This document shows positions 1 to 64,000 of a DNA stretch of 64,000 bases, one piece after another; position 1 is the first letter of the stretch; every line of letters begins with the position of its first letter. The position numbers and the translations under genes were made by a program. The stretch is from Fidelibacterota bacterium (lineage in GTDB: Bacteria > Fidelibacterota > Marinisomatia > SCGC-AAA003-L08 > TS1B11): positions 283,897 to 347,896 of the forward strand of contig CP070638.1 of the NCBI GenBank assembly GCA_020354025.1, given 5' to 3'. Under the pieces are notes generated by a model. The model was not told where the DNA came from. It saw only the letters and a list, made by a program, of their open reading frames with translations, and did no database searches.

Positions 1-2
1 AC

Positions 3-68
3 GCCAATAATACCAGCCCCGACGTAGCTGGCCAGGACTTGCTTGATTCACCGGGTACGGCACAGTGA
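3..68 (+). CDS. 3' end of an upstream gene (partial)
   Basis: An open frame enters from the left edge and stops with TGA at 66-68. It encodes only about 21 residues in this window, too few to assign a function. Its stop overlaps the GTG start of the helicase gene (GTGA at 65-68), the usual sign of translational coupling. That overlap is the main reason to think the frame is real and that the helicase is the second gene of an operon. Confidence 0.4.
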   Translation, partial: ANNTSPDVAGQDLLDSPGTAQ

Positions 69-2377
69 ATCTCAGCGACCTGAATTCGGTCCAGACTGAG
101 GCTGTGCAGTATATGGACTCACCGGTGCTTATTTTTGCCGGGGCTGGTAGTGGCAAGACTCGGGTGCTCGCATACAAAATTGCATATCTTATCGAGGAGA
201 AAGGATTGTCTCCCGGCAACATCCTGGCAGTTACCTTTACCAACAAAGCGGCCAACGAGATGCGCAATCGGGTTGACACCCTCCTCAACCATCGGGAAAA
301 GGACCGGCGCGAAGCGGCAGCAGTGGATCGGGCTCTTCTGCCAGATGGCAATGTTCATGTGGGAACATTCCATTCCATCTGTGCCCGGATCCTGCGGCGG
401 GAGATCCAACGCCTGGGCTACAGGCAGGATTTTGTCATTTATGACTCCGATGATCAGCTGCGGCTGCTCAAACAGGTCTTGGAGCGGAACGAGTACGACC
501 TCGACCTCTATCCGCCCCAGGCTTTCCAGGCTCGAATCAGTTACGCAAAGAACCGCATGCTTACACCGGAACAACTGGCCGATCAGGCCGGAGGCATTGG
601 ATCTGATGTCCTGGCGGCCGTATACCGGGACTACCAGCAGGGTTTGAAGGAAAACAATGCCTTGGATTTCGACGATCTGCTGTTGCTGCCGCTCACCCTT
701 TTTGAAAAACACCCCCGGATACTGGGTCGCTACCGGAAGCAGTTCGAGTACGTCCTGGTAGATGAGTATCAGGACACCAACCGGGCGCAATTCGAATTTG
801 TCCGATGCTTGGCTGAAAAGCACCGGCGGATCTGTGTTGTGGGGGATGACGACCAGTCTATCTATGCCTGGCGCGGGGCCGACATCACTAACATACTCAA
901 CTTTACTGGTGTCTTCCAGGATGCCAAGGTCTTCAAACTGGAACAGAATTATCGCTCGACATCTGTGATTCTTCAAGCCGCCGGGACGATGGTGGCCCGC
1001 AACCAGAGCCGGGCTCCGAAAACACTCTGGACTGAACGCGAGGGCGGAGAACTGATCCACATCTATCCGGCTGTGGATGAACGTGATGAGGCGGAACACA
1101 TATACCGACGCATACAACATGAGGTTCTGGTAGAGAAACGGCGTTTCAGGGACATGGTAATCCTGTATCGTACCAATGCCCAGAGCCGGGCGCTGGAAGA
1201 AGCTCTGCGCCGCAGGACAATGGCTTATGTAATCGTCGGCGGCACTAAATTCTACCACCGCAAAGAGGTGAAAGATGTTCTGGCCTATCTGCGACTGCTG
1301 GTCAATCCCTCCGACTCGGTGAGCCTGGAACGGATCATCAACTTCCCACCGCGGGCCATTGGCGATACCTCAATGAACCGGCTGCGCGCGTTCGCTAGGG
1401 AAAAGAATCTGGCATTATTCGATGCCCTGGAGCACGGTGTGAAGGCTGGCGTGCAATCCAAGCAGTCCCAGGCTATGAAAGCTTTCAAAGCACTTATTGA
1501 GCAGTATCAGGCTCTGGCGTCAAATACGACCTCAGTGGTGGGGGAGAGCAGCCCCATTGTCGGAGAGTATACTGATGGCGACACAGTGCGCAGTGAAGAG
1601 CATATCGGCATTGAGGAGCTGGTGGCCACTCTCCTGGAGGAAACCGGTGTAGCACGGCACTATCGGCGAATGGAAACAATGGATGCCCGGGAACGCCTGG
1701 ACAATATTGAAGAGCTGATCCGCAGCATAGGGCAGTTCCATCAGGAGCGGGAAGGGGCTACACTGCGGGATTTCCTGGAAGAGGTGTCCCTGCTGACAGA
1801 CATCGACCGCTGGAACGACGACACCAATGCCGTTACTCTCATGACCCTCCACAGCGCCAAGGGCCTGGAGTTCCCCGTGGTCTTCGTCACGGGACTGGAG
1901 GAAGGTCTGTTTCCCCTTATGCGTCCCGATGAGAACGTTGCCGACGATGAAGAGGAACGGCGGCTGTTCTATGTCGGCCTAACCCGCGCCCGGGACAAAG
2001 TCTACCTCTCATACGCCGCCCAGCGCCGAAGGTGGGGCAATAGCGCGGTCAACGGAGTAATGAGCCGCTTCATCCGTGAGCTCCCCGAGGAACTGGTGCG
2101 CTGGCCCCAGCGGCGTGAAGAATCAGCGGTTGCGGATAATGGTGACCCTTCCGCCAGGCCGGCGGTTGCTCCGCGCGCAACTAGGCCCAGGGCCCCCATC
2201 GTGCAGCCCGTGCTTGATGATTACGTCGTAGGTACCTGGGTAGAGCACAAGATCTTCGGCAAAGGACAGATTGCCGAACGGGAGGGAGTGGGGGACAACT
2301 TGAAGCTCACCGTGCGCTTCACCGACGGGAAGGTGAAAAAACTCGTGGCACGCTATGCGAACCTGACCCGGCTCTAG
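65..2377 (+). CDS. pcrA: ATP-dependent 3'-5' DNA helicase, PcrA/UvrD type (SF1A)
   Basis: Unwinds DNA in excision and mismatch repair and removes RecA filaments, acting in the cytoplasm. All core motifs are present in order: Walker A GAGSGKT with Lys at about residue 31, the DEYQDTN Walker B box near 232, VGDDDQSIYAWRGAD just after it, the LEQNYRST motif near 298, and TLMTLHSAKGLEF near 592. The last 50 residues (from VGTWVEHKIFGKG) match the Tudor-like tail typical of PcrA, which favours PcrA over RecB-type relatives. Length 770 aa is normal for the family. The start is GTG at 65, overlapping the stop of the upstream frame. Function is firm from the motifs; the choice between the names pcrA and uvrD is conventional. 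Confidence 0.93.
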   Translation: MNLSDLNSVQTEAVQYMDSPVLIFAGAGSGKTRVLAYKIAYLIEEKGLSPGNILAVTFTNKAANEMRNRVDTLLNHREKDRREAAAVDRALLPDGNVHVGTFHSICARILRREIQRLGYRQDFVIYDSDDQLRLLKQVLERNEYDLDLYPPQAFQARISYAKNRMLTPEQLADQAGGIGSDVLAAVYRDYQQGLKENNALDFDDLLLLPLTLFEKHPRILGRYRKQFEYVLVDEYQDTNRAQFEFVRCLAEKHRRICVVGDDDQSIYAWRGADITNILNFTGVFQDAKVFKLEQNYRSTSVILQAAGTMVARNQSRAPKTLWTEREGGELIHIYPAVDERDEAEHIYRRIQHEVLVEKRRFRDMVILYRTNAQSRALEEALRRRTMAYVIVGGTKFYHRKEVKDVLAYLRLLVNPSDSVSLERIINFPPRAIGDTSMNRLRAFAREKNLALFDALEHGVKAGVQSKQSQAMKAFKALIEQYQALASNTTSVVGESSPIVGEYTDGDTVRSEEHIGIEELVATLLEETGVARHYRRMETMDARERLDNIEELIRSIGQFHQEREGATLRDFLEEVSLLTDIDRWNDDTNAVTLMTLHSAKGLEFPVVFVTGLEEGLFPLMRPDENVADDEEERRLFYVGLTRARDKVYLSYAAQRRRWGNSAVNGVMSRFIRELPEELVRWPQRREESAVADNGDPSARPAVAPRATRPRAPIVQPVLDDYVVGTWVEHKIFGKGQIAEREGVGDNLKLTVRFTDGKVKKLVARYANLTRL

Positions 2378-2605
2378 CCGGCGTCTTTTAAAAATTCACC
2401 TACTCAGCGGAGATCCTGTCGAAGGACTCGAGATTTGAGGCTGGGGGCTGGGAAACACCTATATCGTAGAATGTACTTAGGCCCATCGCTTCCTCTTTTT
2501 CGGTCCTGTCAATCCTGTCATTTTGCCCAGTTCTTTCTTGGCGTCCGATCGATCCACTTCTCGGCGGACTCGAGGCAGGTTTTGTGGGTATTTCCTTCAT
2601 ACCTG

Positions 2606-3913
2606 CTACTTCTTGAGCTCCTTATCTAGCTCCTCAATAAGGGCATCCGAGGGTGTCGTTTTGCGCCGGAGTTCGGCGGCCACCTTCTCGGCCCGGCGCA
2701 TTACTCGCAGCAGGTTCTGCCCGGCTACCTGCTTGACCTCCTCCTCGCTGTAGCCCCGCTTGAGCAGTTCGGCCAGCAGCGCCGGAAAGGCGGACACGTC
2801 CTCCAGGCCCACGGGAGCGGCGGAAATGCCGTCGAAATCCGAGCCGATACCCACGTGGTCGATGCCGGCAACCTTGCGGATGTGATCGATGTGATCGGCG
2901 ACCTCGGCCAGGGGCACGGACGGCAACGGGTGGGCCTCCCGCCAGGAAGCTATTCCCGCCTCTACGGCATCCGGGTCGTGGGGGAGAAGGTCTTTCAGCC
3001 GGGCTTCTTCCGCCGTCCATCGGCCTTTGTATTGGCGTACCTCTTCGGATACGAAGTCAAGCGCGAAGGTCACCATAACCACCCCATCGTTCTTCTTCAT
3101 GCGACTCAGCACGTCATCGGGCACGTTGCGGGGGTGGTCGCAAATCGCCCGGGCGGAGGAGTGGGAAAAGATGATCGGCGCTTTGGAAACGTCCAGCGCG
3201 TCATTCATGGTGCCGGGCGAAACGTGGGACAGGTCCACCAGCATCCCCAAACGGTTCATCTCCCTGATCACCTCTTTGCCGAAGGGAGTAAGGCCACCAT
3301 GCTCTGGGGTGTCAGTGGCGGCGTCAGCCCAGGCAATGTTGTTCCAGTGGGTGATGGTCATACACCGGGCACCGGCGCGGTAAAACTGCCTGAGCACTGC
3401 CAGGGAATTGTTTATGGAATGCCCCCCTTCCACGTCGATCAGGGAGGCGATCTTACCCTGTCCGTGAATGCGGACGATATCGTCTGCGGTTAACGCCAAT
3501 TCCAGGTCATCGGAATAACGGGTCACCAGGCGGTGGACTACGTCGATCTGCTCCAGGGTGGCCTGGACGGCATCGGCTCCCGGCAGCTCAACCGGCACCC
3601 AGACCGACCAGAACTGGCCACCTACCCTGCCGGCCCGCAGGCGCGGTAGATCGGTGTGCATGGGCCGTTCGAGCTGGCCGGTGTCCCCGGCAAAGTCGAT
3701 GGCGTCAAGGTGGTTATTCACCCGGTTGCGGTATTGCCAGGCGGTATCGTTGTGACCATCGATGAGCGGCACTTCCTTCATAATCTGCCGGGCCTTTTTC
3801 AGGAGGGCTTTGTCCGTGTCAGTGGCGGATTCACCAGCCCCGGAACCAAGGGCCAGGCTTGTAAAGGTAAGTATCATGATCAGCATTCCCGAGTTTGCTG
3901 GATAATAATTCAT
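2606..3913 (-). CDS. secreted membrane-type dipeptidase, peptidase family M19
   Basis: Zinc dipeptidase related to renal dipeptidase, expected to cleave dipeptides (including those with a D-residue or beta-lactam-like substrates) outside the cytoplasm. The N-terminus has a hydrophobic stretch (residues about 8-25) that reads as a signal peptide. Metal-ligand motifs of the family are visible: DGHNDT near residue 52, the bridging Glu in DVEGGH near 165, His in VDLSHVS near 228, His in IIFSHSSAR near 250, and Asp in GIGSDFDG near 355. Length 435 aa is typical. The gene stands alone, convergent with pcrA, so no operon context helps with substrate. Confidence 0.9.
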   Translation of the reverse strand: MNYYPANSGMLIMILTFTSLALGSGAGESATDTDKALLKKARQIMKEVPLIDGHNDTAWQYRNRVNNHLDAIDFAGDTGQLERPMHTDLPRLRAGRVGGQFWSVWVPVELPGADAVQATLEQIDVVHRLVTRYSDDLELALTADDIVRIHGQGKIASLIDVEGGHSINNSLAVLRQFYRAGARCMTITHWNNIAWADAATDTPEHGGLTPFGKEVIREMNRLGMLVDLSHVSPGTMNDALDVSKAPIIFSHSSARAICDHPRNVPDDVLSRMKKNDGVVMVTFALDFVSEEVRQYKGRWTAEEARLKDLLPHDPDAVEAGIASWREAHPLPSVPLAEVADHIDHIRKVAGIDHVGIGSDFDGISAAPVGLEDVSAFPALLAELLKRGYSEEEVKQVAGQNLLRVMRRAEKVAAELRRKTTPSDALIEELDKELKK

Positions 3914-4170
3914 GTATTCCTCATGAATAGCGTCCTTGCGGCCAATTTTAGATCGCTAGGGTTAGTTGTTGATGTGACCAGGATTCAACCATCGAAAATA
4001 GGCGGTGGCGAGGGTGAAGGCAAGCAGGTTATCCGGGCATAGGCCTCGTAATGGGGCCGGCCACCGCTTTCAGTGGGATTCTTAGGTAGTCTCATTAAAA
4101 CCTTGGAATAGTCGAGAGGCTCTCTTTAGTTTTTAGTCATGGAATTTTTAAAAGTATCAATAGAGCCGCA
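3914..4170. other. intergenic region between divergent M19 peptidase and the GDPD locus
   Basis: About 260 bases between the minus-strand peptidase start and the small frame in front of the GDPD gene. It must hold promoters for both directions. I see no convincing repeat, RNA gene or palindrome in it. Confidence 0.5.
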
Positions 4171-4191
4171 ATGGAAAGGGAGCATACTATC

Positions 4192-4266
4192 GTGAAAAAC
4201 AGGATCCATTTCCTTGAAATGAATATGAACCGTCATAACCTCACCAGCAAGTTGAGGAAGTACTAG
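4192..4266 (+). CDS. possible 24-codon small ORF upstream of the GDPD gene
   Basis: A GTG start at 4192 sits eight bases after an AAAGGGAG Shine-Dalgarno-like sequence, and the frame runs to TAG at 4264-4266. An in-frame ATG at 4171 would give 31 codons. The stop is one base before the TTG start of the GDPD gene, which suggests translational coupling. The product is basic and has no recognisable domain. It could be a true small protein, a leader, or chance. Confidence 0.3.
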   Translation: MKNRIHFLEMNMNRHNLTSKLRKY

Positions 4267-4267
4267 A

Positions 4268-5107
4268 TTGAAGATCACCTTCCTGTCGCCCTTTCTCTTA
4301 TCCTTATTACTTATATCCTGTTATAATCGAGCCACTTTTGAAGTTCACAACCTCAACGGGAATAAGATCGGCGTTCTGGGCCATCGTGGTATAAGTGAAG
4401 GACATAAATATCCAGGCAATTCCTTTGAAGCCATAGAGTCCGTTTTAAAAATCGGCGCAGATGGTTCAGAGATTGACGTTCAGTTAACAAAGGACAGTGT
4501 TCTGGCTATCTTTCATGATATGGAATTAAGCAACACGACGAACTGTCAAGGGATGATACGAGACTATAATTGGGCAGAAATTGATAGTTGCACCAATAAC
4601 AGTCCTATGTCGGAACAAATATTCATTATTTCAGTTGATAGTCTTTTCAGTAGAATACCGGATATTCAGAATTACTACTTCTCGTTCGATTGTAAGTTCT
4701 ATCCGGGAGATGAGACGATAACTGCCTACTATCGGCAATATGTATTCGCCATCAAACAGGTTATTGATAAGTACAATATGCATAATAAGGTGTTGATCGA
4801 AGCTGATCGAATTCAATTTCATCAAATGCTGAAGCAAAACGAAGTCCAGGCTTTACAATTCATTACTGGTGCGGGAATTACCAATGGAATTCCCATTGCA
4901 GAGGAACTGGGATTATATGGGATAGGGATTGGATCGTCAGTTACCAGGAGAGACATCGAACTAGCTCATGGAAAGGGATTCAGAGTGATGACCTGGACAC
5001 CCAAGACTAAATGGGCAAACGTGAAAGCCGTTAAGAAGAGTCCGGATTTCATTCAGACTGACAAGCCAATTCATATGCTGAAGATGTTCGGGAAGTATTC
5101 ACCGTAA
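4268..5107 (+). CDS. glycerophosphodiester phosphodiesterase-like lipoprotein (GDPD family)
   Basis: Likely hydrolyses glycerophosphodiesters to glycerol-3-phosphate and an alcohol at the cell envelope. The N-terminus is a lipoprotein signal with a lipobox ending LLIS-C at about residue 18. The GDPD core shows LGHRG near residue 39, the PGNSFEAI segment, the metal-binding SEIDVQLTKD near 66, and the catalytic-type FHDMEL segment near 80. Length 279 aa fits a single-domain enzyme. The start is TTG with a GAGGAAG ribosome site about eight bases upstream. The LtaS-like phosphoglycerol transferase follows 75 bases downstream on the same strand, so the pair may make and recycle the same phosphoglycerol-containing material. 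Confidence 0.82.
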   Translation: MKITFLSPFLLSLLLISCYNRATFEVHNLNGNKIGVLGHRGISEGHKYPGNSFEAIESVLKIGADGSEIDVQLTKDSVLAIFHDMELSNTTNCQGMIRDYNWAEIDSCTNNSPMSEQIFIISVDSLFSRIPDIQNYYFSFDCKFYPGDETITAYYRQYVFAIKQVIDKYNMHNKVLIEADRIQFHQMLKQNEVQALQFITGAGITNGIPIAEELGLYGIGIGSSVTRRDIELAHGKGFRVMTWTPKTKWANVKAVKKSPDFIQTDKPIHMLKMFGKYSP

Positions 5108-5182
5108 TGTTCGGGAAAATGAGGTCCCAATGCTTCTATCAATAATTTTAGTTGCGGACAAGAATTTTGACTATCCTTCAAC

Positions 5183-7237
5183 TTGTTTCATTCAGGGGGC
5201 TTAACCATCAGCAGTAGATGGCAGAACTACATCGAAGAGTTTATTGAGCAACTCAAGGTCTACATTTTTGCTGTTGTTTATCTGGGCTTGTTCAGGCTGG
5301 TCTTGATCGTCTATTTCAATGACAAATTGGATACTAGCACTGACCTAAGCGACATTTTCCTGGCGATGGCCCATGGTTTTCGATTTGACTCTGGCATTGC
5401 TGCATTAGTTATACTTGTCCCGTTCCTGGCCAATATCGCTCTTAGCCCTTTTGGTTTGACACCCTTGGCTGCCTATCTGCGCAGAGGTTTTTCGGTCTTC
5501 ATGGTTGTTATCATGACCTTGGTCTTCGTGGTTACTATTCCCTATTTCAAGGAGTACGATAGCCAATTCGACTATTTCCTATTCGAAATCCTCTACGATG
5601 ATCGCTCAGCAGTTATGCGAACCATTATCGAGGGATATAATTTGCTGAGCAGCATACTGGCATTTTCTGTGATTTCTATCCTCTGTTTTTTCCTATTGAA
5701 GCGATGGCATAGACTTCCTTTCACACCTTTATCACGGCTTCTTACTCAGCCCAAGAACCTGTTGCCGCGTTCTCTTATTGCCATAGCAATAGTCCTTCTA
5801 ACCTTTGCGGCAGCGCGCGGCTCGTTTAGATCCAGGCCCGCTATGAGAAAATGGGCGGATATAACGACCGATATCTTTCTTAACCAAACGGTAATGAATC
5901 CCATAAGGCATTTGCACTATGCCTACAAGGATTTCCGATCCATTAACTCCAAAAGAGAAGGAATTCAAAAGCTGCTGGGAGATATCTCAGTCAGAACGGC
6001 CGCAAAGGAGTATTTCTCCTTAGATCTGCCTGAGGATAAAGCAGGTGATCTTTCGAACTACTTGCAAAGAACAGCCAGTGGCAGTCTAGCCGAGATGCCA
6101 GATCATATTTTTATTATTGTTATGGAGAGTTATGACTCTTGGCCGCTGCTGCCCAGATACAAGTCACTGAAGATCGCTGATAACCTTGAACACTTGGGTG
6201 AGAACGGAGTTTTTTTCAACCACTTTCTGCCCGCCGGCAGTAACACTATAGCGTCCATATCGGCAATTCTTCTGGGAATACCATACACGGGATTGAACAT
6301 CAGCAGAATTGCGGCAAGTAAACCGCCTTTTCTCACATCCACCCCCGGCATATTTAAACGTTTAGGCTACAAGACGAGGCTGTATTACGGCGGCTTTATC
6401 TCATGGCAAAACATTGGGAATCTATTTCAGGCTCAGGGAATTGACGAGATCTATGCTGCTCCCAGCATTGAGGAGAAAGTACCGGATGGAGTATGGGGCG
6501 TGGAGGATGAGCAACTCTTTCAATTTATTCAGACCAATACCACTGCAGGAGTGAAAACCCTTAATATTATCCTGACAACAACCTATCACCCTCCTTTCAA
6601 CCTAGATGTGAAAACCAAAGGTTTCCCGCTGAGCGAGATACCCGCAGATATCAGGGCCGATTACGACGGCTCAATAACGCTGAATCAGCTGGGGCATTTC
6701 TGGTATTGCGATAGAGAAGTTGGAAAGTTTGTGAATGCGATAGAAAAAGTGTATCCTTCAAGCCTTTTTGCGATAACCGGTGATCATTATGGACGCAGAT
6801 TTCTAAATTCTCGTCCATCCATTTACGAACACACTTCTGTACCTTTTATTCTCTATAGCAAGAAATTCATTACCCCGCAAGGAACTAGAAATCCAACTCC
6901 TGGCAGTCATATCGATATCATCCCGACAATCGTCGAGCTGATTGCTCCGGCTGGTTTTCAGTACCATAGCTTCGGTAGATCTATGCTTGACAGAGGCGAG
7001 AAAGGTAACAAGCCTGCCATTATGCGCTTCGGTATAGGTCATCAGACAATTGTAGCAGAGAATTTTATTGCCAATCTTAAAATTGATCGGAATCCAGCCC
7101 CTTTACCTGATACTGACTTCGTGAATAACAGCGAGCTTTTCCACAGCCTTGTGAAAAAGCATGACCAGTTTCTCGGGCTGGGCTGGTGGCTAATGTTAAG
7201 GGGTGAAGTTTTAGAGGCTTCCGTCGCACCAGATTAG
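5183..7237 (+). CDS. LtaS/MdoB-like membrane phosphoglycerol transferase (sulfatase superfamily)
   Basis: Predicted inner-membrane enzyme with a large periplasmic catalytic domain. In this family the enzyme moves phosphoglycerol from phosphatidylglycerol to an acceptor such as lipoteichoic acid or a periplasmic glucan. The first ~215 residues carry about five hydrophobic segments. The sulfatase-like domain follows with VMESYDSW near residue 315 (metal-binding Glu), the candidate nucleophile Thr in PAGSNTIASI near 352, and the metal site ITGDHYGRR near 530. Length 684 aa fits the family. The start is uncertain: TTG at 5183 has no clear Shine-Dalgarno site. The GDPD lipoprotein lies directly upstream. 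The acceptor cannot be told from the sequence. Confidence 0.78.
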   Translation: MFHSGGLTISSRWQNYIEEFIEQLKVYIFAVVYLGLFRLVLIVYFNDKLDTSTDLSDIFLAMAHGFRFDSGIAALVILVPFLANIALSPFGLTPLAAYLRRGFSVFMVVIMTLVFVVTIPYFKEYDSQFDYFLFEILYDDRSAVMRTIIEGYNLLSSILAFSVISILCFFLLKRWHRLPFTPLSRLLTQPKNLLPRSLIAIAIVLLTFAAARGSFRSRPAMRKWADITTDIFLNQTVMNPIRHLHYAYKDFRSINSKREGIQKLLGDISVRTAAKEYFSLDLPEDKAGDLSNYLQRTASGSLAEMPDHIFIIVMESYDSWPLLPRYKSLKIADNLEHLGENGVFFNHFLPAGSNTIASISAILLGIPYTGLNISRIAASKPPFLTSTPGIFKRLGYKTRLYYGGFISWQNIGNLFQAQGIDEIYAAPSIEEKVPDGVWGVEDEQLFQFIQTNTTAGVKTLNIILTTTYHPPFNLDVKTKGFPLSEIPADIRADYDGSITLNQLGHFWYCDREVGKFVNAIEKVYPSSLFAITGDHYGRRFLNSRPSIYEHTSVPFILYSKKFITPQGTRNPTPGSHIDIIPTIVELIAPAGFQYHSFGRSMLDRGEKGNKPAIMRFGIGHQTIVAENFIANLKIDRNPAPLPDTDFVNNSELFHSLVKKHDQFLGLGWWLMLRGEVLEASVAPD

Positions 7238-7660
7238 AGCTGACAGAATGGTGGGAAATCGAGGCTGCAATTTTACCATCAATGAACAGTAGTGATCTTA
7301 ATAGTATAGGGATTTGTAAGGCGTTTAGAATCAGCAGTGGTGGTGACTTCCATTGTGAACAGCAGTTTGTAGGGTCATACCAGGGAGAACTTCTGTCCAC
7401 CTTGCTCCGAACTTGACCAAGGAGTCTGTTTATATTCATCAGATCAAATATGATTGCTTTCATTATCTGGACGATGTTGCTTAATTTGTATCGTTCTATA
7501 GGGAAAGTATAATTTGTAGTATATCATTGTAATATTCGACGAAGGTAATCCTGTTGATATGCTGATAAGCATTCTATAAAAAGTAGGCCGGTACTAAACA
7601 TTCTATTTATGCTTCTTCTATGGATATTGTCCTACAATTAGATACAAGGAGGATAGTAGC
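7238..7660. other. AT-rich intergenic region
   Basis: About 420 bases. Base composition shifts towards AT as the nitrilase-family gene is approached. The only clear signal is the ribosome site AAGGAGG at about 7645-7651, serving the ATG at 7661. No RNA gene or long repeat was seen. Confidence 0.5.
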
Positions 7661-9460
7661 ATGAAAATATGTCCATTAATTGCTTTTTCTTCTATTGCGT
7701 TGTTCCCGGTTTTTCTTGGATTCGGCTTATTTGCCCAGTCTTTAGAGTCATTTTCAAAAAAAACATCTATAGAGATTAGTTTGGTCAGGGATAATTTCGC
7801 CACATTTTTAAATAAACAACATTCGGGTAATCGAATTGGCTATCGTTTCTTCGAACATAGTCCTAGTACATACGGCGAAGTTCCATTATCAAATAAAGAT
7901 GTAAATCTTGACACAACAGAAATATCTTCATTAAAAAGTATTTTTCAGAAACAGAAGAATGTATTTGTCTATAAGCACAAGATTGAAAAGGATGAAAATT
8001 GGTCAAGGATGGACTGGACATATTATATGGTTCCAGTTACGGATGGTATTGAGGTTCTATTAGTTGTTGAGACTTATAATGAAGGTTTGCCCGAATATTA
8101 TGGCATTCAGCAGTGCTTTCGAATGAGTGGTGAAACAAACAAGGCTTGGCGTAAAAATATCGCACGTACACCAGCATTTAGTGAATATGATTTATGGGCG
8201 AAAGAGGATACTGTAACCAGTTTGTCGTATGTTTATCGGAATGATAAGTGGTACTCTATGCCAGCAACGAGCACCCCGGTAGGAGCACGTACACCGCTGG
8301 GAATCGCGGTTGATCATTTGAGGACGCAAGGAAATATGACGTCGAAAGTGGGCCCTTATGAAGCAAAAATACTAAAGCCCATAGATCATGGTATAATCAC
8401 TCGAACAAACAAGGATGGTAACTGGATATGTGGTATTTATTGGGAAAACACTTCACACGTTACGAATCATCATCCTGCTGATTGTTTGCATCCGATTGTA
8501 AATATAGGGAATATTCCCCCGCGTTCAAAACGAGCTTTACGAGGAAAGATTTATTGGTTTAAAGGTAATAAAAATGATTTATATGAACATTTTCAAGCAG
8601 ACTTTGGTGAAATTAAAAAAAAGGGCAAGCTAAGAATAGCCTCCAGTCAATTCCCCATTACCGGAAATATTAACGAAAATGCTAGATGGATAAAAAAACA
8701 GATTAGAGAAGCTAAAGTAAGTGGCGCTGATATCGTACATTTTCCTGAATGTGCGTTATCTGGATATGGAGGAGGTGATGTTAAAGATTTTAATAAATAT
8801 GATTGGAAAGAATTGAAAAGTGAAACGGAATCAATTATTGTCTTAGCGAAAGAGTTGAATATATGGGTACTTTTAGGGAGTTCGCATAAATTATCTGATG
8901 ATAATAAACCGCACAATTCATCATATGTTATAAGTTCAAATGGGCAGGTAATTGATAGATATGATAAAAGGTTTTGTACCACGGGGGATTTAAAATATTA
9001 TACTCCTGGAGATCATTTTTCAGTTTTCGAAATAAATGGCATAAAGTGCGGATTGCTGATCTGTTATGACTTACGTTTTCCTGAAATATTTCGTGAATAT
9101 AAAAAATTGGATGTGAATGTTATTTTTCATTCTTTTTATAATGCACGTCATAAGGAAAATTGTATTCATCCAAAAATAATGCCTGTAACGGCTCAAGCCC
9201 GAGCCGCTACAAACTACTTTTTTATGTCATTGACCAATTCTTCCGCCCCTTATAGTTGGCCTTGTCATTTTATAACTCCCGATGGATTAATAGAAAATAA
9301 ATTGCCAGCCAATAAACCTGGGGTACTAATGTCAGAAGTTGATATTTCTAAAGAGTATTATGATGCGAGTAAACCTTTTAGAATGGATGCAATCAAGGGC
9401 AAACTCAATAGTGGAGATATTATAAAAGATTCTCGATCGAGAAATCGAAAAATCTATTAA
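7661..9460 (+). CDS. secreted two-domain protein with C-terminal carbon-nitrogen hydrolase (nitrilase superfamily)
   Basis: The C-terminal part (about residues 325-590) is a carbon-nitrogen hydrolase domain with the full catalytic triad: Glu in FPECALSGYG (about 361), Lys in RYDKRFCTTGD (about 435) and Cys in LICYDLRFPE (about 468). Such enzymes cleave amides or nitriles. The N-terminus is a signal peptide, so the protein is exported, which is unusual for this family. Residues about 30-320 form a domain I do not recognise, rich in Trp and Tyr and with paired His (NHHPADC). The gene is strongly AT-rich, with runs of A in lysine codons, unlike the flanking genes, which suggests recent acquisition. 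The start is supported by AAGGAGG eight bases upstream. Substrate unknown. Confidence 0.8.
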   Translation: MKICPLIAFSSIALFPVFLGFGLFAQSLESFSKKTSIEISLVRDNFATFLNKQHSGNRIGYRFFEHSPSTYGEVPLSNKDVNLDTTEISSLKSIFQKQKNVFVYKHKIEKDENWSRMDWTYYMVPVTDGIEVLLVVETYNEGLPEYYGIQQCFRMSGETNKAWRKNIARTPAFSEYDLWAKEDTVTSLSYVYRNDKWYSMPATSTPVGARTPLGIAVDHLRTQGNMTSKVGPYEAKILKPIDHGIITRTNKDGNWICGIYWENTSHVTNHHPADCLHPIVNIGNIPPRSKRALRGKIYWFKGNKNDLYEHFQADFGEIKKKGKLRIASSQFPITGNINENARWIKKQIREAKVSGADIVHFPECALSGYGGGDVKDFNKYDWKELKSETESIIVLAKELNIWVLLGSSHKLSDDNKPHNSSYVISSNGQVIDRYDKRFCTTGDLKYYTPGDHFSVFEINGIKCGLLICYDLRFPEIFREYKKLDVNVIFHSFYNARHKENCIHPKIMPVTAQARAATNYFFMSLTNSSAPYSWPCHFITPDGLIENKLPANKPGVLMSEVDISKEYYDASKPFRMDAIKGKLNSGDIIKDSRSRNRKIY

Positions 9461-9683
9461 AAATACTAAGCTTTTTAATGGGCATAGCTTGTAGAATAAA
9501 GAAAACAGAGATCATATAGAATCTATACATTCTAAGTTTAACGATGAGAAAAAGGATTCAAAATAGGATTAGCCTTGCTATCTTACGGAAGATGGCAACA
9601 ATAAAATCTATAGCCCATTAGATATATACTTCATAAATGGCAAGCCAAGGGCGGCAATCACAGAGGGATCTGAATTCCCCGTC

Positions 9684-10463
9684 CTACTTGGATTTGCGGC
9701 GGGTAAACCGCAGACCAGACCAGTTTGAGTCGATAGAACAGACTTTGTAGTCAACCAGGCCTGCAGCGAGCCCAATCCTGCGTACAACCACCTGCGAAAG
9801 GTCGGTGTGGATTTTGGAAGTTTTCTTCGGCCAGGCGATCCATAGCCCCCCTTTACCGATCTGAGCCGCCCTCCGCTCGATCTGGCGCTCCAGATCCTTC
9901 CTGGAGATGGTGAACCAGATTAAAAGATCGAACCGGCTGCGGGCTTGCCTCCTCAGAACAACACCCTCGGGCAACTCGCCGAGAGTACGTTCGAAATCCT
10001 CTGGCGAGCCGACCAAGGCAACAACCGAGTTGGCTTTGATGCCAAGCTTTTTCGGCAGCGGTGTGCCCGAGTAGCCCTCAAGACCTGACCGTGGTACTAC
10101 GGGATTTGTCGGAGGATGGGCGATAGCTCGCTTCAGAGCGCTCTGGATGTGACGCCAGGTCGTATAGAGCGCGTCCGGCAGGTGTTCCTGGATGCGCGCT
10201 ACTTTTTCAGGATCGCCATCGACGAAGACCAATGGCACGTAACGCGTGGTCTTGGATAACCTTATGGCCAGAGCCACGTCACGGCCTTGGGAGGGACGCC
10301 GGGCGAGGTCAATGACCACTGCAGCCGGAGGATCATTTCTCAACTGGCGCATAATGGTAGTGTCCAGGGATTCATAGGCCACGTCATAGCCTGCGCGCCG
10401 AAGTTTTGCTGCCCTTTCCTTTGTCTCAGCGGCGTTCCAGTGGATCAGACGTATATAGCCCAT
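9684..10463 (-). CDS. pseudo-receiver / DUF3052 fusion protein
   Basis: Two parts. Residues 1-110 look like a response-regulator receiver fold (alternating strands and helices, VVIDLARRP where the phospho-acceptor would lie, PLVFVDGD at the later strand). It lacks the paired acidic residues near the N-terminus that true receivers use, so it is probably not phosphorylated in the normal way. Residues about 128-250 match the DUF3052 family as I recall it, with GYSGTPLPKKLGIK and VALVGSPEDFERTLGELP, then a segment DLLIWF and GLWIAWPKK. DUF3052 has no settled function. The gene starts 28 bases after the CE15 esterase stop, on the same strand, so they may be co-transcribed. Confidence 0.65.
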   Translation of the reverse strand: MGYIRLIHWNAAETKERAAKLRRAGYDVAYESLDTTIMRQLRNDPPAAVVIDLARRPSQGRDVALAIRLSKTTRYVPLVFVDGDPEKVARIQEHLPDALYTTWRHIQSALKRAIAHPPTNPVVPRSGLEGYSGTPLPKKLGIKANSVVALVGSPEDFERTLGELPEGVVLRRQARSRFDLLIWFTISRKDLERQIERRAAQIGKGGLWIAWPKKTSKIHTDLSQVVVRRIGLAAGLVDYKVCSIDSNWSGLRFTRRKSK

Positions 10464-10491
10464 GGAGACTGCTCGGAAATTGCGCGCAGAA

Positions 10492-11796
10492 TTATTTCCC
10501 TTGTTTCCTCAAGTGACGATCAGCAAAGTCCATGAACCGTTCCCAATCGTAATCGGTCACGTTGTGTTCCCCCGGTCGGATATGGTAACCGATGGTGCTC
10601 ATGATGGGCTGGTTGAGCTCGGGCATCTCAATGGAAGCTATGCCGTCGGTACCCAGCAAGCGGTAAACGGGATCTGCGTGCCGGGCTGCCAGGAACTCCC
10701 CGCGCGGATCAGCCCACAGGTCTTTTGCCGCGCTGGCCACGTAAACCGGTCGCGGGGCAATCAGGGCTATTAGCATGTGTTGGTCAACAGGTAGAGTATC
10801 TTCCCTGTCGTTGTACTGCTTGAAATTGCCGCAGAACCAGTGTGGGAAGCTGGTGTTGATGCGCTCGACGGTCTCGCCAAACCGCCGGCGTGAGAGGGCT
10901 GCCCCGCCGCAGCCCGAGTTGTTCGAGATCACCAGTGCAAACCGCTGGTCCCGCGCCCCGGCCCATAAAGCGGTCTTTCCGAGGCGCGAGTGCCCCAGGA
11001 CGACCACGCGGTTATGATCAATGTCATCATCGGTCTCGAAGTAGTCCAGCGCCCGGCTCAGACCCCAAGCCCAGGCCGCAATCGATCCCCACTCATCGGC
11101 GGCCGGCTCTGTTTGGCCCTCCCTGTAGAATAGCGGGTGAACGCCGTTTTTAAAGCCATCGTGGAAGTCGGGATCAATGTCACCATAGTAAATGGTGGCC
11201 AGACCATAACCTCGCTCGAGGATCCGCTTTATCGACCAGCGAGTTGCACTCACTCCGCGGGATGCCTCTGTGGCCCGATGGTTAACAATACCGTACTGCT
11301 CATTGGCGCGCATCCACTCCTGTGAGAGGGTGATGTCCGGGTCTTGGTGGATCGTATGGTTGCCGTTGAAATTCAGCCCGACGAAGGTGGGCACCGGCTT
11401 CGATATACCGTTTGGCTGGTATATCAGGATCTCCATCTTTGGACCGTTTTCTTCCCCCGAAAAGTACACGATAACCTCTTTGCGAGTAGCATGACCACCG
11501 AGCGCCCCATCATCAACTGACTTGGTCTCGAAACGCATACCCTCTGGCTTGCCAGGCGCCTTGCCGTAGACCTGCTTTTCAAACAATTCCAGGATTTCTG
11601 GCCGGCGCTGCTCCCACCATGCTTCGGCGGTGGTGATTTTAATGCCGTCGGATAGGACCAGCGAGTTTGGTAGGTTGTAAGCCGGTACTTTGGCTTCGCT
11701 GTAGTTGGAGCCTTCGGGCTGGGCTTCTACTGTGGCTACGAATATGGCTAGTGAAAACATTGTTGTTCTCAGTATGGATTTGGTTTGGCTCGGCAT
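10492..11796 (-). CDS. secreted glucuronoyl esterase-like alpha/beta hydrolase (CE15 type)
   Basis: Predicted exported serine esterase. Family CE15 enzymes cleave ester bonds between glucuronic acid on xylan and lignin alcohols. A signal peptide covers about residues 1-26. The nucleophile elbow is [11 protein letters not shown] (Ser near 262), matching the G-x-S-R-x-G-K pattern of the family. The downstream segment [17 protein letters not shown] and the catalytic His in [18 protein letters not shown] are also typical. Length 434 aa is right for a single-domain bacterial member. No sugar-degradation genes surround it, so the natural substrate is open. The ATG at 11796 has an AAGGAT ribosome site. 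Confidence 0.75.
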
Positions 11797-11921
11797 AGTA
11801 ATCGATCCTTATGGTTATTATCTTGTTTTGTGAAAACGGTCGGTTTCATCAGTATGGTTTACCGTATCGGCTCAAGTGAGGAATTAGATATCCCTATCCA
11901 AGGGGATTTCATAAACTGAAT

Positions 11922-12863
11922 CTAAAGTCTGCATTTTACCTTCAGCGCAGCCGGGATTAATTCGAACTCACAGGGCGTCACCCCGAGCAGCTCACCATCG
12001 GCTGAGACCAGTACTGGATTCTCCGATTCGATAGTAATTCTATCACTGCGGAAAATACTGACGTGAGGTGTATCTATGTGCGTACCTCGATAGATTTTTA
12101 AGAAGTTCCAGAGACGGGTGAGGATGCTCATGTCGTGTATCATGAGGACATCAAACAGCCCATCGTTCAGCTCCGCTGCCGGTGTCAGCTTCATTCCTCC
12201 AGCAATACAAGAACCGTTGCCAATGGCCAGACCCAGTAATCCTCTGGCCACCTTCTCGTTATTGCTGAGCTCCACGGTCATCGCTTGGCCGTTAAAACGG
12301 AACACTTGCTTAATCGAACCTATGCCGTACGCCAGTGTCCCACCTAGCCGCTTGTGCATTGCACCTACCTCAGCTACTACAGCCCCGCCGATCCCGACCT
12401 GACACTCGCTCGCAAAAATACGTTCTACCTTTTCGCCAGCGTTACTGCTGGTAACCACTCGTCCCAGGTCGATGGTACAACTATCTTGGCGGGCAATGAG
12501 GTCCAGCTGCTGTTCGATGGAGGGGGGTAAACCCAGGCTCAGCGCCAGGCCGCTCCCGGACCCGCAGTCTACTATTCCCAGCTCACAGGAAGGATTTATC
12601 ATCTCTCTGTCTTTAAAGAACCCGTTGACAGTTTCATGAATGGTCCCATCTCCGCCCACGGTGATAACCAGCCCGGCGCCAGCCTCGATAGCGCGTCTGG
12701 CCGAGGCTGTTGCGTCGCCCTGACGACTGGTTACATCCAATGAGTAGTCGGATCCGAATCGTTCTGCGATTCCCGAAAGAAGTCTCGGCCGTAGCTTCTC
12801 AGCACGACCTCCACCAGCGGTAGGATTAAAAATCGTGTGCACCGTTTTGTTGGGCATATTCAA
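11922..12863 (-). CDS. diacylglycerol/sphingosine kinase-family lipid kinase (DagK catalytic domain)
   Basis: Cytoplasmic or peripheral lipid kinase using ATP to phosphorylate a lipid hydroxyl. The nucleotide-binding region shows FNPTAGGGRAEKL near residue 12, the hallmark GGDGTIHETVNGF near 68, and a glycine-rich DCGSGSGLA near 100. The C-terminal half carries the ADGE-type motif (VSADGELLGVTP near 285) usual in YegS/DgkB-like kinases. Length 313 aa is typical. The family covers diacylglycerol, sphingosine, ceramide and undecaprenol-related substrates, and sequence alone does not separate them. It sits next to an SDR and an alpha-oxoamine synthase pair, which makes a sphingoid-like substrate worth considering. 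Confidence 0.82.
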   Translation of the reverse strand: MNMPNKTVHTIFNPTAGGGRAEKLRPRLLSGIAERFGSDYSLDVTSRQGDATASARRAIEAGAGLVITVGGDGTIHETVNGFFKDREMINPSCELGIVDCGSGSGLALSLGLPPSIEQQLDLIARQDSCTIDLGRVVTSSNAGEKVERIFASECQVGIGGAVVAEVGAMHKRLGGTLAYGIGSIKQVFRFNGQAMTVELSNNEKVARGLLGLAIGNGSCIAGGMKLTPAAELNDGLFDVLMIHDMSILTRLWNFLKIYRGTHIDTPHVSIFRSDRITIESENPVLVSADGELLGVTPCEFELIPAALKVKCRL

Positions 12864-13181
12864 ATTCTCCCTATGTACTAGGATCGCCTGAATAATGGGG
12901 AATGATCATTATTAGGATTCCAGTTTTTTCTTCAAACCTTATATTAGGAATAATAAAGACAATGTTGCCAAAAAAAAATAATACAATTGCTTTAGAAGGT
13001 TGGTCGATCGGGACCAGGTAGTTATGCATCTGACGTTTAAAATTTAGCGTGCAATCGGTACCAGCCTCACATAATTGCACAAGTAACCAATCCGGGGACC
13101 GGCTGCTGAACAAGACCCGGATAAGTCGCCGATTCTTTCGTAGATTTGGGTTGGAATTATCCAAGGGAAATGGGGGAGACC
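12864..13181. other. divergent intergenic region between lipid kinase and SDR
   Basis: About 320 bases between two divergently transcribed genes. It should hold both promoters. Minus-strand open frames here look non-coding. A GGGGGAG ribosome site at 13172-13178 precedes the chosen SDR start. Nothing else stands out. Confidence 0.4.
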
Positions 13182-13985
13182 ATGACGTTCAAAGACAAGC
13201 GGATTATCCTTACCGGGGCCGCTGGTGGTATCGGGGAAGCCTTGGCTAGGCAGCTGGCAGCCGAAGGGGCACGCCTGGCGCTGGCCGACATTAATGCCGA
13301 AGGGTTGGGATTGGTGGCGGAAGCGTGCCGGCGATCGGGAAGTGAGACAATCGAGATTTTGACCGATGTGACCGACCGGGAGCAGTGCCAGGCCCTGGTC
13401 GCCCGGGCAGTTGAGGCATGGGGGGGAGTTGACATTCTTCTCTCGAATGCCGGGGTTTCTATGAGGGCTCGCTTCGATGAGGTAACCGACATTTCCTTCT
13501 TCGAGAGATTGATGGCGATTAACTATTTCGGGCCCCTTTATTGCACTTACTACGCTCTACCTTATCTGAAGGAAAGTTTGGGCAGGATCGTTGTTGTTAC
13601 CAGTTCCGCCGGGAAGCTAGGGGCTCCCATGCACACCGGTTATGCGGCCAGCAAACATGCCCTCCATGGCTTCTTTGATTCACTGCGGACGGAGCTGGCG
13701 GGGACCGGAGTTGGGATAACCCTCGTGGCTCCGATGTATGTGAAAACGGGTATTCGCCGCCACCGCTTCGAGGCTGACGGCAGCCACCCTTCGGTAGATC
13801 CTTATCATGACTCAAAATCGAAATCTATGACTGCCGAACAGGCAGCCGGGATCATAATTCGATCCGCCAGGAAGGGAAAGAGAGAAGTCAATATATCGTT
13901 TGAACTCAAGGCTGGCGTTAAGCTCAAGCCCTTTGTCCCCGGCATAATTGATTACTTTGTTCGCAGGAAGGTGGATCCTGTCTAG
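13182..13985 (+). CDS. short-chain dehydrogenase/reductase
   Basis: NAD(P)-dependent oxidoreductase of the classical SDR family. The cofactor-binding glycine motif TGAAGGIG is at residues 11-18, followed by LADINAE, which suggests an acidic residue binding the cofactor ribose. NAG lies near 88, the catalytic Ser in VTSSAGK near 140, and YAASK (Tyr about 153, Lys about 157). Length 267 aa from the ATG at 13182; an in-frame ATG at 13170 is also possible. The N-terminal SDR core plus a basic tail resembles enzymes acting on lipids, including 3-ketosphinganine reductase-like proteins, but that is inference from the neighbouring alpha-oxoamine synthase and lipid kinase. Confidence 0.85.
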   Translation: MTFKDKRIILTGAAGGIGEALARQLAAEGARLALADINAEGLGLVAEACRRSGSETIEILTDVTDREQCQALVARAVEAWGGVDILLSNAGVSMRARFDEVTDISFFERLMAINYFGPLYCTYYALPYLKESLGRIVVVTSSAGKLGAPMHTGYAASKHALHGFFDSLRTELAGTGVGITLVAPMYVKTGIRRHRFEADGSHPSVDPYHDSKSKSMTAEQAAGIIIRSARKGKREVNISFELKAGVKLKPFVPGIIDYFVRRKVDPV

Positions 13986-14059
13986 AGTATACTCCAGGGT
14001 AAGATGCCCCCCTGGTCACCAGCTTGCAGAATGACTCAAGTACTGGTGTGGAGAAAGGT

Positions 14060-14758
14060 TCAGGTAAATTTTTCGGGACGGGGATAGAACTGTTGACCCG
14101 GGGAACCGGGCTTGTTTAGCATCTGCATGAAAGCCACCGGTTCGACCTCGTTTACCTTGATCCCTCGGAAAAATGGATGGGGCCATAATTTGCCCACCTC
14201 ACCAGCCTGCTGGTGTTCAAACAGGCTGCCCTTCATCAAAACGTCCGCCACATAGATATCAGCGGCGTCTTTAACAAAGGCCTGGAAGTATCGCTCGCCT
14301 TCACCGTATTCCGGACGGGGATGGATATTTTTCATGCTCACTATCGGGCCTTGATCATCCTCATATTCGACAATTAAAGGATCGTACTGGATGTTCACCT
14401 TGGAGAATTTACCGAAAACCGGGAGCCTGTAGTAGTTGGTACAGTGGTCGAGGTGTTCCTGGTTCGTGCTGCCGAGTGACAGGATGTACATGGCCGATTT
14501 AGGCACACCGCGGGAGAGGTCAGGGATTACAATGAGGCTTAGGATGAGCTCCTGGAACTCCGGTAAGGTACTGAGTGCCCCCTTGGGAAAGTTAAGCGCA
14601 ATTAGGCTGAATAGTGAGATGCCTGGGGCCACCTCAATGGGGGTCAGAGGTTTTGGGACCAGGTGTTCGATAGCATCAGTCTCAACCTCGTAAAAAGTGG
14701 TGAAAGCGAAATCGAAGTTCCAGATAATTAAGCCTTCTTGATTATTGTTACTGGTCAA
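14060..14758 (-). CDS. acetoacetate decarboxylase-like protein (tentative)
   Basis: A 232-residue soluble protein that I place only tentatively in the acetoacetate decarboxylase-like fold, from the N-terminal pattern (FEVETDAIEHLVPKPLTP-type start, then SLFSLIALNFPKGAL) and overall length. I cannot confirm a Schiff-base lysine. It starts three bases after the stop of the alpha-oxoamine synthase gene, so the two are almost certainly one transcript and probably act in one pathway. An ADC-like enzyme would decarboxylate or otherwise process a beta-keto acid. If the placement is wrong, treat it as an uncharacterised partner of the synthase. Confidence 0.4.
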   Translation of the reverse strand: MTSNNNQEGLIIWNFDFAFTTFYEVETDAIEHLVPKPLTPIEVAPGISLFSLIALNFPKGALSTLPEFQELILSLIVIPDLSRGVPKSAMYILSLGSTNQEHLDHCTNYYRLPVFGKFSKVNIQYDPLIVEYEDDQGPIVSMKNIHPRPEYGEGERYFQAFVKDAADIYVADVLMKGSLFEHQQAGEVGKLWPHPFFRGIKVNEVEPVAFMQMLNKPGSPGQQFYPRPEKFT

Positions 14759-14761
14759 TGG

Positions 14762-16072
14762 TCATAGCTCCTTTTGTTTCTTTCTATCCTTGAGGAGGAA
14801 ACCGAAATGTTCGGCTGCCTTGATGATGCCCTCAGCTCCTCTGTCCAACTGTTCCTTGGTGTGTTCGGAGGTGACGAAAAGCCGGATACGTGACTGATTT
14901 TTCGGCACGGCGGGGAAGGACATCAGAGAAGTATCCAGCCCCTCACGCTGCAGGTAGTCGCTCATGGGTATGGAAATGTGCTCGTCGCCGAATATGACAG
15001 GAATTATCCAGCTGTGGCTGCTGCCGATATCCACGTGGCCTTGGAGCTTGGATCGCATATAGTCGGCGTTGCTTTGGATCCGCTTCCGCTTAGCCTCGCC
15101 ATCAGGCCCGGCAGCGAGCTCCAGCGCCTTGATCAGTCCACCGGTAACGGCGGGATCCAGAGCGCAGGAAAACATGCGTGAACGAGCGTACCAGTTGACG
15201 TAGTTGGTTAGCGATTCCCGGGCAAAAAGGCAGCCGCCGACACCGCCAAAGGACTTGCTGAAGGTGGCAATGATCATGTCCACTTCTTCAAGCACTCCCT
15301 GCTCTTCGGCAACTCCCCTACCATTTTCCCCAGCAATCAGGAGGGAGTGCGCCTCATCCACCAGTACGGTAGCGCCGTATTTCTTCGCCACCCTGACAAT
15401 ATCCCTGACATGACCTGTATCACCATCGGCGCTGTAGACTCCTTCGGTGCAGATGAGAATGCGCGAATTTTTATAATCTAGTCGGTTGAGAACCCTCTCC
15501 AGATGATGCACGTCATTGTGCTTGAAAAGCTTGATCGCCGCCTGGGATAGCACTGCTCCGTCAACCAATGAGGCGTGGGAAAGTCTGTCAAGGACCACAT
15601 AGTCACCCTTGTGTACGAAGGACGAAACAACCCCCAGGTTGGCGCCATATCCGGATGAAAAGAGGCTGACACCATAGCCGGGCATGCCGAAAAATTCGAT
15701 AATTTTTTCTTCCAGGAGTTCGTGGATCTGGAAGGTGCCATTTAGAACGGGTGAGCCGGTAGCCCCCAGACCATATACGTCCAAGGCCTGCTTGGCCGCA
15801 GCAAGTACTTCAGGGTGATAGGAATAGCCTAGGTAGTTGTAGTTGGCAAAGCTGATCAGATCGAGCTCTTCGCCGGAAACTCGTTGGACGCTGACGTTCG
15901 GGCACTGGGCCCCTAGATGGGGGATTTGGAAGGTGTACATGTCAGCCGCGAGCACTTCCTTGCGCCATTGGTTGAACTGGATTATCTCGGCGTGATCCTT
16001 GCCGGCACTGGTCATGAACATATCGAAGGTGTAATCGGTGTAGGGCGGTAATTCTTTCTTAATAGGGCTCAT
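14762..16072 (-). CDS. alpha-oxoamine synthase (PLP-dependent acyl-CoA:amino acid acyltransferase)
   Basis: Condenses an amino acid with an acyl thioester with loss of CO2; the family includes serine palmitoyltransferase (SPT), KBL, BioF, HemA and CqsA. The PLP lysine is in ATFSKSFGGVGG near residue 275; other family marks are FSSGYGANLG, the DEAHS pair (VLVDEAHSLL), and the YLGYSYHP start of the core. The product is 436 aa from the ATG at 16072, which has a GGAG ribosome site six bases upstream; an ATG seven codons earlier lacks one. The long N-terminus before the core (about 50 residues) recalls SPT-like rather than BioF-like members. No biotin or threonine genes are nearby. It leads an operon with the ADC-like gene. 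Confidence 0.8.
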   Translation of the reverse strand: MSPIKKELPPYTDYTFDMFMTSAGKDHAEIIQFNQWRKEVLAADMYTFQIPHLGAQCPNVSVQRVSGEELDLISFANYNYLGYSYHPEVLAAAKQALDVYGLGATGSPVLNGTFQIHELLEEKIIEFFGMPGYGVSLFSSGYGANLGVVSSFVHKGDYVVLDRLSHASLVDGAVLSQAAIKLFKHNDVHHLERVLNRLDYKNSRILICTEGVYSADGDTGHVRDIVRVAKKYGATVLVDEAHSLLIAGENGRGVAEEQGVLEEVDMIIATFSKSFGGVGGCLFARESLTNYVNWYARSRMFSCALDPAVTGGLIKALELAAGPDGEAKRKRIQSNADYMRSKLQGHVDIGSSHSWIIPVIFGDEHISIPMSDYLQREGLDTSLMSFPAVPKNQSRIRLFVTSEHTKEQLDRGAEGIIKAAEHFGFLLKDRKKQKEL

Positions 16073-16327
16073 AGGCACTCCTGCCTCATGCAATGTTATT
16101 CAAAGTATCCGGTTTTACCGGGCCCCTTCATAAGGCCCGATTGCTCTACAAGCTTTCAGGATCAAATGCACAATGGAATGCAGCGTAGAAACAAGGATTA
16201 ATATGCACAATATCGCTGGCTTGTTGTAAAGCGGTGAAGGTTAAGAATGATTTCGATGGTTTTCAAGCCCGTTTGCCGGATAACATCTTGTTTGATTCCG
16301 GCGCAAAGAGTTTTTAACTTGCTATCG
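16073..16327. other. divergent promoter region between the alpha-oxoamine synthase and arg leader
   Basis: About 250 bases. A possible plus-strand promoter is TTGTTG at 16221-16226 and AAGAAT at 16243-16248 with a 16-base spacer, which would start transcription about 70 bases before the leader ORF. A weaker alternative lies at 16292-16319 (TTGATT, TTAACT). Neither is strong enough to be sure. Confidence 0.3.
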
Positions 16328-16408
16328 ATGAGATCAGCGCTTCGACGTAGCAACAACCGGTTCCGTGCGACTTCAGCCGATAGTCGCTCACGGCCAGACC
16401 GCGTCTAG
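16328..16408 (+). CDS. arginine-rich leader peptide of the argGH operon
   Basis: A 26-codon frame, ATG at 16328 to TAG at 16406-16408. Eight of 26 residues are arginine (positions 2, 6, 7, 11, 13, 20, 22, 25), using five of the six Arg codons (AGA, CGA, CGT, CGG, CGC). It ends 106 bases before argG, whose product makes the arginine precursor argininosuccinate. The frame overlaps strands 1 and 2 of the attenuator hairpins described separately. The Shine-Dalgarno site is weak (AAAGAG at 16305-16310). It is better spaced for an in-frame TTG at 16319, which would add three codons. The role I infer is sensing charged tRNA-Arg by ribosome stalling; the peptide itself probably has no other function. 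Confidence 0.8.
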   Translation: MRSALRRSNNRFRATSADSRSRPDRV

Positions 16409-16464
16409 CTGGTATCACCAGAAAAAGACTGACTAGGCCCTGAGCGAACCGCTTGGGGCTTTTT
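16363..16464 (+). promoter_or_regulatory. transcription attenuator with mutually exclusive hairpins upstream of argG
   Basis: Three competing pairings can be drawn by hand. (1:2) CCGTGCGAC at 16363-16371 pairs with 16383-16393, nine pairs with a two-base bulge. (2:3) CGCTCACGGCC at 16385-16395 pairs with GGCCCTGAGCG at 16436-16446, ten of eleven positions, plus T84-A47. (3:4) 16435-16446 pairs with 16450-16461 to give the terminator. Strand 2 is shared by the first two structures and strand 3 by the last two. A ribosome stalled on the early Arg codons would mask strand 1, free strand 2 to pair with strand 3, and prevent termination. A ribosome reaching the stop codon would favour the terminator. 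Confidence 0.82.
16435..16464 (+). terminator. intrinsic terminator in the argG leader (attenuator terminator)
   Basis: A 12-pair stem (three G-T wobbles) with a three-base loop, AGGCCCTGAGCG / CGCTTGGGGCTT, followed directly by a T-rich run (TTTTATTT). It lies upstream of argG on the sense strand with no gene ending there except the leader peptide, so its natural reading is conditional termination of the arg transcript. Confidence 0.85.
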
Positions 16465-16514
16465 ATTTGACAGCGTCGTCCCTCTGCCATCAGGTAATTA
16501 AGGAGGTGGTGTTT

Positions 16515-17777
16515 ATGAAGGAAAAGGTCAAGAAAGTGGTCCTGGCTTATTCAGGAGGACTGGATACCTCGATCATAGTTCCCTGGCTTATCGACAACTA
16601 CGGCTGTGAAGTCATTGCCTATGCGGCCGACCTGGGCCAGCAGGAGGATTTCGCGGCGGTTAAGCGCAAGGCCTTGGAGACGGGTGCTTCCCACGCCGTA
16701 GTGGAAGACCTGCGGGATGCGTTCCTCGTGGACTTTGTTTTTCCTACGCTGCGGGCAGGAGCCATCTATGAGCGCAAATACCTGCTCGGTACCAGTATGG
16801 CCCGGCCCCTTATTGCCCAGCAGCAGGTGAAGGTGGCTGAAGAGTTCGGTGCCGATGCCGTCGCTCACGGGTGTACCGGTAAAGGAAACGACCAGGTCCG
16901 GTTCGAGCTGACTTATATGGCCCTTAATCCCAAGCTGAAAATTCTAGCTCCGTGGAGGGAATGGGATATCACCTCGCGTGAGGACGCTATTGACTACGCC
17001 CGGGATCATAGTATTCCCGTCAGCGCGACTGTTGAGAAGATATACAGCCATGATGAGAATATCTGGCACGTCAGTCACGAGGGCGGTCCGCTCGAAGACC
17101 CCTGGCACGAAATGGACGAGGATTTGCTGAAATGGATTAAGCCGATCAACCAGACTCCGGACCAGCCCGAATACATTGAGCTCGATTTTAAGCAGGGTAC
17201 TCCCGTATCTCTTGACGGTAAGGAGCTGGACCCGGTCACCTTGGTAGAGACCCTCAATGCTTTGGGTGCCAGGCATGGTATCGGCGTGGTGGATATGGTC
17301 GAGAACCGGAGGGTAGGGATGAAGTCCCGGGGTATACATGAGACACCCGGCGGCACTATCATCTATACAGCCCACCGCGAGCTGGAGGCCCTGACCCTCG
17401 ATAAGGCCTCTCTGCAATACAAGGACGTGATCGCGGAGAAGTACGCCGTCATGGTCTACGATGGTGAATGGTTTACGCCGCTGCGGGAGAGCCTGGACGC
17501 CTTTGTGGATACCTTCCAGAGCTGCGTCACCGGTACGGTGCGCTTGAAGTTGTTCAAGGGGCACTGCCTCATTGCGGGACGGAAATCGCCCTTCTCACTC
17601 TATCGGGAGGATTTCGCCACCTTTGGCAAGGACGATGTCTACGACCAGAGCGACGCCGAGGGCTTCATCAACCTGGTTGGCCTGCCGTTGAAGGTGGAGG
17701 CGCTCCTGGCCGAGTTCGGCGTGAAGAAGGGTAAATACCGGGCGCCCGATTACTTCCGCACATTCAAGAGGGATTAA
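16515..17777 (+). CDS. argG: argininosuccinate synthase
   Basis: Joins citrulline and aspartate with ATP to make argininosuccinate, the penultimate step of arginine synthesis, in the cytoplasm. The PP-loop ATP site is [11 protein letters not shown] at about residues 10-20. Other family marks are [13 protein letters not shown] near 116, the [12 protein letters not shown](I/L)W segment near 170, and [11 protein letters not shown] near the C-terminus. The start at 16515 is fixed by an AGGAGGTGG ribosome site eight bases upstream; the length of 420 aa is normal. argH follows three bases after its stop. Expression is probably controlled by the arginine attenuator just upstream. Confidence 0.96.
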
Positions 17778-17780
17778 ACT

Positions 17781-19157
17781 ATGGCTGAAAAGGTCTGGCA
17801 GAAACGCTTTTCCCAACCCCTGGATCCCCGGGTACATGACCTGAATCGCTCCCTGGGCTTTGACAACTGGCTGGCACCGTATGACCTGCAGGTCTCAACC
17901 GTATGGGCCAGAGCCCTGAACCGGTGCGGCCTCCTTAGTGAAAAGGATCTGAAGGCTATCCTGCAGGGACTGAAAGATATCGGAGCCGAGTTTGAGCAGG
18001 GAGAATTCGAGTTGCACGAAGCAGATGAGGACATCCACATGGCCATCGAGCGGCGGCTGGGTGAGCTCATCGGCGAACCGGCCCGGCGGCTCCACCACGG
18101 CCGCAGCCGCAACGACCAGGTAGCCACCGACCTGCGCCTTTACGCTCTGGATCATGCCGGTAAGATCCGCCAAGCCCTGCGCGAGGTTATCACGGCGCTG
18201 GTGGAACTGGCCGGAGAGCATACCGGCACGCCTTTTCCGGGACACACCCACCTGCAGCAGGCCCAGGTCCTGTCGCTGGGACACCTGCTGCTGGCCCACG
18301 CCTGGAGCCTGAAATCGGATAATGAGTTCTTGGATCGTGTCAAACAGGTGACTTCGGTCTGTCCCCTGGGATCGGCGGCACTGGGGGGGTCGACGGCCCC
18401 GGTGGACCGCGAATGGATCGCCAGCGAACTGGGATTCGCCGCTCCTTCGGATAACAGCGTCGAAGCGGTGGCTTCACGGGACTTCGTCATGGACCTGCTC
18501 TACGGGCTCTCCCGAACGGGCGTGCACCTCAGCCGTCTGGCCGAGGACTTTATCCTGTGGAACAGCCAGGAGTTCGGCTTTGTAACCCTGGCAGACACCG
18601 TTGCCACGGGGAGCAGCCTCTTGGCTCACAAGAAGAATCCCGACATGTTCGAACTGATCCGCGGCAAGAGCGGCCGACTGGTAGGCAACCATACCGGCTT
18701 CCTGGCCACCGTCAAAGGCCTGCCTTCGGGCTATAACAAGGACCTGCAGGAAGACAAGGAACCGCTGTTCGACTCGGTGGATACCGTCCTGCAGCTGCTC
18801 CCGGCCCTGGAAGTCACCTTGCGGGGAGTCACGTTCAATGTTGAACGGATCGCAGCGCAGCTCTCGCCCTATCTGAAGGCCGAACGCATCGTCCAGTACC
18901 TGACCGGGCGGGGCGTGGCCTTCCGTGAGGCCTACGGCATAGCTGGTAGCCTGGTCAAGGAGGCCGAGTCCCAAGCAGTCGCCCTGGAGGACCTGCCTGT
19001 AAAGGTATTTCAGAAAGCCTCTCCGTCCTTCGAGGAGGACATCCTGACGGTCCTGGAATCGGACTGGGAAATCCCCGCAGAGGGCGTAATGGGGGGGAGC
19101 AACCGAAAGTCGGTTGAGCAGCAGCTAAAGCAACTGCGGGACTGGATAAAACGCTAG
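17781..19157 (+). CDS. argH: argininosuccinate lyase
   Basis: Splits argininosuccinate into arginine and fumarate, the last step of arginine synthesis. The fumarase/aspartase superfamily signature GSSLLAHKKNPD lies near residue 275, preceded by HHGRSRNDQVATD near 108 and the catalytic-region TPFPGHTHLQQAQ near 151. Length 458 aa is standard. Three bases separate it from argG, so they are one operon. Its last ~45 codons are echoed by a broken second copy at 21441-21584. Confidence 0.96.
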   Translation: MAEKVWQKRFSQPLDPRVHDLNRSLGFDNWLAPYDLQVSTVWARALNRCGLLSEKDLKAILQGLKDIGAEFEQGEFELHEADEDIHMAIERRLGELIGEPARRLHHGRSRNDQVATDLRLYALDHAGKIRQALREVITALVELAGEHTGTPFPGHTHLQQAQVLSLGHLLLAHAWSLKSDNEFLDRVKQVTSVCPLGSAALGGSTAPVDREWIASELGFAAPSDNSVEAVASRDFVMDLLYGLSRTGVHLSRLAEDFILWNSQEFGFVTLADTVATGSSLLAHKKNPDMFELIRGKSGRLVGNHTGFLATVKGLPSGYNKDLQEDKEPLFDSVDTVLQLLPALEVTLRGVTFNVERIAAQLSPYLKAERIVQYLTGRGVAFREAYGIAGSLVKEAESQAVALEDLPVKVFQKASPSFEEDILTVLESDWEIPAEGVMGGSNRKSVEQQLKQLRDWIKR

Positions 19158-19348
19158 CTGCCATCAGGCTCCTGGCACAACGGCTGCCCTCACTTACCTT
19201 AAAAAATAGGGCTGCGACATTGCCTGGTCCCTCCCTGACAACCTTTACGGTCTGGGGGTAGTCTATACTTATAGCACGACAGGGCCGTATATAGATGCGC
19301 CCGAGAGCGTATATTCTGCTTATTTCATCCCATAAAATGGAGACACCC

Positions 19349-21340
19349 ATGCTTCGTCATTTTGCACTCATGGCACTTGCGATGACGGTATTCTATTGTG
19401 CCGGTCCCCGAACCGGTGATAGAACCGTCGACAGTCAGGAGGTAACTACCTATCAGGAGACCTGGAAAGCCGAATTGGCCGAGGCCCAGGATATCCTGGA
19501 GCAGCTGGAGACGTTGGAGGGTCCCGGGACCGTAGAGACCGTCCTCGAGCCTCTCAACGATCTGCTGATGATCGTTATTACCGGTGTTTCGTCAGCCAAT
19601 CTGCAGGCTAATGTTCACCCCGATCCAGCGATGCGCTCGGCGGCCGAGGAGGCGCAACAAGTCTTTTCCAACCTCAACACCGATATCGGGTTATCGCGCC
19701 CGATCTACGAGGCTGTGGCCGGACTGGATGTTTCGGGTGAGACCGCGGACACCAGGCGGTTCGTGGAACTGATCCTGCGGGATTACCGCCGCTCGGGGGT
19801 TGATAAAGACGAGGAAACCCGGGAGAGGATCCGCCAACTCCAGGAGGAGCTGGTGGGCATAAGTCAGGAGTTCGGGCGAAATATTCGGGAGGATGTCCGC
19901 TCCATTCAGCTGGCCGGGACTGAGGACCTGGATGGTCTGCCGCAGGATTATATCGACACCCACCAGCCAGGTGAGGACGGCGTTATTACCATAACTACGG
20001 ATTACCCGGAATTCTATCCGTACATGACCTATGCTCATTCGGAACTAAGGCGCAAGGGGCTATATCAAGCCTTCCTCCAGCGGGCATATCCGCAAAATCT
20101 GGATGTCCTGGATCGGATGATGGACCGGCGCTATGAACTGGCCAACCTTTTGGGTTATCCGACCTGGGCTGACTTTGTTACTGAGATCCAGATGATCAGG
20201 ACCCCCCAGGCGACTCAGACCTTCGTTGACCAGCTGACGGAAGCGGCCCGACCGGCGCTGGAGCGCGATATGGCCCTGCTGTTGGAACGGCTCAAACAGA
20301 TCGATCCGCAGGCAGCGTCCATCGGCATCTGGCAGCGGTACTATTTACCCGAATTGATTAGTCGGGAAACCTACGACTTCGATTCTCAGGAAACCCGCCC
20401 GTACTTTGCCTATGACAAGGTTCGGGATGGTTTGCTGACACTCACCAGCAGGATGTTCGGTGTGACCTATACTCGGCTGGAGGAGACGGCCTGGCACCCC
20501 AGTGTCGAAATTTACCAGCTGTGGTCTGGGGATGACCTGCTGGGCAAGTTCTATCTGGACATGCACCCGCGTGAAGGCAAGTTCAAGCACGGTGGGATGT
20601 TCAGGATCGCTCCGGGAGTAGACGCCAGGCAGCTGCCCCAAGCGGCGATAGTCTGCAACTTCCCTGGCGGCGAAAATGACCAGCCGGGATTCATGGGACA
20701 TAACCAGGTACGGACCTTCTTCCATGAGTTCGGCCACCTGCTCCAGACACTGTTCTCCGGCCACCACCGTTGGATCTCCCTCAGCGGCATTGCCGAGTTT
20801 GACTTCGTTGAGGTGCCCTCAACGATCATGGAGGAATGGACCTGGGACCTGGCCAGTCTGCATACCTTTGCGACGAACGCCGATGGAGAGCCCATTCCGG
20901 AAGAACTGGTGTCTCGGATGCAGGCTTCGCGGATGTTCGCCTATGCTCTGTGGATCCAGCGTCAGGTAGCCCTCTCGGCCATCGCGCTCAACTTCTACAA
21001 CCGCGATCCACTGGACGTGAATACGACCACACTCCTGAAGGAGGTCCAGGACCGGTACAACCCCTACCTGTACATGGATGATACTTGCCTTCAATGCAAT
21101 TTCAGTCACCTCAGCGGGTATTCGGCCCTTTATTATACCTACATGTGGTCGATGGTAATCGCCCGGGACCTGTTCAGTGAGTTCGAAAAGGGCGGTCTGC
21201 TGAATCCCGAGGTGGCTATGCGCTTCCGGGAGTCGGTCCTGGAGCCGGGGGCTCTGAAATCAGGCACGGAGCTGGTGAGAGATTTCCTGGGCAGGGATTA
21301 CAGTTTTAAGGCTTTCGAGGTGTGGCTCAAGGGAGACTAG
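19349..21340 (+). CDS. M3-family zinc oligopeptidase, predicted lipoprotein
   Basis: Zinc endopeptidase or dipeptidyl carboxypeptidase of the thimet/oligopeptidase group. The metal motif HEFGH (in TFFHEFGHLLQTLF) is near residue 459, with the third ligand Glu in FVEVPSTIMEEW about 27 residues later. The N-terminus from the ATG at 19349 is a lipoprotein signal ending VFYC (about residue 15), so the enzyme is likely anchored facing the periplasm. A GGAGA ribosome site five bases upstream decides this start over ATGs at 19295 and 19337. Length 663 aa fits the family. It probably degrades short peptides exported or imported across the envelope. It is followed by an intrinsic terminator. Confidence 0.88.
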   Translation: MLRHFALMALAMTVFYCAGPRTGDRTVDSQEVTTYQETWKAELAEAQDILEQLETLEGPGTVETVLEPLNDLLMIVITGVSSANLQANVHPDPAMRSAAEEAQQVFSNLNTDIGLSRPIYEAVAGLDVSGETADTRRFVELILRDYRRSGVDKDEETRERIRQLQEELVGISQEFGRNIREDVRSIQLAGTEDLDGLPQDYIDTHQPGEDGVITITTDYPEFYPYMTYAHSELRRKGLYQAFLQRAYPQNLDVLDRMMDRRYELANLLGYPTWADFVTEIQMIRTPQATQTFVDQLTEAARPALERDMALLLERLKQIDPQAASIGIWQRYYLPELISRETYDFDSQETRPYFAYDKVRDGLLTLTSRMFGVTYTRLEETAWHPSVEIYQLWSGDDLLGKFYLDMHPREGKFKHGGMFRIAPGVDARQLPQAAIVCNFPGGENDQPGFMGHNQVRTFFHEFGHLLQTLFSGHHRWISLSGIAEFDFVEVPSTIMEEWTWDLASLHTFATNADGEPIPEELVSRMQASRMFAYALWIQRQVALSAIALNFYNRDPLDVNTTTLLKEVQDRYNPYLYMDDTCLQCNFSHLSGYSALYYTYMWSMVIARDLFSEFEKGGLLNPEVAMRFRESVLEPGALKSGTELVRDFLGRDYSFKAFEVWLKGD

Positions 21341-21372
21341 ACCTCATACCGGATCATGATCGACAGCAAGAT

Positions 21373-21404
21373 CCCTGCCGGCTAACGGCGGGGAGCTTTA
21401 TTTT
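21373..21404 (+). terminator. intrinsic terminator after the M3 peptidase
   Basis: CCCTGCCG pairs with CGGCGGGG around a GCTAA loop (one T-G wobble), followed by AGCTTTATTTT. It begins 33 bases after the peptidase stop codon on the same strand. Confidence 0.65.
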
Positions 21405-21440
21405 GAGCCGTCGGCATCTGCCTGCGGACCCAAAGCTTGA

Positions 21441-21584
21441 GAAGCCTTAGTGGCCTTCGAAAAGGACATCCGGGCAGTCCTGGCCGTGACATGGACAATC
21501 CCCGCCGAGGGGATGATGGGGGGGAGCAATAGGGCCTCGGTGGAGCAGCAGCTAAAGGCCCTGCGGGACTGGCTGGAGGGGTGA
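21441..21584 (+). pseudogene. 3' fragment of a second argininosuccinate lyase gene
   Basis: Read in frame from 21441 to the TGA at 21582-21584, the sequence matches the C-terminus of the intact argH at 17781-19157: both contain IPAEG.MGGSN, SVEQQLK and LRDW at the same spacing, and share FE.DI..VL earlier. Roughly 60% of the last 40 residues agree. There is no start codon or upstream part of the gene, and a stop in this frame lies just before. It is therefore a relic, left by duplication of argGH or by loss of a foreign arg operon, with the M3 peptidase gene now between it and argH. Confidence 0.8.
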
Positions 21585-21797
21585 AGCCAAGTATGTTACC
21601 CTGATACGAATAGCCCACGGCTAAAATCCCGCCGTTGGCGGGATTCAATTTGACCAATGGCGACCTATCCTGGCCAGTTGGATGGAGATGGAGACGCTTC
21701 AAAGGAAGCGTTAGATAGACCTTGGAATCGGAAAATGTATCTCTTAGTTTTAAGCAAGAATATATTACAATGCTTTGACGACGCACAGGTGGCAACT

Positions 21798-24700
21798 ATG
21801 AGCAGTGGTGTTATACAAAGGAAATTCATTCTCTTATATAGTATTATTGGAATAATTGTACTCCCCCTTATCCTGCATGCTAAACAAAACGAAATAAGAT
21901 TCGAACATATCAATACTCAAAACGGCCTAATCGATCCCTCCGTTACCAATATAATTCAAGACCAGCAAGGCTTTATGTGGTTTGCTACACTCACTGGTCT
22001 TGTGAAATACGATGGATATTATTTTACGAATTACACATACGATCCTTCAGATTCGAATTCGATATCCTATCCCTATATTTGGAAATTATATATTGACCGA
22101 GAGGGGTTTCTCTGGATCGGTATTAGTTTGGGGGGCCTTAACAAGCTTGACTTGAAAACAGGCCGTTTTACGCACTACCGACACAATCCCGATAATGTAA
22201 ATAGCCTGAGTAGTGATGAGGCTCTAGAGCTCTATGAAGACAAGGAAGGATTGCTTTGGATAGGGACGCATGGAGGGGGATTGAATCTGTTCGACAGAGA
22301 GAACGAGAGATTCATTCATTTTCGTCACGATCCGACGGATCCCAACAGTCTCAGTAGCGATAACATAAGATCGATGGCTGAAGACCGTCGTAGTAAGGGT
22401 AGTGTAATCTGGTTGGGGACTACAAATGGATTGGATAGATTTGATTATAGTAAAAATAAGTTTACCCATTACAAGCATGATCCCAAAGACAAGAATAGCC
22501 TAAGTAATAATCGGGTTAATGCCATCGAGGTTTCACCTTCTAGTGAGCTGTGGCTCGGGACTGCGAATGGACTGGATCGATTTGATCCCGAATCTGGGCA
22601 GTTTACTCATTACTTACACGATCCACTCGATCCAAATAGTCTGAGTAATAACAACATATTGTGTCTGAGAGAAGACTCGTTTGGTGACCTCTGGATCGGG
22701 ACGGGAGATAATGTAATAAACAGGCTCATATCCTCGCCGACTGATCTAAGCAATGGTAACGATGGAACAGCATCACACAGCAAGGAGCATATTCCTGGGC
22801 AAATGCCTGTATTTGTCCATTACAGGCATGAACCTTCAAATCCCTATAGCTTGAGCAGTTCCAGTCAGATCTTGGATATCTATGAAGATAAGGCTGGCTC
22901 AATCTGGATAAGTCATCGGAGAGGCGGGATCGACAAGTTTGATAGAAACATGGCAAGATTTAGCAATTACAGACGTATTCCTGGAAATAGTAATAGTCTA
23001 AGTCATGATATGGTTTTTGATATATATGAAGACCCGGCCGGAATACTCTGGGTAGCGACGCAGGGAGGGGGACTGAATAAGATTGACAGGGAGAGGGGAG
23101 GTTATACGCATTATGTACGCGATCCGGAAAATTCGATAAGTATTGGATCAAATTATCTGCAGAAAATCTATCCGGACCCTGATAATCCTGGCACATTATG
23201 GATCGGTGCAACAAACGGATTATATAGATTTATCAGTACAGAAGAACGATTTATTCGGTATTTCAAAAGTGGTTCAGTTTATGACATCGCTAAAGACAGA
23301 TACGGAATATTCTGGCTCGGTACCCGGGGCAAAGGGATATACAAGCTTAATATAAGGGATCGAACCTTTACCAACTATCGACACGACCCAGCCGATATAA
23401 ATAGTCTCAGTAGCGATTATGTAAACACTATCCACGTAGACCACAGTGAAGCTGACACCGTGATATGGGTCGCAACAGAAGCCGGCCTTACCAGGATTGA
23501 TACGAGAAAAGAAGTCTTTAAACAGTACCATTTTAATCCAGCAGATTCGTCGAGTATAAGTCATTTTATCGCTTATACAACCCATGAGGATAAGGCCGGT
23601 GACTTGTGGATCGGCACACCACTCGACATCAGCAGGTTTGATAAAGAAACCGAGAAATTCACGCGATATAAACCGGTCAGTGATATACTCTCCCCGCACC
23701 TTTGGACAGTGGCTGAGGATAATCACGGGATTCTATGGTGGGGTTCACGCAACGGGCTATGGAGATTTGATCCCAAGACAGGATTGTTCAAGAGATTTAC
23801 TGTCGATGATGGTCTCCAGGGAAACACGCTATTTTCCAAGCCTTTCTTCAACAATAGAACAGGTGAGCTGTTTGTCGGAGGAGAGGGTGGACTTACCAGT
23901 TTCTACCCGAATCAGATAAAGGATAATCCTACTATTCCGCCGATTATCCTAACGTCTTTTAAAATATTCAACAAGGAAACGGAACTCGATACAATCATTA
24001 CTCACAAGAAGGAGCTCATGCTCACACATGACCAGAACGTGTTTTCTCTTAGATATGCAGCGCTCAACTATATCAATTCCGGGAAAAACCTATATTCTTA
24101 TAAAATGGATGGTTTTGACAAGGATTGGGTAGAGGCAGGAAACAAAACAGATGTGACCTATACGAATCTGAACCCTGGAGAATATACATTCCGGGTAAAG
24201 GGTTCCAACAATGATGGTGTCTGGAACGAAACCGGCACTTCTATCGGTGTCACTATTGCCCCACCTTTCTGGAAGACCTGGTGGGCGTATACGTTGTATA
24301 TACTGGTCATCGGCGCATCCTTATACGGAGCCTGGCGCGCCACTCTTGCCCGAGCCCGTACCTTGGATGAAGTGAAGCTACGAAGCCTGGAGGCCGAGAA
24401 GCTCCAGGAGCTTGACCAACTAAAATCCCGCTTCTTCGCCAATATCTCACATGAGTTCCGCACTCCCTTGACGTTGATCCTGGGACCAATCGACAAGATG
24501 CTCACCCATTTCAAGGACAGCGAATGGGGGCAGGATCTCACCCTCATGAAAAAGCACGCCAGACGCGTGCTGGATCTGGTAGCCCAACTCCTGGACCTAT
24601 CGCGGTTGGAGGCAGACCGGATGAAGCTGCAGGCGTCTCGGCAAAATATTGTATTTGTCCTGAAAGGCCTGGTCCAGTCTTTTGCCTCTATGGCGGATAG

Positions 24701-25991
24701 AAGAAATATTGCCCTGACCTTCAATACTGCACCTGAAGAGATACAGGCATATGTTGATAAGGATGCCATCGTCAAGATTATGAATAACCTGTTGACCAAT
24801 GCCTTCAAGTTCACCCAAGCCGGTGGCAAGATTCAGGTACATGGCACCACGAAGAGGGAATCGGATCTCAGTACTGAAGGAGAGCTCAACATTGCCATCT
24901 CGGATACCGGTATCGGTATCCCAGCTGATCGTATTGATCAGATATTCGACCGCTTCTACCAGGTGGACAGCAGCGAGACACGTGAAGGCGAAGGGACGGG
25001 CATTGGCCTGGCCCTCACCCGGGAGCTGGTGGAACTGCACAAAGGCTGTATCGAGGTGGAGAGCAAGGAATCTGAAGGTACAACCTTCACGATCCGGCTA
25101 CCACTCGGCAGGGCCCACCTCTCCACGCAGGAGATAGTGGAAGCATCCGCAGCACAGGAAGAAGACGCATCCGTGGATTTGACGATAAGGGAAGAAGAGG
25201 AGAAATCTGCACCTCCAACGACGAGGAAATCCTTGCCGCTGCTGCTCATCGTTGAGGACAATGCCGATGTTCGCAGTTATATCCGCAGCTACCTGGATGA
25301 AGAATTCCGATGTATTGAATCGCGTGATGGAGAGGAGGGCCTCAAACAGGCAATCAAGCGCATACCGGACCTCATCCTCAGCGACATCATGATGCCGAAG
25401 ATGGATGGGATCGAATTCTGCGAGCGCATCAAAACCGATGAACGCACCAGCCATATCCCGGTCATTCTGCTCACCGCCAAGGCTGATATGGACAGCAAGC
25501 TGGAAGGGTTGGAGACCGGAGTAGACGACTACCTTGCCAAACCCTTCGAGGCCGCCGAACTCCAGGTACGTATCAGGAACCTGATCGAGCAGAGACGGCG
25601 GCTACGAGAGCAATTCGGTCGGGAGACAGTGCTGCACCCAAAAGATATCACCGTAACCTCGACCGACGAACGGTTACTACAGCGAGCTCTTGATGCAGTA
25701 GAAAGGCATATGTCGGACGATACCTATAGCGTAGAGGAGTTCTCGAAAGAAGTGGGCATGAGCCGCGCCAATCTGCACCGTAAGCTGCGAGCGCTGACCA
25801 ACCATTCCGCCAGCGAATTCATTCGCACCCTACGCCTGACTCGAGCCGCGCAGCTCCTGAAACAGAATTTTGGTAGTGTTTCAGAGGTTGCCTTTGAGGT
25901 AGGCTTCTCCAATCCCACGTACTTCAGTAAGTGCTTCCGAGCGCAATTCGGCAAGCAACCATCGAAGTATGCCTCGCTGCCCCCTGCCTGA
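21798..25991 (+). CDS. hybrid two-component system sensor/regulator (Reg_prop propeller, histidine kinase, receiver, AraC-type DNA binding)
   Basis: A one-protein signalling system of the kind that controls polysaccharide or nutrient-use genes in Bacteroidota and relatives. In order: signal peptide/first membrane segment (about 10-35), many Reg_prop repeats (WIGT..GGLN.FD.....F.HY) to about 730 forming a periplasmic double propeller, a Y_Y_Y domain (near 740-810), a membrane segment (near 825), dimerisation/phospho-acceptor box SHEFRTP (His about 885), ATPase boxes (NLLTNAFKFT, DTGIGIP, GTGIGLAL), a receiver with phospho-Asp in ILSDIMMPKMDG (about 1195), and two helix-turn-helices of AraC type (about 1314-1391). 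The start ATG at 21798 has AGGTGG just upstream; an earlier in-frame ATG lacks a signal sequence. The secreted protein at 26457 is a plausible target. Confidence 0.92.
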   Translation: MSSGVIQRKFILLYSIIGIIVLPLILHAKQNEIRFEHINTQNGLIDPSVTNIIQDQQGFMWFATLTGLVKYDGYYFTNYTYDPSDSNSISYPYIWKLYIDREGFLWIGISLGGLNKLDLKTGRFTHYRHNPDNVNSLSSDEALELYEDKEGLLWIGTHGGGLNLFDRENERFIHFRHDPTDPNSLSSDNIRSMAEDRRSKGSVIWLGTTNGLDRFDYSKNKFTHYKHDPKDKNSLSNNRVNAIEVSPSSELWLGTANGLDRFDPESGQFTHYLHDPLDPNSLSNNNILCLREDSFGDLWIGTGDNVINRLISSPTDLSNGNDGTASHSKEHIPGQMPVFVHYRHEPSNPYSLSSSSQILDIYEDKAGSIWISHRRGGIDKFDRNMARFSNYRRIPGNSNSLSHDMVFDIYEDPAGILWVATQGGGLNKIDRERGGYTHYVRDPENSISIGSNYLQKIYPDPDNPGTLWIGATNGLYRFISTEERFIRYFKSGSVYDIAKDRYGIFWLGTRGKGIYKLNIRDRTFTNYRHDPADINSLSSDYVNTIHVDHSEADTVIWVATEAGLTRIDTRKEVFKQYHFNPADSSSISHFIAYTTHEDKAGDLWIGTPLDISRFDKETEKFTRYKPVSDILSPHLWTVAEDNHGILWWGSRNGLWRFDPKTGLFKRFTVDDGLQGNTLFSKPFFNNRTGELFVGGEGGLTSFYPNQIKDNPTIPPIILTSFKIFNKETELDTIITHKKELMLTHDQNVFSLRYAALNYINSGKNLYSYKMDGFDKDWVEAGNKTDVTYTNLNPGEYTFRVKGSNNDGVWNETGTSIGVTIAPPFWKTWWAYTLYILVIGASLYGAWRATLARARTLDEVKLRSLEAEKLQELDQLKSRFFANISHEFRTPLTLILGPIDKMLTHFKDSEWGQDLTLMKKHARRVLDLVAQLLDLSRLEADRMKLQASRQNIVFVLKGLVQSFASMADRRNIALTFNTAPEEIQAYVDKDAIVKIMNNLLTNAFKFTQAGGKIQVHGTTKRESDLSTEGELNIAISDTGIGIPADRIDQIFDRFYQVDSSETREGEGTGIGLALTRELVELHKGCIEVESKESEGTTFTIRLPLGRAHLSTQEIVEASAAQEEDASVDLTIREEEEKSAPPTTRKSLPLLLIVEDNADVRSYIRSYLDEEFRCIESRDGEEGLKQAIKRIPDLILSDIMMPKMDGIEFCERIKTDERTSHIPVILLTAKADMDSKLEGLETGVDDYLAKPFEAAELQVRIRNLIEQRRRLREQFGRETVLHPKDITVTSTDERLLQRALDAVERHMSDDTYSVEEFSKEVGMSRANLHRKLRALTNHSASEFIRTLRLTRAAQLLKQNFGSVSEVAFEVGFSNPTYFSKCFRAQFGKQPSKYASLPPA

Positions 25992-26456
25992 CTTTCCATC
26001 TCGGAATAATCCTGATCTTATCTTCGACTACTAGTATCCTATTCTGACCTAAAAACTCATGCCAACAGTTATGCCGTAAATCCGGTCATGTGGACTCAAA
26101 TCATACCGGCTGCAACATAATTGTCCTTATTTGAGACGCCTGTTATGGCACTTCAGTAGACAGTTATGTAAAATGGATCCAAGCAGAATATGAAGGTGAC
26201 TGAATCTCGAATAATGCTTGCAGTTCCTGATAATCGTAATTACGCCACTGAGGCACTGGTCATCGTTTTGCCCGATTAACCAAGCTTCGCATCTGTAATC
26301 ATCTCGACCTGACGAGTGCCTGAGGACACGGACCATCATCTATACCCGTTCTCGCAGGGAGTGGAGAAATCATGAATCACCATCTGCGATATAAAAAAAA
26401 CGACTCCTGAACTAGGGCTGCGATGGATCAGGATAAAAATCATTTAGGAGGTTGAC
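25992..26456. other. intergenic region upstream of the lamin-tail protein gene
   Basis: About 465 bases between the hybrid sensor and the secreted protein. A possible binding region for the AraC-type domain would be expected here, but I see no clear direct repeat pair. A 12-codon frame starts at 26372 with a partial ribosome site and is too short to interpret. A strong AGGAGG site serves the ATG at 26457. Confidence 0.4.
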
Positions 26457-28892
26457 ATGAAGTTGACTAGTATTATCAAGAGAACATCACATGCTCTTGC
26501 TATCATTGTTTCTATGACTGTTTTAGCGCATGGTCAAAGCAAGCTGCTCCTGACAGAAATAGTAGTGACTCCCACGGTGGGAGAATATATAGAGATTTAT
26601 AATCCCGGAAGCGAAGTAGTAAATCTCACGAACTACTATATCAGCGATGTATCCGTCTCACAAGGAACCTACTACTACCACACTGTGGAAACAGGCATAG
26701 GAAATCCTGCAGGCGGGGGAGGTGCATCCTCCGACTTCAACGCCAAGTTCCCTGACGGCGCAACCATCCTGAGCGGTGAATTCCAGACGATCGCATTAAA
26801 TGGCAGCGATAATTTCTTCAACGAATTCGGTGTTCTTCCTACATACGAACTCTATGAAGATGCCGGTTCACCGGATGTGATACCTGATATGGCGGAGGCT
26901 GATACCGGCAGTATCAATAATCAGGGTGATCTGTCGGATAGTGATGAAGTGTTAATACTGTTCTACTGGGACGGCGATTCAGACCTCGTAATCGATGTCG
27001 ATTATCTTATTTGGGGTGCCAGCATCAATGAACAGGTCGATAAAACAGGCATCAAATTAGACGGACCTGATGAAGGATCCGATTCTACCCTATACCAATC
27101 CGACACACCTGCTGCGGAGCAAAAGTATGCCACGGCTCCAGCTGCCGGATTTTCCGCACAAAGAGTTGGCTTCGGTGAAGGTTTGCAAGTTTCTGACGGC
27201 GGTAATGGAATAGACGGGGCCGATGAAACAAGCGAGAACATGGACAGTACGTGGGTATCTACATTCACTCCCACACCCAACGAGGCGTTTTACTGGCCAA
27301 GAACCATTGCTCAAATGGAAGTCGACGCTGATTCCAATTTCGTTCCAGACCTGCTCGATTATTGGGTTGAGATTGTCGGTGTGGTAACATCGCCAAATTT
27401 TCAGTCACCCGGAACTGACACCGACTTTTACATCCAGGACACAACCGGAGGAACGAATATCTTTTACCTTGAACAGGATACTACCTATGCGCTTGGAGAT
27501 TCCCTCAAAATAGAGGGTGCTGTAGATCATTTTGATGGAATGACGGGATTGCACCCGGAGGATGGGGATGGGCTGGCTCATGTTACGTGGCTCGCTATAG
27601 GGAGCCCCATTCCTGATCCTGAAGTCATAACTCTTGCTCAATTACAGGATGACTTTGATTCAACTTTCACCGGTGAAGCAATTGAGGGCAACCTTGTTAC
27701 TACATCTGACTGGATTTGGCTGGAAGATGATGGTAGCATAACTGATGGAACATTGACAGCCACAATGGAAATTGACAGCGATCTTGACATTATCGAAAAC
27801 CCAAGTCAAGGCAGGAGATTCAATGTCACAGCAATCGCCAGTCAATCCGCTCCCTACTGGGGGGTTCGTGTAGGGCAGTGGAATTCTTACGAGGGATATC
27901 AACTGCTATATGACTTGATTTACTTCGGGGGATATCGACTGTTGCCTCGGTTCAGTAGTGACTTCGAATTGAATCCCTTCGATCCAGGAATTCCACTGAT
28001 AGAAGATGTGGCCGATGACGAAGGCGGATTTTTAACTGTCACATGGGCACGGAGCCTGAATGATTCTGTTAATGTAGCTCCTGCTGATTCAATTTTGAGG
28101 TATGTAGTCTGGTCATTGGGCTTAGTAGATACTACTCCGGTTGATACGGTAGATGCGAATCTTTCAGATGAATATTCGGTAGTGGCAGAGACAGAGATGA
28201 ATCGAACTCCGTATCGATATGTAGTCTATGCATACACAGCAATTGATTCCTCCAAATCTTTGCCAGGTGAAGGATTTTCGATTGACAACATTGCTCCGTC
28301 CGCACCTAAAAACTTGACAGTGACCCAGCCGAATGACTCAGTTGCGGCTGTCCTAGTTTCGTGGGATGCAGGTACGGAGCCGGATCTGGATCATTACTAC
28401 TTATTCAGAACTATCCCAGGTGAACTTGATACTGTTGCCTGGGTATTGGAACCCGCTATTACTGAGAAACTCGATGATAATGTGGAGAATGGAGGGACGT
28501 ATGACTATACTGTCGCTGCCGTTGACATAAACGGAAACCTGAGCGACGGGAATCCTGAAGTATCCATAACGGTAAGCGATGTAACCGACGTGGAAGATGA
28601 AGTACTTTTGCCTCAGACATTCGCCCTCCACCCAGCCTACCCCAATCCCTTCAATCCGGTGTCCACGATCAGGTATGACCTGCCCCAAGGCAGTGAGATC
28701 TCGCTGATAGTCTATAACATCCTTGGTAGGGAAGTAGCAAGGCTGGTTGATAGCTACATGGAGCCGGGCTATCATCAAGCTCAGTGGAATGGCAGGAATA
28801 GCAGTAGTAGAGAACTCCCCTCCGGTATCTACATCGCCCGGCTCATAACGCCGGAGTACACCAACTCCATCAAGATGCTTTTATTAAAGTAA
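26457..28892 (+). CDS. secreted lamin-tail-domain protein with T9SS type A sorting tail
   Basis: An 811-residue extracellular or surface protein of unknown activity. It has a signal peptide (1-26), an N-terminal lamin-tail domain (LLLTEIVVTPTVGEYIEIYNP, about 28-150), a middle region resembling OB-fold/DUF-type domains found beside extracellular nucleases (about 285-500, FYIQDTTGG... GDSLKIEG), two fibronectin-III-like stretches (about 520-715), and a C-terminal sorting domain from about 725 (HPAYPNPFNP...ILGREVARL...GIYIARL). The tail implies export by the type IX system. No nuclease active site could be picked out. AGGAGG lies seven bases before the ATG. It lies directly after the hybrid two-component gene. 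Confidence 0.75.
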   Translation: MKLTSIIKRTSHALAIIVSMTVLAHGQSKLLLTEIVVTPTVGEYIEIYNPGSEVVNLTNYYISDVSVSQGTYYYHTVETGIGNPAGGGGASSDFNAKFPDGATILSGEFQTIALNGSDNFFNEFGVLPTYELYEDAGSPDVIPDMAEADTGSINNQGDLSDSDEVLILFYWDGDSDLVIDVDYLIWGASINEQVDKTGIKLDGPDEGSDSTLYQSDTPAAEQKYATAPAAGFSAQRVGFGEGLQVSDGGNGIDGADETSENMDSTWVSTFTPTPNEAFYWPRTIAQMEVDADSNFVPDLLDYWVEIVGVVTSPNFQSPGTDTDFYIQDTTGGTNIFYLEQDTTYALGDSLKIEGAVDHFDGMTGLHPEDGDGLAHVTWLAIGSPIPDPEVITLAQLQDDFDSTFTGEAIEGNLVTTSDWIWLEDDGSITDGTLTATMEIDSDLDIIENPSQGRRFNVTAIASQSAPYWGVRVGQWNSYEGYQLLYDLIYFGGYRLLPRFSSDFELNPFDPGIPLIEDVADDEGGFLTVTWARSLNDSVNVAPADSILRYVVWSLGLVDTTPVDTVDANLSDEYSVVAETEMNRTPYRYVVYAYTAIDSSKSLPGEGFSIDNIAPSAPKNLTVTQPNDSVAAVLVSWDAGTEPDLDHYYLFRTIPGELDTVAWVLEPAITEKLDDNVENGGTYDYTVAAVDINGNLSDGNPEVSITVSDVTDVEDEVLLPQTFALHPAYPNPFNPVSTIRYDLPQGSEISLIVYNILGREVARLVDSYMEPGYHQAQWNGRNSSSRELPSGIYIARLITPEYTNSIKMLLLK

Positions 28893-29563
28893 CTATCAGA
28901 GTAGTCCCGCCGTAGGCGGGGGTGCTGCTTAAGTAGGGGAAATCAATCCCAAAAACCACCCTTTCTGACACACCTCGCGATTCGTTTCATAAAACTATCC
29001 CAATATCCTCTTTGGGTGTCCCAAAACTCATCTCAAAATAAAAATCTCATAGCCTGACCACGTCTACCGTTCTTTAATAAGGCCTAGCTCCTCTTACCCA
29101 TTGAGATGTGCCGGAGAAAGTTGACATTCTCGCGCACCAGGCGCACCAAGCGAACGACAACGCCCCCGAAAATCCCTATATTCCCCCCGCTCTTTGAAAA
29201 TCGAGAGGGATGCCAGGAGGAAACCCTCCCTTCACGCTCCGCGAGTTATCTCCCTTAATAAGGGAGGGAAAAAAGGGCGGGCTGGAAACCAGGGCCGGTT
29301 CATTTTGCATTTCCCCTCCTGGGTTCACCTCCCCCGTCGGTGAGGGTGGACCTTTTGATAGGCCTTAACTATAAGTTTACGGGGCTTTCGAGGGGTATTT
29401 GAGGGGCTTCCATGGCGCTTCCGTGGGGTGTTTCAGGTGCAATCGTGAACCCAAAACAGTGCGGCACCGGCGCCAGCTGCCACTGCCAACTGTTGGAGCG
29501 CGGCGGAAATCCCGCTCCTAGTCCCGCAGGAAGCGGGGCCAACGGCGGGGCTCCTTCCCCGGG
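28893..29563. other. long intergenic region with a dispersed repeat
   Basis: About 670 bases without a convincing gene. The first ~110 bases hold a copy of the dispersed repeat (listed separately). The part nearest 29563 has GC-rich inverted segments such as GGAAGCGGGGCC with nearby CCCGC runs, which may help end the minus-strand hydrolase transcript. The middle looks like decayed non-coding DNA. Confidence 0.5.
28900..29010 (+). repeat. dispersed intergenic repeat, copy A
   Basis: Begins a few bases after the stop of an intact T9SS sorting tail. It contains AGTAGTCCCGCC, a GTAGGCGGGGGTGCTGCT stretch, AAGTAGGGG, then ACCACCCTTTCTGACAC. The same order of blocks recurs at 38.3, 44.3 and 50.6 kb. 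The CCCGCC/GGCGGG halves can form a small hairpin. Confidence 0.65.
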
Positions 29564-30358
29564 CTAGAATCGCTCCAGGAATCCCAGCAGCCGCTCGTTG
29601 AAGACCGCCGGATTCTCCAGGTTGCTCATGTGAGCGGCATCGGGTATGACGTGCAGCGCGGCCTCCGGCAGGGCCCGGGCCATTGCCTGGGCATCGACGG
29701 GGGGTGTGAGGACGTCGTGCTCACCTACCAGCACTAGCGCGGGCAGGTTCATGGCCGATAGGGCGGGTGTGGTGTCGGTGCGGGCGGCCAGGGCCAGCAG
29801 CGTGCCGCAGATACCCAGCGGATCGGTGCCTGTGATCATTCCCTTGACCAGCTTCACCACCGATGGATTGGCCTCGATAGTCCGGGGAGCCAGGACCAGC
29901 TTCACAAACTCCTCCGCGAAGGGTGCCACACCCAGTGACCTGACCGCCGCGATCGTCCCGGCCCGCTTCACCTTGGCCTCGTCCGTGTCGGCCTCGCTGC
30001 GCGTGTCGCACAGTACCAGCCCCCGGAAGCGCTCCGGGTGGCGCTCCACCGCCCTCAGGGCGATATAGCCCCCCATGGACAGGCCGCATACTACTGCCTG
30101 GTTGACTGCCAGGTGGTCAAGCAGCCCGATCAGGTCATCCACGAACAGCTCCACGGTATACTGCCCGTGGCCCACCTCGCTGTCACCGTGGCCGCGGACG
30201 TCATAGGCGACTGCCCGGTAGCGGTGGGGGAGAGCCTCCAGTTGGGGCTGCCACATACGGTGGCTGAAGGGAAAACCGTGGATGAAGACCACCGGCAGAC
30301 CGTCTTTGGTGCCTCGTACAACGTAATTCAGCGAATGACCGTTGATGTTGGCTATCAT
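29564..30358 (-). CDS. alpha/beta-hydrolase (enol-lactonase/esterase-like)
   Basis: A cytoplasmic single-domain serine hydrolase of 264 aa. The catalytic triad is visible: Ser94 in GLSMGG, Asp near 215 in LVGEHDVLTPP, and His near 242 in PDAAHMSNLENP. The oxyanion segment HGFPFSHRMW is near 27-36. The pattern resembles 3-oxoadipate enol-lactonase (PcaD) and related carboxylesterases, but no other aromatic-degradation gene is close, so the substrate is unknown. It is downstream of, and on the same strand as, the DUF72 gene. Confidence 0.8.
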   Translation of the reverse strand: MIANINGHSLNYVVRGTKDGLPVVFIHGFPFSHRMWQPQLEALPHRYRAVAYDVRGHGDSEVGHGQYTVELFVDDLIGLLDHLAVNQAVVCGLSMGGYIALRAVERHPERFRGLVLCDTRSEADTDEAKVKRAGTIAAVRSLGVAPFAEEFVKLVLAPRTIEANPSVVKLVKGMITGTDPLGICGTLLALAARTDTTPALSAMNLPALVLVGEHDVLTPPVDAQAMARALPEAALHVIPDAAHMSNLENPAVFNERLLGFLERF

Positions 30359-30456
30359 TACTGAATGTTCCCTGTAATTACTTTATTAGCAGTGTTATAA
30401 TTCGATGGATTAAATAGTACGATAGCCTGGTCTTTCTAATCGGCTAGTGCTAAGTG

Positions 30457-31392
30457 TCAGTTGGCAGCCTCCTCTGAGCCAAGGACCTGGTCCAGCACCT
30501 GTTCAATGGTGAGGGGGGCGGCCCCTTCCAGCCGGTTGTTGACGAATACATACCCCGGCTGGTTTGACTTGATAGCCCGGTTCAGATGGGTGATAAGTGC
30601 TTCTCTTATCACCGGCAGGGGTTTGAGAATGCGCTGATAGGGGAAAAAGGTCTCCACGGCGTCCTTGTAGGCCGTTTGTGGTGCTGTAAGCAGGCGCATA
30701 ACGAAATAGTCGGCGGTAAAGGATGCCTCCCTGGCGATCTGTTCGGGCAGCAGAGGCATCCAGCTCCAGGAAGTGTGGACGTGGGCGACTCCGTGCTTCT
30801 TTAGCACACTGAAGTAGTCTTCATTGTAAAGCTGGCGATTGCGGATCTCCACCGCATACTGATAGTTTCCTGGTAGACCGCCCAGGAATTCGTCCAGCCG
30901 CCGTAGGAAGATACCGTCATTCACAATAGTTCGCGGGAGGGTACCGAATTGGAAGATTACCGGCCCCAGCTTGGCGCCCAGTCCCGCTACAATCCCCAGG
31001 AAATCGGCAGTGAACAGCTCGCCATCCAGGAAGTTGGTGTTATCCTGCCCTTTCCGGCTGCCGTAGCGGGGGTGGGTGGGGTACTTGTAAACGGTTATTT
31101 CTTCGGTCACTTTGAGCCCGAAGCGGAATTCGGATGGAGTGAGGGCGTCCAACTCCTCGATCAGGCGCTGATCCGGGAAACGGTAGAAAGTGGCATCGAC
31201 TCCCACGGCGGGAAAGTAGCGGGCGTACTCTGCCAGGCAGCGCCGCTTGAACGCTCTCTGGCTGGTGTAGTGGTCCTGGTACACCATTCCCTGCCAGCCC
31301 TCGTATTTCCAGGACGAGGTCCCCAGGTAGATCTCTGCCTGTCTGGCCAGCTGGATAGCTCGATCGGTAATGGGCGCGGATTCAGACGGCAT
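30457..31392 (-). CDS. DUF72 family protein (YecE-like)
   Basis: A 311-residue protein of the DUF72/YecE family, a TIM-barrel-like fold without a settled biochemical role. Marks are the opening IYLGTSSWKYEGWQG (about residue 16), the KVTEEITVYK segment near 95, QFGTLPRT, and YQYAVEIRN...HTSWSW in the second half. Length and layout match the family. Lying next to an alpha/beta hydrolase on the same strand gives no clear pathway. Confidence 0.8.
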   Translation of the reverse strand: MPSESAPITDRAIQLARQAEIYLGTSSWKYEGWQGMVYQDHYTSQRAFKRRCLAEYARYFPAVGVDATFYRFPDQRLIEELDALTPSEFRFGLKVTEEITVYKYPTHPRYGSRKGQDNTNFLDGELFTADFLGIVAGLGAKLGPVIFQFGTLPRTIVNDGIFLRRLDEFLGGLPGNYQYAVEIRNRQLYNEDYFSVLKKHGVAHVHTSWSWMPLLPEQIAREASFTADYFVMRLLTAPQTAYKDAVETFFPYQRILKPLPVIREALITHLNRAIKSNQPGYVFVNNRLEGAAPLTIEQVLDQVLGSEEAAN

Positions 31393-31561
31393 AGCAAGGG
31401 AAAGTTAAGCCGGGAGGGAGCAGGTTGTGTGAATACTTATTTCAGTGCCGACGAATGCTTCAGTACACTCAAATAATCCTTCACATCAAGTATGATATTT
31501 CCTCGAACAAGGCCATACTTGATATTGATTGTTTGTTCGGTCTTTGCTTTGACGATATTGC

Positions 31562-31999
31562 TTAGGGCGCATTGGCCATCGCCGCTCCCATCATCCTGAC
31601 AAGCAAGGGCGCAAACTGGCCATAAATCAAGTAAACAAACAGCAGGTAATAGAGGAAGGCTATCGGAACGGATATGAACCAGAAAGCATACCGCCAGATA
31701 CCGGTTCTAATTTTAGAAAGGGCGTATTTGTAGATTATGACCAATATGAGTAATATGCCAATCAGCAGGGATGATCCCAGAGCATAGGCCGCAAGCTTAC
31801 CCAGCTTGATGGGTCCTACGGCCATCTCCAGGGTTAGCAGACTGATGGCCGTTACGGCGGCTAGGGAGGCGGCGATGTGCAGCCACTGTGCCCACCCGGT
31901 TCCGGTCTCTTTGCTCGGCTTTGGCTGTTCTTCCGGCTCTTCTTCCTGATCTTCCTGTTCTTCTTCGTCCACCTCATCTAAAAATCGTCGTTCAGTCAT
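31562..31999 (-). CDS. small multi-pass membrane protein of unknown function
   Basis: A 145-residue protein. The first 35 residues are very acidic (runs of Glu, Asp and Gln), followed by three hydrophobic segments at about 38-60, 70-90 and 105-128, so it is probably an inner-membrane protein with a cytoplasmic acidic tail. No family recognised. It is transcribed alone on the minus strand. Confidence 0.55.
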   Translation of the reverse strand: MTERRFLDEVDEEEQEDQEEEPEEQPKPSKETGTGWAQWLHIAASLAAVTAISLLTLEMAVGPIKLGKLAAYALGSSLLIGILLILVIIYKYALSKIRTGIWRYAFWFISVPIAFLYYLLFVYLIYGQFAPLLVRMMGAAMANAP

Positions 32000-32243
32000 G
32001 GGTAAACAACCTTATGCTAGTTATTGACTAACCAGTTTCATCGACGTTGTCGGGGCAAATGTAATGGGTTAAGATAGCTCGGTTGAGTCTAAGCCGGTCT
32101 CTATGCTATCTTGCTGCGAATATAAGCCTTCCAGTCGCCGTGGAACAATGTCAATTCGGTGTATCGATGAAAAATCCGGGCGAGAGAATTATGATTAAGC
32201 CTACGATCCTTTAAGACGTCAGGGACAGTGGTTCCCGCGAGTT

Positions 32244-32654
32244 TCAGGTTCCTGGCAGGGCCTTTCTCGGCGTGGCCACCGTGACCTCATAGGGTCCATC
32301 CAATCGGTAGCCGTTTTGAGCCGTAGTGTCTGGTTCCAGGAGCCACCAGTAGACTATCACTTCAGCTCCGGGGTGCCAGCGATGAATGAGCTCGTAGGGT
32401 ATCTCACGCATCAGGCCCGGCCTGATTCTTGAGTCACTACACAAGCGGGGATGATCGCATGGCTCCCAATCGATAGACCTCAGGGCGTTCCGTTCAAACA
32501 CCGCATATTGGAGGGTATCAATCGTATTGTTGAAAAGAACCAATTTCGATGGTCTGACGTCGATTGCTATGGGCTGGTCGAGGGGTGGGAAGACAATAAG
32601 AATAATTATTCCCAGTAGAATCAGGATCACGAAATAAGTAGCAAGTTTTTTCAA
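32244..32654 (-). CDS. membrane-anchored hypothetical protein
   Basis: A 136-residue protein with a single N-terminal hydrophobic segment (about residues 5-24, lacking a lipobox) and a soluble remainder with three cysteines, two in a tight group (CDHPRLCSDS near 67-76), which could form a disulfide outside the cytoplasm. No family recognised. No ribosome site stands out. Confidence 0.5.
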   Translation of the reverse strand: MKKLATYFVILILLGIIILIVFPPLDQPIAIDVRPSKLVLFNNTIDTLQYAVFERNALRSIDWEPCDHPRLCSDSRIRPGLMREIPYELIHRWHPGAEVIVYWWLLEPDTTAQNGYRLDGPYEVTVATPRKALPGT

Positions 32655-32874
32655 CAGAGACCTACCCTAGCGATTATTGCTGATTTCAACAGAGGAACTA
32701 ACCTGTCGATTTAGTAGGTCGTAATATAGAAATAGGACTATAGTAAGTACAAGCAAACGTAGCGGGCTGTCTTCGAACACTTTTTGGTTCATGATCATTA
32801 CAGTGCCAATGCTGGTAGCATCACGACAAACGGCCCAGAGATGATCCAACTCACTTCTTGGTAACAAGGCTGCC

Positions 32875-32904
32875 CTTGAAAACTTACCTACTTATCAGTA
32901 AGTT
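32875..32904 (+). promoter_or_regulatory. promoter with overlapping palindromic operator for the TetR gene
   Basis: ACTTAC at 32882-32887 and GTAAGT at 32898-32903 form an inverted repeat with a nested TACT-TATC-AGTA. It fills the spacer between a TTGAAA -35-like box (32876-32881) and a TAAGTT -10-like box (32899-32904), 17 bases apart. TetR-family repressors commonly bind such sites in their own promoters. The ATG follows at 32913 with no Shine-Dalgarno site, so the message may be almost leaderless. Confidence 0.6.
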
Positions 32905-32912
32905 CAGAACCC

Positions 32913-33512
32913 ATGGATGTCGAAGATACCAAATACAACAATACCAAGGAGTTAATCCTAGACGCTGCCGAAGCTCTGCTTCAGGATAGGGGATTTAACG
33001 CTTTCAGCTACCACCATATCGCGCAGCAACTGGGCGTAAAAAATGCCGCAATTCATTATCACTTTACTTCAAAAACAGACCTGGGTACGACTCTGATCCG
33101 TCGTTTTAGGCAACGCTTTCGCGATTATACCCGGACCTTGGAGCGCGAGAACGCCGGTCCGGTGAGCAAACTTGAGTGCTATTTCGCCATCCCTGCCAGC
33201 TACCTTCAGAATGGCCGGAAAATCTGCCCCCTGGGTGTACTCGAGGCGGAATTCAATGCCATACCGGAGCCTATGCAGCTGGAATCGCGGTTGCTTGACA
33301 AGGAGATGCGGGACTGGCTGGCCGGGGTTCTCGATGATGGGCGAAGCCAGGGAGTGTTCAACTTTGAAGGTTCGATAGTGGACAAGACCCTAGTTGTTGT
33401 TGCTGCGCTGCAAGGAGTGCTGCAGATCGCGCGGGTTGCCGGTCCCCAGATATTTTCCGTGACGGTCAGGCAGATCAAGCGAGAACTCGGCGTACTTGAG
33501 AAAGCTGTCTGA
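32913..33512 (+). CDS. TetR/AcrR-family transcriptional regulator
   Basis: A 199-residue DNA-binding repressor. The N-terminal helix-turn-helix is clear (ELILDAAEALLQDRGFNAFSYHHIAQQLGVKNAAIHYHFTSK, about 13-55), and the C-terminal ligand-binding region contains CPLGVLEAEFNA near 107, found in a TetR subgroup. It leads a cluster with a PII-like protein, a metal-binding AraC regulator and a copper-type ATPase, but the gap before the next gene (27 bases, with its own AGGAGA site) fits co-transcription. The ligand is unknown. A palindrome in its promoter suggests autoregulation. Confidence 0.88.
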   Translation: MDVEDTKYNNTKELILDAAEALLQDRGFNAFSYHHIAQQLGVKNAAIHYHFTSKTDLGTTLIRRFRQRFRDYTRTLERENAGPVSKLECYFAIPASYLQNGRKICPLGVLEAEFNAIPEPMQLESRLLDKEMRDWLAGVLDDGRSQGVFNFEGSIVDKTLVVVAALQGVLQIARVAGPQIFSVTVRQIKRELGVLEKAV

Positions 33513-33539
33513 CCAACTCCGATAAACAGGAGAAATATT

Positions 33540-33878
33540 ATGAAGGAAATTAAAGCATACGTTCGACCTGATCGGATTGATGATGTTATACTGGCCCTTG
33601 AAGCAAAAGGTGTCCAGGGGATGACGGTTATTGATGTATATGCCTTGGCTGGCTGGACTGATCCCCGGAGAACATCCTACTCCACCAAGTATGTGGAGAA
33701 ATACGGCAAGGTGGTCAAACTCGAACTGATCTGCTCGGCGACTGATGTTGAGACCATGATCGAGACTATCCGTTCTGCCGCTTCTACCGGTCATCCCGGC
33801 GATGGAAAGATCTTCGTCGCCGATATTTATGATGCCGTCTCCATCCGCACCGGAAAACGGGGCTATGAAGCCATCTAG
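33540..33878 (+). CDS. PII-family signalling protein (metal-locus type)
   Basis: A 112-residue PII-fold protein. The opening KEIKAYVRPDRIDDVILAL and the closing GDGKIFVADIYDAVSIRTGKRG are the standard PII strands, including the nucleotide-binding end. The T-loop (about 37-55) lacks the usual uridylylated-tyrosine context of GlnB/GlnK. It therefore resembles the divergent group found beside heavy-metal efflux genes (called PII-NG) rather than a nitrogen sensor. No ammonium transporter or glutamine synthetase is near; the neighbours are TetR, HMA-AraC and CopA. What it binds here, metal or nucleotide, is not shown by the sequence. Confidence 0.8.
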   Translation: MKEIKAYVRPDRIDDVILALEAKGVQGMTVIDVYALAGWTDPRRTSYSTKYVEKYGKVVKLELICSATDVETMIETIRSAASTGHPGDGKIFVADIYDAVSIRTGKRGYEAI

Positions 33879-33896
33879 TCAATATGTAGTAGGTAC

Positions 33897-34508
33897 ATGG
33901 CCCCGCTGAGATTGATGAATACTGTAATGGGTGTGCATGAGATCCGAATAAAAAACATGGTCTGTGATCGTTGCATCCGAGTTGTTCGGGAGGAACTGGT
34001 GGACCTCAGACTGGATATATTGGATGTTCAACTTGGGCTGGCCCGATTCAAAGCACCTGACAAAACCCTAGATCTTGAAGCCATTAGGACTCGTTTGGAA
34101 GCCAACGGATTTGTATTGCTGGAGGATCAAAACGCCAAGTTGGTCGAGCGGATTCGGCAGGAGCTCATTGCCCTTATCCGTAATGAAGTTTTCCAAGAGC
34201 CTGACTTTCATATATCAACGCATCTTGCGAACCGAATAGGCCGGAGTTATCCCTACCTCAGCAGCCTTTTTTCCTCGGTAGCGGGCATGACCATCGAACG
34301 GTTCTTTATTCTTCAGCGGATTGAGTGGGCCAAGGAGCTGCTGGCGTACGGTGAACTCACAGTGAGCGAGATCGCTTACCGACTTGGATACAGCAGCGTT
34401 CAGCACCTATCTCGCCAGTTTAAAACGGTAACGGGATTGACGCCCAGTCACTTCAGACAGCTGCGTACTCCTCAGCGAAAGTCTCTAGATAAGCTGGGGG
34501 AATCGTAA
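33897..34508 (+). CDS. HMA-like metal-binding domain fused to AraC-type DNA-binding domain
   Basis: Residues about 13-78 look like a heavy-metal-associated domain: the strand IRIKNMVCDRCIRVV carries the CxxC metal pair (MVCDRC near 20-25), followed by the usual helix-strand order ending GFVLLED. Residues about 100-190 are an AraC/XylS double helix-turn-helix, with HLANRIGRSYPYLSSLFSSVAGMT and VSEIAYRLGYSSVQHLSRQFKTVTG. This would let the regulator bind a soft metal such as Cu(I) directly and control the ATPase gene 123 bases downstream. The first ATG (33897) is preceded by a short GGT-rich site; an ATG at 33927 is an alternative. Confidence 0.82.
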   Translation: MAPLRLMNTVMGVHEIRIKNMVCDRCIRVVREELVDLRLDILDVQLGLARFKAPDKTLDLEAIRTRLEANGFVLLEDQNAKLVERIRQELIALIRNEVFQEPDFHISTHLANRIGRSYPYLSSLFSSVAGMTIERFFILQRIEWAKELLAYGELTVSEIAYRLGYSSVQHLSRQFKTVTGLTPSHFRQLRTPQRKSLDKLGES

Positions 34509-34631
34509 AATAATATACCATTTCCTGATCAGGATGTGAAGCAATGCCCTTATTGATGAGGCAAATTAGGCAAGGCTAAAAACCAAGCGATATTGACGCT
34601 ATATTGTACAGCATGATGAAAGGGCATTCGA

Positions 34632-37304
34632 ATGTTAAAGGATCCAATCTGCGGCATGACGGTCGCATCGGAGAAGGCGGTGGGAACGATGGAATGGGGA
34701 GGCGTTACGTACGGATTCTGTTCCCAGCACTGTCAGGAAGCTTTCTCCGATGATCCTGTCCGGAGTCTCCAAGAGGCTGCTCGGACATATCCTCATCTTT
34801 TCAAGCTCGAATCCAACAAGACCCATCACGGGGGCCATGGTCCTTCCCAACAACAATCTCATGAGCATCTTAGACATAGTAGCGCGCAAGGGGATCATAT
34901 CGATTCTGTCTGCGGCATGTCGGTAGATCCGACTGCAGCCCCTGCTCAGATTGAACACGAAGGCACCACCTATTATTTCTGCTGCCCCCACTGCGCCGAA
35001 AAATTCCAGACCGATCCAGCCAGCTACCTGACTTCCGTACCTGCACCGGCACCGGAAGACCAAGCAGCAGCTACTGAAGGAGCAGCCTTCGTCTGTCCTA
35101 TGTGCCCCGAGGTCAGGGAGGAAATGCCAGGTCCCTGTCCCAAATGCGGTATGGCCTTGGAATCGGAAACGGTGACGCTAGATACGGCCATGGAGTATAC
35201 CTGTCCAATGCACCCGGAGGTGGTGCAGAAAGAACCGGGGGCCTGCCCTGTCTGCGGCATGATCTTAGAGCCCCGTATCATTCCTAGGGAAGAGGAGACC
35301 AATCCCGAAATGGTGGACATGCGCCGCCGTTTCTGGATTAGCGTCGCCCTCACTGCTCCCCTACTGATTCTGACTATGGGGGAAATGATCACCGGCGGTC
35401 CCTATATTAAGGCCCTTGAGGGCAAGCTGGGAAACTGGGTACAGCTGCTGCTGGCATCACCGGTGGTGCTATGGGGGGGATTGCCCTTCTTCCAGCGAGG
35501 TTGGGCGTCGATAATCAGACGTAGTTTGAATATGTTCACACTTATTGCCCTGGGCACCGGAGTGGCGTATGCCTTCAGCGTAGTCGCGGCGGTTTTCCCG
35601 GAAATTTTCCCGGCAGCTTTTAGGAGACCGGATGGGGAAGTGGCCGTTTACTTCGAAGCGGCAGCGGTGATCACCACCCTGGTGTTGCTGGGCCAGGTAT
35701 TGGAGCTGCGGGCCCGGGCACAGACTAGCTCGGCTATTAAAGCATTACTTGAACTAGCGCCCACTAATGCTCGCATTATCCGGGAAGATGGTACCGAGGC
35801 AACCATCCCCCTTGACCGCGTTAAGCCGGAGGATCGACTTCGTGTGCGACCCGGCGAAAAGGTGCCGGTGGACGGGGTGGTGCTGGAAGGCTCCAGCTCG
35901 GTTGACGAGTCCATGGTTACCGGCGAGCCGGTTCCTGTAGTAAAAAGTGCGGGTGATTTCGTTACCGGCGCCACGGTTAACGGCACGGGCACTTTCGTCA
36001 TGGAGGCCCGGTTGGTGGGCAGTGAGACCCTCTTGGCCCGTATCGTTAAGCTGGTAAGCGAAGCCCAGCGTAGCAGGGCACCTGTTCAGCGTCTGGCTGA
36101 CGCGGTTGCCGCATACTTCGTTCCGCTCGTGGTGGGCGTCAGTGTATTGACATTCGTCGCCTGGAGTCTGCTTGGACCCGACCCGGTGTTCGCTCATGCC
36201 CTGGTCAATGCTGTCGCTGTTCTCATCATCGCTTGTCCTTGTGCGCTGGGGCTGGCTACACCCATGTCTGTAATGGTAGGGATTGGCCGGGGTGCTACCG
36301 CCGGGGTCCTTATAAAAGATGCCGAAGCACTGGAAAGCATGGAAAAGGTCAATGTCCTGGTGGTGGACAAGACCGGTACCCTTACTGAAGGCCGGCCTCA
36401 TCTGACAACAATCGTAAACCGCTCGGAACGGTCTGACGATGACCTGCTGCGTCTGGCAGCCAGCCTGGAGCTGGGGAGCGAACACCCCCTGGCTAATGCA
36501 TTGGTATCGGCTACTGATGAGCAGGGATTGGAGCTTCAGCCGGTGAGGGATTTCCGATCGCTGACCGGTAAGGGAATATCCGGCCGTATCGATGGGCAAG
36601 CCGTTGCCCTTGGCAGTCAGGCCTTGTTCAAGGAGCTTGATATCAAGCTGGGGAGTCTGATTAATGATGGTGAGGAGCATGCGAAAAGCGGCGAGACCGT
36701 TGTCTATCTTGCTGTTGATGGCCAACCCTCCGCTATACTGGGAGTCTCGGATCCTGTGAAGGCTTCCACTCCGGCAGCTATAAAAGCTCTCCATAAGGAT
36801 CACATACGGATCGTCATGCTCACCGGCGACAGCCGCACCGCCGCTCGGGCGGTTGCCGATAAACTGGGCATTGACGAGGTAGTAGCGGAAGTGCTGCCGG
36901 ATCAGAAAAACGAAGTGGTCAGGCGGCTGCAGGATGAGGGGTGGTTCGTGGCTATGGCTGGCGACGGCATCAACGACGCTCCTGCCCTGGCCCAGGCGCA
37001 AGTGGGCATCGCTATGGGTACCGGTTCCGATGTCGCCATCGAGAGCGCGAATGTGACACTGGTGAAAGGTGATCTGCGCGGAATTGTGAAGGCTAGGCGG
37101 CTTAGCCGGGGTGCCATGCGGAATATCCGTCAGAACCTGTTTTGGGCGTTCGCTTACAACTCGTTGGGCGTACCGGTTGCCGCCGGAGTGCTGTATCCCT
37201 TCTTTGGATTGCTGCTAAGCCCCGTCATAGCTGCCGCAGCCATGAGTTTCAGCTCGGTGACGGTGATTGGTAATGCGTTGCGGCTGAGAAGGCTAGCACT
37301 GTGA
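34632..37304 (+). CDS. copA: copper-type P1B ATPase with two YHS and two heavy-metal-binding N-terminal modules
   Basis: Inner-membrane pump that exports Cu(I) (or Ag) using ATP. Unusual N-terminus: YHS-type module (DPICGMTV...[10 protein letters not shown], about 3-41), His-rich linker (HHGGH, about 62-82), second YHS (SVCGMSV...[10 protein letters not shown], about 91-130), then two short heavy-metal modules with CPMCPEV...CPKCGM (about 152-172) and CPMHPEV...CPVCGM (about 190-210). Core: actuator TGEPVPV, CPC membrane motif in [13 protein letters not shown] (about 533), phosphorylation site DKTGT (about 580), and [10 protein letters not shown] (about 777). Eight membrane helices expected. 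Length 890 aa is long because of the N-terminal modules. It is the last gene of the metal locus. Confidence 0.92.
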
Positions 37305-37402
37305 AAGTATTGATCTTCAACTGCGTAAATTCAGATGCTATTTAATAGCGAAAAGGCAACTCTTGGCAAGATTTCGTCAGCGTCAGTGAACGAAGGAAAA
37401 AA

Positions 37403-38128
37403 ATGAAGACGTTAAAAATAACTATTCTGAGCATGCTTCTGATTGGATCCCTCAACGGCCTGAATCAGGAGTATCCCCAGCAACAACCCGCGGAACACTC
37501 CGGCGAAGCCATAAAGATCGAAAAGGAAAACATGTGGCGCAGCGCCTCTTTGTCACCGGCAGCTTTCCGATCCTTAGCAACTATCCCGGGAGGTCTCACT
37601 GAGCCGGGGATCGGGACCGGATTGGAGTTCAGCATGGGAATCCAGGGGATCCTTTCATATTTCGAGGCTGGCGTACTCCGGACCGGTTCAGGTGGGAACA
37701 AGTTTTATGGTGTCCGGGCCAAGTACATGAGCAGCCTAACCTGGGCCACCTTTGCCGATGAAGTTGGACAGGTAGTCTCCTGCCACCCGGTGGTCGTAGG
37801 CGGGGTCTTCACCTTCGGTGGAGCCAGCCCTCTGCTGCACGGCCTCTTCCGGGCTCGGGGTGGCACGGATTTCCTTCTGGGTTATTCCTTCACACCCTAT
37901 GATAACTTGGTCTACGGGACTGGTAACCTGATCGGGGATAACGTCACTTTCGGTGTCACTGGCTTCTTCGGTCTGGAATTGTTCACTGGGGAACGCACCT
38001 CTATTTACTTCGATGCTGGTGGAGGATTCAAAATGCATACTGGGGATGAGGAGAATCCCTACGTGATTGCCAGCTCCTGGCTGGGCAGCGGCTTCATGCT
38101 CCGTTTGGGCATGACCTTCTACCGGTAA
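37403..38128 (+). CDS. exported protein, probable outer-membrane or surface protein
   Basis: A 241-residue protein with a clear signal peptide (1-20) and a Gly-, Phe- and Tyr-rich body with alternating polar and hydrophobic runs (for example TFGVTGFFGLELFTGERTSIYFDAGGGF), ending ...LRLGMTFYR. An aromatic C-terminal strand like this is typical of outer-membrane beta-barrels. No family recognised. It follows copA by 98 bases on the same strand, so it may belong to the metal response, but it has an ATG without a strong ribosome site. Confidence 0.65.
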   Translation: MKTLKITILSMLLIGSLNGLNQEYPQQQPAEHSGEAIKIEKENMWRSASLSPAAFRSLATIPGGLTEPGIGTGLEFSMGIQGILSYFEAGVLRTGSGGNKFYGVRAKYMSSLTWATFADEVGQVVSCHPVVVGGVFTFGGASPLLHGLFRARGGTDFLLGYSFTPYDNLVYGTGNLIGDNVTFGVTGFFGLELFTGERTSIYFDAGGGFKMHTGDEENPYVIASSWLGSGFMLRLGMTFYR

Positions 38129-38207
38129 CAATTCTGTCTCTGATCAGCTACAGCTGGGGCCATTTGTCCGGATCATCTAATGGACTCTGAAATGCTTGAT
38201 TGGGTGA

Positions 38208-38276
38208 GCCCTTTCCGGCATCTCCATCGTCCGGCTCATGACGCCTGAGTTCGCCAAGTTCATCAAGATGCTGTGA
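38208..38276 (+). pseudogene. relic of a T9SS sorting-tail 3' end
   Basis: Read in frame, it gives SGISIVRLMTPEF and FIKML before a TGA, matching the end of the intact protein at 26457-28892 (SGIYIARLITPEY ... SIKML). The last three codons of the intact tail are scrambled by a small change. There is no start or upstream domain, so this is the last remnant of a secreted-protein gene, followed by repeat copy B just as the intact tail is followed by copy A. Confidence 0.7.
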
Positions 38277-38284
38277 CTAAAGTA

Positions 38285-38395
38285 GACGCCAAAGTAGTCC
38301 CACCATACAAGGGGGTGATGCTGAAGTGCAGGGAAGGATAAGCCCCATAAACCATCATCTCTGACACCCACTCTTCAAGGTAATAAAAAGAAGTC
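38285..38395 (+). repeat. dispersed intergenic repeat, copy B
   Basis: Blocks in the same order as copy A: AAAGTAGTCCCACC, GGGGGTGATGCTGAAGT, GGGAAGGATAAGCCCCATAA, then ACCATCATCTCTGACACCCACT and AATAAAAAG. It begins a few bases after the decayed sorting tail. Confidence 0.6.
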
Positions 38396-38800
38396 CGATA
38401 TTCCGGTCCATACGATTTGGAACCTAAATCAGGCCTGGAATGCAGTATAGTTGGAATGAAAAGGCTCCACATCAGAGTCTTATTATAGCCCCATTTAACT
38501 TACCACAACTTTGCCGACAGAAGGATTTTAGAGGCAGATCAATCTCTTAGGCCAAACTCTGCACTAGCTTATCCATCAAATAATCCTTCCTCGTCGATTC
38601 TTAATTATCAGCAGAAAGAGTCCGGGAGGGTATGAAAGATCAATCCCGGCAGTTGCGGATTAGCGGGAATAACCATGCATCAGCTCTAATTGATGTGTGG
38701 GTATTTTATCTCGCCATCTCTTCTATCGACACCTATTTCCTGTTACCTTGCCATCTGAGCCTACGTATATTCCCCAGCATAAGATGGAAGCGCCTGTGAC

Positions 38801-40063
38801 ATGAATCATTTGATGCGATATGTGTGTTTAGCAGCACTGTTGGGCATCGTATGGACTTGTGATAAATCCGACGACGAACAGCCAAACTGGGGTAGTCTCG
38901 ATTTTTCTACTATTGTCGCTTTGGGGAACTCCCTCACGGCTGGGGTATCGGATGCTGCCCTATATGAAGATGCTCAAAAAAATAGTTATCCCCGTTTGAT
39001 CGCAAAAAAAGCTAATGTGGCCGGTGATTTTGAGCAGCCGATTATTTCGGACAACGGATTCAGCTGGAGTGACAAAGATGGACGGATAACGATCAATCCC
39101 ATTTCTTATGAGATCTCCTTCCTCGAGCCTGGGGAGGCTGTCAATAGCGATCTTAATCGCCCCTATAACAATCTCGGTATTCCTATGATCACTTCAGGTG
39201 AGTTGCTGACGGCAACCAACACCAATGATGTTAACGCAAACCATTTCATCGATCTGGTATTACGCGGCTCAGGCAAAACTGCGCTGGAGGAGGCGCTGGC
39301 CCTTGATCCAACAATTATCACTTTGTGGATCGGCAATAATGATGTTCTTGGTGCGGCCTCACTTGGGATGGCAAGCTCCCAACAGCCCTATACATCGGTG
39401 GACGATTTTGCTGCCAATATGGAAGCCATTATCTCTACCCTGACTCAGGGCACTCCTGCCCCAATATTCGTGGCAAATATCATGGATATCACGTCGCTGC
39501 CATACTTCACGACGTTGCCGTCATCGGTTGTCGATACCACCGATGGTAGTAGATACTATCTGTATGGTGTTTGCGAAAATGGCGTCAGGAAGTTGACCGA
39601 CGATGACCTGGTCCTCTATTGGGCGTTACCAGACTATTTCATCGCACAATTATTCGTTGGCCTTGGGATATTCCCATCCGAAGCGACGGCCTTAAATGAT
39701 ACCCTGGTGCTGGATGCTACGGAGCGGTTTGAAATACAAGGTTTGATTGATGGGTACAATATGATCATCGATGAGCTTGTTGATGACAATGACCAGGTCT
39801 ACCTGGTTGATATGCATTCCCGCTATACTGAAATGGTCACCACTGGCTATCAATTGGATGGCGTCACCTATATTCCTGATCTGGTGATATTCGATGACGG
39901 CGGAGGCTTTCAGCTCAACGCCACCAGAACACTATTCAGCTTCGACGGGCTTCATCCCAATAGATACGGCTACGCTGCCGTGGCTGACCTGTTCATTAAT
40001 GCAATGAATCTGGCTGGCGAAGCTGAATTGCCCATGGTCTACCTGGAGGACCTGTTCGATTGA
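38801..40063 (+). CDS. SGNH/GDSL-family esterase lipoprotein
   Basis: Predicted outer-membrane-anchored lipid or carbohydrate esterase of 420 aa. The lipobox ends WTC at residue 20. Catalytic boxes: GNSLTAG (Ser about 44), GNND (about 177) and FDGLHPNRYGYA (Asp/His about 381-384). Long inserts between the boxes, compared with small GDSL enzymes, match a subgroup common in FCB bacteria. The stop overlaps the region of the next gene's start, and the TonB receptor follows, so the three genes act together, probably releasing and importing a lipid or ester-linked nutrient (inference). Confidence 0.85.
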   Translation: MNHLMRYVCLAALLGIVWTCDKSDDEQPNWGSLDFSTIVALGNSLTAGVSDAALYEDAQKNSYPRLIAKKANVAGDFEQPIISDNGFSWSDKDGRITINPISYEISFLEPGEAVNSDLNRPYNNLGIPMITSGELLTATNTNDVNANHFIDLVLRGSGKTALEEALALDPTIITLWIGNNDVLGAASLGMASSQQPYTSVDDFAANMEAIISTLTQGTPAPIFVANIMDITSLPYFTTLPSSVVDTTDGSRYYLYGVCENGVRKLTDDDLVLYWALPDYFIAQLFVGLGIFPSEATALNDTLVLDATERFEIQGLIDGYNMIIDELVDDNDQVYLVDMHSRYTEMVTTGYQLDGVTYIPDLVIFDDGGGFQLNATRTLFSFDGLHPNRYGYAAVADLFINAMNLAGEAELPMVYLEDLFD

Positions 40064-40068
40064 CCTGG

Positions 40069-40524
40069 ATGGCGCGACTAGCTGCCGGACTATCAATCAC
40101 CTGCGCTGTGGTAGTCCTGGCCATTTCGTGCTCTCTTAAAGATAGTCTGGGACCGGTTGCGGGCGTGGAAGGTGAATTGCAGGTGTCAGGTGAGTGGCCT
40201 GATTCCATCAAGGCGGCTGCATTGATTGTATTGGACGATGTAGTTCTTGAGGATGCGGCCGACCACTTGATCGCATTCAGCGATCCCCTCATGCCGGGCG
40301 ACACCCTGATACCCTATTTTGTCCAGCTCCGGCCGGGCCGCTATTACCTGGTTGCGGCAGGTCTTACTGTTGAACCAGCTCTTTTCCTCGCTAATATGGA
40401 AGCCAACTCCGCCGATGGTGACATACCCTTTGTCATTCTGGATGATGACCTTTCAGCCATCGCCACACCGGTCCTCATTCGCAAAGATGAGGTCGTTCAG
40501 GTAAATCGCACCATCAGCTTCTGA
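40069..40524 (+). CDS. small lipoprotein of unknown function
   Basis: A 151-residue protein. From the ATG at 40069 it has a lipoprotein signal ending LAISC (about residue 24). A TTG at 40060, overlapping the stop of the esterase gene, would add three residues. The body reads as a small beta-rich domain (transthyretin-like pattern: GELQVSGEWPDSIKAAALIVLDD ... PGRYYLVAAGLT). The stop overlaps the TonB receptor start by one base (TGATG), showing translational coupling. No family recognised; it is likely an accessory surface subunit of the receptor system. Confidence 0.7.
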   Translation: MARLAAGLSITCAVVVLAISCSLKDSLGPVAGVEGELQVSGEWPDSIKAAALIVLDDVVLEDAADHLIAFSDPLMPGDTLIPYFVQLRPGRYYLVAAGLTVEPALFLANMEANSADGDIPFVILDDDLSAIATPVLIRKDEVVQVNRTISF

Positions 40525-42710
40525 TGGAAAAGCTGCCGCATATCCGCTATCTAGTATTCGCCACATTCCTTTACGCAAATGCCGTTGCACAAAATGCTGC
40601 AACCATTGTGGGACATGTGACGGCAGCTGGCTCTGGAGAGTCACTGATTGGGGCAAATGTATCTTTAATAGGCACATTCTACGGTGCGGCAACTGATAGC
40701 GAAGGCAATTTTCTAATTAAGGAGCTGCCACCCGGCAGCTACACTCTACTGGTGTCAATGATCGGATACCGCAACGTGACTGTCGACAGTATCATAGTTA
40801 GAGCGGGGGAGACGCTGGTCCAGGAGGTTACAATGGACCGCGACGTACTGAAATCTCCTCAGATAGTAGTATCTGCGGCGCGGTTTGAGCAGGATATTAT
40901 GGAGGCGCCCATTTCGGTGTCAGTGTTGGGTGTGCGACAAATCTTCGATAAAGCAGCCTTCAGCCTTGAAGAGGTCGTTATAGATGAGTCGGGCGTCACT
41001 TCTGTGAAGGGCCAGCTCAATATCAGGGGCGCATCGGGGTACACACTGGGTGCGGGCAGCCGCTCGCTCTTACTGCTTGATGGTGTTCCCCTACTCGGCA
41101 GTGCTGCTGGTAATATAGTGTGGACCGTTGTACCATCATCCGAGATTGAGCGCGTCGAGATAATGAAATCTGCTGGCTCAGCCCTCTACGGATCCAGCGC
41201 CATGGGCGGCGTGCTTAACATTATCACCCGAAACGCGTCGGCCAGCCCGGAAAACAAGCTGCGGATTAGGTTGGGGCGCTATAGTCAGCCGAGGTTTGAT
41301 CAGTGGCGATGGCGGAATGACCCCGGCCTGGTGTACACAGTGGAGGCAACTCATGCCCGTCCATTTGGTGACCACAGCGGCTGGCTGCGCTTGCAGCGAA
41401 ACAGTACCCCCGGATTCACTGAGCTCAATTGGCTTAATGCCTGGAACCTTACCGGCAAGCTGAAACTCAATTTCGGCTCGCGCTACACAGCCGTCCTCTA
41501 TGCCAACTACTACAGCGAAAATAAGGGACTCGAATCTGTCTGGAAAAGCCCTGCCGAACCGTTCGAGGCTCCCGCAATCTGCGCTGATGATAAAAGCGTT
41601 GGGCAGAAATTCAACCTTAACGGATTCGGTAACTATATCTACTCACCGCGTGTTGTTGTCAAGGCCAAGGCTGCATGGTATGATGTCTGGTGGCGCAATC
41701 ACGGCACAAATACCGATTTTTCCAGGGAGCAAAAGTATTTTTCGGAGCTTCAGGGGGCTGCCAACTGGTCATCAACACTCAGCACCAAAGCCGGTGTCGC
41801 ACTTGAGCGCGGCTGGATCAATGCCAGGATTTTTGGCGTGCATAACAGCACCATGGTCGCCGCCTATCTCCACGCCCGTCAGAAAGTGGGCCATTGGCTG
41901 GTTTCGCTAGGTGCCAGGAATGAGCAGTACTACGTTGATGGCGAATATCTGGATGGAGCGTTGGCCCCTTCACTCGCTGTAAACTGGCGGCGCTACGATT
42001 GGCTATCGCTCAGGAGCTCGGTAGGCGGTGGCTTTCGTGTCCCGACGATTGCCGAAATGTTCTCCCACTCGCAATTGAATGTGTTCAAGGTGGAGCCTAA
42101 TCCTGACCTGAAAACGGAAGCCTCGGTGTCATTCGAGGCTGGCGGAACAATGATCCTGTCCGGTCTGGTATTCGATCAAGTGCGCCTTGATGGTGCTGTA
42201 TTCGTAAACAGATTTAACCAGATCATTGAGCCGGTGCCCGATAATCTGGGCATCATCCATTTTGAAAATATTACGGATGCTCGGATTGCGGGACAGGAAT
42301 TGAGTTTAAGCGCCGTACTACCGGCGGAACGGGGGCTGATAAAAGTCGCATATACTCACCTCGATCCCGTTATCCTGTCATTAGCGGGTAATGTGATAGA
42401 TACCCTCTCATACCGCTATCGACATAACCTGCAAAACACTCTCACGCTCAACTTTGGTGCTGTTGCTGCCACGGTTGAATACCGGTACGCTAGCCGTCTG
42501 GAAAAGACGGAGCTCTTCGATACTAATCCCCTTACCGGCCAGGACCGCCGTGTACCGCTGCATCTGGTCAATAGCGGGCTGGCCTGGAATGCAGGTGAAT
42601 GGGAAGTGTTGCTGCGGATCGAGAATCTCTTCCAGTATTATTATGTGGAGCTGGAACGAAACATGGCCGCCGAACGGCTGATCACCTTTTGCCTCTTCTA
42701 CACTTTTTAA
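40524..42710 (+). CDS. TonB-dependent outer-membrane receptor with CarboxypepD-like N-terminal domain
   Basis: Outer-membrane active transporter of 728 aa. Signal peptide (1-23); CarboxypepD_reg-like domain (about 25-105, VGHVTAAGSGESLIGANVSL ... GSYTLLVSMIGYR); plug domain (about 110-235, with LLLLDGVPLLG and VERVEIMKSAGSALYGSSAMGGVLNIIT); then a 22-strand-type barrel ending in an aromatic Phe strand (LITFCLFYTF). It is the third gene of an operon with the esterase and small lipoprotein. The substrate is not evident; the partner esterase points to a lipid- or ester-containing ligand, while siderophore or cobalamin uptake cannot be excluded. Confidence 0.92.
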   Translation: MEKLPHIRYLVFATFLYANAVAQNAATIVGHVTAAGSGESLIGANVSLIGTFYGAATDSEGNFLIKELPPGSYTLLVSMIGYRNVTVDSIIVRAGETLVQEVTMDRDVLKSPQIVVSAARFEQDIMEAPISVSVLGVRQIFDKAAFSLEEVVIDESGVTSVKGQLNIRGASGYTLGAGSRSLLLLDGVPLLGSAAGNIVWTVVPSSEIERVEIMKSAGSALYGSSAMGGVLNIITRNASASPENKLRIRLGRYSQPRFDQWRWRNDPGLVYTVEATHARPFGDHSGWLRLQRNSTPGFTELNWLNAWNLTGKLKLNFGSRYTAVLYANYYSENKGLESVWKSPAEPFEAPAICADDKSVGQKFNLNGFGNYIYSPRVVVKAKAAWYDVWWRNHGTNTDFSREQKYFSELQGAANWSSTLSTKAGVALERGWINARIFGVHNSTMVAAYLHARQKVGHWLVSLGARNEQYYVDGEYLDGALAPSLAVNWRRYDWLSLRSSVGGGFRVPTIAEMFSHSQLNVFKVEPNPDLKTEASVSFEAGGTMILSGLVFDQVRLDGAVFVNRFNQIIEPVPDNLGIIHFENITDARIAGQELSLSAVLPAERGLIKVAYTHLDPVILSLAGNVIDTLSYRYRHNLQNTLTLNFGAVAATVEYRYASRLEKTELFDTNPLTGQDRRVPLHLVNSGLAWNAGEWEVLLRIENLFQYYYVELERNMAAERLITFCLFYTF

Positions 42711-43177
42711 CCATCATACAACGACAATTCCGGTTTTCTTGTTTTGTCTGTTCCAGGAAGCGCGAGAATAGGCTCGGTTGAACCTGCTTGCAGGTCTGCT
42801 CATATTGAAGAGTTAAAAAGGAGGGTTGCTCAATGGAGAAAACAGTCCAGAGACTGGTTCGAGATGAGGTGAAGATCAAACATTTAATTTGAAAGCGTAG
42901 TCATGAGATAGTCACGGGACCGTTTATCGCTACCGATTTTCCTTTCTTCTCCGTACGGAGTGCTTAATCAACCTGTTGGAGAAGTAGGTGATGTGCTAAT
43001 CAGGTGTACAACGCTTCAGAAGAAGCGCAAGCAAAACCTTGAAATACAACATAATTCTCATATAACTTAAGATTAATTGTGCTTTGTCCGCGCTAGCAAC
43101 TTACGCTACGAACTATGGAATTAGAACAGGGGACAATCACAGCTAAATCCTATACTCTTGGCTCCGAGGAAGCAATA
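42711..43177. other. intergenic region with a micro-ORF
   Basis: About 465 bases. It contains the 19-codon frame at 42833-42892 (listed). The sequence from 42900 to 43177 shows no repeat or RNA gene, apart from the ribosome site for the PD40 gene. Confidence 0.45.
42833..42892 (+). CDS. 19-codon micro-ORF with an excellent ribosome-binding site
   Basis: A GGAGGG site at 42820-42825 lies seven bases before ATG at 42833, giving a 19-residue basic peptide that stops with TGA at 42890-42892. The site is as good as those of the real genes here, so translation is likely. It may be a micropeptide or the surviving start of a gene whose remainder was lost. No homology can be claimed from so short a product. 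Confidence 0.35.
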   Translation: MEKTVQRLVRDEVKIKHLI

Positions 43178-44149
43178 ATGCGTTTAAAAACTCTAATTAT
43201 ATTATCGGTGTTGTTTCTGCTTCTTCCACTCTCAAGAACTCGTCCAACATCAGCAACTGGCTCAATAAAGATCGTTGAATTGTTTTCTTGGCAGGATTCT
43301 GAATCCATTCAATTTCCTGAATTAAAAGGATTTTACATGGGGCAGAAACCACCTGGAGACCAACCTGAAATGTTCTTACCTGGAATAGTATCAGGTGACT
43401 ATCGAGCACATTCTCCCATTGTATTCTCTCCGGACGGGAAAGAGGCGTACTGGACAGAAATGAGACCTCCTGATGGTGCAGTTATGGGAATGGAGATGGT
43501 AGGTGATGTATGGACTCCACCGAAAATATCTACTATTATGAGGGGCGAACCTTCTTTCTCTCCCGATGGGAAGAAACTCTATTTTATCTCACTGAAGCCC
43601 TTGAGAGAGGGTGAGGAGGGAGGTAAAGAAAACATCTGGTGTATGGAGGAAATCCCTTCAGGCTGGTCTGAACCGAAACCTGTCGGTGATGGAGTAAATT
43701 CAGGAGATGTGCACTTCCATCATTCAGTGGATAGAGGCTATAATCTATATTTTTCAGATTATGAAAATATGTACTATTCTCAGTATAAAGATGGAGAATA
43801 TCAGAAAGCTGTAAATATTAAAAAATTATTTAGAAATAGAACGCTCAAAGGTAATAGTCCCTGCATCTCACCTGATGGTGATTATCTGCTCTTTTCAGCA
43901 AAAAGGAAGTGGTATGATTCCAGTAAATGTCTCTTCATCAGTTTTAAAAGCAAGGATGGCACCTGGACAGACAGGATATTCCTCGGTGAAAGAATTAATG
44001 CGGACCGGCTTAATGATTCCCCTCGGGTAACACCTGATGGGAAATATATATTCTTTGTAAGTTCTGGAGAAAGCAGGCCATGGGGCATTTATTGGGTCTC
44101 CACAAATATAATCGACACATTAAGGCGGGAACACCTTACGGATAATTAA
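43178..44149 (+). CDS. exported PD40/TolB-like beta-propeller protein
   Basis: A 323-residue protein from the ATG at 43178, which has GAGGAAG just upstream and yields a proper signal peptide; the longer frame from 43115 would bury it. The body has four clear PD40-type strands: FSPDGKEAYW, FSPDGKKLYF, ISPDGDYLLF and VTPDGKYIFF. It should fold as a small propeller in the periplasm or at the surface. Such proteins act as protein-interaction scaffolds, and some are peptidase-associated; no catalytic residues are seen. Single gene, no operon partner. Confidence 0.75.
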   Translation: MRLKTLIILSVLFLLLPLSRTRPTSATGSIKIVELFSWQDSESIQFPELKGFYMGQKPPGDQPEMFLPGIVSGDYRAHSPIVFSPDGKEAYWTEMRPPDGAVMGMEMVGDVWTPPKISTIMRGEPSFSPDGKKLYFISLKPLREGEEGGKENIWCMEEIPSGWSEPKPVGDGVNSGDVHFHHSVDRGYNLYFSDYENMYYSQYKDGEYQKAVNIKKLFRNRTLKGNSPCISPDGDYLLFSAKRKWYDSSKCLFISFKSKDGTWTDRIFLGERINADRLNDSPRVTPDGKYIFFVSSGESRPWGIYWVSTNIIDTLRREHLTDN

Positions 44150-44212
44150 CAAATATGACCCGTCCCCGGTTCTTGCCCCTCTCTTTAATTTAGAAACGCA
44201 AAGCTCTGGCTT

Positions 44213-44260
44213 GTGACACCCGGACGCAGCAAGTCCATCAAGATGCTGTTATTGAAGTAA
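44213..44260 (+). pseudogene. second relic of a T9SS sorting-tail 3' end
   Basis: In frame it reads VTPG....SIKMLLLK and then TAA, the exact closing pattern of the intact tails at 28892 (SIKMLLLK) and 56141 (VTPG...IKMVLLK). The sequence before it no longer keeps the frame. It is followed directly by repeat copy C. Confidence 0.75.
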
Positions 44261-44345
44261 GGGTCAGAGTAGTCCCGTCCTAAATCCCGCCACCGGCGGG
44301 GCCGTAGGCGGGAGTGCTGCTGATGTAGGGGCAAGTCCCTTTCTT
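44261..44345 (+). repeat. dispersed intergenic repeat, copy C
   Basis: Starts right after the relic stop codon: GGGTCAGAGTAGTCCCG, then a GC palindrome (CCCGCCACCGGCGGG) that copy A has in shorter form, GTAGGCGGGAGTGCTGCT, and ATGTAGGGGCAAG. The second half (ACCATCCTTTCTGACAC) is missing. Confidence 0.6.
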
Positions 44346-44560
44346 CTGGCGGAGTATCGCTATCCTGTTAGTCTGTTATCGATACTGCTGTTCTGCCTTC
44401 CTGCCCTCCTGTTCTTTTATTTGACGGACTGACGCTATACCGATAAGGCTTTGAGTTGCACTTGTTAATTTAACAACGGCTGCATAACATCTAGATGGCG
44501 GTCAGCCGTGCAGCGAACAGATTATACGGTTCACAAATTCACATCGAATTGGAGGATGAC

Positions 44561-44677
44561 ATGGACTTATTACAGGATATTGGAGTATTATTGGGTGGTA
44601 TAGGGATATTCTTCATGGGACTTGGAGTGCTTCACTGGATGTCAATTCAGGAGGAGAAGAAAAAAAAGAAGGAGTAG
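44561..44677 (+). CDS. 38-residue single-span membrane protein
   Basis: ATG at 44561 preceded by GGAGG at five-base spacing. The product has a short acidic start, one strongly hydrophobic span rich in Gly, Ile, Leu and Phe (about residues 7-28), and a lysine-rich end (EEKKKKKE). This places the C-terminus in the cytoplasm by the positive-inside rule. It is followed about 95 bases later by a strong terminator. The good ribosome site and terminator support a real small-protein gene; function unknown. Confidence 0.6.
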   Translation: MDLLQDIGVLLGGIGIFFMGLGVLHWMSIQEEKKKKKE

Positions 44678-44770
44678 TATCGCAAGTTGACCTTGCCCTA
44701 AAAGCTATACTGGATATTAAGCCAGTATCTGGCCTAGTGAGGCGGTACTGCTGAATTTCGGGGAAGATAT

Positions 44771-44799
44771 AAAGCCTCAGTATTTTCTGAGGCTTTTTT
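44771..44799. terminator. bidirectional intrinsic terminator
   Basis: AAAGCCTCAG and CTGAGGCTTTTTT form a perfect stem with a short AT loop. Both flanks are T-rich when read in their own direction, so it can serve the small plus-strand gene and minus-strand transcription from the tRNA-like sequence. Confidence 0.8.
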
Positions 44800-44800
44800 A

Positions 44801-44876
44801 TACCCCGGACGCGACTCGAACGCGCGACCTATGGTTTAGAAGTACGTTGCTCGCCGAGGAGAGAAAAGACCAATTT
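44801..44876 (-). pseudogene. decayed tRNA-Arg(TCT)-like sequence
   Basis: Read on the minus strand, the 3' part is tRNA-like: anticodon loop CTTCTAA (44836-44842, anticodon TCT), five-base variable loop AGGTC, T-arm GCGCG-TTCGAGT-CGCGT with full pairing, and acceptor strand CCGGGGT with discriminator A at 44801. GAGC, the 3' D-stem strand, is also in place. The 5' half fails: the anticodon stem (ACGTA against ACCAT) and the acceptor stem do not pair. It is therefore a pseudo-tRNA or a 3'-tRNA fragment such as integrases leave. Confidence 0.45.
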
Positions 44877-45023
44877 TGCTATCATTGGACAGTGTTATAG
44901 TGACTCACGTCCGAGATGCAGATAAAGGGCAGCAAAATGGGGCAAGAATTTGACCTATGGGGACCAGTTGGGAATACTTTTGCTGATAGTTGATAATTAC
45001 GAGTAGATTGAGCATAGCACACT

Positions 45024-45611
45024 TCAGCTATTACGTCTCCGCGCGACCATTCGTCGTAGCATGCGTACGAATCCCACAAGGATGTTCATTCTTGTTACTT
45101 TTTTTATATATCGCCGATACTCATCACCGAATTGCTTTATGAGATATGCTTCTTCCTCCTTGCAGCTCATATACAAAGTCGTCGTGCCCAGCACACCCAG
45201 AATCACGAATAACCAGTGAGGATAGAAGAGCATGGTTGTGATGAATATCGCCAGGATTCCGCCTAGGTACTGCGGATGCCTGACTAGGGAATACAACCCG
45301 GAATCAACGAGTTGTGTGGTGTGTACGAATGACTTTCCCTTCGGCACACCACCCCAGCGTGGAAACATGACAATGGGCGCCATGACGAAGACCATACCGA
45401 TAGTCCAAAACACCCACCCCAAGGCAAACAGAACTGGATGGGAGCTCGTTTCCACGATTCCGGTTAGAATCAGAGGATTCAACGGGAAGCAAACTATGTA
45501 TAGTATTGTTGAGAGAATCGTCCAGAGAATCCCTGCTCTGGTGAATTTCCTCTCCGGTAGCCGTTGGTTTCTGACATGTCTGTTATTCGTTGGCAGACTC
45601 CGCTTCCTCAT
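45024..45611 (-). CDS. ICMT/PEMT-like integral membrane methyltransferase
   Basis: A 195-residue membrane protein with about four hydrophobic segments and the family's C-terminal signature: GLYSLVRHPQYLGG near 105 (RHPxY motif) and later EEEAYLIKQFGDEYRRYIKKV near 155. These enzymes methylate lipids or prenylated or thiol substrates using S-adenosylmethionine. Its ATG directly abuts the stop of the NifX-like gene, so it is the last gene of the six-gene metal operon. What it methylates is unknown. Confidence 0.78.
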   Translation of the reverse strand: MRKRSLPTNNRHVRNQRLPERKFTRAGILWTILSTILYIVCFPLNPLILTGIVETSSHPVLFALGWVFWTIGMVFVMAPIVMFPRWGGVPKGKSFVHTTQLVDSGLYSLVRHPQYLGGILAIFITTMLFYPHWLFVILGVLGTTTLYMSCKEEEAYLIKQFGDEYRRYIKKVTRMNILVGFVRMLRRMVARRRNS

Positions 45612-45983
45612 TTAATGCGCACATCCGCGCTCTGGATGGTCTTCGAGCTGACCGTGGAGGTAGGCCTCCACTGCACCTTGAGCGTCGTGCTTATCTGTGA
45701 TAATCGCTTGAATACCAGCGGCCGACAGGTCGTCATACAGCCGTCTACCCATGCCATGAGAGATCACAACAGCACAGTCAGCCAGGGCAGCCAACACGGG
45801 TCCATGTCGGTCAACATAATGGCCGGCGTGTTCCAATCCTCGAGCATGGCCAGTAAATGTATTCTGACGAAACTCCTCGCTTTTTACCTCGTCATTCTCG
45901 ATTTCATAAATCACAAAGCCGCGGGTTCTCCCAAAATGTTGTGAGATCATCATCCCGTCGTCGGATGCTACGGCTACTTTCAT
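45612..45983 (-). CDS. NifX/NafY-type dinitrogenase-cofactor-binding-like protein
   Basis: A 123-residue single-domain protein of the family that binds iron-molybdenum cofactor precursors in nitrogen fixers but is widespread in non-fixers. It starts MKVAVASDDGMMISQHFGRTRGFVIYEIE, followed by HAVVISHGMGRRLYDDL-type features and a His/Cys-containing end (HPERGCAH), consistent with metal or cluster binding. No nitrogenase genes are here. Its start overlaps the zinc-ribbon stop (ATGA), so the two are coupled within the metal-uptake operon. Confidence 0.85.
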   Translation of the reverse strand: MKVAVASDDGMMISQHFGRTRGFVIYEIENDEVKSEEFRQNTFTGHARGLEHAGHYVDRHGPVLAALADCAVVISHGMGRRLYDDLSAAGIQAIITDKHDAQGAVEAYLHGQLEDHPERGCAH

Positions 45984-46177
45984 GGGATATTTTCTCCTTT
46001 TCTTTTTCGTTCCATGAGCTGCTGATGATGAGAGCCTTCCCTCACCATCTTGGCGCCGCACTTGGGGCATGTTTCCTCCCGGCACGGGATTCCGGCTTGG
46101 TGCGGTATCTTTTCACCGCACTTGGTACAGATACAGTACCCCCGCGCACCCATTATCTGGTCAGGTTGTGGGTCCAT
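45980..46177 (-). CDS. small zinc-ribbon protein
   Basis: A 65-residue protein with two CxxC pairs (CTKCGEKIPH and CPKCGAKM) plus an extra PC between them, enough for one four-cysteine metal site. It ends with a His- and Lys-rich tail. Such ribbons are often paired with NifX/NifB-like genes. The stop overlaps the NifX-like start by four bases; the metal permease gene ends 36 bases upstream. A metallochaperone or regulatory role is possible but not shown. Confidence 0.75.
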   Translation of the reverse strand: MDPQPDQIMGARGYCICTKCGEKIPHQAGIPCREETCPKCGAKMVREGSHHQQLMERKRKGENIP

Positions 46178-46213
46178 GTCTTCTCCTTTAATAGTATTAT
46201 TTTTTTCTCGGCT

Positions 46214-47065
46214 CTATTCTGCTCCTACCTCTGGAGAGATGGGCGATGCCATTTGTCGCCGTCCTACCATCCAGTTAAGCAATCCCACCACCGGTACAAT
46301 TAGACTCAAAGTGCAAACAATAGCTGCCCCGGTTGGGAAGTCTAGGGCAACCGAGAGGTACAATCCGATCATACTGGCGGCGACACCCACGCCCCAACCA
46401 AGTAGTAATCGGGATTTGATACTCGTCAATAGAAGCATCGCGCATACCGCTGGTACGATCAAATACGAAAACACTAGGAGAACACCGGCCACAGCGACGG
46501 AGGAAGTGATCATCAGGCCAAACGAAGCATAAAAAAGAAAGTCCCACCACTTGATCGGGATGTTAGCTCTCTGGGCTGCCTTAACATCAGTGGATATGAG
46601 TAAAAACCTGCCCCGGTAGATGTAATGAAACAAACCCACCAGCACTGCAATGACCGCTACCATTATAATTTCGGATACTTTCACGAACAGGATATTTCCA
46701 ACCAACATGTGTTTGATATGCTCGGCTTCCGAGGGTGCATAGTGTAAGACCAGGATTGAGCCTGCGGCCGCAAACGCATAGACAATACCAATAAACGCCT
46801 CCTGAGTGACCCTTTTCTCTTTTAGCCGGGTAAGAGTGAAAATCGTAGCACCAACAATTGCGAACAAAAAAGACACGCCGTATGCGGCGGTACTATGAAG
46901 GTCTAGGCCGAACAGGAACGCAATGAGCGTACCCAGCGCCGCTATTTGGGCCAGGGCTAAATCCACAAAAATAACCTCCCGCTCAACTATGTGGATACCC
47001 AGATAAACCAGAATACCGGTTAATACTAAACATCCTAATAACGGCCATAACATCAGCTCCAGCAT
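46214..47065 (-). CDS. metal ABC transporter permease (ZnuB/MntB type)
   Basis: Inner-membrane permease of 283 aa with about eight hydrophobic segments, for uptake of Zn, Mn or Fe. Marks include VFVDLALAQIAALGTLIAF near 35, GIVYAFAAAGSILVLH, and the later SYLIVPAVCAMLL region near 220, matching the ABC-3 family. The start at 47065 is one base beyond the stop of the binding-protein gene, so they are coupled. No ATP-binding subunit gene lies in this operon, which is odd for the family. Confidence 0.9.
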   Translation of the reverse strand: MLELMLWPLLGCLVLTGILVYLGIHIVEREVIFVDLALAQIAALGTLIAFLFGLDLHSTAAYGVSFLFAIVGATIFTLTRLKEKRVTQEAFIGIVYAFAAAGSILVLHYAPSEAEHIKHMLVGNILFVKVSEIIMVAVIAVLVGLFHYIYRGRFLLISTDVKAAQRANIPIKWWDFLFYASFGLMITSSVAVAGVLLVFSYLIVPAVCAMLLLTSIKSRLLLGWGVGVAASMIGLYLSVALDFPTGAAIVCTLSLIVPVVGLLNWMVGRRQMASPISPEVGAE

Positions 47066-47066
47066 T

Positions 47067-47984
47067 TCAGCCCCCTTGGTCCGAGAACGCCTCAGCCAAT
47101 TGATCGATAATGTAATCGAACAACTCCAGGTAGCTGCTGACTCCCTCTGCACCTACCGAACTAGGCAAAATCAGAATCCTGGCTCCCGTTCGGTCTGCAA
47201 CCTTCTCCGCAATCCTTAGATTGAAATAGGGTTCAATCACGATAACTTTAACCTGTTCTTCTTTCATTTTTTCTATCAATGATGCAATATGTGACGGAGT
47301 GGGCGGTATCCCGGGTTTCGGCTCAACATATTCCACAATTTGTAGGTTGAACCTTTCAGCGAAGTATATCCATGAATTATGGTAGGTGACAATTTTGACA
47401 TTTGCATACATATCCATGATCCGCTGCCATTCATTAATAGCCGAGTCGATCTCAGCAGTGTACCGAAGCAGGTTCTGCTCAAAATATGTTGCCTGAGAAG
47501 GAAGCAGGCGGCTCAGTCTGTCCGCGATATCATCCAAAATGAGGGGGGCGTTTGCCGGGTCAAGCCAGTAATGCGGATTTCCATAGATATGGATATCTCC
47601 CAGGCGCATATCCACCCTGCCGGTAGGAACTTGAAGCTTCTCGATTCGCGCGGATGCATCTATGTAGCCTTCCCCGCTATAAACCACCTTTGAATTTCGC
47701 GCTGCATCGATAATGCCCTGCATCCATAAGTCTAGATCCATTCCGACTCGCACCAGCATGTCCGCTCTCTTGACCTGCATGACCATGGAAGGACGGGGTT
47801 CCACAAGATGCAGATCCTGAGTTCCCATGGATAAGCTTGTTACAGTTACCTTGTCCCCTCCTACAGCTCTCACCATATCGGCCAGGTCGGGGGTAGCAGT
47901 GACTACTCTCAGGATATCAGCAGGTAGACTCCTGATGGGGAAAGCAGCGATCATGAGCACCGTAATAAGTGATGTGCGTGTCAT
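47067..47984 (-). CDS. metal ABC transporter substrate-binding protein (ZnuA/MntC type)
   Basis: Periplasmic metal-binding protein of 305 aa with a signal peptide (1-22). Likely ligands are His in LHLVEPRP near 58, His in YGNPHYWLDP near 137, and His in VTYHNSWIYF near 200, the usual cluster A-I layout, with an acidic fourth ligand expected near 270. It lacks the long His-rich loop of classic ZnuA, so Zn cannot be preferred over Mn or Fe. It is 15 bases downstream of the outer-membrane protein gene. Confidence 0.9.
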   Translation of the reverse strand: MTRTSLITVLMIAAFPIRSLPADILRVVTATPDLADMVRAVGGDKVTVTSLSMGTQDLHLVEPRPSMVMQVKRADMLVRVGMDLDLWMQGIIDAARNSKVVYSGEGYIDASARIEKLQVPTGRVDMRLGDIHIYGNPHYWLDPANAPLILDDIADRLSRLLPSQATYFEQNLLRYTAEIDSAINEWQRIMDMYANVKIVTYHNSWIYFAERFNLQIVEYVEPKPGIPPTPSHIASLIEKMKEEQVKVIVIEPYFNLRIAEKVADRTGARILILPSSVGAEGVSSYLELFDYIIDQLAEAFSDQGG

Positions 47985-47999
47985 CTTGATATTTCCCGA

Positions 48000-49097
48000 T
48001 TATTCCAGCGGGTGGCTGTGGGGGCCGATTCCGAAAATCAGCTGAACGACCGCTTCGTGCATGTTCGCATCAAAGCGATAGCCATACTGGAATCTTACCT
48101 TCGTTGTCTCGGTTAAGTGATTGGTAACCAATGCCGAAAATTTTTGTGATTGTTCTTGATCCAGGAGGGCATTCTCAGCCCAATCATATCGCAGCCCAGC
48201 ATCCCAGTACTTGGTAAAGCGATATCCAAGGAAAGTATAGAAACCCCATCTTGAGATCTCATCGCTGGGTAGCTCCCTCACGAGCTGCAAGAGTTCTCCT
48301 TGGAGTAACAAACGCTGGTAGGTCGATGGCCAGGCCTTGAAGGTGGCGTCGATGCCAATTACTCTGACTTCGTCCTTATGTTCCTGGTAATGCAAGCCTT
48401 GACCGGCTACCCCACTTCCACCGATTTCCAATTCAGAGTTTGTTCCCAACGCAAAAGACGCCCACGCACGGGCTGTGTACACTTCGTGGGCTAGGGCAAA
48501 CTGTTCTCCTTCATCATCGTGCTCGTCATGGTTGATACCACTCTCCACTCGCCACGCGCCGATAGCGAGCTGTAAAAAGAACGGCAGGGGCAGTAAATAA
48601 TCGAGGGAGATTCCCTCACCAACCAATCCATGTTCTCCAAAGAAGTTTGGCAGCACTATCGGCCGGTCAGCGTACGGCACGTGATGCTGATGAAGTTTAT
48701 TGATTTTGCCAAAGTCAACGTGCTTCTTACCGACAATCAGGCTAAACTCTCCCAGGAGGTTCAGGAAACTCGCGTAACCCTCGCATATCTCCACTTCTAC
48801 ATGGTCTCCATGGCGATGGAAGGCGAAAAATGCATCCGCGCGCATTTCCGGATACAAGTATCCTTGAAGGGCAAATTCAATTCCCCTGATCAATATTTTA
48901 TTCCTATTATGGTCGCTTCTGTCATCCGATACTTTAGCGGAGATGTCACCTACTAGACTTACGTCGGGGATATTTTCAGGAACTCCCCTCATTCCAGGGA
49001 GTGGTGTGTCCTGAGGTTCTTCTTGCGCAAACAAGACACATGTCATGAGAAGAGATGACAAGAAGATTCTTGAATAGGACACTGGCGTAACACGCAC
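48000..49097 (-). CDS. outer-membrane protein of the metal-uptake operon
   Basis: A 365-residue exported protein (signal peptide 1-25) with a barrel-like pattern of short alternating strands, ending VQLIFGIGPHSHPLE. It carries several His- and acid-rich stretches (FHRHGDHVEVE near 95, NHDEHDDEGEQF near 188, YQEHKDEVR near 233) that could gather divalent metal at the surface. I infer a porin-like or metal-capture role from these and from its place at the head of the binding-protein/permease operon. No TonB box was seen. It faces two palindromes in the divergent promoter region. Confidence 0.65.
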   Translation of the reverse strand: MRVTPVSYSRIFLSSLLMTCVLFAQEEPQDTPLPGMRGVPENIPDVSLVGDISAKVSDDRSDHNRNKILIRGIEFALQGYLYPEMRADAFFAFHRHGDHVEVEICEGYASFLNLLGEFSLIVGKKHVDFGKINKLHQHHVPYADRPIVLPNFFGEHGLVGEGISLDYLLPLPFFLQLAIGAWRVESGINHDEHDDEGEQFALAHEVYTARAWASFALGTNSELEIGGSGVAGQGLHYQEHKDEVRVIGIDATFKAWPSTYQRLLLQGELLQLVRELPSDEISRWGFYTFLGYRFTKYWDAGLRYDWAENALLDQEQSQKFSALVTNHLTETTKVRFQYGYRFDANMHEAVVQLIFGIGPHSHPLE

Positions 49098-49185
49098 TTG
49101 ATGATCCTCTTGTAGAAATGAATGACCAATTGAATCAATATCTGGATAAATCCGATCTCAGGTCTGGCTCTATTTTCTATTCAGA

Positions 49186-49216
49186 ACACTATAATGTACG
49201 ATGTAACTTATAGTGT
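49186..49216. promoter_or_regulatory. perfect inverted repeat in the divergent metal-operon promoter region
   Basis: ACACTATAA, 13 bases, then TTATAGTGT: nine-base perfect arms. Its position between the divergent outer-membrane protein gene and the XRE-cupin gene suggests an operator, for example for a metal- or XRE-type regulator. The regulator is not identified. Confidence 0.5.
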
Positions 49217-49257
49217 GAATTTAATATCATATGCAAGGATTATTCATGATTAAATTC
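49217..49257. promoter_or_regulatory. second inverted repeat adjacent to the first
   Basis: GAATTTAAT and ATTAAATTC, nine-base perfect arms separated by 23 bases, beginning directly after the first palindrome. It could be a second operator or part of a cruciform. AT-rich arms make chance more likely than for the first. Confidence 0.35.
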
Positions 49258-49324
49258 TCATATCAATTCCAAGATATTTCATTCGGCTGGATTCCATTTA
49301 CTTTGATAAGGATACAATACCCCT

Positions 49325-49918
49325 ATGAATGAACGAACTGCTCCTAATGTTGGGCACATTATTCGGGAGTTAAGGAAACAGCGAGGAATGTCATTACGGA
49401 CACTCGCCAACTATTGTGGTCTCTCAATCAACGCAATCAGCAGGATAGAGCGTGGAGAAAACTCCCCGACTGTTTTGTCCCTACATAAATTGGCAACAGC
49501 ACTTGATGTTCCTATTACTGCCTTGTTCAGGGAAGAGGCCGCAGAGACTGCTATTTTTATTAAGCATGACGAAGGGCTCCGCCACCAGATAGCTGGAATG
49601 GTTATGGAAAGCTTGGGAAGTGGTCTGATCCAACAGCAGCTTGAACCCTTCTTAATTACTGTAGAACCTGGAACCACGCATGACGATAATCCTGTCACAC
49701 ATAATGGTGAAGAATTCGTCTATTGTCTTGAGGGAAGAATGGAGTATTGTGTGGAAGGTCGAGTTTTTCTGATGCAGGCCGGCGATAGTCTCATTTTCAA
49801 AGCTACCCAGCCTCATTACCTGAATAATCCATTCCGGACTCCGGCCAGAGCAATACTTGTTTTTGAGGCCAGTCAGGCTAAGCATCTGCTATATCAGCAC
49901 TCAGGCGATGAGGTCTAG
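49325..49918 (+). CDS. XRE-family regulator with C-terminal cupin
   Basis: A 197-residue transcription factor. Residues 8-62 form a helix-turn-helix of the XRE/HTH_3 type (IRELRKQRGMSLRTLANYCGLSINAISRIERGENSPTVLSLHKLATAL). Residues about 110-185 form a small cupin (HNGEEFVYCLEGRMEYCVEGRVFLMQAGDSLIFKATQPHYLNN) that could bind a metal or small ligand. Proteins of this type commonly repress nearby genes until a ligand binds. It is divergent from the metal-uptake operon and adjacent to two palindromes, so it is a candidate regulator of that operon. Confidence 0.88.
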   Translation: MNERTAPNVGHIIRELRKQRGMSLRTLANYCGLSINAISRIERGENSPTVLSLHKLATALDVPITALFREEAAETAIFIKHDEGLRHQIAGMVMESLGSGLIQQQLEPFLITVEPGTTHDDNPVTHNGEEFVYCLEGRMEYCVEGRVFLMQAGDSLIFKATQPHYLNNPFRTPARAILVFEASQAKHLLYQHSGDEV

Positions 49919-50060
49919 AGGTACGGGGATATGTATTCCTGGGGATTGTGGCAGTGGTCGTGTTGGGGGTATCTTCAGTGGAACTACTAGTCCGCTACCG
50001 GAGAGAATAGCAGGAAAACACAATTGCACCTGCTCAATTGAAGTGTAGTAAAGTGTTCTA

Positions 50061-50624
50061 ATGCCTTTGGCCTTCAAAATAGGTGTCTGGAACGCTTGGA
50101 TATTCATGAGTGTTTTTCTATTGCAAATGCTGGTGGTAATGTTTGCCGACAAGCAGATCTTGAAAAGAACTCACGTCTCGAAAGATGCGAGACGAAACAA
50201 GCTTGATGAATGGGTTGGCGCCCTAGGCAATATGTTCTGGTTAATGGCCATGGCCTATTCTGTTTTTCTCCCATTCCGGCTCGGAACGATCTGGTTTCCT
50301 GTTGGCCTTTGCGTTTTCCTTTTTGGTTTGGCCTTGATGGCGATGGCAACATTCAACTTCATTGCCGCACCGCCCGATAAAGTGATAGTGCGGGGGGCAT
50401 ATCACTTCTCACGACACCCTATGTATCTTGCCACTCTATTTATTTACCTGGGGTGTAGCATTGCTGCTGCTTCGTGGCTATTCCTGTTTATCAGTGTCAT
50501 AAGCGCCTTCTTCTGGCACCGGGAGGCGCTTATCGAAGAAAGATACTGTCTCAAAGCATACGGTAGCGACTACCTTGAATATTTAAACAGGACTCCTCGT
50601 TGGATTGGTGTACCAGAGAAGTAA
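50061..50624 (+). CDS. second ICMT/PEMT-like membrane methyltransferase
   Basis: A 187-residue membrane protein with four to five hydrophobic segments and the signature GAYHFSRHPMYLATLF near 130, followed by EERYCLKAYGSDYLEYLNRTPRW. This is the same superfamily as the gene at 45024-45611, with limited similarity elsewhere. The substrate is unknown. It is followed by a copy of the dispersed repeat, with no partner gene. Confidence 0.78.
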   Translation: MPLAFKIGVWNAWIFMSVFLLQMLVVMFADKQILKRTHVSKDARRNKLDEWVGALGNMFWLMAMAYSVFLPFRLGTIWFPVGLCVFLFGLALMAMATFNFIAAPPDKVIVRGAYHFSRHPMYLATLFIYLGCSIAAASWLFLFISVISAFFWHREALIEERYCLKAYGSDYLEYLNRTPRWIGVPEK

Positions 50625-50629
50625 AGTGC

Positions 50630-50735
50630 ATGATGTTGGGGCGCTGCTGAAGTAGGGAAGTTACCGTCACAAAAACCATCCTTTATGACACTCACTTTTC
50701 CAAGTCATTAAAAGGCGTCATTAAGCTTGCTTGGC
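50630..50735 (+). repeat. dispersed intergenic repeat, copy D
   Basis: GGGGCGCTGCTGAAGTAGGGAAG, then AAAAACCATCCTTTATGACACTCACTTTTCCAAGTCATTAAAAGGCGTC, in two parts. The first half matches copies A to C; the second half matches copies E and F. It joins the two halves of the family. Directly after it comes TTTGCCCTATGGTGACC, a block also echoed near 21.65, 44.95 and 54.35 kb. Confidence 0.6.
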
Positions 50736-50790
50736 GGGTTATGAATTTGCCCTATGGTGACCAATCCTGACCGTCAGGCGCAGCGCTTGG

Positions 50791-51759
50791 TCAGGTTTTG
50801 TTATTATCTTCCACGGAGATGACGACTTTGCCTCGGGCGTGCTCCTCGCTGAGATAGCGCATGGCCTCAGGGACCTCGCTCAGCGGGTACGTCCTGTCGA
50901 TAACCGGCGTGACCTTCCCGGATTCAATGAGCTCCTTCAGAACAACCAGGTCCTCATTCTTCACCGCCGCCATAAACGGGCGTCCCTGCCGGCGCATGAA
51001 CGCTGACAGTATATACGCTTTAAATACATAGCCCATGCCGCCATGGCCGCTGTTGGGTATAATAGTACCCCGGGTAGTTAGCGAGCGTCTAAGGTCGGAG
51101 AACGAACGATTGGCCACATTGTCGAGGATAAGGTCGTAGCGCTGCCCACCTTGCATGAAATCCTCTCGGGTGTAATCAATGACATAGTCTGCGCCGATGG
51201 AACGTACCATATCCACGTTTCTCGTGCTGCAGACGCCGGTCACTTCCGCTCCGAACGACTTGGCGATCTGAACGGCAAACGTGCCCACGCCTCCCGACGC
51301 GCCATTGATCAAGACCTTCTGACCTAGTTGTAGCTTGCCCGCATCGCGCAAACCCTGGAGGGCGGTAATTGCTGCGGTAGGCACTGCCGCGGCCTGCTCG
51401 AACGTGAGGTTGGTTGGTTTAATGGCTAACTGGTCTGCGTCGGCCCTCGCGTACTCGGCGAAAGTGTGGCTGCTCGAGCCGAACACCTCGTCACCCGGCT
51501 GGAACTGCCCAACATTCTTGCCGACCGCCTCAACTTGCCCTGCTAGATCCCATCCAAGAATATAGTTCTTTGGTTTTGGAAACCCGACCATCATACGAAC
51601 GAGCCACGGTGAACCTATCATTGAGAAGTAATCACCTGCGTTAGCGGCTGCCGCATGAACACGCACCAGTACATCATCATCCTTGACCACCGGCTTGTCA
51701 ACCTCGTTGAGTTTAAGGACGTCCGGCGAGCCGTAAGCGTTCTGGACTATTGCCTTCAT
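50791..51759 (-). CDS. zinc-independent MDR-family oxidoreductase (quinone-reductase-like), copy 1
   Basis: A 322-residue NAD(P)H-dependent oxidoreductase of the medium-chain group. The GroES-like domain includes VHAAAANAGDYF near 37, and the Rossmann domain has INGASGGVGTFAVQIAK near 150. The catalytic-zinc ligands of alcohol dehydrogenases are absent, as in quinone-oxidoreductase-like members. It is a close paralogue of the next gene upstream in transcription order, 34 bases away, so the two form a tandem pair. Substrate unknown. Confidence 0.85.
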   Translation of the reverse strand: MKAIVQNAYGSPDVLKLNEVDKPVVKDDDVLVRVHAAAANAGDYFSMIGSPWLVRMMVGFPKPKNYILGWDLAGQVEAVGKNVGQFQPGDEVFGSSSHTFAEYARADADQLAIKPTNLTFEQAAAVPTAAITALQGLRDAGKLQLGQKVLINGASGGVGTFAVQIAKSFGAEVTGVCSTRNVDMVRSIGADYVIDYTREDFMQGGQRYDLILDNVANRSFSDLRRSLTTRGTIIPNSGHGGMGYVFKAYILSAFMRRQGRPFMAAVKNEDLVVLKELIESGKVTPVIDRTYPLSEVPEAMRYLSEEHARGKVVISVEDNNKT

Positions 51760-51793
51760 ATTGATCGCTCCTGATCTGTAAGATTTCCCATTT

Positions 51794-52789
51794 CTATTCC
51801 AGGGTAATTACTATACGACCCTGTTTCCGTCCCTGTTCATAATATTTATGAGCCTCGGCGGCCTGTTCCAAGGGGTAGGTTCGATCTATTATCGTTTTAA
51901 TATTCCCCGCCTCAGCAAGCTCTTTGAGGAGAACCATATCCTCCTGTGTTTCGCTCGCCATAGCACATATTACCTTCCTGCTGCCCATGATCGAAGTCAC
52001 CAGCATCTGGAGGATCTTCCCAGTCTTGAAACTGGCTAAAAGATAGCGTCCGTTTGGCTTGAGTGAATTCTTGCAGCGTGAAAATGTACTCTTGCCCAAT
52101 ATGTCGAAGATCAGATCATAGGTCTCACCGCTCTGGGTGAAATCCTCTTTAGTGTAATCGACTACCTTATCAGCTCCTAGAGCTTCTACGTATTCTAATC
52201 TCGGGGTACTGCATACCCCGGTCACCTCTGATCCATAATACTTGGCAAGCTGCACTGCGAATGACCCTATCCCTCCCGAAGCTCCGTTTATCAGAACCCT
52301 TTGCCCTTGCTGAACATTTACCTTTCTAAGGAGGCTCAATGCCATTATTCCCCCGTACGGAACGCAGGCGGCTTCCTCATGGGTCATGTTGGCAGGTTTG
52401 ATTCCCACCATCCCATCTTCAGGCATACATAGATACTCGGCATTGGCACCCATGCTCTGACCACGATATCCAAATACTTGGTCACCTTCCCTGAACAGTG
52501 TTACATCCTTGCCTACTGATTCAATCTCGCCGGCTAGCTCAGCCCCCAGTATTGTGATCCTTGGCTTTCTGAAACCAAAAAACACTCGGGTGGGGAACAA
52601 AAGGGCCAAAGGCATATGGAACTCGCGGGTGGGGATATTTACAAAATTACGAGCTACAATATCTCCGTAATTCACTGTTGTCGCAAATACCCTTATCAGT
52701 ATCTCGTTGTCCCTGGGAGCAGGTTTTTCTACCTCTTTGAGCTGAAGAACTTCCGGCGGTCCGTATTTCGTGTATACCATTGCTTTCAT
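51794..52789 (-). CDS. zinc-independent MDR-family oxidoreductase (quinone-reductase-like), copy 2
   Basis: A 331-residue paralogue of the neighbour. It has the same layout: FATTVNYGDIVARNF near 36 and INGASGGIGSFAVQLAKYYGSEVTGVCST near 160. Both share VTGVCST and VVDYT/VIDYT segments. Probably an ancient tandem duplication, since many positions differ. It is the first gene of the pair, and the small membrane protein gene at 52830 lies 40 bases upstream, so it may belong to the same transcript. Confidence 0.85.
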   Translation of the reverse strand: MKAMVYTKYGPPEVLQLKEVEKPAPRDNEILIRVFATTVNYGDIVARNFVNIPTREFHMPLALLFPTRVFFGFRKPRITILGAELAGEIESVGKDVTLFREGDQVFGYRGQSMGANAEYLCMPEDGMVGIKPANMTHEEAACVPYGGIMALSLLRKVNVQQGQRVLINGASGGIGSFAVQLAKYYGSEVTGVCSTPRLEYVEALGADKVVDYTKEDFTQSGETYDLIFDILGKSTFSRCKNSLKPNGRYLLASFKTGKILQMLVTSIMGSRKVICAMASETQEDMVLLKELAEAGNIKTIIDRTYPLEQAAEAHKYYEQGRKQGRIVITLE

Positions 52790-52829
52790 GGTAATATCTC
52801 TCGCAGGGCTTTATTTATTATTTTCTTAT

Positions 52830-53009
52830 TTATTTTTCTTCCTTTCCTCCTGAGATTAAAGGAGCTATTACCAGGCCAATGCCTATTCCTATGAGTATAG
52901 ATGCAACAAATAATAGAGCTGATATATGAAGGAAAATGAATCCTACACCTATACCAATAAGCGTGGTTCCACCAATAGCCCATGTGCTCTTATCGTTTTT
53001 TTTATTCAT
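52830..53009 (-). CDS. 59-residue two-span membrane protein
   Basis: ATG at 53009 with GGAGGAG upstream at good spacing; the stop is at 52830-52832. The product has a short lysine-rich start, two hydrophobic spans (about 11-30 and 32-52) with Gly-Ile repeats, and a KEEK end. A reading in another frame in this stretch is a shadow. The strong ribosome site and amino-acid make-up support a true small gene. It may be co-transcribed with the MDR pair. Function unknown. Confidence 0.55.
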   Translation of the reverse strand: MNKKNDKSTWAIGGTTLIGIGVGFIFLHISALLFVASILIGIGIGLVIAPLISGGKEEK

Positions 53010-53322
53010 TTTATGCTCCTCCTAGTTTGTCGGGATTTGTTATTATTTTCAAAAGTTGCGAAGTCCCTTGACCTACCCCTCTTCTTTGAACCACTTTTTA
53101 GATTATGATTTAGTGCCTTGAATTAGAAGGTCCGTAGCCCGACAATTTCCGGATTGTTTTATGAACCATCCTTTCAGATCCTCACTTTTCCAAGTCTCAA
53201 AAAGGTGTCCTAATTCCAGCCTATATGACGCTGTATCCGCCACTTTCAATTTCGCTACAAAAAGAGTTTTGTCTTGAGCCATTACTGGATAAGAAATTAA
53301 ACCAGCAAATTAAATATTTCAT
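53010..53322. other. intergenic region with repeat copy E
   Basis: About 310 bases. Repeat copy E lies at about 53160-53215. I see no gene or terminator in the remainder. Confidence 0.5.
53160..53215 (+). repeat. dispersed intergenic repeat, copy E (second half only)
   Basis: GAACCATCCTTTCAGATCC, CTCACTTTTCCAAGTCTC, AAAAAGGTGTCC. It matches the second half of copy D almost block for block. Confidence 0.55.
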
Positions 53323-53970
53323 TTATCTCAGCATCTCCGCAATCCTGGGACGAGTTTCTTTAATTCGCTCGTAGTCGAGTTTCAATCCCAACTGTTCAAG
53401 GAATTCTCCGACGCTGTCATAGGTGTTTCTAACATCATCATCAAAAGGACTTGCAACGATTTCCAATGCAGTTCTACCGAAATTGTTTTTTGCATTTTTG
53501 TCAGCGCCTTTGTCTAGCAACGCCTTGACGATTTCGGTGCGGCAAAAGAATGCGGCGACATGAAGTGGAGTTGATCCTTCGTTGTTTGTGATTTCCATAT
53601 CAGCCCCGGCCTCTATCAACGCTACGGCTACTTCGGTCTTGCCAAATGTTGCCGCAGCAATCAGGGGAGTGGACCCCCATGCGTCTTTTTCATTCAGGTC
53701 CGAACCGGCCTCAATGTGCTGCCGAATGGTTTCAATATTCCCCTGAAGAGCTGCCACGTGGAGGCTTTCACCTGGTGACTTTGAGGGCTGCCCTCGCTCC
53801 TTCAGTTCTGGATCCTGAAGCCGAGGGCTGCATCCGGCCAGGATTAGGATTACGCTGGTAATTAAGAGGAAACAATGCTGACGCCCCTTTGAGCGGAACA
53901 AAGGGTAGCGCACGATATGTTCCAGCAGGTTCAACCTCAGCTTGTAGTTATCTTTGCGCGTAGCGTACAT
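53323..53970 (-). CDS. ankyrin-repeat lipoprotein
   Basis: A 215-residue envelope protein. After an unusually long basic N-terminus the hydrophobic segment ends in a lipobox (ILAGC, Cys about 47). Residues about 68-185 hold roughly four ankyrin repeats (SLHVAALQGNIETIRQHIEAG, STPLIAAATFGKTEVAVALIEAG, STPLHVAAFFCRTEIVKALLDKG, RTALEIVASPF). Ankyrin repeats bind proteins. The start has AAAGGAGT nearby. It has no operon partner; its binding partner is unknown. Confidence 0.82.
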   Translation of the reverse strand: MYATRKDNYKLRLNLLEHIVRYPLFRSKGRQHCFLLITSVILILAGCSPRLQDPELKERGQPSKSPGESLHVAALQGNIETIRQHIEAGSDLNEKDAWGSTPLIAAATFGKTEVAVALIEAGADMEITNNEGSTPLHVAAFFCRTEIVKALLDKGADKNAKNNFGRTALEIVASPFDDDVRNTYDSVGEFLEQLGLKLDYERIKETRPRIAEMLR

Positions 53971-54680
53971 AGTATCAGTACTCCTTTCATGCGGGGTCCC
54001 ATTTCACGGATCGGGAAGGGGGAGCCCAATTCTTTTCTGACTGGCTAACTTGTAATAGGTTTCAAAATTACACCTATCCCACAGTAGTTATTTATATTAA
54101 TTAAAATGATCTCGAACTTGCCCGAACAGAGCTGGCTGAATATATACCTTGATCTGAATTGACCAAAATCATCGTTACAACTGCCCGGCCGATACTTAGT
54201 TACCTGGTTCATCCAATCCTGGTCAAGTGATACGTGGGGCATTCTCTCGCCAGCCCGCTGTCCTAAAACCTTTCTCTCTGAGACTCACTTCTCCACGTTC
54301 TAAAAAGGTGACTTTGAAGGTGCTGACGGGGCATGGACTTGACCCATGGCGATCGATGGTGACCAATAGTCTGCTGTTGCGTGAGCTTGTATAATGCGCT
54401 CAGATGATTGAAATCTCCCTCGGTGCAATAATAGCGTAGCTTCCTGATGTTTTCCCTAATAAGCTTGACACTTTACAATACCTTACGTACTTTGTGCTAG
54501 GAGCCTTCCTTCGAAGACTTCCATAGTCATTTGATAGGCTACGGTGCCGCTTGGATTCTGGTTATCGGTACACCCGATTTTGGCACATCCGCGTTTGTGA
54601 TTATCTCGACTTTATGGCGAGTATCTGGGAGTAAGGGTATGCATATCCGCTTGTCTTCACCAGTCAGGAAGGATATTGTC
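53971..54680. other. long intergenic region
   Basis: About 710 bases. Repeat copy F (about 54262-54310) and the block GACCCATGGCGATC...GGTGACCAATAG near 54335-54365 are present. No gene is seen. The last part carries the AGGAAGGA ribosome site for the propeller gene. Confidence 0.5.
54262..54310 (+). repeat. dispersed intergenic repeat, copy F (second half only)
   Basis: AAAACCTTTCTCTCTGAGAC, TCACTTCTCCACGTTC, TAAAAAGGTGAC. This is a weaker match to copies D and E in the same block order. Confidence 0.45.
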
Positions 54681-56141
54681 ATGAAGCTCTTCCACTACCT
54701 TGCTATAGTTATTGTTCTCGCTGGCCTATTCCAGCATCTTCATGCCCAGCCTGGCACTGTATGGAGCCGAACCTTCGGCGGGAGCGAGTACGAATCCGGC
54801 AAATCTGTTCTTCAATCTCTTGACGGAGGATATATTTCCCTGGGAACGACGAGCTCATCCGGAGCGGGGAGCGTTGATGTCTTTCTGGTTAAGACGGACA
54901 GCAACGGAAATGAAGAATGGAGACGCACATTCGGAGCTGCTTACATCGATGATTCTTATTTGATTTGCCCAACAGCGGATAGCGGTTATGTTTTAATATG
55001 CCGCCATACTTTGCCGGCTGAACCTGGTAATCGAGATTACTGGCTGATAAAGACGGATGCTGCCGGTAACGAGCAGTGGGCTAAAACCTACGGCGGAAGC
55101 GATTTTGACGAGGCCTTCTCCGGTCAACAGACCAGCGATGGGGGTTATATAATCTTCGGAATAACGAGATCATTCGGACTGTTATCAGATGCGGCTTGGC
55201 TCGTCAAGACCGATGCAGACGGCAATATGGAGTGGGATCACATCTATGGTGGTAATGGCGAGGGAGGCTTTTCCATCCAGCAGACAAAGGATGGTGGCTA
55301 TATTTTTGCTGGCGGTACAGTCTCATCCGGTGACCAAGAGGATGTATGGCTGGTGAAAACAAAGTCCGATGGTGTTGAAGAATGGTCACAGACCTTTGGG
55401 GGGGATAGTCCGGATCTGGCCTGGTTCGTCCGACAGACCTTTGATGGTGGCTACGTGATGGCAGGCCAGACCAAATCCTTCGGTGCAGGAGGCTATGATA
55501 TCTGGCTGGTCAAAGCCGATTCAAACGGGACGCAAGAATGGGCCAAAACATACGGCGGGAGTGAGTATGATATCGGCCGGAGCGTGCAGCAGACAGCCGA
55601 TAGCGGCTACGTCATTATTGGCTATACTGGCTCTTTCGGAGGGGGCATGGAGCTCTGGCTGATCAAGACTGATGCCAGCGGTAACGAGGAGTGGAATCTT
55701 ATTTTCGGTGGGAGTGGGAACGACGATGGCATGTCTGTTCAGCAGACGGCTGATAGCGGCTATATTCTCATCGGCTCGACAGAATCCTTCGGTGCGGGGC
55801 AATCAGATGTATGGCTGATCAAACTGGCGGCCTGGACAGAACCACAGGTAAGGATCACTGCGGAGTATAATGGTCTCTTCCAGTTTGCTTTGAACCAGAA
55901 TTATCCTAATCCCTTCAATCCTGTCACTGCCTTCAGCTTTGAGCTGCCCCGCGCCGCCCAAGTATCCCTGGCCATCTACGATCTCCTCGGCCGGGAGGTC
56001 ACCACCCTGGTCAATGGCTATTCTCAGTCTGGTCCGCACGAGGCCATTTGGGATGCTGGCCCCTTCCCCGCGGGTATCTACATCGCCCGACTGGTGACAC
56101 CGGGGCATTGCAAGGCGATCAAGATGGTGCTGCTGAAGTAG
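54681..56141 (+). CDS. secreted seven-repeat propeller-like protein with T9SS sorting tail
   Basis: A 486-residue protein from the ATG at 54681 (AGGAAGGA site upstream; the longer frame has no signal peptide at its start). After the signal peptide (1-21) come seven tandem repeats of about 50-53 residues, each with the plan (W)..T(F/Y)GG...D...S.QQT.DGGY(I/V)..G.T.SFG....D.WL(V/I)KTD..GNEEW, consistent with a seven-bladed beta-propeller. The C-terminus from about 405 is a T9SS type A sorting domain (NQNYPNPFNP ... LLGREVTTLV ... GIYIARLVTPG). It is likely cell-surface or released. A terminator follows the stop. Confidence 0.85.
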   Translation: MKLFHYLAIVIVLAGLFQHLHAQPGTVWSRTFGGSEYESGKSVLQSLDGGYISLGTTSSSGAGSVDVFLVKTDSNGNEEWRRTFGAAYIDDSYLICPTADSGYVLICRHTLPAEPGNRDYWLIKTDAAGNEQWAKTYGGSDFDEAFSGQQTSDGGYIIFGITRSFGLLSDAAWLVKTDADGNMEWDHIYGGNGEGGFSIQQTKDGGYIFAGGTVSSGDQEDVWLVKTKSDGVEEWSQTFGGDSPDLAWFVRQTFDGGYVMAGQTKSFGAGGYDIWLVKADSNGTQEWAKTYGGSEYDIGRSVQQTADSGYVIIGYTGSFGGGMELWLIKTDASGNEEWNLIFGGSGNDDGMSVQQTADSGYILIGSTESFGAGQSDVWLIKLAAWTEPQVRITAEYNGLFQFALNQNYPNPFNPVTAFSFELPRAAQVSLAIYDLLGREVTTLVNGYSQSGPHEAIWDAGPFPAGIYIARLVTPGHCKAIKMVLLK

Positions 56142-56659
56142 GAGGAGCATTTAGTAGAACAGGAAAGCCCCGGTAATGCTGGGGCTTTTTCGTGCTCCGG
56201 GCGCGATTTCCCGACATTCGCTGTGCTCCGTCGGAATATACTCCCGTGCAACGCACGGCTTAGAAGCAGTCTGCGGGATCGACGGGGATGATAGGCAATT
56301 GTGCAGTAAATGAACAGTGTTGAACCTGATTCCGTTTAGGAACCGGAAAAGAGGCAGTAAGGTCGCTGGAATTTGAACTACAGGGACCAGGGACGACCAG
56401 TTTTCCAAGAATAACAATATTACTGTAACACGAATACTGGAGCCCAAATCCAATATATTAATACTTATTGCTTTCGATTCACTACCCACATTCATAACAT
56501 CGGCTAAATGCTTGGGTAGGCAGTCTTCTGCTTTGTTCCCGATGATGGCTCCAACCTTGGCAACCTTACAGATACAAGCTAGTCAAAGTACCAGAACTAA
56601 TAGAATATTGTACCTTTTGTAGAATATACTTCTATTGCCCAGGAAGAGAGGATGCATGT
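56142..56659. other. intergenic region after the propeller gene
   Basis: About 520 bases. It contains the terminator at 56164-56190 and, after it, minus-strand sequence faintly like a tRNA-Arg 3' half (CGGCTTAGAAG near 56250; CTCCGGGCGCGATT near 56195). No gene is seen. Confidence 0.45.
56164..56190 (+). terminator. intrinsic terminator after the T9SS propeller gene
   Basis: AAAGCCCC, an eight-base loop region, GGGGCTTTTT. It lies 23 bases after the stop codon. The A-rich left flank makes it usable in both directions. Confidence 0.8.
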
Positions 56660-57463
56660 ATGAACAAAGTACCAGTCGTCTCTACAATGGCAACCATCCT
56701 GATGATAACGATAGGCTCAGCGCAAACCGATCATCGCAATCCAAGATCGGTCAGCCAGATCGGATTTGGTCTAGGAGGAGTGCACTATCAGGCAAGGGAT
56801 GATATCCTTGCACCACTCCGCTGGGAAGGTGCTGGAGGATTATTGAATGTATCGTATCGGTTTAATAGTAGGAGGGGACAGCAGGAGATAACGATGCGAC
56901 TTCCCGTAGCAATCGTTGCGAATCGGTATAATCACAAGGGATTCTGTGATGAGCTCAACATCAGGTACGTTGTCCTATCCAGGAAAGCAGGCGACGAAGC
57001 AACAGGACAAGTTCACTTCGGTGGTATGTTGGAATGGAGTTTGAACCATCAATTCTACTTGAGCTGGGATGATTCCCACTTTTATTGGCTGAATACTTAT
57101 GCAGTGGGCCCAGTTGTACGATGGGGCAAGGCTTTCAGTCAAGATAGGCATTGGACGGTAGGTATCTCATTCCCACTGCTTGTGCTCGTATCTCGTCCTC
57201 CCGAACATCGGTATTATGATCAGGAACCCATGAATAGGGTTGGCTACTGGTTCACCAAACCCCACGAAGATATGAAGCTAACCAGCGTGCATGAGTATAA
57301 ATCGGTCGACCTGAGGTGCAACTACAACTGGCAGTGGAGCCGCAAAGTCACGCTATGCGTATCCTTTCATGGATCATACGAAACCTATTCAAAGCCGCGA
57401 AGAATTAGCCTTTTCACGAACACTCTGATGTTACAATTCTTGTTCAAAACGGGATCACCCTAG
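56660..57463 (+). CDS. exported protein of unknown function
   Basis: A 267-residue protein with a signal peptide (about 1-22, ending IGSAQT). The rest has strands rich in Trp, Tyr and Arg with barrel-like alternation (for example VTLCVSFHGSYETYSK) and ends LMLQFLFKTGSP. An outer-membrane barrel is plausible. No family recognised. The serine hydrolase follows after 13 bases, so the pair is probably co-transcribed. Confidence 0.55.
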   Translation: MNKVPVVSTMATILMITIGSAQTDHRNPRSVSQIGFGLGGVHYQARDDILAPLRWEGAGGLLNVSYRFNSRRGQQEITMRLPVAIVANRYNHKGFCDELNIRYVVLSRKAGDEATGQVHFGGMLEWSLNHQFYLSWDDSHFYWLNTYAVGPVVRWGKAFSQDRHWTVGISFPLLVLVSRPPEHRYYDQEPMNRVGYWFTKPHEDMKLTSVHEYKSVDLRCNYNWQWSRKVTLCVSFHGSYETYSKPRRISLFTNTLMLQFLFKTGSP

Positions 57464-57476
57464 AGTAATAGTAAAT

Positions 57477-58580
57477 ATGAGTAGACGTCAGATTATCACT
57501 GCATGTTTTTTGCTCATGTTTTGTGTTGCGGGATGCGTGCCAGACAATGATCTCAAAACCAGCTTTAATATGGAGCCTGCATCGCTGAATGACGGATGGA
57601 GCACGTCAACACCGGCTGCCGAAGGATTGGATAAAGTCGCGCTTCAAGAAGTCTATGAACGGCTTTTTTCCGAGGATGAATATATTACAGCCATCAGCCT
57701 GCTTGTCGTCAGGAACGGTAAACTGGTGGCTGAAGGGTATTTCCGCAGCCTGGATGACCGCCATACCAAACGCCAGATTCAGTCGGTGACTAAGAGCATA
57801 ACTTCGCTCGTGTTCGGAATTGCTTGGGAAATGGAATATTTCGATGATCTCGATCAGAGGTTATACGATATTGTACCGGAAGCGTTTGATGACGACTTGA
57901 GGAAGCGGGAGATCACCCTTCGTCACCTGCTGACTATGCGTGCGTGTCTGAAGTTCTGGTCTGACGAGTTTGCGCAGGAGATGCAGATGAATGATCAAAA
58001 GAACGTGATGAAATACATTCTCGCTAAACCTCTGTTCGCAGATCCAGGTACTTTGTTTAACTACCGCGATTGTGATCCACAGCTGCTCGGCGGCGCGGTT
58101 AGTGTGAAAACTGACATGACTCTGGAAGAGATCGCAAAGGACAGACTCTTCAGTCCGATGGGAATCGTGGATTATTACTGGGAAAAGAATGCAGATGGGG
58201 ATAACTGGGCGGCTCAAGCCTTGTACATGCGTTCTCGCGATCTGGCAAAAATCGGTAAGTTGGTTATGAACAGAGGCAATTGGCAAGGCGAGCAGCTGAT
58301 TTCTGAAGACTGGATCGAACAGGCCACCTCCATTCAAACCCCTCAGTACGATGGTCAACCGGAGGATGGCACAGATCCATTTTACGGATTCTACTGGTGG
58401 ATTTATCCCCACATGGGAGCATTCACTGCGCTGGGTGCCGGAGGTCAGTACATCTTCATTATACCTGATAAAAATCTTGTTATCGTAATGACGAGTGAGC
58501 CGTACGTTGAAGACAAACTGTCTCTAGAATCGGATTTCTTTGATCTGGCCCTTATGATCATTGATTCCATTATAGATTAG
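57477..58580 (+). CDS. serine hydrolase lipoprotein, class C beta-lactamase fold
   Basis: A 367-residue lipoprotein (lipobox VAGC, Cys20) of the penicillin-binding/esterase family. The nucleophile motif SVTK (Ser103, Lys106) is followed by a YxD/N-type element in FNYRDCDPQ near 194. The third motif near 305-325 (FYGFYWWIYPHMGAFTALGAGGQYIF) is in the expected place. Members act as esterases, D-aminopeptidases or amidases as often as true beta-lactamases; resistance cannot be inferred. It is likely anchored in the periplasm or at the surface, and co-transcribed with the exported protein upstream. Confidence 0.82.
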   Translation: MSRRQIITACFLLMFCVAGCVPDNDLKTSFNMEPASLNDGWSTSTPAAEGLDKVALQEVYERLFSEDEYITAISLLVVRNGKLVAEGYFRSLDDRHTKRQIQSVTKSITSLVFGIAWEMEYFDDLDQRLYDIVPEAFDDDLRKREITLRHLLTMRACLKFWSDEFAQEMQMNDQKNVMKYILAKPLFADPGTLFNYRDCDPQLLGGAVSVKTDMTLEEIAKDRLFSPMGIVDYYWEKNADGDNWAAQALYMRSRDLAKIGKLVMNRGNWQGEQLISEDWIEQATSIQTPQYDGQPEDGTDPFYGFYWWIYPHMGAFTALGAGGQYIFIIPDKNLVIVMTSEPYVEDKLSLESDFFDLALMIIDSIID

Positions 58581-58678
58581 AAGTCATTATCCGAGTATAA
58601 AATACCGCTCCGATTCAGGTGCATCTGGGTGCTCAGCTGTCTACCTGCGCCTTCGGCTTGCTTTCGTCGGAATTTCCC

Positions 58679-61600
58679 TTATTTCGATTCAACAGCCTTG
58701 TTGGCTGCCTTAGGCGCTGGTTCTCTCACAGACTGTTCCCCGCCCTCGCCGATCTTTTGCTGGGCCAGGTTCTCGTAGAAACGCCATCTCTGTTCGATAC
58801 CTGCTTGGGCTTGCGCCAGCAGTTGCTTGGCTCGCTCCGGGTTGCTTTTGGTCAGCATCTTGAAGCGCGTCTCGCGATATGCAAACTCCTCAAAGGGGAT
58901 CTTCGGTGGCTTTGAGTCCAGAATGAGGGGATTTTTCCCTTCATCAGCCCGGCGGGGATCGTAGCGATAGAGCGGCCAATAGCCGGAATCCACTGCCAGC
59001 GCTTGCTGCTCCAGTCCCTTTGCCATGTCAATACCATGGGCAATACAATGGCTGTAAGCGATAATCAGTGAAGGCCCGGGGAAAGATTCGGCCTCAATAG
59101 TGGCCCGCAGTGTCTGGACGTCCTTCGCTCCCATCGCTACATTCGCGACGTAAACATTCCCGTAGGTCATGGCCATCAAGCCCAGGTCCTTCTTCAAGCT
59201 CGGCTTGCCCCCAGCGGCGAACTTGGCTACCGCACCCATCGGTGTCGCCTTGCTCATCTGGCCACCCGTATTCGAATAGACCTCGGTATCCAGCACCAGG
59301 ATATTCACGTCCCTCCCGGTGGCGATTACATGGTCCAGGCCACCGTAGCCGATGTCGTATGCCCAGCCGTCGCCGCCCATGATCCAGATACTGCGCTTTA
59401 CAAGGGAATCCGCCAGGGTCGACAGACTATTGGCTTCCGGGGTATCCAACTTCTTGAGCTTGTCCTTCAACTCCGCCACTCGCTCTCGTTGCTCGATGAT
59501 GCCCAGTTCCTCAGTCTGGTCGGCGTTGATCAATCCCTCTGCCAGCTTCTTGCCTACTTTATCCGCCAGGCCTTGAAGTAGCTCTTTGGCCTGAGTATTC
59601 TGTTTATCTATGGCAAGGCGGAATCCCAAGCCGAATTCGGCGTTGTCCTCGAAAAGGGAGTTGGACCATGTGGGGCCGCGTCCATCCGCGTCGGTCGCCC
59701 AGGGTGTCGTTGGTAGGTTGCCGCCGTAGATCGATGAGCAGCCCGTGGCGTTGGCGATGATGGCCCGGTCGCCGAAAAGCTGGCTTACCAGCTTCACGTA
59801 TGGAGTCTCACCACAGGCGGCACAAGCCCCCGAGAACTCGAACAACGGGCGCAGGAGCTGGGAGCCCTTGACCGTGTTAATCTCGGCTTTGGTCCGGTCG
59901 AATTCAGGCAGTGAGAGGAAGAATTCGAAGTTGGACTTCTCCTGCTCCCTGATAGGCAGTACATCCACCATGTTGATGGCTTTTCTGCCCTCTTCCGTTT
60001 TGCTCTTCACGGGGCATGCTTCAACACAGAGAGTACAACCGGTGCAGTCCTCTGGTGCGATCTGAAGGGTATAGACGTCATTCTCACTAAAACCCTTACC
60101 TCGGACGGCGGTATGTTTGAAAGTATCCGGCGCCTTATCCAGGAAGGCCTTATCGTAGACCTTCATGCGGATGACGGCATGCGGACAGACCAGTGCACAC
60201 TTATTACACTGAATACATATGGCCTCGTCCCATTCTGGGATTTCCAGGGCGATATTGCGCTTCTCCCACTGGGTGGTGGCGGTCATCCATGTGCCATCAG
60301 CCGGGAACGCGCTGACAGGTAGCGAATCACCCTCACCAATCAGCATCTGGGCGGTCACCTGCTGGACGAATTCGGGTGCCTGGGCAGGCACCGGTTTCAG
60401 CGGTTCCACTGGCTTTGAGATCTTCGTTGGGACTTCTACCTGATGTAGATGCGCCAGGGTCTCATCAACTGCCCGGAAGTTCATCTGGACGATCTTCTCG
60501 CCTTTGGCACCGTAGGTCTTCTGGATGGATTCCTTGATCCGGTCGATGGCTTCATCCTTAGGCAGGACCCCTGAGATCACGAAGAAACAGGTCTGCATGA
60601 TGGTATTAATCCGGGAGCCCATACCGGTCTCTCGTGCCACCTTGTAGGCATCGATAACATAGAACTTGATCTGCTTGTCGATTATTGCCTGCTGAACACG
60701 CCCTGGTATATTATCCCAGACTTCTTCGTGGGGATAAGGACTGTTCAGCAGGAAGGTAGCTTCCGGCACTGCCTTGGCGAGCACATCAAATTGCTCCAGG
60801 AACTGATACTGATGACATGCCACGAAGTTGGCCTTGTCGATCAGATAGGTGGAGCGAATCTGCTCAGGTCCAAAACGCAGGTGTGAGACGGTCTGGGCAC
60901 CAGCCTTACGGGAATCGTAGACGAAATACCCCTGGGAATAATAATCGGTCCCCTCACCGATGATCTTGATGGAGTTCTTGTTGGCTCCAACTGTGCCGTC
61001 GGCACCCAAGCCGTAGAACATTCCCCTGCAAACATCATCCTTCTCGGTAGTGAAGTCGGGATCGTAATCCAGGCTTCTGTGCGAGACGTCATCATTAATG
61101 CCAATTGTGAAATGGTTCTTTGGCTTAGGCTTGCCGAGTTCATCAAAAATGCCCTTAACCATAGCAGGAGTGAATTCCTTGGATGACAAGCCGTATCTCC
61201 CGCCGAAGATCTGCGGCCTTTGTGCCATTGGCAAGTTGTTTTCGGCCTCAGCCTCCGTGAACGCGTTGACTACGTCCAGGTAGAGCGGTTCCCCAAGGCT
61301 GCCCGGCTCCTTGGTGCGGTCCATGACTGCCAATGAGCGAGTGGTCGATGGTAGGGCATTTACCAGTTCGGCTCCGTCAAACGGGCGATAAAGTCTTACT
61401 TTCAGTACACCAACCTTATCGCCGTTATTGTTTAGATATTCAACGGTTTCATGAGCAGCTTCCGCACCAGAACCCATGATTACTACCACGCGATCAGCGC
61501 TTGGATCCCCAATATAGTCAAAAAGCTGGTATTGACGACCGGTCAGGTCGGCGAAGCGAGCCATGGTCTTTTTGATGATCCCCGGTGCGGCCTGGTAGTA

Positions 61601-62302
61601 GGGATTTATCGTTTCCCTTACCTGGAAGAAAACATCCGGATTCTGAGCGGAGCCACGGATTATTGGATTATCGGGATTTAGAGCCCGGGCTCGATGCGCA
61701 TGGATCCATTCCTCATCGATCATCGCCAGCATCACTTCATCGGGGATCTGCTCAATCTTCATTACTTCGTGAGAGGAGCGGAAACCGTCAAAGAAATGTA
61801 CGAATGGGACCCGGCTTTCAAGGCTGGCCGCTTGTGCGATCAGGGCAAAGTCCATTACTTCCTGGATGGATCCACTGGCTATAAAGGCGAAACCGGTGCT
61901 CCGGGTAGACATTACATCGCTTTGATCACCGAAAATAGAAAGGGCGTGAGATGCTACAGTCCGGGCCGCCACATGGAACACCGTCGGTGTCAGTTCGCCG
62001 GCAATCTTGAACATATTGGGTATCATCAGGAGCAGACCCTGGGATGCGGTGAAGGTCGTCGCTAGGGAACCCGTTTGTAGCGCGCCGTGTACCGCGCCTG
62101 AGGCGCCACCTTCACTCTGCATCTCGATCACCGATGGTACCGTTCCCCAGATGTTTGGCCTGCCAGCGGCGGACCAGGCGTCAGCCCACTCACCCATAGG
62201 CGAGGAGGGGGTTATCGGATAAATAGCGCAGACTTCGTTTGTTTTGTAGGCCACATACGCCGCAGCCTCATTCCCGTCAATTATCACCATCTTTGGCGCC
62301 AT
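58679..62302 (-). CDS. nifJ: pyruvate:ferredoxin (flavodoxin) oxidoreductase, single-chain
   Basis: Converts pyruvate and CoA to acetyl-CoA and CO2 and passes electrons to ferredoxin or flavodoxin; an oxygen-sensitive enzyme of anaerobic metabolism. All domains are in one 1207-residue chain: pyruvate-binding part from YPITPSSPMGEWAD (about 30), CoA and linker domains, a two-cluster ferredoxin insert (CIQCNKCALVCP near 695 and CTGCTLCVEACP near 754), and the C-terminal TPP domain (GDGWAYDIGYGGLDHV near 977, with NTGGQMSKATP soon after). The start at 62302 is set by AGGAAG upstream; an ATG six codons earlier lacks it. Length matches NifJ/Por. Confidence 0.95.
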   Translation of the reverse strand: MAPKMVIIDGNEAAAYVAYKTNEVCAIYPITPSSPMGEWADAWSAAGRPNIWGTVPSVIEMQSEGGASGAVHGALQTGSLATTFTASQGLLLMIPNMFKIAGELTPTVFHVAARTVASHALSIFGDQSDVMSTRSTGFAFIASGSIQEVMDFALIAQAASLESRVPFVHFFDGFRSSHEVMKIEQIPDEVMLAMIDEEWIHAHRARALNPDNPIIRGSAQNPDVFFQVRETINPYYQAAPGIIKKTMARFADLTGRQYQLFDYIGDPSADRVVVIMGSGAEAAHETVEYLNNNGDKVGVLKVRLYRPFDGAELVNALPSTTRSLAVMDRTKEPGSLGEPLYLDVVNAFTEAEAENNLPMAQRPQIFGGRYGLSSKEFTPAMVKGIFDELGKPKPKNHFTIGINDDVSHRSLDYDPDFTTEKDDVCRGMFYGLGADGTVGANKNSIKIIGEGTDYYSQGYFVYDSRKAGAQTVSHLRFGPEQIRSTYLIDKANFVACHQYQFLEQFDVLAKAVPEATFLLNSPYPHEEVWDNIPGRVQQAIIDKQIKFYVIDAYKVARETGMGSRINTIMQTCFFVISGVLPKDEAIDRIKESIQKTYGAKGEKIVQMNFRAVDETLAHLHQVEVPTKISKPVEPLKPVPAQAPEFVQQVTAQMLIGEGDSLPVSAFPADGTWMTATTQWEKRNIALEIPEWDEAICIQCNKCALVCPHAVIRMKVYDKAFLDKAPDTFKHTAVRGKGFSENDVYTLQIAPEDCTGCTLCVEACPVKSKTEEGRKAINMVDVLPIREQEKSNFEFFLSLPEFDRTKAEINTVKGSQLLRPLFEFSGACAACGETPYVKLVSQLFGDRAIIANATGCSSIYGGNLPTTPWATDADGRGPTWSNSLFEDNAEFGLGFRLAIDKQNTQAKELLQGLADKVGKKLAEGLINADQTEELGIIEQRERVAELKDKLKKLDTPEANSLSTLADSLVKRSIWIMGGDGWAYDIGYGGLDHVIATGRDVNILVLDTEVYSNTGGQMSKATPMGAVAKFAAGGKPSLKKDLGLMAMTYGNVYVANVAMGAKDVQTLRATIEAESFPGPSLIIAYSHCIAHGIDMAKGLEQQALAVDSGYWPLYRYDPRRADEGKNPLILDSKPPKIPFEEFAYRETRFKMLTKSNPERAKQLLAQAQAGIEQRWRFYENLAQQKIGEGGEQSVREPAPKAANKAVESK

Positions 62303-62680
62303 ATCAATTCTTCCTTTCAATTAAATTCAGCAGAATGATGCGCGACTCGATTGTTTCCCTTCGTTCATCCCTGCTTAAAAAGAAAACTTCAGACTAATTG
62401 AAGACCTATAATTTACTAAAATATGATCCCCATCTCGATATTTAAGGGTGATCGGGATATCTAGCTGAGTTTCATTTGTTAGAATTACATTTACATTATG
62501 CGGACTGGAGTGTAAATGTCAAAAAAGGACTTCACGATTAATGGATAAAAAGCGGTTGCATCGCAGGTTTGATGTAATTAAGATACAAAAGTCCTGTTTC
62601 TCCTATGCCTGCATAAGAGCTAACTGCTGTACCCTGAAGGTATAAGTCCAATCGTCAATAATTTATCAGGAGGCACAGCT
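62303..62680. other. divergent intergenic region between NifJ and hemerythrin genes
   Basis: About 380 bases. The clear feature is a palindrome at 62487-62519 (listed). The remainder is AT-rich and should hold both promoters; no RNA gene was recognised. Confidence 0.5.
62487..62519. promoter_or_regulatory. perfect inverted repeat between divergent NifJ and hemerythrin genes
   Basis: ACATTTACA, 15 bases, TGTAAATGT. Nine-base perfect arms sit in the shared promoter region of two redox-related genes, so a redox- or oxygen-responsive operator is a reasonable guess. It does not match a standard FNR site. Confidence 0.45.
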
Positions 62681-63277
62681 ATGATTGACGAACAGTATAA
62701 TGTTAATCGACCGGGCAGTGGTAGCAGGGGCGAGGAATTATTGAAGTCCCTGCCTGAGGGACATGTAATTCATACCCTGGTAAATGAACACGTACAGATA
62801 CTGGGATTTCTGCGGGAACTTGATGCTCTAAGAAACAGGTTGATGCAGATGCAGACCTTCGATGAAAGCCAGGCGATTCTGGATAATATCAATGATTATA
62901 CGGAGCTGCTGCTCGATGCTGAAAGTCATCACCTCCGTGAGGAACAGGTCGTTTGTCTGGAGCTGGAAAAGCGGGGTATCTCTGGTCAGCCGGAAATCAT
63001 GCGTCAAGAGCACAACCTCTTAAGACCACTTAAGCAGCGGCTGCAGAATCTGGCGACAGGCGGGTGCGAGAAAAAGCAGTTCGCTACCCTGCAGGCAGAG
63101 ATCGACGAAACGATGGACAGGGTTATTTCAAATCTATTATTGCATATCCAGAAAGAAGACAAAGTACTCTATCCCCTGTCCCTGGAGACTATCGACGATC
63201 CCGCTGTATGGGAAGAAATGCGTGTTCATTGTGATGAGATTGGGTATTGCTCCTTCACTGTCGACGTTGATCACTAG
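62681..63277 (+). CDS. hemerythrin-like (HHE) domain protein
   Basis: A 198-residue four-helix-bundle protein that should hold a di-iron site. Candidate ligands lie in HTLVNEHVQILGFL near 31-44, ESHHLREEQV near 86-95, RQEHNLLRPLKQR near 110, and LLLHIQKEDKVLYPL near 155. Such proteins bind oxygen or nitric oxide or help repair iron-sulfur clusters. The start has AGGAGG at good spacing. Divergent placement beside an oxygen-sensitive oxidoreductase fits an oxygen- or NO-related role (inference). Confidence 0.85.
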   Translation: MIDEQYNVNRPGSGSRGEELLKSLPEGHVIHTLVNEHVQILGFLRELDALRNRLMQMQTFDESQAILDNINDYTELLLDAESHHLREEQVVCLELEKRGISGQPEIMRQEHNLLRPLKQRLQNLATGGCEKKQFATLQAEIDETMDRVISNLLLHIQKEDKVLYPLSLETIDDPAVWEEMRVHCDEIGYCSFTVDVDH

Positions 63278-63461
63278 CTAGGACAGTCACAATCCTGCCG
63301 TCTGCGGCCAGCTTTATCTTTTTTCTTATCAGGAGAAGGGGAGTAAAAAGCGTTATTGCCGATTCTATATGGTGAATCAATTCACAATAAACCACCCCGG
63401 CGCATTCAATGCAATTGTAGTCCAGATCGACTATTTTGTTTGTGGTATCTAATATCCTCAA
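63255..63461 (-). CDS. possible small protein with clustered cysteines
   Basis: A minus-strand frame of 68 codons from TTG at 63461. It overlaps the last 23 bases of the hemerythrin gene in convergent orientation. The product contains CIECAG and then YCELIHH within about 15 residues, a possible metal site, followed by a hydrophobic stretch. GGGAG lies 12 bases before the TTG. Weak start and overlap make this uncertain. Confidence 0.25.
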   Translation of the reverse strand: MRILDTTNKIVDLDYNCIECAGVVYCELIHHIESAITLFTPLLLIRKKIKLAADGRIVTVLASDQRRQ

Positions 63462-63510
63462 TCCATTAATTTTCTCCCGATTTTAAAAAATATAACATTA
63501 GGAGTTCACT

Positions 63511-64000
63511 ATGGCCTTCCAGACCATTACCGAGATGTTTCTTCAGACTACATCCCAACACGCTGACAAACCTCTCTACTACCATAAGCGCAGGGATCAC
63601 TGGGAAGGACTGCGTGGTAAGGATATCCGCACGACTGTAGAGGACCTAGCGTATGGCCTGGTATCCCTGGGCATTGCAAAAGGAAAGCACGCAGCCATCG
63701 TCTCCAACAACAGTCCCCGATGGGCCATGGCAGATTATGGGATTTTGTGCACGGGCGGCGCCACTGCTTCTATCTATCCCACACTCGCGGCCTCCCAGGT
63801 AGCCTATATTCTCAAGCACAGTGAATCCCGCGTGGTATTTGCCGAGGATGAAGAGCAGGCTGGGAAAATACTAGAGGTGTGGGATGACTGTCCTGATCTC
63901 AAGACCCTCATCGTTATAAACGATACCCAAGTTACCGGGAAAACCACCAAGGGAAGTGACCGCGCTATCATTTCTTTCATCGATTTTCTGGAGCTGGGTC
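63511..64000 (+). CDS. acyl-CoA ligase / long-chain fatty acid-CoA synthetase, N-terminal part
   Basis: Starts with ATG at 63511 after TTAGGAG and runs off the right edge, so only about 163 residues are seen. They match the N-terminal region of FadD-like AMP-forming ligases: YYHKRRDHWEGLRGKDI, DLAYGLVSLGI, AAIVSNNSPRWAMADYGILCTGGATASIYPTLAASQVAYILKHSESRVVFAEDEEQ. The ATP-binding and adenylation motifs lie outside the window. It probably activates fatty acids as CoA thioesters. Confidence 0.88.
   Translation, partial: MAFQTITEMFLQTTSQHADKPLYYHKRRDHWEGLRGKDIRTTVEDLAYGLVSLGIAKGKHAAIVSNNSPRWAMADYGILCTGGATASIYPTLAASQVAYILKHSESRVVFAEDEEQAGKILEVWDDCPDLKTLIVINDTQVTGKTTKGSDRAIISFIDFLELG

Follow-up and report, generated by a model that had tools for sequence, protein, structure and literature searches.

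One question raised by this locus is how the arginine genes argG and argH are controlled in a bacterium whose genome yields no match to ArgR, the repressor that is the textbook control of bacterial arginine genes. The window analysed here, i.e. the whole stretch of 64,000 nucleotides from a Fidelibacterota genome, carries a short, arginine-rich reading frame and a terminator ahead of the two genes (Table 1). Our comparisons and folding calculations indicate that this element is very probably a ribosome-mediated transcription attenuator that senses the supply of arginyl-tRNA and controls argGH.

Table 1. Features of the argGH leader region, in window coordinates
Feature	Position	Strand	Remarks
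Candidate promoter, TTGATT-N17-TAACTT	16292-16320	+	Ends 7 nt before the leader ATG
Leader peptide ORF	16328-16408	+	ATG 16328 to TAG 16408; 26 codons plus TAG; 8 Arg
Strand 1, as proposed in the preliminary description	16363-16371	+	Pairs with strand 2 in the minimum-energy fold; conservation unsupported
Strand 2 (GTCGCTCACGGCCA), putative 5′ half of the antiterminator	16383-16396	+	Pairing, covariation, folding
Strand 3, terminator 5′ arm and predicted alternative partner of strand 2	16435-16446	+	
3′ arm of the intrinsic terminator (strand 4) with its T run	16450-16464	+	
argG Shine-Dalgarno sequence (AAGGAGGTGG)	16500-16509	+	Read from sequence; outside the terminator stem
argG, argininosuccinate synthase	16515-17777	+	NCBIfam equivalogs NF001770 and TIGR00032
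argH, argininosuccinate lyase	17781-19157	+	NCBIfam TIGR00838

The leader frame translates as MRSALRRSNNRFRATSADSRSRPDRV, followed by the stop codon. A preliminary description of this DNA had counted eight arginine codons of five of the six types among its 26 codons, and a recount agrees (AGA, CGA, two CGT, two CGG and two CGC). Given the base composition of the window leader alone, the probability of at least eight arginine codons in 25 is 0.006, which is weak for a 64-kb search. This figure is what speaks for a chance arginine-rich frame lying over the ordinary terminator of a neighbouring gene. Against such a coincidence, the gene upstream of the leader is on the opposite strand, and the device recurs before argG at more than 35 loci in two phyla, AT-rich genomes included; the comparative data refute it and leave it a negligible probability. 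An unbiased scan of both strands of the window for arginine-rich small ORFs followed by a terminator returned the argG leader element as its sole match.

Arginine codons 20 and 22 fall on CGCTCACGG, an RNA sequence of strand 2 that is conserved, and may not be sensors; the sensor codons are therefore more likely 6-7 (16343-16348) and 11 and 13 (16358-16366). These are the early codons that had been proposed for stalling, and that part of the proposal remains the likelier one; the role given to strand 1 alongside them is unsupported. Arginine first appears in the window leader at codon 2; a ribosome stalled there would leave everything exposed, and this counts against the model; the start codons of the leaders were picked among alternative starts.

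Behind the frame, a stem of 12 pairs (16435-16446/16450-16461) is followed by a T-rich tail, forming an intrinsic terminator (16435-16464) as had been claimed, and NCBIfam assigns the two genes behind it to argG and argH. The reported pairing of strand 2 (16385-16395) with strand 3 (16436-16446) at 10 of 11 positions is reproduced on recounting. The window leader folds better than its shuffled versions (z = -2.46). A hairpin between strands 1 and 2 had also been proposed. It is present in the minimum-energy fold, but it does not rise above codon-shuffled controls (54/200 as good) and is not conserved: in the closest relatives the 1:2 pairing is no stronger than in codon-shuffled leaders. Strand 1 was rejected as a conserved element, since its pairing is at chance level and it is absent as a conserved feature in relatives. 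Such a hairpin, the pause and protector hairpin of the trp type, is not required in every attenuator.

The window is from Candidatus Neomarinimicrobiota (Marinimicrobia). An arginine-rich leader and a terminator are present at 7/7 readable argG loci of its family, and a check for relatives that keep argG without the frame and covarying stems found none, every readable member having both. One genome, G002, has two argG copies with the leaders MMRSDRRHSQLRRRGTETMVRSRAG and MQEDRRRYRIRRNKLHQEFRSREDCT, each followed by a terminator. The copies lie on contig C1 at 192776 and 2609104 (L003 and L009) and are 83% and 81% identical to that of the window. Leaders with terminators also precede argG in G008 (MIDQLRRSINRRRASLATGRLREGCS), G004 (MINIHTAPDRLRRRAAGVRRTGRYAM) and G009 (MLRTLPTMVEFSRRRSRLSAGTGTLL). 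In G007, argG is the third gene, behind two that we read as proB and proA, and the leader MKPTLRRVHRRTFPTNPAGRSRVDCL and its terminator precede the first gene. This element, at L100:5559-5693, heads a proB-proA-argG operon, so that the proline genes would fall under arginine attenuation. The count of seven leaves out G005 and G006, where a contig ends or the start of the operon is missing; in G005 the terminator is visible despite the unreadable leader region.

The arginine clusters of the relatives' leaders match those of the window leader in position, and between relatives the arginine codons differ synonymously while arginine itself is retained. This pattern bears on whether the product is an arrest peptide, i.e. 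an arginine-rich nascent chain that stalls the ribosome by binding free arginine or ornithine inside it. Leaders of the arrest type include the fungal arginine attenuator peptide and bacterial SpeFL. There are thus precedents for arginine-containing leader ORFs as sensors of arginine or ornithine, e.g. orf34/speF of Salmonella (PMC6386406). An arrest peptide needs a conserved sequence, whereas here only arginine content, the spacing to the stop codon and the parts paired in the RNA are kept, and no NCBIfam leader matches. Searches of NCBIfam, Rfam and phage records gave no match for the leader. Moreover, if plentiful free arginine were what stalled the ribosome, a biosynthetic operon of this layout would be regulated in the wrong direction. 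We regard arrest as highly unlikely.

The attenuator reading is supported by the relation between leader and terminator. Summed over 18 leaders, the pairing of strand 2 with its own strand 3 amounts to -322.6 kcal/mol, compared with -240.7 ± 12.0 for swapped partners, and 0 of 20,000 permutations were as good. Among the five closest members, 5 of the 14 pairs between strands 2 and 3 carry changes in both partners, and 88.6% of cells pair, whereas sliding the partner gives 20-44%; the strand segments of this five-member comparison were cut and registered by hand. By these measures leader and terminator coevolve. Some of the terminators in the partner-swap and folding tests were entered by hand after inspection.

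This coevolution also bears on whether the leader acts through translation, mRNA stability or Rho in place of intrinsic termination, as the Salmonella speF leader does by means of Rho and RNase G (PMC6386406). Our locus has a strong intrinsic terminator, and there is coevolution between the leader and the 5′ arm of that terminator; the Shine-Dalgarno sequence of argG lies outside the terminator stem. Action by such other routes is extremely unlikely.

Equilibrium folding of the full leader did not separate the states, therefore we used ribosome-masked folds that end before strand 4, with the ribosome placed either at an arginine pair or at the stop codon. In these in silico folds, 2:3 pairing was higher with the ribosome at an arginine pair than with it at the stop codon for 30 leaders out of 35, and lower for a single one. 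For the window the effect is partial, with a 2:3 value of 0.82 when the ribosome is on the arginine codons and 0.53 when it is at the stop codon. When the first RR is taken as the stall site, the mean 2:3 difference is 0.31, compared with -0.02 ± 0.05 when leaders are shuffled and 0.20 ± 0.04 when terminators are swapped. In the folding model, the switch depends on co-transcriptional order, because at equilibrium the terminator is favoured in most states; this and the partial effect in the window weigh against the attenuator reading.

The proposed sequence of events is as follows. RNA polymerase would start at or just before the leader ATG, with a ribosome behind it. When arginine is ample, the ribosome would reach the leader stop codon and cover part of strand 2, leaving strands 3 and 4 to pair and transcription to stop before argG. 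When charged arginine tRNA is short, the ribosome would wait at the early arginine codons (6-7, 11-13) with strand 2 free, and 2:3 pairing would form before strand 4 is synthesized, allowing argGH to be transcribed. Transcription start, translation of the leader, stalling, termination or read-through and arginine as the signal are all parts that we infer. The core claim of the preliminary description, ribosome-mediated attenuation of argGH through arginine codons, is nevertheless supported by leaders, terminators, 2:3 covariation, masked folding and the absence of ArgR.

We favour a version with three strands, where strand 2 would be blocked by the ribosome itself once it is at the stop codon, because the 1:2 pairing is no better than shuffled and because of where strand 2 is placed: close to the leader end in almost every clade, and overlapping the stop codon in many of the Anaerolineae. 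If this version is true, an untranslated leader would lead to read-through, the opposite of the trp type.

The candidate promoter would place the start of the transcript. TTGATT-N17-TAACTT has one match in the window and 0 in 100 shuffles, and a similar promoter-ATG layout is readable before the leaders of four relatives' loci (L002, L003, L009 and L100). A generic sigma-70 scan of the window did not call this promoter, and a search of the window's own genome for the layout gave 5 matches against 3 for a reversed-pattern control, i.e. no enrichment. If the promoter is real, the leader ORF would be leaderless. Promoter motifs of Bacteroidota-like form (TTGG ... TAnnTTtG) lie upstream of the leader ATG at L086-L090 and L071; they stop some 8-10 nt short of it, which hints that the leader mRNAs are leaderless there too.

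The device extends well beyond the family. Three further Marinimicrobia families have RR or RRR leaders and terminators before divergent argG genes, e.g. MLNNRRNNRQNRRRSNHMEGHR, MTQINISLINIRRRHPQRQGTGV and MVERRRQVRRSRTPRQNWRFRGIL, and RR or RRR leaders with terminators precede argG in many Anaerolineae (Chloroflexota), e.g. MNIGTMPTSETRRRTDERSDPASG, MTVVFFANLLVIRRRLTKKPDPQSG and MRTGVIARFIRRRRTDSQSGTWDHA. A scan that ignored position and covered 796 kb, counting both strands, returned 24 matches; 20 lie immediately before argG and one precedes the proBA-argGH operon. The argG of the window is 60-67% identical to those of Anaerolineae and only about 45% identical to those of other Marinimicrobia families, which suggests that argG has been transferred between phyla. 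In the AT-rich family f14, two loci (L080 and L085) have a lysine-rich short frame with few arginine codons before the terminator upstream of argG, perhaps an eroded arginine leader.

This breadth is relevant to a translation-independent RNA switch, be it a T-box, an arginine riboswitch or a protein-bound antiterminator, over which an arginine-rich frame happens to lie. A terminator with an antiterminator would by itself suit many types of switch, and arginine genes of Firmicutes can carry T-boxes (PMC1262725). Against this, there is no Rfam match up to E = 1, and the frame, its arginine codons and the spacing from arginine run to stop codon recur while the RNA sequence varies between clades. 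A switch of this kind is, to our judgement, very improbable.

Attenuation in the family appears to act on argGH only (plus proBA in G007), because neither argF nor the LysW-type cluster yielded a leader. No leader was found for argF, which mostly follows hslU, or for the LysW-type cluster with its argC-like gene. That cluster (L225:2238-7357, on contig C1 of G000 at about 718-723 kb) contains LysX, the argC-like gene, LysZ, a LysJ-like and a LysK-like gene. Since this cluster is present and a search found ArgJ absent from the family, the LysW carrier may serve in the first steps towards arginine.

The distribution of ArgR is complementary to that of the leader. The ArgR C-terminal domain (PF02863) is absent from the window's genome and from all 11 family genomes, in a search where 8 of 14 controls were positive. 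Most of these genomes are metagenome assemblies, where a single missing ArgR could reflect incompleteness; that of the window is a single contig of 95% completeness. ArgR is found in 23 of 244 Marinimicrobia genomes. In the 22 genomes that have ArgR and argG on one contig, ArgR ends 35-140 nt before the argG domain, therefore argR is directly upstream of argG in 22/22. This adjacency is seen in families f23, f27 and f29 (e.g. L130 and L131). Among 61 Marinimicrobia genomes with a readable argG, none has both leader and ArgR, 19 have the leader only, 22 have ArgR only and 20 have neither. ArgR thus occurs in 0/19 leader-bearing argG genomes and in 22/42 that lack the leader (Fisher p = 3e-5, uncorrected for shared ancestry). 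At five loci of the 'neither' class (L052, L058, L066, L067 and L068), argG directly follows a gene that reads in translation as hisI-like, an odd pairing of histidine and arginine genes. ArgR was also absent from 120/120 sampled Anaerolineae genomes.

In the papers we searched, which included few from subscription journals, leader attenuators are described for other amino acids, and none of these papers has an attenuator with Arg codons ahead of an operon for arginine biosynthesis. One paper has arginine only under T-boxes (PMC1262725), another leaves arginine unmentioned (PMC2965389) and two more contain no such attenuator (PMC8632094, PMC8079986). Eight leader peptides are listed for Streptomyces lividans, none of them for arginine (PMC8079986, PMC7298713). 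An arginine attenuator on an arginine operon, found in two phyla and exclusive with ArgR, is therefore likely to be newly described here. We also lean, with some reserve, towards a broader proposal: that arginine leader attenuation is a major unrecognised control of argG where ArgR is missing, that argG in Marinimicrobia has either an adjacent argR or a leader as its control and never both, that the leader arose on non-orthologous argG genes, or passed from one such gene to another, in two phyla or more, and that it works with three strands, reading through when untranslated. An arginine attenuator in two phyla, mutually exclusive with ArgR in one of them, would extend the classical amino-acid attenuator to a pathway believed to lack it. 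It would also offer a natural experiment on how a protein repressor and an RNA attenuator take each other's place, and a readout of arginine limitation for mostly uncultured lineages.

How does the argGH device compare with known systems? Attenuation itself is classical, as in the trp, his, leu, ilv, thr and phe operons. Like those leader-peptide attenuators, the device has a short ORF rich in codons for the product, an intrinsic terminator before the first gene and a predicted antiterminator that uses the 5′ arm of the terminator. It differs in that arginine would be sensed, strand 1 is not conserved and the hosts are Marinimicrobia and Anaerolineae. The fungal arginine attenuator peptide is likewise an upstream ORF tied to arginine synthesis, but it is eukaryotic and translational, and free arginine acts on it through a conserved arrest sequence. 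The arginine T-boxes of Firmicutes and ArgR share a physiological task with the device. However, a T-box binds tRNA without translation, and the argGH leader has no Rfam T-box match (E up to 1); ArgR is a DNA-binding repressor and is absent from the leader-bearing Marinimicrobia.

Two further comparisons concern the leader itself. In the leaderless leader peptides of Actinobacteria and in trpL of Sinorhizobium meliloti (PMC8079986, PMC7298713), the ATG is at the 5′ end of the transcript, as predicted here; the start is shown there by RNA data, and here it is deduced from promoter spacing. In the Salmonella speF leader (orf34/SpeFL), tandem arginine codons sense arginine via ribosome pausing, but what this leader controls is ornithine decarboxylase; it acts by way of Rho, translation and RNase G and has no intrinsic terminator (PMC6386406). 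SpeFL also has a conserved HIRRT core before ornithine decarboxylase (PMC6386406), whereas the window leader lacks an NCBIfam match and precedes argG. By its sequence and in silico features, the argGH device would thus be classed as a leader-peptide transcription attenuator, and not as a T-box, a SpeFL-type leader or a case of ArgR control.
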